Origin: Gammaproteobacteria bacterium Ga0074134
GTDB lineage: Bacteria; Pseudomonadota; Gammaproteobacteria; Ga0077554; Ga007554
NCBI GenBank assembly: GCA_001464965.1
Contig: LNEJ01000038.1
Location: 1 to 35,510 of the forward strand
Reading direction: 5' to 3'
DNA: 35,510 nt
Of this stretch, positions 1-35,510 are shown piece by piece. The notes beneath the pieces were generated by a model that did not search any database, was not told where the DNA came from, and was given only the letters and a program-made list of their open reading frames with translations. Numbering within the stretch: position 1 is the stretch's first letter; each line of letters starts with the position of its first letter. The translations under genes were made by a program, and so were the position numbers.

Positions 1-351
1 ATGTCCGTCTGCTTTTTGCCATTTCGTCACCTGTTTTATATTGAGGGTGATGTTATCACCCATAATCAGGTGGCCAAATTAACTATGCCACTACACAGCC
101 TACTCTGCGGATGCACCTGGACATGTCTGGCCGCGCTGAAAAACCATCGTTGCGGGTCGCCTCAGAAAACGGAAAAATAGTACGTAAGGTTGGTCGGTGG
201 TCGCATGCCCGGTGCGTGCCGAAATTCTTCCTTCTTCCGAATAATGGCTTTGTGTCAGGGGCGGACGTTTAAATTATATGCGGCCTGGATGAAAGAAAGT
301 GGAATCCGGGATAACGTCCGTTCGGTGCGTCCAGGATTACGTTTCATTTCG
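1..351. other. No gene seen; possible insertion-sequence end at the extreme edge
   Basis: No convincing coding region is visible. Short open frames here have no recognisable product. A perfect 7-bp inverted repeat with a 3-base loop (gggtgat/atcaccc) lies at 45-61 and has no T-run, so it is not an obvious terminator. The first 46 bases read outward (minus strand) resemble the last 43 bases of the window (CCTCAA, TAAA, GGTNAC, final GACAT), which suggests a mobile-element end. The 11-mer catttcgtcac occurs at 20-30 and again at 345-355, where it overlaps the end of the next gene. Confidence 0.4.
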
Positions 352-1630
352 TCACGGGTGCTTGCCAAGCCCCTTTATTGATGTAATAGCCTCATTGTTG
401 TGGTGCTCTTTTTGTGATGTGCCAGACTTATTGATAAGAGGCTCGTTTTTAGGGTTTGAGGTTAATGCGCTAGAAATATCCTGCTTATGTATGAGAGGAG
501 TAGCGTCTGTAATTCTATCTAGCTCAATTGATATTTTATAAAGAGTAGCAATTAAAGTAAGCACCGCGAACCAAAGGCCGAATGTGTATTTACGTTCCTG
601 TAATTCCTGATTTTCGATTAGATATCTTGTCTCTAGAATTTTTATTGTTTCTTTGAAGTTTCCTGTGTCACAAGAAAACTCCTTGCATCCTTTCTTTCTA
701 TATATTGACTCTGTAATGCGAGAATAAATGCTTGCATAATGATAATAGCCTATGGTGCGCTGTACCAATTTTAAAGTTGGTGTCTTTATTTTTAGATCAA
801 TTAAAATAAACGCTGCAAGACCACTTAAACCAGTGAGCATTAAAGATGTTTTACGCCCTATGTGAAAGTAAAGGTCGGCAGAAATGTAAGATATGATTGC
901 TATAAGAATCGCGTATGTTATAGGAACAAAAAAAGATTGGCTGATTTTTTCTTTTCTTTCGTAAGACAGTAAGCATTGATCTTTTTTCTGTGAAAATAGT
1001 CTGCGCATTCTTAAGCACGCCCTGTCAGGAGCGCTAGCCTGATCTGGGTCATCCTGTTTTACTCGCAGTTGGGGCAGGTTTGCATCTCCATTCTTGGGCG
1101 TAACAATGCTTTCTAAATCCGCAAATTCCTTGCCGGTTGTTTTTTTGAATTCCGCAGAAAAAGGGCTTTCAATTTCAATTGGATCAATATACATGTCGAT
1201 ATCAAGTCGTGCATGTGTTTCAATGTGAGACAGCTTCGAAAAATGTAGCGCTGAGAGAATCTTTTTGCGCCAAGAGGATGCTACTTTGGTAAAAGTGGTT
1301 TTTTCGTTGTATTTGCGGTGAGGGTAGCAGTGAAATTCATGAGTATGCCCAATCGAGCATTTTATAATGTCTGAAATATCTCGAGCTAATTCTTTTTTTT
1401 CGTGGGGGGGGGGCGGTTTCAGAAAAGCTAAGCCGGAAGATAAAAATACCATCTAATCTTACTGCGTAATCATACGCTAGAAATGTTTGGTGTTTATTAA
1501 AAACTCCCTTTACTCTATCGTCCCCTATGTCGTCCACCATGCCTTTGGTGACGCCTGAGTATTTCCTTAGATTGTTTTCTATAGGGACGGTATTTGTTGG
1601 GCACCAATCAAAGAAGAAATATGATTTCAT
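352..1630 (-). pseudogene. Unknown membrane protein, split by a +1 frameshift at a C10 tract
   Basis: Two overlapping minus-strand frames make one gene. The upstream frame starts at the ATG at 1630 and gives about 77 residues before the tract. The downstream frame continues to a TGA at 352. They meet at ten C (coding strand) at 1404-1413; nine C would give one protein of about 425 residues. The N-terminal ~230 residues are soluble and not recognised. The C-terminal part has two adjacent hydrophobic helices, a charged, probably helical segment of about 70 residues, a third helix and a polar tail of about 60 residues. The gene lies 18 bases behind a small gene on the same strand, so they probably form an operon. 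Base composition is AT-richer than the neighbouring core genes, consistent with transfer. The split may be phase variation, decay or a homopolymer sequencing error. I cannot assign a function; a membrane effector is only a guess from the layout. Confidence 0.55.
1404..1413 (-). repeat. Poly-C (G10 on + strand) homopolymer inside a gene
   Basis: Ten identical bases lie inside the coding region, next to a run of eight T on the plus strand at 1393-1400. Removing one base joins the two reading frames of the flanking gene. Tracts of this kind are classic slipped-strand phase-variation sites and also classic sequencing-error sites. Confidence 0.9.
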
Positions 1631-1648
1631 TCCATTGAGGTCTGGTTT

Positions 1649-1999
1649 TCACGGATGCAAGAAAAACAGTTTAGCCAATAAACTAGGCTTATCATATTTT
1701 ATGCATAATTTGTCATCATTGTTTTTGTAGAAACTAGCTTCGCCAGATTGAGCAAGAACCTTAGCGGCCTCACGCTGAAAACTGGTAAGCTTAGAATAAA
1801 ACGGTATTTCCTGTTTATTTTTATCTGCTTCTCGAAGTGTATCAAGGAGCTTTTCAGTAACATCTCTCATGCTGTCTTCCGAGATGGGATTTGAGGTTAT
1901 TATTTTGTCCTGCAAATGATTTAAAAATTCAAGGTCACTGGAATCTAAATTATATTCATGATAGGAATCATCGCTACGTGGTCTATAGTTATTTTTCAT
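1649..1999 (-). CDS. Small hypothetical protein, first gene of a two-gene cassette
   Basis: This frame encodes 116 residues, starting at an ATG at 1997-1999 and ending in TGA at 1649. The protein is charged and mostly helical in appearance, with no signal peptide, membrane segment or recognised motif. Its stop lies 18 bases before the start of the split membrane-protein gene on the same strand, so the two are likely co-transcribed. The pairing of a small soluble protein with a larger membrane protein in an AT-rich, transposon-scarred stretch resembles toxin-antitoxin or defence cassettes in layout only. No family was recognised. Confidence 0.6.
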   Translation of the reverse strand: MKNNYRPRSDDSYHEYNLDSSDLEFLNHLQDKIITSNPISEDSMRDVTEKLLDTLREADKNKQEIPFYSKLTSFQREAAKVLAQSGEASFYKNNDDKLCIKYDKPSLLAKLFFLHP

Positions 2000-2211
2000 A
2001 CTTTACTCCATGCGTGCAATAACCAATAAGTTCATTATCCTTAATTGCTGCATAAAATTGTGTTGATGCAATATTGATGGAATTACTTTAAACACAGATG
2101 TGCATCCTAGCATTTATTTCGGCCTATAAACAATATACTTTAATTGGCAGAGCTGAAAGGCAATAACTATGCCATTTAACATTAATCATTGACCGCTCCC
2201 CTGATGAAAAT

Positions 2212-2276
2212 AATAAGGACACCCGTAATTCCCGACACCCGGATCTCTGCTTGAGGAAGTTATGGGTGTATTTTTG
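2212..2276. repeat. Imperfect inverted repeat, possible MITE remnant
   Basis: The left arm (2212-2232, containing ggacacccgtaattcc) and the right arm (2255-2276) match at roughly 17 of 22 positions when one is reverse-complemented. The loop is 22 bases. It could be a decayed small mobile element or a structured RNA end. Confidence 0.35.
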
Positions 2277-2727
2277 CTTTAGTCCATGGGCTATATCACC
2301 GAACCAATTTTGTACCTTCTATTCCTTAAACTAAAAACTAAGTCCGTCATTTTCCCTGAGCTTGTCCGTGAAGAACGGTCCCCGTTTTCAATAATGCATT
2401 ATTCGCGCCAAATCTCGCAATATCATATAAGACTTAATAAAAAACAAATAGTTAATAATTTTACAGTGTGCCACTTAGAGATCATGAGTGTAATTTTTTT
2501 CGACAAAATATGAGGAGCTTTGATCAATTTTTGATTGGTTTCGAGGGTGGTTACTGCGGGGTTAATAGTGACTTGGGTGTCTGAATAAAATTATATACTT
2601 TTGATATATATGATGATTATGCTCTAGCAAAGAGGGGGGCGACAGGGGCAGGGCGTAGGCTTTGGCGGTGTAAAATTATCCGACAGGCAGTTTACACTAC
2701 TGCCGGATGCCCTCTACCTCCAGCCTG

Positions 2728-2748
2728 GTAGGGCGGGTCACACCCGCC
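2728..2748 (+). repeat. REP palindrome with GTAG foot
   Basis: A GTAG tetranucleotide is followed at once by a perfect 7-bp palindrome (ggcgggt, loop cac, acccgcc). GTRG followed by a short GC-rich hairpin is the hallmark of REP elements handled by RAYT transposases. A relic of such a transposase begins 65 bases downstream. Related copies lie at 17610-17668 and 27076-27179. Confidence 0.7.
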
Positions 2749-2813
2749 ATGACAATGCCAAAAAAAATCACTACCATCGGGTTTTCAACCTTCGATTGCC
2801 TGGATGAACCATC

Positions 2814-3076
2814 ATGCCCAACTACCGGCGTGCGACGATCGGCGGAGCCACCTATTTCTTCACGGTAAATACGTATCGGCGCCAACCGTTTTTGATTGAT
2901 CCCGATGTCCGGTCGGCGCTGCGCGAAGGCGTTGAACGGGTACGGCAAACACTACCGTTCGCCATTGAAGGGGTCAGGTCTATCAATATTCGACGTTTCA
3001 CCGCTTTGTCACGCGGGGCGAGTATCCGAATGATTGGGCAGGTGATCCCGACGGCGCCATTGGTTTCGGCGAATGA
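2814..3076 (+). pseudogene. REP-associated tyrosine transposase (RAYT) relic
   Basis: The start (MPNYRRATIGGATYFFTV) is a typical N-terminus of the Y1/TnpA-REP family. The frame follows the family for about 53 residues, then jumps directly to the family C-terminus. That C-terminus is read in another frame from about 2998 (FHRFVTRGEYPNDWAG) and ends in TGA at 3074-3076. The centre, including the HUH histidines and the catalytic tyrosine, is missing, so the gene is dead by both a large internal deletion and a frameshift. A REP palindrome sits just upstream, as expected for this family. An intact member would bind and cut REP hairpins as single-stranded DNA. Confidence 0.8.
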
Positions 3077-3144
3077 TTCCGGATTGTGCTGCGCTTCATT
3101 CGGGCTACTTGCTACTTTGACGAACGCCAGCCTGATTTTCAGGC

Positions 3145-4026
3145 CTAACTTTCCGTAATATCCAGCAATCCCAACACACCCTCCAGTCCGCAATGATTAA
3201 GCACCGCGCCGGCCTGTGCCTGCACGGTGGGTTTGGCGTGGTAGGCGATGCTGAATCCGGCGGTTTTCATCATTTCCAGGTCGTTGGCGCCGTCGCCCAT
3301 TGCCACGGCCTGGGCGGGCGGGATGTCGAGCTGCTTGCACAAATCCAGCAGGAATTCGGCCTTGCCTGCCGCGCCGGTGATGTCGCCAAGGATGCGCCCG
3401 GTGAGATGGCCGTCAATAATTTCCAGCACATTGGCGCGGGCATAGTCGAGCTTGAAACGTTCCTTGAGGCGTTCAGTGAAGAAGGTAAAGCCGCCGGAGA
3501 CCAGGCCAATCTTGATGCCTCGGGCACGCAGGCCGACGATCATCTGTTCAGCGCCAGGGTTAGGTCTCAGGCGCTCGTTGTAGACGTGCTCCAGCGCATC
3601 CGCGCGCAGGCCTGCCAGCAGGGCAACACGCTGTGCGAGCGAGGTTTCGAAATTGATCTCGCCGCGCATCGCTGCGGATGTGATGGCGGAGACTTGGGGT
3701 TTGACGCCAATAAAATCCGCGATTTCGTCGATGCACTCGATGTTGATCAGCGTGGAGTCCATATCGGTGACCAGCAGGCGCACCTGATCGGGGCGGAAGT
3801 CCTGTGGCAACAGATTGATATCGACGTTGGCCGTGGCACGCAGTGCCGCTACGGTTTCGGCGGCAATGGGTACTGCTGAATGCAGTCTGTAATAGCCGCT
3901 GCCATGGTCAATGTCGCAATGTAGCTGAGCGGCAATGGCACGGGCGGTGGCATCGGTGAGATTGGAACCTTGGAGTATGACAGTAGGCATGCTTTGTTTA
4001 ATTTTTGAGGTTGATAGGGATGCCAT
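3145..4026 (-). CDS. serB: Phosphoserine phosphatase
   Basis: This enzyme removes phosphate from phosphoserine in the last step of serine synthesis, in the cytoplasm. The 293-residue protein has HAD motif I (DMDST, Asp88 and Asp90 with this start), motif II in the SGGFT segment and the GDGANDLEM motif near the C-terminus. The N-terminal ~80 residues match the small ACT-like domain of SerB. Two starts are possible, ATG at 4026 or ATG at 3990 (MPTVILQG); neither has a clear Shine-Dalgarno, so the longer one is given with reserve. It begins 14 bases after the end of hemW, so the two are probably co-transcribed. Confidence 0.93.
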   Translation of the reverse strand: MASLSTSKIKQSMPTVILQGSNLTDATARAIAAQLHCDIDHGSGYYRLHSAVPIAAETVAALRATANVDINLLPQDFRPDQVRLLVTDMDSTLINIECIDEIADFIGVKPQVSAITSAAMRGEINFETSLAQRVALLAGLRADALEHVYNERLRPNPGAEQMIVGLRARGIKIGLVSGGFTFFTERLKERFKLDYARANVLEIIDGHLTGRILGDITGAAGKAEFLLDLCKQLDIPPAQAVAMGDGANDLEMMKTAGFSIAYHAKPTVQAQAGAVLNHCGLEGVLGLLDITES

Positions 4027-4040
4027 TGTACAACAGGCTG

Positions 4041-5201
4041 TCAGTCCTCCAAAAACAGACCCAGCAAATCATTCAGAAAGCGCCTGCCCAGCTCGGTGGG
4101 ACGGATGGTATGGATGTCCCATTCGATCAGTCCTTTTGCTTCTGCTTGCTGCAAGCCTTGCTTCACTATGGAGATCGGTTGGCCAGTATGCTCTGCAAAT
4201 AACGCCACTGGAAAGCCCTCCGTGAGGCGCAGAGCGTTCATCATGAATTCCAGGCCGACATCGTTGCGCTTCAATGATTGTGTGCCGCCAATGCGCGCCG
4301 GGGTGGCCGCCTTGGCCAGGTAATCTCGCGGGTTTTTGACTTTCCAGCTGCGGGTGATGCGTTGGTGCTGCGCATCACTGATTTTGCCATGCGCACCCGC
4401 ACCAATGCCCAGGTAGTCGCCGTAACGCCAATAATTCAGGTTGTGGCGGCACTCACGGCCGGGCTGGGCGTAGGCGGACACCTCGTATTGGCGGTAACCG
4501 TGGATTGCGAGCTGGTTCTGGCACTGTTCCTGCATCTCCCACAGTGCGTCATCTTCCGGCAATGCGGGAGGGTTAACGTAAAAGGCGGTATTCGGCTCAA
4601 GGGTGAGCTGGTACAGGGAAATATGCGCGGGTTGCAGGGCGATGGCGTGCCCGATGTCGGTCAGCGCCTGGGCAATGGACTGTCCAGGCAGGCCAAACAT
4701 CAGGTCAAGGTTGACGTTATCAAAACCGGCGGTATGCGCGGTTTCCGCGGCAGTAAACGCCTCGTGCGCGCCATGGATACGCCCCAACTTTTGCAGCATT
4801 CCTGTGTCGAAACTTTGTATACCGAGTGACAAACGATTGACGCCAACAGCGCGGAACTCGCGGAATTTGCCGTATTCCCAGGTGCCGGGATTAGCCTCCA
4901 TGGTGATCTCGATACCAGGCTTGCAGGGCAGCCGCGCACGAATTTCAGAAAACAGGCGGTCGAAGGCGGAAGGTGAAAACAGGCTGGGAGTTCCTCCGCC
5001 GATGAAGATGCTTTCAATGGAGCGCCCCCACACCGATGGCAGCTCCTGTTCCAGATCGGCGATCAGTGCCGTGATGTATTCGGCCTCGGGAAGGGTGTCC
5101 TTGGCCTCGTGTGAATTGAAGTCGCAGTAGGGACACTTGCGCACGCACCAGGGCATGTGTATGTACAGGGAGAGCGGCGGCAGGGCGGTGAAATTGAACA
5201 T
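4041..5201 (-). CDS. hemW: HemW-type radical SAM protein (heme chaperone)
   Basis: HemW proteins bind heme and a 4Fe-4S cluster and deliver heme to respiratory enzymes; older annotations call them oxygen-independent coproporphyrinogen oxidase-like. The N-terminus has the radical SAM motif CVRKCPYC (Cys19, Cys23, Cys26), followed by the GGGTPS segment and a C-terminal HemW-type domain. The ATG at 5201 is chosen over one 42 bases upstream because GGA precedes it at the right distance and the protein then begins at the usual place. It lacks the extra N-terminal part of true HemN, which supports HemW. Upstream member of a likely hemW-serB unit. Confidence 0.9.
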   Translation of the reverse strand: MFNFTALPPLSLYIHMPWCVRKCPYCDFNSHEAKDTLPEAEYITALIADLEQELPSVWGRSIESIFIGGGTPSLFSPSAFDRLFSEIRARLPCKPGIEITMEANPGTWEYGKFREFRAVGVNRLSLGIQSFDTGMLQKLGRIHGAHEAFTAAETAHTAGFDNVNLDLMFGLPGQSIAQALTDIGHAIALQPAHISLYQLTLEPNTAFYVNPPALPEDDALWEMQEQCQNQLAIHGYRQYEVSAYAQPGRECRHNLNYWRYGDYLGIGAGAHGKISDAQHQRITRSWKVKNPRDYLAKAATPARIGGTQSLKRNDVGLEFMMNALRLTEGFPVALFAEHTGQPISIVKQGLQQAEAKGLIEWDIHTIRPTELGRRFLNDLLGLFLED

Positions 5202-5291
5202 GGCAATCCAGATATGAATAAGGGATGGGGCGGCTGAATTCAAGGCCTGAATTCGACAGATTGTAGCAAGCCAGGAAAATGGACGGGAAAG

Positions 5292-5320
5292 TTGTTTTGA
5301 TTTTGTTAGGCGCGTATATT
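5292..5320 (+). promoter_or_regulatory. Sigma-70 promoter for the PBP7-type gene
   Basis: A -35 box TTGTTT (5292-5297) and a -10 box TATATT (5315-5320) are separated by exactly 17 bases, about 120 bases upstream of the endopeptidase start. The divergent hemW leaves this gap free of coding sequence. Confidence 0.55.
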
Positions 5321-5441
5321 GCGCGACTTGCCAGGTAAGACTAAGATTAATTTATTATTCGATTTTCAATGTGCTTAGGCGCGATTTGCAAGGTATTTTC
5401 GCAGGCACGGGCGCGCCAGCGGATTCAAGGGGTATCAGGTT

Positions 5442-6488
5442 ATGTTTACTAAGTGGTTGGTTGCCGTCGCGCTGATCTGCGCATCCGCGTTCTCTATGGC
5501 GGGCGAGACTGTTGCACATAAACATGCCCATGAAAAAAAATCCACCGTTGTTGCAACGGCGCATAAATCCGCCGTCAAAAAGGTGGCGGTTAAAGCTGTA
5601 AAACGTAAGCATGTCCGTCACGCCAAGTCTGCCGCCAGACATGTCACGCGGGTCAAGCATGCGCGGAAGACACAACCGCGCAGATATGCGGTTGCACGCA
5701 ATGATGTCGGAAGCCTGGTGCTGATGTCCTCCATGGCGCTGGTGGTCAGCCAGGATGATGAGAAAACCATTTACGCCAAGCATCCTGGCGTAAGAAGCCC
5801 CATCGCCTCGCTGACCAAGCTGATGACGGCGATGGTTGTTCTTGACGCGGGTCTGCCCATGAATGAACCGCTGATGGTCACCTGGGATGATGTCGACATG
5901 CTGAAGGGGTCGAGCTCCAGATTGCCGGTCGACTCCGTGCTCAGCCGTGAGGACATGCTGCATCTGGCGCTGATGGCCTCGGAAAATCGCGCCGCATCCG
6001 CGCTTTCACGCGCCTATCCGGGCGGCCGCCATGCCTTCATCGAGGCCATGAACCGGAAGGCACGCGAGCTCGGGATGGCGCAAAGCCGCTTTATCGACCC
6101 CACCGGCTTGCATGCCGAGAATAGCGCCACCGCGCAGGATCTGGTCAAAATGGTCAAGGCTGCTTACCAGTATCCGCTGATCCGCCAATTCAGCACCTCC
6201 GAATCCTACGATGTGGCGCTCCATGAACATTCTCTCCCCGTGCATTTCAAAAACACCAACGCCCTGATAAAGAACGACAACTGGGATATTGGCCTGAGCA
6301 AAACGGGGTACATCAACGAGGCGGGGCGCTGCCTGGTGATGCAGGCACGGATAGCGCAGCAACCGGTGATTATCGTGCTGCTCGATTCACAGGGCATTTA
6401 TACCCGTATTGGCGATGCCAATCGCGTGAAGAAATGGATAGAAACCAAGGCGTTGCGCGCATCGAGCAGGACAGCGAAATTTGGTTGA
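5442..6488 (+). CDS. pbpG: D-alanyl-D-alanine endopeptidase, PBP7 type (S11 family)
   Basis: This is a low-molecular-weight penicillin-binding protein that cuts peptidoglycan cross-links in the periplasm. A signal peptide spans about residues 1-20 (cut near SMA-GE). All three active-site motifs are present: SxxK at Ser123-Lys126, SxN at Ser180-Asn182 and KTG at 287-289. Between the signal peptide and the catalytic domain lies an unusual linker of about 60 residues that is very rich in Lys, Arg, His and Ala; it could bind anionic cell-wall polymers or DNA-like polyanions. Length is 348 residues against about 310 for the E. coli protein, the surplus being this linker. AAGGGG precedes the ATG. 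The neighbours converge and give no operon context. Confidence 0.9.
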   Translation: MFTKWLVAVALICASAFSMAGETVAHKHAHEKKSTVVATAHKSAVKKVAVKAVKRKHVRHAKSAARHVTRVKHARKTQPRRYAVARNDVGSLVLMSSMALVVSQDDEKTIYAKHPGVRSPIASLTKLMTAMVVLDAGLPMNEPLMVTWDDVDMLKGSSSRLPVDSVLSREDMLHLALMASENRAASALSRAYPGGRHAFIEAMNRKARELGMAQSRFIDPTGLHAENSATAQDLVKMVKAAYQYPLIRQFSTSESYDVALHEHSLPVHFKNTNALIKNDNWDIGLSKTGYINEAGRCLVMQARIAQQPVIIVLLDSQGIYTRIGDANRVKKWIETKALRASSRTAKFG

Positions 6489-6514
6489 CAGCCTGCTGGA
6501 TCTTTACACTATTT

Positions 6515-7102
6515 TCAGGTTAATGCGCTGAGCAGTTGACGCAGGGCTTGACCGCGGTGGCTTAAGCGGTTTTTCACCTCTGGCGCAAGCTCCGCACCGG
6601 AGCGGTTCCGCCGCGGCACGAGGAACACCGGATCGTAACCAAAGCCATGGGCGCCACGCGGCGCGAACAGAATGCTTCCTTCCCAGGTGCCCTGGCAAAT
6701 GATCGGGGTGGGGTCGAGGGCGTGCCGCATATAAACCATGAAACATTGGAAGCGCGCCGCGCGCTGCGGCTCCGGGACATCGGCAAGGTCGGCAAGCAGC
6801 TTTTCCAGATTGGCGCGGTCATCGGCCCCCGCCCCCGCATAGCGCGCCGAGTAGATGCCGGGGGCGCCATTGAGCGCGTCCACCTCTAGCCCGGAATCAT
6901 CGGCGATGGCAGGCAGGCCAGTGTGCTGCGCCGCGTTGCGTGCCTTGAGGATGGCGTTCTCCACGAAGGTCAGGCCCGTCTCTTCTATTTCCGGCACACC
7001 GAACGCCGACTGGGGCAGCACTTCGATGTGCTGACCCGCCAGCATTTCACTGATTTCACGGGCCTTTCCTGCATTATTGCTAGCCAGCACGATGCGCTTC
7101 AT
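6515..7102 (-). CDS. rdgB: dITP/XTP pyrophosphatase
   Basis: It hydrolyses non-canonical purine nucleotides (ITP, dITP, XTP) to monophosphates, keeping them out of DNA and RNA. The 195-residue protein opens with the family motif SNNAGKAREI, and has ADDSGLEVDAL, the substrate-loop segment HGFGYDPVFL and the C-terminal SHRGQA motif, at standard family length. GGGAG precedes the ATG. It starts 14 bases after the stop of rph, a common rph-rdgB pairing, so one transcript is likely. Confidence 0.95.
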   Translation of the reverse strand: MKRIVLASNNAGKAREISEMLAGQHIEVLPQSAFGVPEIEETGLTFVENAILKARNAAQHTGLPAIADDSGLEVDALNGAPGIYSARYAGAGADDRANLEKLLADLADVPEPQRAARFQCFMVYMRHALDPTPIICQGTWEGSILFAPRGAHGFGYDPVFLVPRRNRSGAELAPEVKNRLSHRGQALRQLLSALT

Positions 7103-7116
7103 GTGTACACTCCCGA

Positions 7117-7833
7117 TCAGTCCTGCAAGACGACCTGTTGCTTCTTGATCAACTCGCTGATGCCGGTTTTAGCCAGCTCGATCATGGCAAGCAGCTCGTC
7201 CATGCGGAAGGCGTGGCCTTCGGCCGTGCCCTGGATTTCAACAAAAGCACCCGCCTCGTTCATGATGACATTCATGTCGGTCTCGGCTTCGGAATCCTCC
7301 TTGTAATCGAGATCCAGCACCGGGAGTCCCTGGTAAATGCCCACCGAAACGGAGGCGATAAAGCCGTGAATAGGGTTGCCCTTGATGAGGTTGCGTTTGC
7401 GCAAATGGGCGATGGCGTCGACCAGGGCGACGTAGCCGCCGGTAATCGAGGCGGTACGTGTGCCGCCGTCCGCCTGGATGACATCGCAATCTATCGTAAT
7501 GGTACGCTCGCCCAGCGCTTCCATATTCACCACGGCACGCAGCGAGCGGCCGATGAGGCGCTGGATTTCCATGGTGCGCCCGCCCTGCTTGCCCTGTGCC
7601 GCCTCGCGGCCCATGCGCTGGCCGGTGGAGCGCGGCAACATACCGTATTCCGCCGTTACCCAGCCCTTACCGGTACCTTTCAGGAAGCGCGGGACTTTCT
7701 CTTCCACGGTGGCATTACAAATGACCTTGGTGTCGCCGAACTCCACCAGTACCGAGCCTTCGGCGTGCTTGGTGTAGCGGCGGGTCAGTGTAATGGGGCG
7801 CAATTCGTCTTGAGCTCGACCGCTGGGGCGCAT
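7117..7833 (-). CDS. rph: Ribonuclease PH
   Basis: A phosphorolytic 3'-5' exoribonuclease that trims tRNA 3' ends and helps degrade structured RNA. The 238-residue protein carries the RNase PH start ([13 protein letters not shown]), the central [10 protein letters not shown] segment with phosphate-binding residues, [18 protein letters not shown], and DLDYKEDS with metal-binding acidic residues. The length is full, with no sign of the C-terminal frameshift known from E. coli K-12. AAGG lies upstream of the ATG. First gene of the rph-rdgB unit. Confidence 0.96.
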
Positions 7834-7947
7834 GTGTTCAACCTTCTTTAATGAGATGGAAAAATAACGGCGGATTATACCCTGAATTCCAATGGAGCTT
7901 GCATTCCTTTTGGTCTTGGCAATAGCACAAACCCGTCGAGAGATAAA

Positions 7948-8358
7948 TCAGGTGCCAACCACCATCACTCCATCCATTTCCACCGCCGCGCCCTTAGGCA
8001 AAGCAGCCACGCCGATGGCGGCGCGGGCGGGATACGGCTCCTGGAAATAGCCCGCCATCACCTGATTGACCACCGGGAAGTGGGCAAGATCGGTAAGGAA
8101 TACATTCAATTTCACCACATCCGCCAGACTGCCACCGGCGGCCTCGGCGACGGCCTGGAGGTTGTCGAACACGCGGCGGATCTGCGCCTCGATGCCGCCC
8201 TGCACCATCTCCATGGTTTCCGGCACCAGCGGGATCTGCCCGGACAGGTAGACTGTGCCGCCCACCTTGACCGCCTGGGAATAGGTGCCGATGGCCTGGG
8301 GCGCTTTACTGGTATGGACGACTTGTTTTGAGTGCCGGGTTGTGGAGGGTGAGTTCAT
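7948..8358 (-). CDS. ridA: RidA family enamine/imine deaminase
   Basis: RidA hydrolyses reactive 2-aminoacrylate and related enamines formed by PLP enzymes, protecting them from damage. The 136-residue protein holds the YjgF/RidA core: [12 protein letters not shown] near the start, YLSGQIPL, and the Arg-containing [14 protein letters not shown] near the end. The open frame extends further upstream, but AAGGA 9 bases before the ATG at 8358, and family length, fix this start. It lies alone, not beside spoT as in many relatives. Confidence 0.93.
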
Positions 8359-8486
8359 GTGTGGATCCTTGAAAAAATCAAATTTTTCCCCGTAAAGGGG
8401 ACGATGTTGGCTGTTTGTTGGAGTTGGTTTTGGGAGTCCGGGAAGAAATTCAGGACTCCTTTGGTCACACTGCAAGTCAATCCACT

Positions 8487-9458
8487 TTATAACCGCCACT
8501 CCCAAAACTCAAGAAACCGCGCAAATTCCCACATATCCGAAGCCGTGCGGTTCCACGGTTTGAGGCTGGTGTAAAACACTGTACCGGTCTCACGGCTATC
8601 GCCAAGCTCTTTATCCGATCCGATGTGGGGGTCCAGCGCCCACCAGCTCATCAGCAGCACTTCAAGCGGCTTGACAGCTCCTTTAACGTAACCTTTGCGG
8701 AAGCCTTGCGTTTCATAAAACGATGTTGTGGTGCGGGCATCCAATGGCAGCTTTTTCAGCGCTGCCATCGGCTCGATGGGGGTTGGAATGATGTTATATG
8801 TGTTGTCCTGCGCTCCGATCTTAACATCCATCACACGGTGCGTGGCGTCCTTCAGGAACACGACAGGCCGCCGGTCCGCGCCGGAAGATGCCGGATAATC
8901 GAGCTTTGCGGGCAGTGATTCGCCATAGATGGATTGGGGTTGTGCAAAATTCCACCCCTGGGGATAGGCGTCGTCAGGCAAATAACCGGTGGGGATGATG
9001 GCGAGATAGCAGCCGCAGGTATGGACGGTTGTTACCAGTACAGGCTCTTCTTTTTGATTGAGCGTGACAACGACAAACAGCCCGGAATTTTTCCCGGCGG
9101 TCAGGTGAAAATAGGGCACGCCCTGAAAATGCACGCGGTAGATCAGGTTGGTATAGTTGCCTTTGCTGGTCTGGAACATTTGCTGCTGGGCATAAATCAC
9201 CGGCACCGCAGGGTCGACATAGACCTGCTCCCGACCCCGTGCGTCATAGTGCGCGGAGGGTCGGCCGATCTTGTTGTAGGTTTTGTAATGATACTGCGGC
9301 ACAAAGACCGGAGCGTGGCGCGCCAACAGGCTGCCGTCGTCTTTCGCCACATAGGCCACTGGCGGTTGTTCGGTGAGGGTGCGGGTGCTTGCGCAGGAGG
9401 CGAGCAGTATGGCCAGGGCGAGCGTGCCGAGCATCCTGATTAAGACGTGCCTTGGCAT
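8487..9458 (-). CDS. Uncharacterised outer-membrane-type lipoprotein
   Basis: The first ~21 residues form a lipoprotein signal peptide with the lipobox LASC (Cys22), so the mature protein is lipid-anchored; Ala rather than Asp after the Cys favours the outer membrane. The remaining 300 residues are soluble and rich in aromatics, with a conserved-looking [18 protein letters not shown] segment. I do not recognise the family. The ATG at 9458 is chosen because GAGGTG precedes it; a GTG nine bases upstream overlaps that site. It follows the glycosyltransferase gene by 18 bases, so both are likely one operon and may act together in envelope modification. Confidence 0.8.
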
Positions 9459-9476
9459 GTTTTTCACCTCATCGTA

Positions 9477-11018
9477 TCAAGAAAGCACCTTCACCAGTGC
9501 AATGCCATTTTTTTGATAGAGAATCTCAAAGCGATTCAATTTTGGCAAATAGATGGATTTGGTCAGAACCACGTCCCCCGCGCGCGGTTCGCGCTTTTCC
9601 ACCAGGCGCTCGCTATATACATTAAAGCTGGGCGTGTTTAATTGCCACATCACTACCGCGTAATTGTGCTGCTTGGCGATCAGCGCGGCCTCCTTGATGG
9701 GCTCCTGCTGGAGGCGCCCGGCAAGCGGTATCACAAAATGAGACAGGGCGAAGACCGTGAACACACCGCAGGCAAACAATTTATTAATGCTGGTGAACCG
9801 CTTCTCGATCATGAAATACAGCGTAAGCAGCACGGCGAGCGCGAAAAACAACCGGTAACCCACCGTGAAATATTCCTGATAACCCGCCAGCGCCGATTGG
9901 GCGAAAATGTCGGTAATTTTCGGCAACGCGAAACCGATCATTTCAGGCAGAAACAGCAGTGCCGAAAAAAGCAGCAGTGGTGGCAGAAACAACAGGAATT
10001 TTGAACGCAGATCCGGCAAGTGCAGCGCCATCAGAATAAACAGCGGCGGATAACCATACACCACATAATGCGGCAGTTTGGTGCTGGAGAGCGAGAAGAA
10101 GATAAACACAAACGCAAACCACAGCGCAAGGAACAGGCGCAGATCATCCTTGATGATTTCCCGCACCCGCACCAGGCTGCCGATCAGCACGGTGGTATAA
10201 GGCAGCACACCGGCCAGGATAACCGGCAGGTAGTACAGCAGGTTCCCGGTATGCCCTTCCATGCCCTCCTGAAACCGGCTGATATTGTGTTTGAAAAAGA
10301 ATCCCTGGATGAAGGCATCCCCCTCCTTCAGGTATTGCGCCACGTACCACGGCATGGCGACCGCGATAAAGAGGGCGATTCCCGCCGGATTGATAACGGC
10401 CTTGAGCCAGGATTTGAGATCGCCTTTGATCGCATAAAAAATGAAACTCACCACCAGCGGTATCATCACCGCCACGGGGCCCTTGGTCAGAAACCCCAAG
10501 GCCATGAATAAAAACATCAGGTAAAGATATTTCCGGCGCTTGCTCTGGAAAAAGAGATAGCCTGAGAACATCGCCGCCGTGATAAACAGGTTCAGCAACG
10601 CATCCGCCGTTGCCGCCTTGCCCATCACCGATATCTCCAGCGTGGTGGCCATCATGATGGCGGCAAAAAACGCGGCCTGGGCATTTCTCACGGCTTTTAC
10701 AAACAAAAACACCGCCGCCACCCACGCCGTGGCAGCCAGCGCCGAGGGCAGGCGGAAGGCAAACTCATTAATGCCAAACAGCGCGACACTGGCCGCCTGC
10801 AGCCAGTAGATCAGGATCGGCTTGTCGTAGCGCGGCTCGCCGTTGAGATAAGTGGAGATGAAATCGCCGCGCAAAAACATCTCACGGGTGGCCTCGCTGA
10901 AAGCCCCTTCATCCAGATCGAACAGCGGCGCCGCATGGATGTTGTAAAAAAAGCTCAGCGCCACGGCGGCCAGCAGCAAATAAAGCGGGGGAGTATTATG
11001 GCGCGTATCGGCTTTCAT
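9477..11018 (-). CDS. ArnT/PMT-type membrane glycosyltransferase
   Basis: An integral membrane enzyme with about 11-12 hydrophobic helices, belonging to the dolichyl/undecaprenyl-phosphate-sugar transferases of the GT-C fold (PMT_2/ArnT-like). The first periplasmic loop has the acidic motif DLDEGAF (Asp34, Asp36, Glu37) expected to bind metal and lipid-phosphate sugar. Family knowledge predicts transfer of a sugar from an undecaprenyl carrier to lipid A, protein or another envelope acceptor; the acceptor cannot be read from sequence. The ATG at 11018 is the likely start; a TTG at 11069 would add 17 residues. It probably leads an operon with the lipoprotein gene. Divergent from the diguanylate cyclase. 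Confidence 0.85.
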   Translation of the reverse strand: MKADTRHNTPPLYLLLAAVALSFFYNIHAAPLFDLDEGAFSEATREMFLRGDFISTYLNGEPRYDKPILIYWLQAASVALFGINEFAFRLPSALAATAWVAAVFLFVKAVRNAQAAFFAAIMMATTLEISVMGKAATADALLNLFITAAMFSGYLFFQSKRRKYLYLMFLFMALGFLTKGPVAVMIPLVVSFIFYAIKGDLKSWLKAVINPAGIALFIAVAMPWYVAQYLKEGDAFIQGFFFKHNISRFQEGMEGHTGNLLYYLPVILAGVLPYTTVLIGSLVRVREIIKDDLRLFLALWFAFVFIFFSLSSTKLPHYVVYGYPPLFILMALHLPDLRSKFLLFLPPLLLFSALLFLPEMIGFALPKITDIFAQSALAGYQEYFTVGYRLFFALAVLLTLYFMIEKRFTSINKLFACGVFTVFALSHFVIPLAGRLQQEPIKEAALIAKQHNYAVVMWQLNTPSFNVYSERLVEKREPRAGDVVLTKSIYLPKLNRFEILYQKNGIALVKVLS

Positions 11019-11059
11019 GGGGGGTATCGTTAACAGTTTGGATGCCGGCCGCGGCTTGC

Positions 11060-11087
11060 TTGTCCGCAATCAACCTGCCAGTATTAT
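11060..11087 (+). promoter_or_regulatory. Candidate sigma-70 promoter for the diguanylate cyclase
   Basis: TTGTCC at 11060-11065 and TATTAT at 11082-11087 are separated by 16 bases, about 40 bases before the GTG start. The stretch is AT-rich compared with its surroundings. Confidence 0.4.
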
Positions 11088-11128
11088 ACAATTATAGTGT
11101 GGCATTGCCCCGTTCACGGAGGTGGTTT

Positions 11129-12289
11129 GTGGAAAATAGCCGCGCCAGCAGTCATATCAGCGAGACAGCCATGCCCATGGAACATGGCCCGGACAAGGCT
11201 TTGCGCCAACGACTTGAAGAAGTCATGGCCGAGGCGCGTCACAATGAACGCAAATTGCGGCGCTTTCAGGCGCTGGAACTGCATCTGATCAGCCTCGGCT
11301 CGCTGTTTGAACTCATTCAGGCGGTCATTTACCCAGACCCCGACACATCTCATTGGGACATCGTCACTTTGCTGCTGATCGATCCCGAATATGAAATACA
11401 GCGCATCCTTGAAGAGGAAGACATCAAGCTGCTTGACCACCCCGCGCTGATTTTTACCAGTAGCGGCAACGGGCTGGACGCCTTGCACCCCTATTCATTA
11501 TTCCCCATGCTCGGTCCCTATCAGCCCAACCGACATGCCGCGCTGTTTCCCCTGCCGCGCCGTCCTTCAAGCGTGGCCTTGTTGCCGATGGTGAGAAACG
11601 GCAAGCTGATCGGCAGCCTGAACATCGGCAGCTACACGCGGGAGCGCTTCGTCAAAGGCGTAAGAACCGATATTCTGGAGCATTTTGCGGCAGTGGTGGC
11701 GATCTGTCTGGAGAACGCCACGAATCTGGAACGGCTCAAGCGCCAGGGGTTGACGGACACGCTGACCGCGATCAACAACCGCCGTTTCTTCGACCAGCGC
11801 CTGAATGAAGAAACCGCCGCGGCGCAGCGTAACCAATGGCCGCTTTCCTGCATGCTGCTGGATGTCGACCACTTCAAAAAGGTCAACGACAGCTATGGTC
11901 ATCAGATCGGTGACCAGGTGCTACGCGAAGTCGCCGCCGTGATCCGCTCGCAATTGCGCGGAGGCGATGTGCTGTCACGCTATGGCGGAGAGGAATTTTC
12001 CGCGCTGCTGGCGCAGACCGGCGCCGAAGGAGCAGCCGAGGTTGCCGAGCGTGTACGGAAAAACGTGGCGGAGCACCGCTTTACCTTGCCCGGTGGCGAT
12101 CAGTTCGGCGTAACCATCTCCATCGGAATCGCCACCTACAACCCGGAACACGACCCCAGCGCCGCCAAAATGAACGGTGACATCCTCATCGGCCACAGCG
12201 ACCGCGCCTTATACGACGCCAAGGCCGCGGGTAGAAATCAGGTAATAAGCGCAGGGGATGTATCGGCGGCTGAGCCAGAGGCATGGTGA
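11129..12289 (+). CDS. Diguanylate cyclase with DUF484 sensory domain
   Basis: The protein makes cyclic di-GMP, the second messenger for attachment and motility. The N-terminal ~200 residues form a DUF484/GAF-like sensor domain after a short coiled coil. The C-terminal ~170 residues are a GGDEF domain with the active variant RYGGEEF. The inhibitory I-site RxxD (RGGD) lies five residues before the signature, so product feedback is expected. DHFKKVND and the IG (SIGIATY) segment are intact. The GTG at 11129 is chosen because GGAGG lies eight bases before it; other in-frame starts lack a ribosome site. No EAL domain, membrane segment or signal peptide, so it acts in the cytoplasm. Confidence 0.92.
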   Translation: MENSRASSHISETAMPMEHGPDKALRQRLEEVMAEARHNERKLRRFQALELHLISLGSLFELIQAVIYPDPDTSHWDIVTLLLIDPEYEIQRILEEEDIKLLDHPALIFTSSGNGLDALHPYSLFPMLGPYQPNRHAALFPLPRRPSSVALLPMVRNGKLIGSLNIGSYTRERFVKGVRTDILEHFAAVVAICLENATNLERLKRQGLTDTLTAINNRRFFDQRLNEETAAAQRNQWPLSCMLLDVDHFKKVNDSYGHQIGDQVLREVAAVIRSQLRGGDVLSRYGGEEFSALLAQTGAEGAAEVAERVRKNVAEHRFTLPGGDQFGVTISIGIATYNPEHDPSAAKMNGDILIGHSDRALYDAKAAGRNQVISAGDVSAAEPEAW

Positions 12290-12316
12290 TTGGCGCTGGG
12301 GTGACGCAGCGGCAAG

Positions 12317-12637
12317 CTACTCCCGCGTAATCTGATCAATCACCGCCCTGAGGCTGTCAGCGGCCAGCACGGTGCCGCTCACATCCGCCCCTTCCAGATC
12401 GGCCCCGGCCAAATCCGCGCCGGTGAGGTCGGCATTGGTGAGTTTGGCACCGCGTAGCGTGGCCAGGCGCAGATCGGCGTGCGACAAGTTGGCGTCGCTC
12501 ATGTTTGCCCCGCTTAAATCGAACTGCACCATATTGGCATTTTGCAGATCCATCCCGGCCAAGTCGGCGCCACGCAAGGTGTCGGCATCGAGTGTCAGCA
12601 GCACATCGAAACCTTTTCTGTCATAAATCGAAATCAT
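12317..12637 (-). CDS. Pentapeptide-repeat protein
   Basis: About 106 residues made mainly of tandem A(D/N)LxX pentapeptides (for example [15 protein letters not shown]), which fold into a right-handed beta-helix. Such proteins may mimic DNA and bind gyrase, or act as scaffolds; the role here is unknown. An N-terminal stretch of about 15 residues ([14 protein letters not shown]) precedes the repeats. The ATG at 12637 fits family layout and has GAG upstream; an open frame extends 33 codons further but that part does not look coding. Confidence 0.8.
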
Positions 12638-12820
12638 GGCATTGCTCGCAAGGTTTAAATGCGGGTAGTGTACTGAATCGCCATCACGACGCATACGGTG
12701 AACGGTTTTTTTGTTAGCCTTTGCCGTTGGTAACATGCTACGTTGCGCTAATATTTATTGCCCCACGGGAACATTCCCGGCAATCCTATTGATGGTCAAG
12801 CTGAACGTATGGAGACAAAC

Positions 12821-13543
12821 ATGAGCACACATCAGAAAATCGCTGTCGTCACTGGAGCCAACCGGGGTCTGGGTTTCGAAACGTGCCGGCAGTTGGCGCA
12901 AAAAGGCTACCACGTAATATTGACCAGCCGTAATGCGGAAAAGGGGAAGGCTGCAACCGAGCGATTGAAAGCGGAAGGGTTGGACGCCGTCTATCATCAG
13001 CTGGATGTGACAGACCCCGGCAGCATACGCCAGCTTGTCCAGTTTATTGAAGGGGAATCCGGCCATCTGGATGTTTTGGTGAATAACGCCGGTGTGCTGC
13101 TGGACGTGAGCAATGCCTCTGACATGGCGGAGGCGAGCGCGCTGCAGGCTGATATCAGCATCGTGCGCAAGACGTTCGAGACCAACACTTTGGGGCCGCT
13201 GATGCTCGCCCAGGCGCTCATCCCGCTGATGAAGGGCGCAGGACGCATCGTCAATGTCTCATCCGGCATGGGACAACTTGCAGAGATGGACGGCGGCTGG
13301 CCGGGTTATCGGCTCTCCAAGACCGCGCTGAATGCCGTCACCCGCATCCTGGCCAGCGAGCTTGCCGGTACACGGATAAAAGTGAATTCGGTTTGCCCCG
13401 GCTGGGTGAAAACAGACATGGGCGGACCCAATGCGGAAAGACCCGTCGAAAAAGGGGCGGAAACCATCGTGTGGCTCGCCACTTTGCCAGAGGATGGGCC
13501 AAGCGGCGGGTTTTTCCGGGATATGCAGCCTATACCCTGGTAA
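12821..13543 (+). CDS. Short-chain dehydrogenase/reductase
   Basis: A classical SDR of 240 residues using NAD(P)H. The Rossmann motif TGANRGLG is at 11-18, NNAG at 88-91, the catalytic Ser at 147-148, Tyr163 and Lys167 (YRLSK), and the PGWVKTDMGG segment after the active site matches plant/fungal carbonyl-reductase-like SDRs. Arg15 after the Gly-rich loop start and SRN after strand 2 favour NADPH. Substrate unknown. The ATG at 12821 has GGAG seven bases upstream, better than earlier in-frame ATGs at 12758 and 12809. Its end is 4 bases from the convergent chemoreceptor gene. Confidence 0.9.
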   Translation: MSTHQKIAVVTGANRGLGFETCRQLAQKGYHVILTSRNAEKGKAATERLKAEGLDAVYHQLDVTDPGSIRQLVQFIEGESGHLDVLVNNAGVLLDVSNASDMAEASALQADISIVRKTFETNTLGPLMLAQALIPLMKGAGRIVNVSSGMGQLAEMDGGWPGYRLSKTALNAVTRILASELAGTRIKVNSVCPGWVKTDMGGPNAERPVEKGAETIVWLATLPEDGPSGGFFRDMQPIPW

Positions 13544-13547
13544 AGCC

Positions 13548-15179
13548 CTACACCCTGAACTGCATCACCAAAGACTGTAGCTGGGTCGCCAGCCGCGCCA
13601 GCTCCTCACTGGCGACGGAGGTCTGTTGCGCGCCGGCGGCGGTCTGGCTGCCGACCTGGCTGATGATGACGATATTGCGGTTGATCTCCTCGCTCACCGC
13701 GCTTTGCTCTTCCGCCGCGCTGGCGATCTGGGTATTCATGTCGGTGATATTGGCCACGGCGCGAGTGATAGACTCCAGCGATTCGCCGGCCTGGGCCGCC
13801 TGTTTCACCGCTCCCTGGGCCTGGCTGCGCCCCTGTACCATGACCTTCACTGCCTCGCTGGCGCCCGCTTGCAGGCGCTGGATCATGTGCTGGATCTCCT
13901 GGGTGGATTGCTGGGTGCGGCTGGCCAGGGTACGCACCTCGTCGGCCACCACGGCGAAGCCGCGCCCCTGCTCGCCGGCGCGCGCCGCCTCGATGGCGGC
14001 ATTCAGCGCCAGAAGATTGGTCTGCTCGGCGATGCTCTTGATGACATCCACCACCATGCCGATATTGCCGCTCTCCGCCTCCAGTGTTTGAATCACCTGG
14101 GCGGCCCTTTCCACCTCGGCGGCCAGTGCATCGATGGCGTCGATGTTGCCGCCCACCACCCGTTTGCCCTGTTGCGCCTCTGCATCCGCATTGCGTGCCG
14201 CGCTTGCCGCCTGCTCCGCATTGCGCGCCACATCCTGCACCGTGGCGGACATCTCGTTCATGGCGGTGGCAACCTGGTCGGTCTCCGATTGCTGCTGGGC
14301 GATGCCGTGGCTGGTCTGCGCACTCACCGCGGAAAGCTCCTCCGCCGCGGCGGCCAACTGCGATGTGGAACCCGACACCTCCCCGATGGTATTCTTGAAT
14401 CTGTCCGCCATGTGGTTCAAGGCTGTCGCCACGCGCCCCAGCTCATCGGCGCCATGATTATGGGCACGGGCATTCAAATCCCCGTCCGCCAGCCGCGCCG
14501 TAGTGTGTTCCAGTTCCGCAACGCTGCGGGTGATGCCGCGCACAGTGAAAAAGGCGAGCAACGCCGCCAGGGCAATGCACACCACCAGACCGGTGATGGT
14601 GATGTTGCGGGTGACTTCATAGGTGTGTTGTGCCTGCTCGTATTCCCCTTTGGCGATATCCATTTGCAGCTTCAGGAGCGCTTCGCCGCCCTCTTTGACC
14701 GGGATATAGGCAGGCTCGACAAATTGACGGTTAATATTATGGGCGGCTTCCAGCTTGCCGTCGCGCAACAGGGCCATCACCGGCTCAAGCCCATCCTTGA
14801 CAAACCGTTCCCGGTCAGCGGCGAGTTTGTCCGCCAGCTGCTTTTCTTCCGGTGTCAGATAGGTGGCCATGTACTCCTTCCACTTTTTCTTGATCTGTTC
14901 GCGGTTCTGCCGCACCGTGTCAATCGAAGCCTGGATCTGCTCCGGCGTGGGGGTTTCCAACGCCTTTAGGAGAGCGACACGATTGGACATGTTGTAAGTC
15001 AAGACAAAAGAAATCTGTTCCACAGGCACCATGCGATCGACATATACAGTGCGCAAGCTCTCATTCGATGTCCTGGTGGCATGCAATCCCATGACGCCGA
15101 GTGTCACCATCAACACCGCCATACACCCCACCAAAACGGTCAAGCGCGTCTTGATAGTCATTTTTTCCAGGAAATTCAT
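13548..15179 (-). CDS. Methyl-accepting chemotaxis protein
   Basis: A transmembrane chemoreceptor of 543 residues. A first membrane helix spans about residues 10-32. A periplasmic four-helix-bundle sensor (4HB_MCP type, starting [14 protein letters not shown]) follows, then a second helix near residue 195, a HAMP domain and a long coiled-coil signalling domain with the hairpin-tip segment [15 protein letters not shown] that contacts CheA/CheW. There is no C-terminal CheR-binding pentapeptide. The ATG at 15179 has a GGGGG-type site upstream and starts directly before the membrane helix. A sigma-28-like promoter precedes it, consistent with motility control. Confidence 0.94.
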
Positions 15180-15243
15180 AAACACCCCCGTGAGGCACTT
15201 GCAAAAGCGCCAGCACAACCCTTGTGCCGGCATCGTGTTTCAA

Positions 15244-15270
15244 CTATCGGCATCAGACGGAGATTCTTGA
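15244..15270 (-). promoter_or_regulatory. Sigma-28 (FliA) type promoter for the chemoreceptor
   Basis: On the minus strand TCAAGAAT (15263-15270) and GCCGATAG (15244-15251) are separated by 11 bases. The FliA consensus is TAAAGTTT-N11-GCCGATAA, so the -10 matches 7 of 8 and the -35 about half. It lies about 65 bases before the chemoreceptor start. Confidence 0.5.
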
Positions 15271-15568
15271 GACACGCCAGACACACTTGTTACCTGCTCT
15301 TGATTTTCTGGCGGCTTCGTTTCACAGTGGTTCATACTTGGAACGATCACGCAGGCTTCTGGTCAAATTTCACCGGGCACCCTGCAAAAGGCATGATTCC
15401 GGCGCGGCGTCAAAAAATGGTAACTGGCCGTTGTGATAATGGCGCCGATGCGGAACAAATGTGCCTTCGCCCGGCGATAGTGGCTACCCGCCATGGCTCG
15501 CCAGGGCATGGAAGCCGCGAGTTTGGGTCTACGTACATAGTGAGCAAGACGTGCCGCACCACCAGGAG

Positions 15569-15585
15569 TTGGCCCGCGTTTTGCT
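15569..15585 (+). promoter_or_regulatory. Sigma-54 (-24/-12) promoter of prkA operon
   Basis: TTGG (15569-15572) and TTGCT (15581-15585) put the invariant GG and GC exactly 10 bases apart, with the consensus-like string TTGGCCCG...TTTTGC. It lies about 90 bases before the prkA start. E. coli yeaGH is also RpoN-dependent, so the control appears conserved. Confidence 0.75.
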
Positions 15586-15674
15586 TGAAAATAGACAAGG
15601 GAATGGTGCCCGCGCTTAAATTAAAGCACGGGTAACCTGCGCGTCAGGCGGCATATCGCAACGAGGTGATCAGT

Positions 15675-17597
15675 ATGAATATTTTCAACAGCTACCTATC
15701 CCGCTACGAAGAAAGCAAGCAGGAGGAGATGTCCTTGCAGGAGTACCTGGAACTCTGCAAGCAAGAACCTTCCACCTATGCCAGCGCGGCGGAGCGGATG
15801 TTGATGGCCATAGGCGAACCGGAAACGCTGGACACCCAGACCGACCCGCGCCTGAGCCGGCTCTTTTCCAACAAGGTGATCAAGATCTACCCCGCCTTCC
15901 GCGAATTTTACGGCATGGAGGAAACCATCGAGCAGATCGTCTCCTACTTCCGCCATGCGGCCCAGGGGCTGGAAGAGAAAAAACAGATCATCTACCTGCT
16001 CGGTCCGCCCGGCGGCGGCAAGTCATCGCTGGCCGAAAAGCTCAAGTCGCTGATGGAGAGGATGCCGTTCTACGCCATCAAGGACTCGCCCGTCAACGAA
16101 TCGCCGCTGGGGCTGTTTTCACCGGCGGAAGATGGCAAGATACTTGAGGAAGACTACGGCATCCCGCGCCGCTACCTGCCCGGCATCATGTCGCCGTGGG
16201 CGGTGAAGCGCCTGCACGAATTCAATGGCGACATCACCAAATTCAGGGTGGTGAAGCTACACCCCTCGGTGCTGGAGCAGACCGGTATTGCCAAAACCGA
16301 GCCAGGCGACGAGAACAATCAGGATATTTCCTCGCTGGTCGGCAAGGTGGATATCCGCAAGCTGGAGCAATATTCCCAGGACGACCCGGATGCCTACAGT
16401 TATTCCGGTGGCCTGTGCCTGGCCAACCAGGGCCTGCTGGAATTCGTCGAGATGTTCAAGGCGCCGATCAAGGTGCTGCACCCGCTGCTCACGGCTACCC
16501 AGGAAGGCAACTATAAGGGCACGGAGGGCTTTGCCGCGATCCCGTTCAACGGCATCGTGCTCGCGCACTCCAACGAGTCCGAGTGGACATCGTTCAAGAA
16601 TAACAAAAATAATGAGGCCTTCCTCGACCGCATCTATATCGTCAAGGTGCCGTATTGCCTGCGCGTCACCGACGAGGTGAAGATTTATCAGAAGCTGCTC
16701 AAGAACAGCTCGCTGTCGCAAGCCCCCTGCGCACCGGGCACACTGGAAATGATGGCGCAGTTCGCAGTGCTGTCGCGCCTCAAGGAACCGGAGAATTCAA
16801 ACATCTATTCCAAGATGCGCGTCTACGACGGCGAGAACCTGAAGGACGTAGACCCCAAGGCCAAGTCTTACCAGGAATACCGCGATTACGCCGGGGTGGA
16901 CGAGGGCATGAACGGTCTGTCGACGCGCTTTGCGTTCAAGATCCTGTCCCGCGTGTTCAACCATGACACTGTCGAAGTCGCGGCCAATCCGGTGCATCTG
17001 CTGTATATCATTGAGCAGCAGATCGAACAGGAGCAATTCCCGCCTGACATCATGGAACGCTATCTTGCGCACCTCAAAGGGTATCTCGCGCCGCGTTACG
17101 CTGAATTCATCGGCAAGGAGATACAGACGGCGTACCTGGAATCATACTCCGAGTTCGGCCAGAACATCTTCGACCGCTACGTCACCTATGCGGATTACTG
17201 GATCCAGGATTCAGAATACCGTGACCAGGATACTGGCGAGATCTTCGACAGGGCCGCGCTGAACGGGGAGCTGGAAAAGATCGAAAAGCCCGCGGGCATC
17301 AGCAATCCCAAGGATTTCCGCAACGAAATCGTCAACTTCACGCTGCGCGCGCGTGCCGCCCTCGGTGGCAAGAACCCGGCATGGACCAGTTACGAAAAGC
17401 TGCGCGTGGTGATCGAGAAGAAGATGTTTTCCAGCACGGAAGACCTGCTGCCAGTGATATCCTTCAACGCCAAATCCTCCACCGAGGACAAAAAGAAGCA
17501 TGAGGACTTCGTTGCACGCATGGTGCATAAGGGCTATACGCCAAAACAGGTGCGGCTGCTGTGTGAATGGCACCTGCGCACCCGCAAGTCGTCGTGA
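15675..17597 (+). CDS. prkA: PrkA/YeaG-type serine kinase, AAA+ ATPase
   Basis: PrkA proteins are AAA+ ATPases with a kinase-like C-terminus, induced by starvation and stress; recent work treats some as AAA proteases or chaperone-like. The 640-residue protein has a Walker A motif GPPGGGKS (110-117) and the long PrkA C-terminal domain, at the same length as E. coli YeaG (about 644). The ATG at 15675 is chosen because GAGGTG lies 7 bases upstream; a GTG nine bases earlier overlaps that site. It leads the operon with yeaH and spoVR and is driven by the sigma-54 promoter upstream. Confidence 0.95.
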   Translation: MNIFNSYLSRYEESKQEEMSLQEYLELCKQEPSTYASAAERMLMAIGEPETLDTQTDPRLSRLFSNKVIKIYPAFREFYGMEETIEQIVSYFRHAAQGLEEKKQIIYLLGPPGGGKSSLAEKLKSLMERMPFYAIKDSPVNESPLGLFSPAEDGKILEEDYGIPRRYLPGIMSPWAVKRLHEFNGDITKFRVVKLHPSVLEQTGIAKTEPGDENNQDISSLVGKVDIRKLEQYSQDDPDAYSYSGGLCLANQGLLEFVEMFKAPIKVLHPLLTATQEGNYKGTEGFAAIPFNGIVLAHSNESEWTSFKNNKNNEAFLDRIYIVKVPYCLRVTDEVKIYQKLLKNSSLSQAPCAPGTLEMMAQFAVLSRLKEPENSNIYSKMRVYDGENLKDVDPKAKSYQEYRDYAGVDEGMNGLSTRFAFKILSRVFNHDTVEVAANPVHLLYIIEQQIEQEQFPPDIMERYLAHLKGYLAPRYAEFIGKEIQTAYLESYSEFGQNIFDRYVTYADYWIQDSEYRDQDTGEIFDRAALNGELEKIEKPAGISNPKDFRNEIVNFTLRARAALGGKNPAWTSYEKLRVVIEKKMFSSTEDLLPVISFNAKSSTEDKKKHEDFVARMVHKGYTPKQVRLLCEWHLRTRKSS

Positions 17598-17609
17598 TGT
17601 GACGCAGGA

Positions 17610-17668
17610 GTAGGGTGCGCCGTGCGCACCATTTGCTCGTTTTCTGTGGTGCGCGCGGCGCACCCTAC
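17610..17668. repeat. BIME: head-to-tail inverted pair of REP palindromes
   Basis: GTAG followed by ggtgcgc/gcgcacc (loop cgt) at 17610-17630 faces an inverted copy, ggtgcgc/gcgcacc (loop gcg) then CTAC, at 17648-17668. This is the REP plus inverse-REP arrangement of a BIME. It fills the gap between prkA and yeaH and may lower or stabilise the transcript between them. Confidence 0.75.
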
Positions 17669-17688
17669 ATCTGAAATAGGATTGAGCC

Positions 17689-18951
17689 GTGGCGCAATTT
17701 ATCGACAGACGATTGAACGGCAAAAACAAGAGCGCGGTCAATCGCCAGAAATTTATCCGGCGCTTCAAGGGCCAGATAAAAAAAGCAGTGGGTGACGCCA
17801 TGTCTGGCCGTTCCATCACAGACCTGGAGCGTGGCGAGAAGATCAACATTCCAGCCCGCGATATCTCGGAGCCGGTGTTCGGTCATGGCCCCGGCGGCAA
17901 ACGCGAGGGTGTCCATCCTGGCAACACCGATTTCGTCACGGGCGACCGCGTATCGCGCCCCTCCGGTGGGGGAGGTGGCGGCAAAGGCAAGGCCAGCAAC
18001 AGCGGCGAGGGTGAAGACGAGTTCAGCTTCGAGCTGTCGCGCGAGGAATTTCTCGACCTGTTTTTCGAAGACCTGGAATTGCCCGACCTGATCAAGACGC
18101 AACTGGCCAAACAGGTGCAGTATAAATCGGTGCGCGCCGGCTATACCTCCGACGGCGTGCCCAGCAACCTGAATGTAGTGCGCTCGATGAAGAGTTCGCT
18201 GAGCCGGCGCATCGCCACACGCAATCCATACTCCCGCCGTCTGCGCGAGGCTGAACAGGAATTGGAGCTGCTGTTGGCCACGGAGGGCGAAGGTGGCGCA
18301 CGGGTCATTGCGTTGCAGGAAGAAATCCGCCATCTCAAGGCCAAAATCCGCGCGATTCCGTTTATCGACACTTTCGACCTGAAATACAACAACCGCGTCA
18401 AACAACCGCAGCCCACGACGCAGGCGGTGATGTTTTGCCTGATGGATGTGTCCGGCTCGATGGACGAGGGCAAAAAGGACATGGCCAAGCGCTTCTTCAC
18501 GCTGCTCTATCTATTCCTGACGCGCAGCTATGAAAGAATCGAGCTGGTGTTCATCCGCCATCACACTGTCGCCAAGGAAGTCGACGAACAGGAGTTTTTC
18601 TATTCGCGCGAGACCGGCGGCACAGTGGTGTCGAGCGCGCTGGAAATGATGCATGACATCATCAAGGAGCGCTACCCCTCGTCGGAGTGGAACATCTACG
18701 GCGCGCAGGCCTCCGACGGCGATAACTGGACCGACGATTCACCGATCTGCCGCGACATTCTGATCAACGCCATCATGCCGAATGTGCAGTACTACGCCTA
18801 CATCGAGATCACCGAAGAGAATCACCAGGGGCTGTGGCGCGAATATCTGACCGTGAAGCGGTCCTGCCCGAATTTCGCCATGCAGCATATTACCGAACCC
18901 GCGGATATCTATCCCGTGTTTCGCAAACTCTTCCAGAAAAAGCTGGTGTGA
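17689..18951 (+). CDS. yeaH: YeaH/YhbH family protein (DUF444, VWA-like)
   Basis: A 420-residue partner of PrkA. The N-terminal part is basic ([16 protein letters not shown]), followed by a Gly-rich low-complexity linker near residue 93-100 and a C-terminal von Willebrand A-like domain with the MIDAS motif DVSGS (253-257). It is expected to bind metal and protein partners, by analogy with MoxR-VWA pairs in which an AAA+ ATPase works with a VWA protein. The start is a GTG with a weak ribosome site. Its stop is one base from the spoVR start, so translation is probably coupled. Confidence 0.94.
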
Positions 18952-18952
18952 C

Positions 18953-20452
18953 ATGGAAAAGCGCGTGTTGTCCGAAACATCCGAGTGGACGTTTGATCTG
19001 CTCGACAAGTATCACAATGAGATCGCCCGTGTTGCGGCGAATTACAAGCTCGACACCTATCCCAATCAGATAGAAATCATCACCGCGGAACAGATGATGG
19101 ACGCCTACTCCTATGTGGGCATGCCGGTGGGCTATGCGCATTGGTCGTTCGGCAAGCAGTTCCTCGGTGTCGAACAGCGCTACCGGCGCGGCCAGATGGG
19201 CCTGGCGTATGAGATCGTCATCAACTCCAGTCCATGTATCGCTTATCTCATGGAAGAAAACACCATGATGATGCAGGCGCTGGTGATCGCCCACGCCGCT
19301 TACGGCCACAATTCCTTTTTCAAGGGCAATTATCTGTTCCGCGCCTGGACAGATGCGGAATCCATTGTCGACTACCTGCTGTTCGCCAGAAACTACATTG
19401 CCGATTGTGAGCAGCGCTATGGCGCCGATGAGGTCGAGGCGGTGCTGGATTCCTGTCACGCCCTGATGAATTACGGTGTGGACCGCTACAAACGGCCCGC
19501 CCGCCTCTCGCTGCAAGAGGAGCAGCAGCGGCACAAAGAGCGGGAAGAGTATCTGCAATCGCGCATTAACGACCTGTGGCGCACCGTGCCGGTGACAGAC
19601 AGGCGTACCAATGTGCAAGAGGAAGAGCACTTCCCGGCGGAACCGCAGGAAAATCTCCTCTATTTCATTGAGAAAAATGCCCCGCTACTGGAGCCGTGGC
19701 AGCGCGAGGTCGTGCGCATCGTCAGGAAAATGGCGCAATATTTCTATCCGCAACGCCAGACCCAGGTGATGAACGAGGGCTGGGCCACCTTTTGGCACTA
19801 CACCATCCTCAACACCCTGTATGACGAAGGCCTGCTCAGCGACGGATTCATGATCGAATTCCTGCAATCCCACACCAACGTGGTCTATCAGCCGCCGTAC
19901 GACAGCAAGTACTACAGCGGCATCAATCCCTATGCGCTGGGTTTCGCCATGATGAGCGACATCCGCCGCATCTGCGAGCACCCCACCGATGAGGACAGGT
20001 ACTGGTTCCCGGATCTTGCCGGCAGCGACTGGATCTCATCGCTGGACTTCGCCATGCGCAACTTCAAGGACGAGAGCTTTATCGCGCAATATCTGTCACC
20101 CAAGCTGATCCGCGACCTGAAACTGTTCGCTGTGCTCGACGACGACACGGATAATCAACTGGAAATCTCGGCAATACATGACGAGCACGGCTACCGCGAT
20201 ATCCGCCAGGCGCTCGCGGAAAATTACAACCTGGGCAACCGCGAACCCAACATTCAGGTCTACAACGTCAATCGCCGCGGTGACCGCTCGCTGACCCTGC
20301 GCCACATCCAGCACAACCGGCGCCCATTGAACGACGATGCCGGAGAAGTGCTCAAACACCTCACCCGCTTATGGGGCTTCACTGTGCGCCTGGAAACCGT
20401 GCATGAGAATGGCGAGGTGGAAGTGACGCACGAATGCCGGAGGGGACATTGA
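18953..20452 (+). CDS. spoVR: SpoVR family protein (YcgB-like)
   Basis: The 499-residue protein matches the SpoVR/YcgB family: the EGWATFWHY segment with a possible metal-binding Glu and His, and the NPYALGFAMMSDI segment. SpoVR affects spore cortex in Bacillus, but in gammaproteobacteria it goes with prkA and yeaH as a stress module of unknown biochemistry. The ATG at 18953 lies one base after the yeaH stop and has no own ribosome site, consistent with translational coupling. Third gene of the operon. Confidence 0.93.
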   Translation: MEKRVLSETSEWTFDLLDKYHNEIARVAANYKLDTYPNQIEIITAEQMMDAYSYVGMPVGYAHWSFGKQFLGVEQRYRRGQMGLAYEIVINSSPCIAYLMEENTMMMQALVIAHAAYGHNSFFKGNYLFRAWTDAESIVDYLLFARNYIADCEQRYGADEVEAVLDSCHALMNYGVDRYKRPARLSLQEEQQRHKEREEYLQSRINDLWRTVPVTDRRTNVQEEEHFPAEPQENLLYFIEKNAPLLEPWQREVVRIVRKMAQYFYPQRQTQVMNEGWATFWHYTILNTLYDEGLLSDGFMIEFLQSHTNVVYQPPYDSKYYSGINPYALGFAMMSDIRRICEHPTDEDRYWFPDLAGSDWISSLDFAMRNFKDESFIAQYLSPKLIRDLKLFAVLDDDTDNQLEISAIHDEHGYRDIRQALAENYNLGNREPNIQVYNVNRRGDRSLTLRHIQHNRRPLNDDAGEVLKHLTRLWGFTVRLETVHENGEVEVTHECRRGH

Positions 20453-20470
20453 GGATTGCCCTCTCCCCAA

Positions 20471-20495
20471 CCCTCTCCCGCCTTGCGGGAGAGGG
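20471..20495. repeat. Hairpin repeat downstream of spoVR
   Basis: A perfect 11-bp stem (ccctctcccgc/gcgggagaggg) with a 3-base loop lies 19 bases after the spoVR stop. It has no T-run but may act as a transcript end or stability element. The same ccctctccc palindrome type is widespread in proteobacterial intergenic DNA. Confidence 0.5.
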
Positions 20496-20505
20496 GGTTA
20501 CACTA

Positions 20506-20617
20506 CAATACTGTTCGCTTAATACACCCCCCGTTCGCCCTGAGCCTGTCGAAGGGCTTTGGGTGCGGGGCGGGTGGTTCGACAATCTCACCACGAACGG
20601 TTAAGTGAACAGTATTG
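20506..20617. mobile_element. MITE-like element with 17-bp terminal inverted repeats
   Basis: The 112-bp unit has terminal arms (caatactgttcgcttaa at 20506-20522, its inverse at 20601-20617) matching at 16 of 17 positions. A second, inner pair of arms (from ccgttcg to cgaacgg) matches at about 17 of 23. The interior contains the common cctgagcctgtcgaaggg repeat. It carries no gene. The shape fits a non-autonomous element moved by a transposase elsewhere. Confidence 0.6.
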
Positions 20618-20641
20618 GGGTAAATACACCATGAATTGGAG

Positions 20642-21019
20642 TCATGCCGTGGGTTTGGTGGTCTTGAAAGGCAATACTGTGGCGGATTCCGGTGGTTTGC
20701 TGTCGGGCCGTTTTGTAGAAGAAGGATAGGATTCCAGCTCCCCGAGCAAGCGCAGGGCGTTCAGCAATCCCTTTTCTCCGTATACGGAGTCCCACATCCT
20801 GTTGAACAGGCGCATGCAGCCCTGCATGGGGTTGCTGCATTTTTGCAGTTCCATATCAATGCTCCACTGCAGGCCGCGAAGGCGCTGCTGGCGCTCCTCG
20901 GAGGCGCTTGTGATAACGCTTTCTATTGCATCCCTGCGCCGCACGGCAAAGGCCTCTGGATCAGTCTTTGCTAGCGTCATCCATTCATCAAAATCAAATG
21001 AAGATGGAGGGTGGCTCAT
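20642..21019 (-). CDS. DUF3135 family protein
   Basis: A small cytoplasmic protein with FDFDEWMTLAKTDPEAFAVRRR near the start and QRRLRGLQW-like (LRGLQWSIDMELQKCSNPMQG) in the middle, matching DUF3135 proteins of gammaproteobacteria. The reading frame is open further upstream, but the ATG at 21019 fits family length (125 residues) and start. The C-terminus (after about residue 100) is low-complexity, rich in Pro, Ser and Lys. Function unknown; the neighbouring terminator separates it from slyD. Confidence 0.75.
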   Translation of the reverse strand: MSHPPSSFDFDEWMTLAKTDPEAFAVRRRDAIESVITSASEERQQRLRGLQWSIDMELQKCSNPMQGCMRLFNRMWDSVYGEKGLLNALRLLGELESYPSSTKRPDSKPPESATVLPFKTTKPTA

Positions 21020-21102
21020 GTGTTGTGTCCGCAGTATTTTATGATGATATTCTTCCTGCCGGACAAGTGTAAAGTATTCCGACAGAACACATAATGAAAA
21101 GC

Positions 21103-21137
21103 GCGCTAAAAACACCTTGGCACGGTGTTTTTAGCGC
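21103..21137 (-). terminator. Intrinsic terminator downstream of slyD
   Basis: A perfect 14-bp stem (gcgctaaaaacacc at 21103-21116, its inverse at 21124-21137) with a 7-base loop lies 11 bases after the slyD stop. On the minus strand it is followed by GCTTTTC, a short T-run. It separates slyD from the downstream DUF3135 gene. Confidence 0.75.
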
Positions 21138-21148
21138 TTTGCGGCTGT

Positions 21149-21628
21149 TTAATGATGATGCTCGCCGGTGTGGGCATGGCCGTGGCTGATCTCTTCGGCG
21201 GTTGCCGGACGGACATCCACTATTTCGACATCAAAGTGCAGGATCATGCCCGACAGCGGGTGATTTCCATCCAGGGATACGGAAGAATCGGAGATATTCG
21301 TCACGGTGAAGATGATGTCACCTTCAGGGCTGTCCATGGAGACACGGTCGCCTGGGGTAATGTCGGCATCCGGGGGGAACTGTGACAAGGGGACTTCGAT
21401 TTCCGCTTCGGGATTCCGTTCGCCGTAACCCTGCTTCGGGTGAACGATAACATGAGTCTTTTGACCGGCCTCGAGTCCTTCCAGGCCTTTTTCCAATCCG
21501 GGAATAATGTTGCCGTGTCCGTGCAGGTAGCTAAACAACTCGCCTTCTTCGGTGCTGTCGAGGGTATCGTTGTTTTCGTCAGTCAGCAGATAGTGCATGG
21601 AAACTACCATGCCGTTGGCTATTTTCAT
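21149..21628 (-). CDS. slyD: FKBP-type peptidyl-prolyl isomerase, SlyD-like
   Basis: A cytoplasmic proline isomerase and chaperone. Residues 1-70 and the C-terminal strand form the FKBP fold (NGMVVSMHYLL, IIPGLEKGLEGLEAG). The inserted IF chaperone domain follows (KQGYGERNPEAEIEVPLSQFP), and the 159-residue protein ends in a His-rich tail (HGHAHTGEHHH) that may bind nickel or other metals, though it is shorter than the E. coli SlyD tail. GAGGAA precedes the ATG at 21628. A perfect -10 box TATAAT lies on the minus strand at 21665-21670, about 37 bases upstream, so it likely has its own promoter even though slt lies just ahead. Confidence 0.93.
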   Translation of the reverse strand: MKIANGMVVSMHYLLTDENNDTLDSTEEGELFSYLHGHGNIIPGLEKGLEGLEAGQKTHVIVHPKQGYGERNPEAEIEVPLSQFPPDADITPGDRVSMDSPEGDIIFTVTNISDSSVSLDGNHPLSGMILHFDVEIVDVRPATAEEISHGHAHTGEHHH

Positions 21629-21728
21629 GCGGATTTCCTCGGAAATTGAATTTTTAACGCAAAAATTATACCGCAATTTGCGAAAAAACGCCCTAAAGCC
21701 TATCTTGCCGCCTGGAATCTCTCCGCGA

Positions 21729-23672
21729 TCAGGGGTTACCGGAAGCAACCGCCGCCGTGCCCACCGGCAACATGATGCGTGACAAAAGGGTTGGGCTGCT
21801 GCCTAGACGTTGCTGGTAGATGACGGTATAGGCCAACACACGGCGCACATAGTCGCGCGTTTCCTTGAAGGGGATGTTTTCCACCCACAGGTCCGCTGTG
21901 AGCACGCGGTCTTGCGGCAGCCATTGCTTCACCCGGCCCGCGCCCGCGTTGTAGGCGGCGGTGGCCAGCACGGCATTATTGCTGAAGGTATCAAGGCGGC
22001 TACGCAGATAGGCGGCGCCGAAACGGATGCTGGTGTCCGGTATCAGCAAATCATTGGGATTGTCGAGGCGGGTTTTCAGTGATTTGGCGATCATCCCGCC
22101 AGTGCTGGGCATGATCTGCATCAGGCCCAGGGCGCCAACGGGCGAGCGCGCATCCGGCACAAAGGCGCTTTCCTGGCGCAGGATGCCGAACACCCAGGCG
22201 GGGTCGATATCACGATCCCTGGCCTGGGATTCGACCCGCTCGCGGTGCTCAAGGGGGAACAGCAGATCCAGATCATCCTGGCGCGGGGCGCGCGCCACGG
22301 TGAAGATGGCGCGGTCGTGCCAGCCCCAGTTGTATGCCAGCTTGGCGGCACGCAGCAACTGTGCCTCGTTCATGTCGCGGGTGGCGTAATTCCACTCGCG
22401 GCGTGAATCCACCGTGCGTCCCAGCACATGGAATTCACGGGAGCGCATCACGCCGGGTGTCTGTTCCAGCGCGGCAAGCTCGGCCGCGGGAAAGGCCAGG
22501 GGGCGGTGGGTCAGCGCATACGGCGTGCTCTTGCGATCAGCGGCAAGAAAGCCGTAATAATCGCGGCCGGATGCCAATTCGGTGTAGATTGGTGCGGCTT
22601 CATTGGTAAACCCTAGCTGTTCGAGGGCGCGCGCGCGCCAGTAACGCCAGCGGGGGAGCATGCGTTCCTCTTCATTCAACTGTTCTATCCAGCGCCGTGC
22701 GGCACTCCAGTCGCTATCGTTGAGCGCCAGCACTATCCGCTTTTCACGCACCGGAGCGTCTTCTTGGGCGGAAGGGAGCGCCTCTAGCCTCGCCCGCGCT
22801 CCCGGCTGTTTCTGGGCAACGAGCGCCAGGGCAAGTACGCGCTGCACTGTGTTGCGCTCATCTATGGTGAAGGCATGGCGCGCGGCCATATCATCCCAGA
22901 TTGTTGCGGCCCTCGCCGCATCACTACGCGCCATGCGCTTGATGCCGTGGGCAAGAATCGAGGGCATGATGGGCTGAGCACCCTCAAAACGCGCAGGATT
23001 GAGGATCAGTTCCGGCTTTTCGTGAACCTGCACCCACAGATCCACCCAAGGCTGCTCATCCGGCGCCACAAACCGGCCCAGCCCGCGTGCCAGGTCGATC
23101 TGGCCCGCCTCCAGCGCCAGGCGCAAACGCTGCCACACCAGGTCTCTGGTCAGGCCCCCGGCGGTGCGCCAATGATCAAATACGCCGTCACAGGCAGCGG
23201 GCTGGGAACGCCCCGACAGCCATAAAGCTTCGATTTTCCGGAACGCTTCGGTGTTATTGCCGGTTTCCAGCTGGGCCTTGCGGTAGAGGCATTGCATCTC
23301 CACATCGCTGGTGGGTGTGTAGGTGGTAATGAATTCATTCCAGCGGTTGCGCCCGGCGAGGAGTTGCAGCCAATCGGCACGCAGACGGGGAGCAAGCGGG
23401 GTATCAGGATAATCCCGAAGAAAGGCGAGTACTTCCGCCGCGCCAGCCTTGTCGAGGCGTGGCTGCATCTCCTGGTAAAGGAGATAGGGATAAAGGGGAT
23501 AATCGCGCAGCGTTGAGAGCAAGCGCTGAAATTCGGGCTGGTTACCCTGCTTCAAGGCGCGTTCAGCGGCCTCGAATCCGGCGCGTTGCTGGGCAATATC
23601 AGGGGCGGCGCAGACCAAGGTAGTCCACAACGCTCCCAATAAAACCATCACGTATTTTGTACTGCGGAACAT
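21729..23672 (-). CDS. slt: Soluble lytic murein transglycosylase
   Basis: A periplasmic enzyme that cleaves glycan strands of peptidoglycan to 1,6-anhydro products. The 647-residue protein has a signal peptide (residues 1-22, ending VCA-AP), a long helical superhelix (U and L domains) and the C-terminal SLT catalytic domain with the motif RQESAF (catalytic Glu501), GLMQIMP and AYNAGAGRV. Length fits Slt70. GGAGGAA lies just before the ATG at 23672, which is chosen over upstream in-frame starts. A sigma-70 promoter lies about 75 bases upstream. Confidence 0.95.
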   Translation of the reverse strand: MFRSTKYVMVLLGALWTTLVCAAPDIAQQRAGFEAAERALKQGNQPEFQRLLSTLRDYPLYPYLLYQEMQPRLDKAGAAEVLAFLRDYPDTPLAPRLRADWLQLLAGRNRWNEFITTYTPTSDVEMQCLYRKAQLETGNNTEAFRKIEALWLSGRSQPAACDGVFDHWRTAGGLTRDLVWQRLRLALEAGQIDLARGLGRFVAPDEQPWVDLWVQVHEKPELILNPARFEGAQPIMPSILAHGIKRMARSDAARAATIWDDMAARHAFTIDERNTVQRVLALALVAQKQPGARARLEALPSAQEDAPVREKRIVLALNDSDWSAARRWIEQLNEEERMLPRWRYWRARALEQLGFTNEAAPIYTELASGRDYYGFLAADRKSTPYALTHRPLAFPAAELAALEQTPGVMRSREFHVLGRTVDSRREWNYATRDMNEAQLLRAAKLAYNWGWHDRAIFTVARAPRQDDLDLLFPLEHRERVESQARDRDIDPAWVFGILRQESAFVPDARSPVGALGLMQIMPSTGGMIAKSLKTRLDNPNDLLIPDTSIRFGAAYLRSRLDTFSNNAVLATAAYNAGAGRVKQWLPQDRVLTADLWVENIPFKETRDYVRRVLAYTVIYQQRLGSSPTLLSRIMLPVGTAAVASGNP

Positions 23673-23736
23673 CGCGTTTCCTCCGCCAGCACTCGTTGAA
23701 CCGGCACGGCACATCCTTGTTATCGTCCTGAAAGAC

Positions 23737-23775
23737 GTTATGCTAAAGCATAACCCGCAACGCGCCACGATACAA
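23737..23775 (-). promoter_or_regulatory. slt promoter with overlapping palindrome
   Basis: On the minus strand TTGTAT (23770-23775) and TATGCT (23747-23752) are 17 bases apart. A perfect palindrome gttatgc-taaa-gcataac at 23737-23754 covers the -10 box and the start region, so it could be a repressor operator. The regulator is unknown. Confidence 0.5.
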
Positions 23776-23831
23776 ATTAATGCGTGCGCTACTTTCAAAC
23801 AATTAAGACAATAAAAAAGGATGATCATTCC

Positions 23832-24254
23832 ATGTCCGTATGCCCTTTATGTCATCCCACGCAGGAGACAGTGCTCTGGAGCGGCGGCCGTTGCCGCGTG
23901 ATACTCGTGGAGGATGCCGCTTATCCTGGGTTTTGCCGGGTTATCTGGCAGGCCCATGCCAAGGAAATGACCGATCTCGCCCCGGCGCAACGGCAGGATC
24001 TGATGTCCGTGGTGTTTGCCGTGGAGCAGGCGCTGCGTGAAACCCTGCGGCCGGACAAGATAAACCTGGCATCACTCGGCAATCAGGTGCCGCATTTGCA
24101 CTGGCACGTCATCCCGCGTTTTGCGGATGACGCCCACTTTCCCGACCCCATCTGGGCCGTGGCACGGCGAAAAGGCCAAACGCGGCAGGTGGATGGGGAG
24201 CGCCTCACGCAGGCGCTGGCAAGGCACATTCCCGCAGGCTGGAGTTATGAGTGA
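23832..24254 (+). CDS. HIT family nucleotide-binding protein
   Basis: Histidine-triad proteins hydrolyse nucleotide phosphoramidates or related adenylated compounds. The triad HLHWHVI (His88, His90, His92) is intact. An N-terminal CPLC pair (Cys4, Cys7) resembles metal-binding HIT variants. At 140 residues it is a typical bacterial single-domain HIT protein of the diadenosine tetraphosphate hydrolase-like group. The ATG at 23832 is the family start; an AAGG lies 13 bases upstream. Divergent from slt. Confidence 0.88.
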   Translation: MSVCPLCHPTQETVLWSGGRCRVILVEDAAYPGFCRVIWQAHAKEMTDLAPAQRQDLMSVVFAVEQALRETLRPDKINLASLGNQVPHLHWHVIPRFADDAHFPDPIWAVARRKGQTRQVDGERLTQALARHIPAGWSYE

Positions 24255-24364
24255 TAGAGGGATTTTGGATTGATTTAGGGAGCCTCTGAAACCGCGCACC
24301 TTTACAATCCTGCGTTCCCCGCTCATGATTTAGCCTGAAAACCCATCTTCAGGGAGAAAGCAAT

Positions 24365-25282
24365 ATGGAAAAAATCACTATCGTCGGCCCCGGCCGGGTG
24401 GGCGAATCAACCGCGCAGATTCTTGCAAAAGAGGAGCTGTGCCGGGAACTGGTGTTGCTTGGCCGCCAGGAAGGTGTGGCGCGAGGCATCGCTCTGGACA
24501 TCCAGGAATCCGCGCCGCTGTTTGGTTTCGATACCCGCGTGACGGGCGGCGCAGACCCGGCCCTGATGGCGGATTCCGATCTGGTGATTATCACCGCTGG
24601 CGCCCCCCGCAAGCCGGGCATGTCGCGCGCTGATCTGCGGGACGCCAATCTGCCCGTCATCACTGCGATAGCCGATCAAATTATGCGCTACGCTCCCCAA
24701 GCCATGGTGCTGATCGTGAGCAATCCAGTGGATGTGCTCACCTATCACGCCTGGCGCCGCACCGGCTGGGCGCGGCAAAGGGTGTTCGGCCTGTCGGGTG
24801 TGCTCGACAGCGCGCGCATGGCGAGCTTCATTGCGCTGGAGACTGGATTCTCCGTCAAGGACATCACGGCGCTGGTGATCGGCGGGCATGGCGATACGAT
24901 GGTGCCGCTGCCGCGCTACACCTGCATCAACGGCATCCCCATCACACACTTCCTGCCTCACGATGCCATCACACGCCTTGTCGAGCACACCCGCCAGGGT
25001 GGCGCCGAGATCCTGGCGCTTAAAGAAAACAGCAGTGCCTATGATTCCCCAGCGGCGGCCATCGCCACCATGGTGGATGCGCTGGTCCACCGGCGCCGCC
25101 GTATCTTGCCGTGTGTGGCCGTGCTGGACGGCGAATATGGCGAGCGCGGCATTGCCTTCGGTGTGCCTGCGATCCTGGGCGGAACGGGCGTGGAAAAGGT
25201 GGTGGAACTGCCGCTAACCGAAGAAGAACGGGAGGCGGTGCGACGCTCGGCGGAGCAGGTGCGGACAAGTCTGGCATCATGA
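24365..25282 (+). CDS. mdh: Malate dehydrogenase, LDH-like, possibly NADP-preferring
   Basis: It interconverts malate and oxaloacetate in the TCA cycle. The 305-residue protein has the Rossmann loop GPGRVG (8-13), the substrate loop PRKPGMSR with Arg82 (malate rather than lactate) and Arg88, Asp148 and Arg151, and the catalytic His175 in GGHGDTMVP. At the end of the second strand, where NAD enzymes have Asp, this protein has Gly33 followed by Arg34 (LVLLGRQEG). That change is known to favour NADP in this fold. GGGAG precedes the ATG. The neighbouring citrate synthase is nearby but separate. MDH assignment is firm; coenzyme choice is inferred. Confidence 0.92.
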   Translation: MEKITIVGPGRVGESTAQILAKEELCRELVLLGRQEGVARGIALDIQESAPLFGFDTRVTGGADPALMADSDLVIITAGAPRKPGMSRADLRDANLPVITAIADQIMRYAPQAMVLIVSNPVDVLTYHAWRRTGWARQRVFGLSGVLDSARMASFIALETGFSVKDITALVIGGHGDTMVPLPRYTCINGIPITHFLPHDAITRLVEHTRQGGAEILALKENSSAYDSPAAAIATMVDALVHRRRRILPCVAVLDGEYGERGIAFGVPAILGGTGVEKVVELPLTEEEREAVRRSAEQVRTSLAS

Positions 25283-25330
25283 TTTGAAAGTATCGAAAAA
25301 TGGCATTAGGCACGACAGGCTAAATGCAGG

Positions 25331-25648
25331 ATGATCCCGATCCACGAACTTATTAGCAAAATCCGCTGGGACGAGGAATTCGGCAAGGGCGATTTTGCGA
25401 TAGGTTACTACGACCGGATGCTGGACAAGATCCTCATCGTGCCGTTCCATGAGATCTATTTTGATCCCGCAGACCATTTTTCCTTCCAGATCGTAACCGA
25501 AGACGGCGAGACGCACAGGATTCCGCTGCACCGGGTCAGGGAAGTATACAAGGACGGCGCGCTGATCTGGCACAGACAGGCTCTAAGCTTCATGATCGAC
25601 GCAAGGGCGGATAATTTAAAAACGGGAATAACAAATGGGGAATGTTGA
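25331..25648 (+). CDS. DUF504 / MJ1316-type RNA-end recognition domain protein
   Basis: A 105-residue protein whose start (IPIHELISKIRWDEEF) and end (RIPLHRVREVYKDGALIW) carry the conserved pattern of DUF504, also named the MJ1316 RNA cyclic-group-end recognition domain. That domain has been predicted to sense RNA ends such as 2',3'-cyclic phosphates. Its stop overlaps the start of the next gene by 14 bases, so the two are translated together and probably act on the same RNA substrates. No membrane segment or signal peptide. Confidence 0.85.
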   Translation: MIPIHELISKIRWDEEFGKGDFAIGYYDRMLDKILIVPFHEIYFDPADHFSFQIVTEDGETHRIPLHRVREVYKDGALIWHRQALSFMIDARADNLKTGITNGEC

Positions 25649-27071
25649 AAAACCGGCCATGGAAATTCAATTTCTTGGTGCGGCGCGCGAAGTCACTGGC
25701 TCATGTTATCTGGTTCGCGCAGGCTATTATCGCATTCTGGTGGATTGCGGACTGATTCAAGGATCAAAGAAGGACGAGGCGCGCAACCAATTGCCCTTCG
25801 AGTTCAATCCCGCAGAAATTGATGCGGTGGTGTTAACGCATGCGCATCTGGATCACTCCGGGCGGTTGCCACTGCTGATCAAGAACGGCTTCCGCGGCGT
25901 CATCTACACCCATCGCGCCACGCGCGATCTGTGCCGCATCATGCTCAAGGACGCGGCGTACCTCAACGAAAAAGATATTGAGTGGCAAAACCGCAAGCGC
26001 CAGCGCAAGCACCTTCCGCTGGTCGAGCCTTTGTATACCATGGACGACGTGCAGCAAACTCTGCGCCAGTTCAAGGCGCTGGATTATGGCGTTACCATCC
26101 CGCTGCTCCCCGGTGTTTCCATCCGGCTGGCCGATGCTGGCCATATCCTGGGCTCGGCGATAGTGGAACTGTGGCTGGAGATGGAAGGTGCGCGCCGCAA
26201 GATCGTGTTCAGCGGCGACCTGGGGCATCGTGACGCCCCCATCCTGCAAGACCCCCAACCGGTGCGCGAGGCGGATCTGGTGGTGATGGAAAGCACCTAT
26301 GGAGACCGCCTGCATCGTTCCTGGGAACAAACCTGGGATGAGCTGCGCGATGTGCTCATGCACGCTAGGCATAATCAGGGCAACGTGTTGATCCCCGCAT
26401 TCGCCGTGGGACGTACCCAGGAATTGCTCTATGAATTCGGGCGCCATTACGCCGAATGGGGGCTGGACGATTGGCTGATTTTTCTGGACAGTCCGATGGC
26501 CATCGAAACGACCGAGGTTTATGCGCGCCACACCGGACTGTATGACACCGAGGCCGCCGCAGAGCAGCGTGTGCACGGCAATCCCTTCACGATGCTGCCC
26601 AACCTGCACATCAGCCGCACCGCCAGCCAGTCCATGGCCATCAACCGCATCAATGCCGGCGCCATCATCATCGCGGGCAGCGGCATGTGTGACGGCGGAC
26701 GCATCCGCCATCACCTGAAACACAATCTCTGGCGCAGCGGATGCCATGTGGTGATCGTAGGCTTTCAGGCAAGCGGCACGCCAGGCCGCGCGCTGGTGGA
26801 TGGCGCGCAGTACCTGCGCGTGGCAGGAGAGACCGTACGGGTGGCGGCACAGGTACACACCATCGGCGGCCTGTCCGCCCATGCCGATGCCGATGGCCTG
26901 ATCGATTGGTACCATCACTTCGAAGGACGCCCCGCCATCGCCCTGGTGCACGGCGAACCGCAGGCCATGGACCCGCTGGCGGAGCGGTTGCGCAGTGAAT
27001 CTGCGCGGCACGTCTATACCCCTGAGCATGGAGTACGATTAAATCTGCTGGATTGGACAGAACAGATGTAG
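25635..27071 (+). CDS. Beta-CASP metallo-beta-lactamase RNase (CPSF/Ysh1-like)
   Basis: A 478-residue nuclease of the CPSF-73/YSH1-like group. The MBL motif HAHLDHSG (His69, His71, Asp73, His74) binds two zinc ions. Further motifs include AGHILGSA and SGDLGHRD, the beta-CASP segment with FAVGRTQELLY, and the GSGMCDGGRIRHHL and GGLSAHAD signatures. Family knowledge points to RNA cleavage, endo- or 5'-exonucleolytic. The ATG at 25635 overlaps the DUF504 gene; an internal ATG at 25659 (MEIQFLGAAREV) matches the core family start and is the alternative. Co-translated with the DUF504 protein. Confidence 0.92.
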   Translation: MGNVEKPAMEIQFLGAAREVTGSCYLVRAGYYRILVDCGLIQGSKKDEARNQLPFEFNPAEIDAVVLTHAHLDHSGRLPLLIKNGFRGVIYTHRATRDLCRIMLKDAAYLNEKDIEWQNRKRQRKHLPLVEPLYTMDDVQQTLRQFKALDYGVTIPLLPGVSIRLADAGHILGSAIVELWLEMEGARRKIVFSGDLGHRDAPILQDPQPVREADLVVMESTYGDRLHRSWEQTWDELRDVLMHARHNQGNVLIPAFAVGRTQELLYEFGRHYAEWGLDDWLIFLDSPMAIETTEVYARHTGLYDTEAAAEQRVHGNPFTMLPNLHISRTASQSMAINRINAGAIIIAGSGMCDGGRIRHHLKHNLWRSGCHVVIVGFQASGTPGRALVDGAQYLRVAGETVRVAAQVHTIGGLSAHADADGLIDWYHHFEGRPAIALVHGEPQAMDPLAERLRSESARHVYTPEHGVRLNLLDWTEQM

Positions 27072-27075
27072 AAAT

Positions 27076-27179
27076 GTAGGGCGGGTTGTAACCCGTCAAG
27101 CGTGCAAAGCACACAACCTGTTCTTGAATGAATGGACGAATGCCTGACGGCATGCCCGGCGGGTTACAACCCGCCCTAC
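27076..27179. repeat. BIME: inverted pair of REP palindromes (GGCGGGTT type)
   Basis: GTAGGGCGGGTT-gt-AACCCGTC at 27076-27096 faces the inverted copy ggcgggtt-ac-aacccgcc-ctac at 27158-27179. Both carry the GTAG foot of RAYT-associated REP elements. It lies 5 bases after the MBL gene stop and before citrate synthase, and may act as a transcript end. Confidence 0.75.
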
Positions 27180-27267
27180 ATATCTCTTTACGCCCGGACT
27201 AAGAAGCGCGATGATTTAGCCGATAACATAGAAAGAACACCACGGTACAACCAGCGGAGGTGCAGCC

Positions 27268-28566
27268 ATGAAAAACACGGTTACGGTCACGGACAACGCC
27301 ACCGGCAAGAGCGTCGAACTGCCCATCCGGCGCGGCACGCTCGGTCCTCCCGCCATCGACATCGGCGCGTTGCAGCGTGAATTGGGATACGTCACCTATG
27401 ACCCCGGCTTTCTCGCTACCGCCAGTTGCCATAGTGCGATAACCTATATCGACGGTGAGCAGGGCGTGCTGCTTTACCGGGGTTATCCCATCGAACAGCT
27501 CGCTGAAAAAAGCAATTTTCTCGAAGTCGCCCATTTGCTGATCTATGGTGAATTGCCGAGCCAGACGCAACTCGGTGAATTCACCAACATCATTCGCCGC
27601 CACACCATGTTCAACGAAAGCCTGAAGACTTTTTACAATGGCTTTCATCACGACGCCCATCCGATGGCGATCATGGTTGGCGTGGTCGGCTCATTGGCAG
27701 CGTTCTATCACGACTCGACGGACATCCATAATCCCCATCATCGCGACATCGCCGCGCACCGCCTGATCGCCAAGATGCCGACTATCGCCGCTGCCAGTTA
27801 CAAGCATTCGATTGGCGAACCGTTCATGTATCCACGCAACAACCTGAACTATTGCGGCAATCTTTTGCACATGATGTTTTCGGTGCCTGCCGAGGACTAC
27901 CAGGTCGATCCTCTCGCGGAAAAGGCGCTGGATCTGATTTTCATTCTGCACGCCGATCATGAGCAGAATGCCAGCACATCCACCGTGCGTCTGGCGGGTA
28001 GCTCCAGTGCCGACCCGTTCGCCTGCATCTCCGCAGGCATCGCCTCGTTGTGGGGGCCGGCGCACGGCGGTGCCAACGAAGAGGTGCTACACATGCTGGC
28101 GGAGATCGGCGACAGCAAGAATATCCCCAAATACATCGCCCGCGCCAAGGACAAAAATGATCCGTTCCGCCTGATGGGCTTCGGCCATCGCGTCTACAAG
28201 AATTACGACCCCCGCGCCCGCCTCATCCGCGCCATGTGCCACGAGGTGCTCAACAAATTGGGCCACCAAAACGATCCGCTGTTCGAACTGGCGCTGAAAC
28301 TCGAAGAAGTCGCTCTACAGGATGATTACTTCATCGAGCGCAAACTCTATCCGAATGTCGACTTCTATTCGGGAATCATCTACAAGGCACTCCGCATTCC
28401 CACCAACATGTTTACCGTGATGTTCGCCATCGCCCGCACCGTGGGCTGGGTCGCGCAATGGATGGAAATGATCGCCGACCCGGATCAACGCATCGGCCGA
28501 CCGCGGCAGGTATACGACGGTGCGGAACGGCGGGATTATGTGGAGATCGGAAAAAGGGAGCCATAG
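27268..28566 (+). CDS. gltA: Citrate synthase
   Basis: It condenses oxaloacetate and acetyl-CoA to citrate at the entry of the TCA cycle. The 432-residue protein is a type II (hexameric) bacterial citrate synthase with catalytic His266 (GPAHGGANE), His307 (GFGHRVYK) and Asp365 (PNVDFYSG). The N-terminal region contains the small beta-domain typical of gram-negative enzymes. GGAGG lies eight bases before the ATG. It ends before a hairpin-forming repeat that may stop transcription. Confidence 0.97.
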
Positions 28567-28571
28567 CTCCA

Positions 28572-28652
28572 TTTAACCCAAGTAATCCGTTAGCCGCAAT
28601 GCGCCCTTCAGCGAGATTGTGAACAGGTTCTAATGGATTATTTGGGTTTAAA
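28572..28652. mobile_element. MITE-like inverted-repeat unit between gltA and dgkA
   Basis: Arms aacccaagtaatccgttag (28575-28593) and its inverse (28630-28648) match at 17 of 19; flanking ttta/taaa extends the match. The 36-base middle holds no gene. It separates two convergent genes and could serve as a bidirectional transcription stop as well as being a small mobile repeat. Confidence 0.5.
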
Positions 28653-28686
28653 GTAGGTAGACCAGCACACGCCTTACGGCTTGCCG

Positions 28687-29046
28687 CTAACCCAGCAACA
28701 CCAGCCCCCACATCACTATGACGTTGGCATGAGCCACCATCACGGCCGCTGAGCCCAGATCTTTCGCGCGTCCAGCCAATGTATTGAACTCCATGCCGGT
28801 GCGATCCACGGCCGCTTCCAGCGCGGAGTTGAGCAGTTCAATTATCAGCACCAGTATCAGGCAACCCACCAGCAGCGCCCGTTCCATGCCGCTATTGCCC
28901 AGCCAGATGCCGAGGGGGGCAAGGATCACGAACAGCGCAAGCTCGATGCGAAAGGCCGGTTCCAGGGTCAGCGCGGCTTTGAGGCCCTTGAGCGAATAAC
29001 CCGTCGCCCGGACGATATGGACGAGTGGTTTATCCTGGCTCGCCAT
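28687..29046 (-). CDS. dgkA: Diacylglycerol kinase, DgkA type
   Basis: A small inner-membrane kinase that phosphorylates diacylglycerol to phosphatidate during lipid recycling. The 119-residue protein has three hydrophobic helices and the family signature IIELLNSALEAAVDR with Glu70, Asn73, Glu77 and Asp81, followed by AKDLGSAAVM. GGGA precedes the ATG. It starts 3 bases after the gcvPB stop and so looks like the last gene of the glycine cleavage operon, an unusual partner. Confidence 0.93.
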   Translation of the reverse strand: MASQDKPLVHIVRATGYSLKGLKAALTLEPAFRIELALFVILAPLGIWLGNSGMERALLVGCLILVLIIELLNSALEAAVDRTGMEFNTLAGRAKDLGSAAVMVAHANVIVMWGLVLLG

Positions 29047-29049
29047 GAG

Positions 29050-30501
29050 CTATCCCAACGGCTTCCAGGCAAGATCCAGTTCGCGCGCGGCCTTGACATC
29101 ATCCAGGCGCCGCACGGGCAGGGTGTGGGGCGCCGCCTTGACGATCTCAGGCGTGGTTTGCGCCTCTGTGAGAATCTGCTGCATGGCCGTGATGAAGCGG
29201 TCCAGTTCTTCCTTGGCCTCGGTTTCGCTCGGCTCGATCAGCAGGCACTCCGGCACCAATAGCGGGAAATAGGTGGTGGGTGCGTGATAACCCAAATCGA
29301 GCAGGCGCTTGGCGACATCCATGGCGGTGATGCCCAGCTCCTTGGCCTGACGCTTGAGGGTAACGATGAATTCATGCGTGGCACGGCGCTCCGGAAAGGC
29401 CAGATCAAAGCCGCTGTGCGCCAGGCGCGCCATCAGGTAATTGGCGTTGAGCGTGGCGAATTCGGCGACGCGATGCATGCCTTCCGATCCCAGCAGGCGC
29501 GCGTAGATATAGGCGCGCAGCAGCACACCCGCGTTGCCCATGAAGGCCGAGAGACGGCCAATGGTTTGCGGCCGGTCCGATTCGGTGAGGAGGCGGTAGG
29601 CCTTCCCGTCATAGTCCACAATAGGTACCGGCATGAAGGGTAGCAGCCTTTCACTTACGCCCACCGGCCCGGCACCGGGGCCGCCGCCGCCATGCGGAGT
29701 GGAAAAGGTCTTGTGCAGGTTCATGTGGATGACATCGAAACCCATGTCGCCGGGCTTGACCTTGCCGAGAATCGCATTGAGGTTGGCGCCGTCGTAATAC
29801 AGCAGTCCGCCGGCCTCATGCACGATCCGCGCAATCTCCATGATGCGGCGCTCAAACACCCCCAGCGTGGAAGGGTTGGTGAGCATGATCCCCGCCGTGT
29901 GCGGACCGACCGCAGCCTTCAGCGCCCCGATGTCCACGTCCCCCTGTGCATCGGTGGGGATCTCGCGCACCGTGTAGCCGCACATCACTGCCGTGGCCGG
30001 ATTGGTGCCATGGGCCGCGTTGGGCACCAGAATTTCGGTGCGCTGCGTATCATTGCGTGCGTCGTGATAGGCGCGGATCATCGCCACGCCCGCAAACTCG
30101 CCTTGCGCGCCCGCCATCGGCGTGAGCGATACGCCCTTCATCCCCGTCACTTCCTTGAGCATCTCCTGCAACTCATACATGCAGGCAAGGAATCCCTGGC
30201 TCAGAGATTCCGGCGCATGAGGATGGCGCGCCACAAAACCGGGCAGCATCGCCAGCTTGTTGCAGGCGCGCGGGTTGTATTTCATGGTGCATGAACCCAG
30301 CGGATAAAAATGCGTATCGATGGAGAAGTTTTTCTGTGACAGCCGCGTGTAATGCCGCACCGCCTGAAGCTCGGAAACCTCGGGCAGCAAAGGGCGTTTT
30401 TTGCGCCGGAATTTTTCGGGGATAGCCTTCAAGCCCGCCTTGTCTTGCGGAGCCTGTGAGGGATTGCGGCGCCCGGGATGGGAGTGTTCGAAGATCAACA
30501 T
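29050..30501 (-). CDS. gcvPB: Glycine dehydrogenase (decarboxylating) subunit 2
   Basis: The C-terminal half of P-protein in organisms with a split enzyme. It carries the PLP lysine in NLHKTF (Lys264), next to the glycine-rich loop [15 protein letters not shown], and acts with GcvPA to decarboxylate glycine and pass the aminomethyl group to lipoyl-GcvH. The 483-residue length is normal. A weak AAAGG precedes the ATG. It is separated from gcvPA by the tpx gene, with 48 bases between tpx and itself. Confidence 0.96.
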
Positions 30502-30549
30502 GAAATGACTGCCTTTCTAATTTTTCGTACTAAATTAAATCGCCTAAGC

Positions 30550-31050
30550 TTACTTCAGTGCCGCCAGCGCCTTCTCATAATCCGGTTCCTGGGCGATTTC
30601 CGGCACGAGTTCGGTGTAGAGCACGTTATCATTCTCATCCAGCACCACCACGGCACGGGCGGTGAGGCCGGCAAGCGGGCCGTCCTGAATCAGCACGCCG
30701 CATTCCTTGGCGAAATTGCGGCCGCGCATCATCGACAGGGTGACGACGTTGCTTAACCCCTCGTTACCGCAAAAACGCTTCATGGCGAACGGCAGATCGG
30801 CGGAGATGACCAACACCACCATGTCATCGCGATTCTTGGCGAGTTCGTTGAACTTCTTGGTGGAGATGGCGCACACAGAGGTATCAAGACTGGGGACGAT
30901 GTTGAGCAGCTTTTTCTTGCCTTTGAAATCGGCAAGTTCCTTGTCGCTCAAATCTTCAGCTACCAATTTCAGGTACGGGGATCGGGTACCGATTTTCGGC
31001 AGATCGCCGTTGGTGTGAATGGGATTGCCTTTCAGTGTAATCGTGGCCAT
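30550..31050 (-). CDS. tpx: Thiol peroxidase (2-Cys peroxiredoxin)
   Basis: It reduces peroxides using thioredoxin. The 166-residue protein has the peroxidatic Cys60 in [11 protein letters not shown] and the resolving Cys94 in RFCGNEG, matching Tpx of the atypical 2-Cys type. AAAGGAG lies before the ATG. Its place between gcvPA and gcvPB on the same strand puts it in the glycine cleavage operon, perhaps protecting the lipoyl or FeS chemistry made here. Base use and spacing look like its neighbours, so no sign of recent insertion. Confidence 0.96.
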
Positions 31051-31085
31051 GACCTATCTCCTTTAGTAAAAACCCGCGTGGATTA

Positions 31086-32450
31086 CTACGACGTCAGTAT
31101 AGCGCGCAAATGCCTGGCAAACAGTTCAATATCAGCCGCATTTTTGGTTTCGGTAGCGCACACCAGCAGTGCGTTGCCCAATTCGGGATAATCGCCGCCC
31201 AGCTTGTATCCGCCCAGCAGACCACGATCGGCAAGCCCGCCCAACACCTCGTCCACCGGGCGCGGCAGTTGCAACACAGCCTCATGGAACAGGGGCCGGT
31301 CGAAGAGCTTGGTAACACCGTCGATAGCGGTGAGCGCCTCGACGAGGGCCAGGGTATTGGCGTGGCATGCGGCCGCCACACGCTCCAGGCCATCGGGGCC
31401 GAGCAATGTCATATGGATGGTGGCGGCGGTGACTACCAGGCCCTGATTGGTGCAGATGTTGGAGGTGGCCTTGGAGCGGCGGATATGCTGTTCGCGTGCC
31501 TGCAGCGTGAGCGTAAACCCTGGTTTACCGTCGAGATCGACGGTGCGCCCCACGATGCGCCCCGGCATCTGGCGCACATGTTCCATTTTGCAGCACATAA
31601 AGCCGAAGTACGGCCCGCCGGAGGACAGCGGGGCGCCCAAGGGTTGACCCTCGCCACATACGATATCCGCACCGTTATCGCCCCATTCGCCCGGCGGAGT
31701 GAGCACCGCCAGCGAGACGGGGTTGACCACGCCGATCACCAGCGCGCCGTTGCGGTGCGCCCAGTCGGTGAGGGCGTCCACTTCTTCCAGCACACCGAAG
31801 AAATTGGGCTGCGGGATCACCAGCGCGGCGATGTCGCCGCCGCTGTATCTTTCCAGCGATTCGGGAACGGTATGACCGCATTCCGTGCAATAGGGCAGCT
31901 CGATCAACTCGATGTTCTGCATGGTGACGATGGCGCGCACCACCTTGCGATAGGCCGGATGCACGGTGCCCGGCATCAGCACGTACCTGGATTGCGACTT
32001 GCGGTTGGCGCGCACGGCCATCAACACCGCCTCGGCCAGCGCCGATGCGCCATCGTACAGCGAGGCATTGGAGACATCCATGCCGGTGAGGCTGGCCATC
32101 ATGGTCTGGTATTCGTAAAGCAGTTGCAACGTACCCTGGCTGGCCTCGGCCTGATAGGGGGTGTATGAACTGTAAAACTCCCCGCGTGTGGCGATCTCCC
32201 ACACGGCGGCAGGGATGTGGTGGTCATAGGCGCCCGCGCCGGCAAAGCACAGCGGGCGGCCATCCTGTTCGGCGCGCTGCATCATCAGGCGCGTAACATC
32301 CATTTCGCTCATGCCGGGAGGAATGGATTTCAGCGCCGCCGTAGCACGCAACGCCTCGGGGATTTCGTCAAACAAATCCTCTATACCCGCCACGCCGATG
32401 GCGGTGAGCATGTGCTGGATATCATCTTCTGTGTGTGGAATAAAAGGCAT
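31086..32450 (-). CDS. gcvPA: Glycine dehydrogenase (decarboxylating) subunit 1
   Basis: The N-terminal half of split P-protein; it has the aminotransferase-like fold but not the PLP lysine, which is in GcvPB. Recognised by [15 protein letters not shown] at the start, [16 protein letters not shown], and SNICTNQGL near residue 340. The length of 454 residues is normal. The ribosome site is weak (AGAGA). A repeat-rich spacer of about 165 bases separates it from gcvH upstream. Confidence 0.96.
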
Positions 32451-32474
32451 GGGTTGTCTCTTTAATGCTTGTTG

Positions 32475-32606
32475 GCCACAGAGGCGCGAAGGACGCAGAG
32501 AAATGAATGCGGGTTGGGCAACCGCTAACCGTGCTTGTTGGGTCCGCTACGCTTGACCCAAGCTACACTACATTCTTTGCCTCTGTGTCCTTCGTGCCTC
32601 CGTGGC
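32475..32606. repeat. Inverted-repeat element with nested REP, inside the gcv operon
   Basis: Long arms (32475-32500, containing gccacagaggcgcgaagg, and 32581-32606) match at about 22 of 26. Nested inside is a REP-like hairpin, read on the minus strand as GTAGCTTGGGTC-loop-GACCCAA, again with the GTAG foot. It sits between gcvH and gcvPA, so it is probably transcribed and may set the relative amount of downstream mRNA. Confidence 0.6.
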
Positions 32607-32616
32607 AAAAACCAAA

Positions 32617-33012
32617 TCAATGCGCCTCGGCTGCAACCAGTGCGGCGTAGGCGTTCGCATCCAGCAGGCTGTCCAGCTCTGCGGTGCTGGAGGGCTTGAT
32701 GTGCATCATCCAGCCTTCGCCATAGGCGTCTTTGTTAATCAGGTCAGGGCTGCCGCCCAGCGCCTCATTGACGGCGATGATCTCACCGGAGACGGGGCTG
32801 TAGACGTCCGAAGCCGCTTTCACCGATTCCACCACGGCGCACTCCTGGCCCGCCGTGACGCTACGGCCCGGCTCCGGCAGCTCGACAAATACCATGTCGC
32901 CCAGCAAATCCTGGGCATGGTCGGTGATGCCGGCGCGTAACGTGCCGTCAGCCAGCAATTCAACCCATTCGTGGCTCTTGGTGTATTTCAAATTGGTGGG
33001 GGTTTTACTCAT
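32617..33012 (-). CDS. gcvH: Glycine cleavage system H protein
   Basis: The lipoyl-carrying shuttle of the glycine cleavage system. The 131-residue protein has the lipoylation segment VESVKAASD with Lys65 and the start [10 protein letters not shown]. The ATG at 33012 has GAGGA upstream and the family start; the frame extends 16 codons further into gcvT, which is not used. It begins 10 bases after the gcvT stop. Its modification needs the LipA encoded two genes upstream. Confidence 0.97.
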
Positions 33013-33022
33013 TTCATGATCC

Positions 33023-34168
33023 TCATTTTTGTTCAATACATGATTTGCCATGGCGCACAAACGGCGGCTTGACTATTCTCACGGCCAGTAGCTTGCCACG
33101 CACATCCACTTCAACATGCTCTCCCGCCTCTTGCGGCACGCGCGCAAAGGCGATGGCCTTGCCCAGTGTCGGCGAAAAGCTGCCGCTGGTGATTTCACCG
33201 GCCTCGCGACCATCGACAATGACCTTCTGGTGATTGCGCAGCACGCCCTTATCGTCGAGCACCAGGCCCACCAGCTTGAATTTGGCCCCTACACGGCGTT
33301 GCGCCTCCAGCGCTGCCCGTCCGATAAAATCGCGGCTGGCCGGCTCCCACGCCACGGTCCAGCCCAGGGCCGACTCCAGCGGGGTGGTGCCTTCGTCCAT
33401 ATCCGCACCATACAGATTCATCCCCGCCTCCAGGCGCAAGGTATCGCGCGCGCCCAGGCCGATGGGCCTGACACCTGCTTTATGCAGCCGCTGCCAGAAA
33501 CCCGCGGCCTGCGTGGCAGGCAGCATGATCTCGTATCCATCCTCTCCGGTATAGCCGGTGCATGCGATGAACAACTCGCCCGCGTGCAAGGCGTAGAACG
33601 GCCCCAGCGCGGCGGCCTGCGGCGCTGCCGTGCCGATGAGTTCATGAACCGCCGCGCGCGCCTGCGGACCTTGCACGGCAATCATGGCAAGATCATCGCG
33701 CTCTTTCACTTTCACAGCAAATGCGGCGGCATGATGGGTGATCCACGCCAGGTCTTTATCGCGGGTGGCGGCGTTGACCACCAGCCGGAACCATTGTTCG
33801 GTATTGAAATAAACGATCAGATCGTCGATGACGCCGCCTTTTTCATTCAGCATGCAGGTATATAACGCCTTGGTCGCTCCCGGCATCCCGCCTCCTGCGA
33901 CACTAGCACGTCCATGTGCGTCGCCCGGCTGCGTCAGGCGGTCAACATTATTCGCCAGCAGATAACGCAAGAACTCGCGCACCCGCTCGCCTTCGAGATC
34001 AACGATGGTCATGTGCGACACGTCGAACATCCCCGCCGCGCGGCGCACACTGTGATGCTCCTCGATCTGCGAGCCGTAGTGCAGCGGCATGTCCCAGCCG
34101 CCGAAATCGACGATTTTCGCACCCATGGCGAGGTGCGCTTCATACAACGGTGTTCTATGGCCCATCAT
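33023..34168 (-). CDS. gcvT: Aminomethyltransferase (T-protein) with an in-frame insert
   Basis: It moves the methylene group from lipoyl-GcvH to tetrahydrofolate, releasing ammonia. The 381-residue protein shows the T-protein motifs [31 protein letters not shown] and [14 protein letters not shown]. Between DRLTQP and ALYTCML there is an extra Gly/Ala-rich stretch of about 18 residues (82-99) absent from the E. coli protein. GAGGTGA abuts the first ATG, so the second ATG at 34165 may be the true start. It follows lipA by 13 bases. Confidence 0.95.
33872..33925 (-). repeat. Putative small repeat inserted in frame within gcvT
   Basis: These 54 bases encode the extra residues 82-99 of GcvT ([18 protein letters not shown]). 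They contain the short inverted motif GCGACGCAC near one end and GGGAGCGACC at the other. The reading frame is kept across the insert. The resemblance to palindromic elements that insert into genes in frame is inferred; no second copy was seen in the window. Confidence 0.4.
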
Positions 34169-34181
34169 TCACCTCGGGTAG

Positions 34182-35117
34182 TTATGTTTTTGCCGCAGAG
34201 GGCGCTACCGGCCCCTGTTTTTCTTCCGCATGATACGAAGAGCGTACCAGCGGCCCCGCTTTCACCCACGCAAAACCCAGCGCGCGCGCCTCTTGCTCGT
34301 AATTGGCGAAGGTCTCCGGCGTTATATACTCTTTGACAGGCAAATGATGGCGCGTTGGACGCAGATATTGGCCCAACGATACGCGGCTCACACCTATGGC
34401 GCGCAGATCGCGCAGCACCTCCGTCACCTCCTCGCGGCGTTCACCCAGCCCCAGCATCAGCGACGACTTGGCCGCCACGCCCGGCTGGCTGGCGGCCCGC
34501 TCCAGCAGGCTCAACGAACGTTCATAGCGGGAACCCTTGCGCACGGTTTTGTATAAACCGGGGACTGTCTCGACGTTGTGCCCCCACACCAGAGAACCTC
34601 CCCCGTCCAGTGCGGCGGTTATGGTCTGTGTCGCCTGCTCCTGGCACTGCTGAAAATCCGGTGTCAGCAGCTCCAGGCCTATATGGGGCTTGCGGCGGCG
34701 CAGCTCGCGGACGGTATCCGCGAATACCCTTGCCCCCCCGTCCGGCAGATCGTCGCGATTCACCGACGTTAGCACCACATACCCCAGACCCATGTTGATG
34801 ACGGCATCCGCCACGCGGCGCGGCTCGTCGAGATCATAGGCACCGGGGCGGCCGGTCTTCACCGCACAGAAGCCACAGGCGCGGGTACAGGTATCGCCGA
34901 GCAACATGAAGGTGGCCGTGCCGCGGCTCCAGCATTCGCCCCGGTTCGGGCAGCGCGCCTCTTCGCACACGGTGTGCAGCGCATTGCGGCGCACGGCATC
35001 CGCGGTCAGCGCGTACTGGGAATGATCGCCCAGATGCTGGCGTATCCAGTGGGGCATGCGCCCCACATTGGGCTGCATATCGGCCTGATCAAAAATAGGT
35101 TTTATGGCTTGGGACAT
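34182..35117 (-). CDS. lipA: Lipoyl synthase
   Basis: A radical SAM enzyme that inserts two sulfurs into octanoyl groups on carrier proteins such as GcvH. The 311-residue protein has both clusters: the auxiliary motif CEEARCPNRGEC (Cys51, Cys56, Cys62) and the radical SAM motif CTRACGFC (Cys77, Cys81, Cys84), and the C-terminal RSSYHAE with the cluster-binding Ser. The ATG at 35117 has AGGA upstream and the family start; the frame runs further up through the riboswitch but is not coding. First gene of the glycine cleavage operon, directly behind the riboswitch terminator. No lipB is present in the window. Confidence 0.96.
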   Translation of the reverse strand: MSQAIKPIFDQADMQPNVGRMPHWIRQHLGDHSQYALTADAVRRNALHTVCEEARCPNRGECWSRGTATFMLLGDTCTRACGFCAVKTGRPGAYDLDEPRRVADAVINMGLGYVVLTSVNRDDLPDGGARVFADTVRELRRRKPHIGLELLTPDFQQCQEQATQTITAALDGGGSLVWGHNVETVPGLYKTVRKGSRYERSLSLLERAASQPGVAAKSSLMLGLGERREEVTEVLRDLRAIGVSRVSLGQYLRPTRHHLPVKEYITPETFANYEQEARALGFAWVKAGPLVRSSYHAEEKQGPVAPSAAKT

Positions 35118-35145
35118 AGGCTTCCTGGCGCTGCAAAACAAAAAA

Positions 35146-35180
35146 GGGCGGCAGATAAACCCCGCGTTTATCTGCCGCCC
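35146..35180 (-). terminator. Riboswitch-controlled intrinsic terminator before lipA
   Basis: A perfect 15-bp stem (gggcggcagataaac at 35146-35160 and its inverse at 35166-35180) with a 5-base loop is followed on the minus strand by TTTTTTG at 35145 downward. It starts directly after the second glycine aptamer and ends about 28 bases before the lipA start, so it is the expression platform of the riboswitch. Confidence 0.9.
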
Positions 35181-35356
35181 CTCTGTCCTGTGTACCTGAG
35201 AGCTTGAGCCCCTTCGGCGGGCCTGTCCGGCTTGCCGGCGGCCACTCTCCAGAGTCAACCCTCTCCCGCGGTCCTTTTGCCTGAGCGATTCCGGGCGGTT
35301 TGCGCCTTCGGCGTCCCGCATCTCAAAGCGAGGCGGGATCTCTTCCAGGGGAGGGA
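35181..35356 (-). promoter_or_regulatory. Tandem glycine riboswitch (gcvT motif)
   Basis: Two aptamers lie in series on the minus strand. Aptamer 1 (about 35261-35356) has ACGCCGAAGGCGCAAAC and CTCAGGCAAAAGGACC; aptamer 2 (35181-35254) starts CTCTGGAGAG, has CCGCCGAAGGGGC and ends CTCTCAGG...AGGACAGAG. These are the conserved cores of the glycine riboswitch. The linker between aptamers is about 7-8 bases. In known cases glycine binding prevents termination, so glycine should switch on lipA and the gcv genes. A GCCGCC in aptamer 2 could pair with GGCGGC of the terminator as an antiterminator. AT-rich -10-like sequence (TAGTATATT) lies on the minus strand at about 35369-35377. Confidence 0.95.
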
Positions 35357-35418
35357 TGTTGATGGAGTAATATACTATGACTCTGCCGGTGACGCCAGAG
35401 TGCAATATTTGGGGCGAA

Positions 35419-35486
35419 TTGCCTCAAGATAAAAGTTACCCAAGGTAGTCAGGAAAAGGGATCGTTGCCTCAAGTTAAAGGTTACC
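35419..35486 (+). repeat. Two 22-base direct repeats at the window edge
   Basis: TTGCCTCAAGATAAAAGTTACC (described as 35419-35440) and a second copy at 35465-35486 differ at three positions and have a 46-base period. They end 24 bases before the window edge, which reads CTGACAT. Spaced subterminal repeats next to a TG/CA end are typical of IS21-like and Tn7-like transposon ends. No transposase gene is within the window. Confidence 0.6.
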
Positions 35487-35510
35487 GAAACAACAAGGGT
35501 AATCTGACAT

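Follow-up and report, generated by a model that had tools for sequence, protein, structure and literature searches.

Operon and leader

On the minus strand of the window (the whole stretch of DNA that was analysed, 35,510 nt, contig LNEJ01000038.1 of Gammaproteobacteria bacterium Ga0074134), two glycine aptamers and an intrinsic terminator precede a lipoyl synthase gene, which is followed by the glycine cleavage genes. The features were as follows, with the evidence for each in parentheses.

35363..35367, minus strand: leader strand UCAAC of the P0 helix, position within a base or two (sequence and compensatory changes)
35259..35357, minus strand: glycine aptamer 1 (RF00504, 58.2 bits, E 1.1e-9)
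35173..35258, minus strand: glycine aptamer 2 (RF00504, 37.6 bits, E 3e-4)
35254..35258 (approximate), minus strand: inter-aptamer linker GUUGA, 3' strand of P0 (sequence and compensatory changes)
35142..35184, minus strand: intrinsic terminator with a 15-bp GC-rich stem (terminator scan, folding, and sequence)
34182..35117, minus strand: lipA2, second lipoyl synthase, 311 aa (TIGR00510, 365 bits; paralog by genome search and tree)
33023..34168, minus strand: gcvT (TIGR00528, 440 bits)
32617..33012, minus strand: gcvH, the lipoyl acceptor (TIGR00527, 162 bits)
31086..32450, minus strand: gcvPA (NF001696, 618 bits)
30550..31050, minus strand: tpx, thiol peroxidase (NF001808, 242 bits)
29050..30501, minus strand: gcvPB (NF003346, 741 bits)
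28687..29046, minus strand: small gene read as dgkA (label of the first-pass annotation; place conserved in relatives)

The T, H, and P proteins of glycine cleavage, the last split into PA and PB, are encoded together (curated models). The first-pass annotation, made from the window sequence, had given the gene order as lipA-gcvT-gcvH-gcvPA-tpx-gcvPB-dgkA; curated models bore out the first six genes, and an NCBIfam search of the window gene returned no match for dgkA. lipA2 runs from an ATG at 35117 to a stop at 34182; the open frame at 34182-35405 was rejected as the lipA gene because it runs through the aptamers.

Gaps are 13 nt between lipA2 and gcvT, 10 nt between gcvT and gcvH, and 166 nt between gcvH and gcvPA. 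A window scan gave no sigma-70-like promoter on the same strand between the riboswitch and lipA2 or between lipA2 and gcvT, the two places where a separate promoter would count against shared control, and the gaps (~30 nt and 13 nt) leave scant room for one. We infer one transcript through gcvPB; the 166-nt gap between gcvH and gcvPA, with its inverted repeat, counts against a single operon. That repeat (32451-32616; GCCACGGAGGCACGAAGGACACAGAG / CTCTGCGTCCTTCGCGCCTCTGTGGC) is long and could affect transcript processing. The position of tpx between gcvPA and gcvPB is recurrent but dispensable (29 of ~43 evaluable LipA2-gcv operons, hand count).

A separate repeat, around GGAGGCGGGATGCCGGGAGC, has eight copies in the genome, one of which (window 33876-33895) interrupts gcvT in frame. 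At least five copies lie in frame inside long open frames, adding similar peptides of about 16 residues, and another was found within the LipA2 of a relative (L024, near 5903). It appears to be a short repeat that proteins can accommodate.

The tandem glycine riboswitch named in the first-pass annotation was recovered by a covariance search of the window with Rfam, as two adjacent RF00504 matches on the minus strand (35357-35173), both above the gathering score (cut-off, 32 bits). In a genome-wide search with the same model, aptamer 2 scored 44.6 bits at 35173-35262, and the window tandem was the sole pair of glycine aptamers found. Leader UCAAC pairs with the inter-aptamer linker (TCAAC/GTTGA in the DNA) to form the P0 (kink-turn) helix, which is kept by compensatory changes: relatives carry TCGAC/GTCGA, TCAAT/ATTGA, TCAGC/GCTGA, CCGAC/GTCGG, and TCGGC/GCCGA. 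The leader fully matches its own linker in 25 of 41 loci, compared with a mean of 5.1 and a maximum of 11 when linkers were shuffled among loci, a procedure that leaves relatedness in place; because the pair types are many and different, inheritance alone is an unlikely cause of the matches. The tandem is predicted to bind glycine and to control expression.

Two known tandems, those of Bacillus subtilis gcvT (PMC5666159) and Neisseria gonorrhoeae gcvT (PMC13104608), likewise place two aptamers and one platform before gcv; the window operon differs in that its first gene encodes lipoyl synthase. In the open-licence literature, no relevant paper was found that connects lipA or lipoyl synthase to a glycine riboswitch, and text searches of glycine riboswitch target surveys (PMC3766115, PMC12452182, PMC6944388), whose supplementary tables may mention such genes, gave no lipoate synthesis gene.

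A second lipoyl synthase and its distribution

The lipA of the window is a second, distinct paralog. LipA2 scored 365 bits against TIGR00510 (lipoyl synthase, curated equivalog; cut-off, 310.25), and a genome-wide search placed the canonical LipA (LipA1) on contig 52 at 440 bits, with lipB ~250 nt upstream of it on the same strand. The two proteins are 50% identical. The first-pass annotation had put the enzyme that makes the lipoyl cofactor at the head of the operon, which stands as to the enzyme; the gene, however, is one of two lipA copies, and the divergent one. Since the canonical lipA lies beside lipB elsewhere, glycine would induce just one of the two synthases, and would not induce the octanoyltransferase.

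In the alignment, LipA2 has the radical SAM CX3CX2C motif (CTRACGFC), the auxiliary-cluster CX4CX5C motif (CEEARCPNRGEC), and RSSYHAE. Related copies likewise retain RSSYHAE and the cysteine motifs expected of LipA, yet the whole group differs from LipA1 in consistent signatures. A quick tree of 74 rows, with the root not inferred, contained a clade of 32 LipA2 rows (SH-aLRT, 99) and a separate clade of 17 LipA1 rows (SH-aLRT, 100); LipA from Chloroflexota, Acidobacteriota, Planctomycetota, and others fell outside both. LipA2 thus shares its TIGR00510 family and cysteine motifs with the canonical lipB-lipA type, but is ~50% identical to it, forms a separate clade, and is linked to gcvT rather than to lipB. 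The best solved match by sequence was lipoyl synthase 2 (PDB 4u0o/4u0p), which has the same fold and motifs and is likewise named as a second LipA. Lipoylation genes also sit beside their own acceptor in sHdr-LbpA clusters (LipS1/S2 and sLpl), although those use LipS1/S2 with LbpA as the acceptor (PMC10332631), whereas the window has LipA and a true GcvH.

All 8 genomes examined from the window's family have, in this order, the riboswitch, lipA2, gcvT, gcvH, and gcvPA. A survey of the class (143 genomes, about one per family) gave 14 genomes with LipA2, set apart by identity (~60% or more, versus at most 55%), and in 12 of the 14 the tandem lies immediately upstream of lipA2 in the same orientation. 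The G085 contig breaks off shortly above lipA2, with the tail of aptamer 2 visible in the remaining 90 bases; G083 (L174), with a lipA2-gcv operon and no aptamer in 1.9 kb upstream, is the one clear exception. A scan of GTDB genomes added at least 27 beta- and gammaproteobacterial LipA2 loci, the matches listed including Candidatus Tenderia, Thiobacillus, Sulfuriferula, Tepidiphilus, and Parasulfuritortus. The riboswitch stands just above lipA2 in 26 of the 27 GTDB loci listed; in the remaining one, L108, the sequence stops 26 nt above the lipA2 match. Because some of these loci may come from species already in the class survey, loci rather than independent lineages are counted here.

Among the matches listed, 45 of the 46 loci that have any leader sequence carry the riboswitch ahead of lipA2. 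The location of lipA noted in the first-pass annotation also recurs: gcvT is the next gene in all 46 LipA2 loci checked, with a median gap of 16 nt and a gap of no more than 60 nt in 39. In a contrast set of 13 genomes with a LipA other than LipA2, one had a glycine aptamer. The arrangement is thus no product of chance, and anatomy, together with conservation across many families, strongly supports the regulatory reading of the riboswitch ahead of lipA-gcv. Glycine riboswitches thereby gain a cofactor-maturation enzyme among their targets, and a name is given to a clade of LipA that goes with the glycine cleavage operon in many families.

Terminator and direction of the switch

The 15-bp terminator that had been proposed ahead of lipA is well founded: its fold (-33.2 kcal/mol; shuffled mean, -11.7; z, -8.5) has the longest stem among the terminator-like sites of the region, with arms GGGCGGCAGAUAAAC/GUUUAUCUGCCGCCC followed by U6. 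The 3' strand of aptamer-2 P1, CAGAG, directly abuts GGGCGGCAGAUAAAC, the 5' arm, and the stem can grow from 15 to 19 bp if AGAG of P1 and the U tract pair as well. The minimum free energy fold of the whole ligand-free leader was the terminated form, with the 19-bp stem including AGAG and with P1 (CUCUG/CAGAG) open; a fragment with the linker and aptamer 2, ending after the terminator 5' arm, folded with P1 closed. The overlap of P1 and terminator is slight, as the G+C-rich stem begins just past CAGAG. An extended P1 antiterminator (linker plus terminator arm) fits the window and was rejected, since covariation among distinct pairs did not go beyond composition.

A hairpin like the terminator follows aptamer 2 in 32 of 43 LipA2 leaders (permissive script; a few doubtful, e.g., L095 and L097), and about a quarter of the leaders have no recognizable terminator. 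This platform differs from that of N. gonorrhoeae, which is translational (PMC13104608).

Glycine held in the aptamer should keep P1 closed and so oppose the terminator, which makes an ON switch. Glycine riboswitches in the glycine cleavage context are reported to activate and those before transporters to repress (PMC6944388), and a riboswitch in the former context has also been reported as ON (PMC13104608). From the overlap of P1 and terminator and from these published types (PMC6944388), we infer the ON direction. Without glycine, the strong terminator would form, drawing some of the P1 3' strand of aptamer 2 into its base; with glycine bound, P1 would be kept within the P0-held tandem fold and transcription would read through. 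The aptamers, the compensatory changes in P0, the terminator, the widely conserved gene order, and the paralogy of lipA2 underlie the overall explanation, which we consider probable, that the tandem controls lipA2-gcvT-gcvH-gcvPA-tpx-gcvPB(-dgkA) by transcription termination, with glycine turning it on.

Role of LipA2 and alternative readings

At high glycine, the glycine cleavage proteins and the divergent second lipoyl synthase would rise together. New H protein would be octanoylated by the separately encoded LipB, and LipA2 would convert it to lipoyl-H protein; sulfur insertion on octanoyl-H protein is predicted for LipA2 from its sequence, and GcvH is its presumed substrate. The simplest idea for the presence of a second LipA is that more H protein may need more lipoyl synthase. 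On this idea LipA, which is known to spend its own second iron-sulfur cluster as the sulfur donor, would also be worth producing alongside its acceptor. As the arrangement recurs in many beta- and gammaproteobacterial families, its carriers probably raise the supply of the cofactor in parallel with the enzyme that depends on it.

Gene order supports well the description of LipA2 as co-induced with the H protein; as dedicated to the H protein, it is not well supported. Genomes with LipA2 only were expected to be without 2-oxoacid dehydrogenase E2, which was not borne out, and because several such drafts encode E2, we do not claim that LipA2 is in general strictly dedicated to GcvH. It is quite possible, though put forward tentatively, that the LipA2 clade evolved as a glycine-induced partner of GcvH, one operon supplying the apo-protein and the enzyme that completes its cofactor, in step because of the spent cluster.

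Somewhat doubtful is the alternative that LipA2 is the general lipoyl synthase of this group of lineages, its place beside gcv being historical and lipA1 redundant. It draws on 14 related draft/MAG genomes in which LipA2 only, and no LipA1, was detected (G041 among them), several of which have E2 genes and LipB: G104 (99% complete) has two E2-type genes and LipB, and G154 has three and LipB. If the missing LipA1 does not reflect incompleteness, LipA2 would serve all lipoylated proteins in these genomes. However, the window's family and most complete LipA2 genomes retain both synthases, with lipA1 near lipB, and history alone explains poorly a lipA2-gcvT linkage that persists across many families. 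A general role does not conflict with the riboswitch reading.

It is unlikely that the riboswitch serves mainly gcv, with lipA2 as a passenger whose induction is inconsequential. A terminator-like hairpin was also found in 13 of 20 glycine riboswitch loci with no LipA2 assignment, so that the aptamer-terminator platform is not special to lipA2; yet lipA2 is the first gene in every locus, is never parted from gcvT, and keeps all its catalytic motifs.

An OFF switch is more improbable still. Bound aptamers would then free the terminator and, without glycine, its arm (GGGCGGC) would pair with a segment of aptamer 2, e.g., GGCCGCC, as an antiterminator. P1 and the G+C-rich stem are able to coexist, and of the upstream segments GCCGCC in aptamer 2 forms the most stable duplex with the arm (-15.0 kcal/mol), but this segment sits in the variable P2 stem and is not conserved among relatives, and glycine would shut down its own breakdown, contrary to the published glycine cleavage riboswitches (PMC6944388).

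That an assembly accident put lipA beside gcv is already refuted: the window contig does end ~150 nt upstream of the riboswitch, but the same order holds throughout the family and in many other families, including the single-contig genomes G026 and G131.

The glycine ON reading raises a testable question, whether the supply of lipoyl synthase limits maturation of the H protein as glycine rises; such a limit would be predicted from the known use by LipA of its own cluster as the sulfur source. The LipA2-only genomes (G104, G041, G154, and others) form a natural test of whether LipA2 serves all lipoylated enzymes. LipA2 also has an insert of very variable length before VWGHNVETVP (window ~34590-34620), which reaches ~50 residues in L024.
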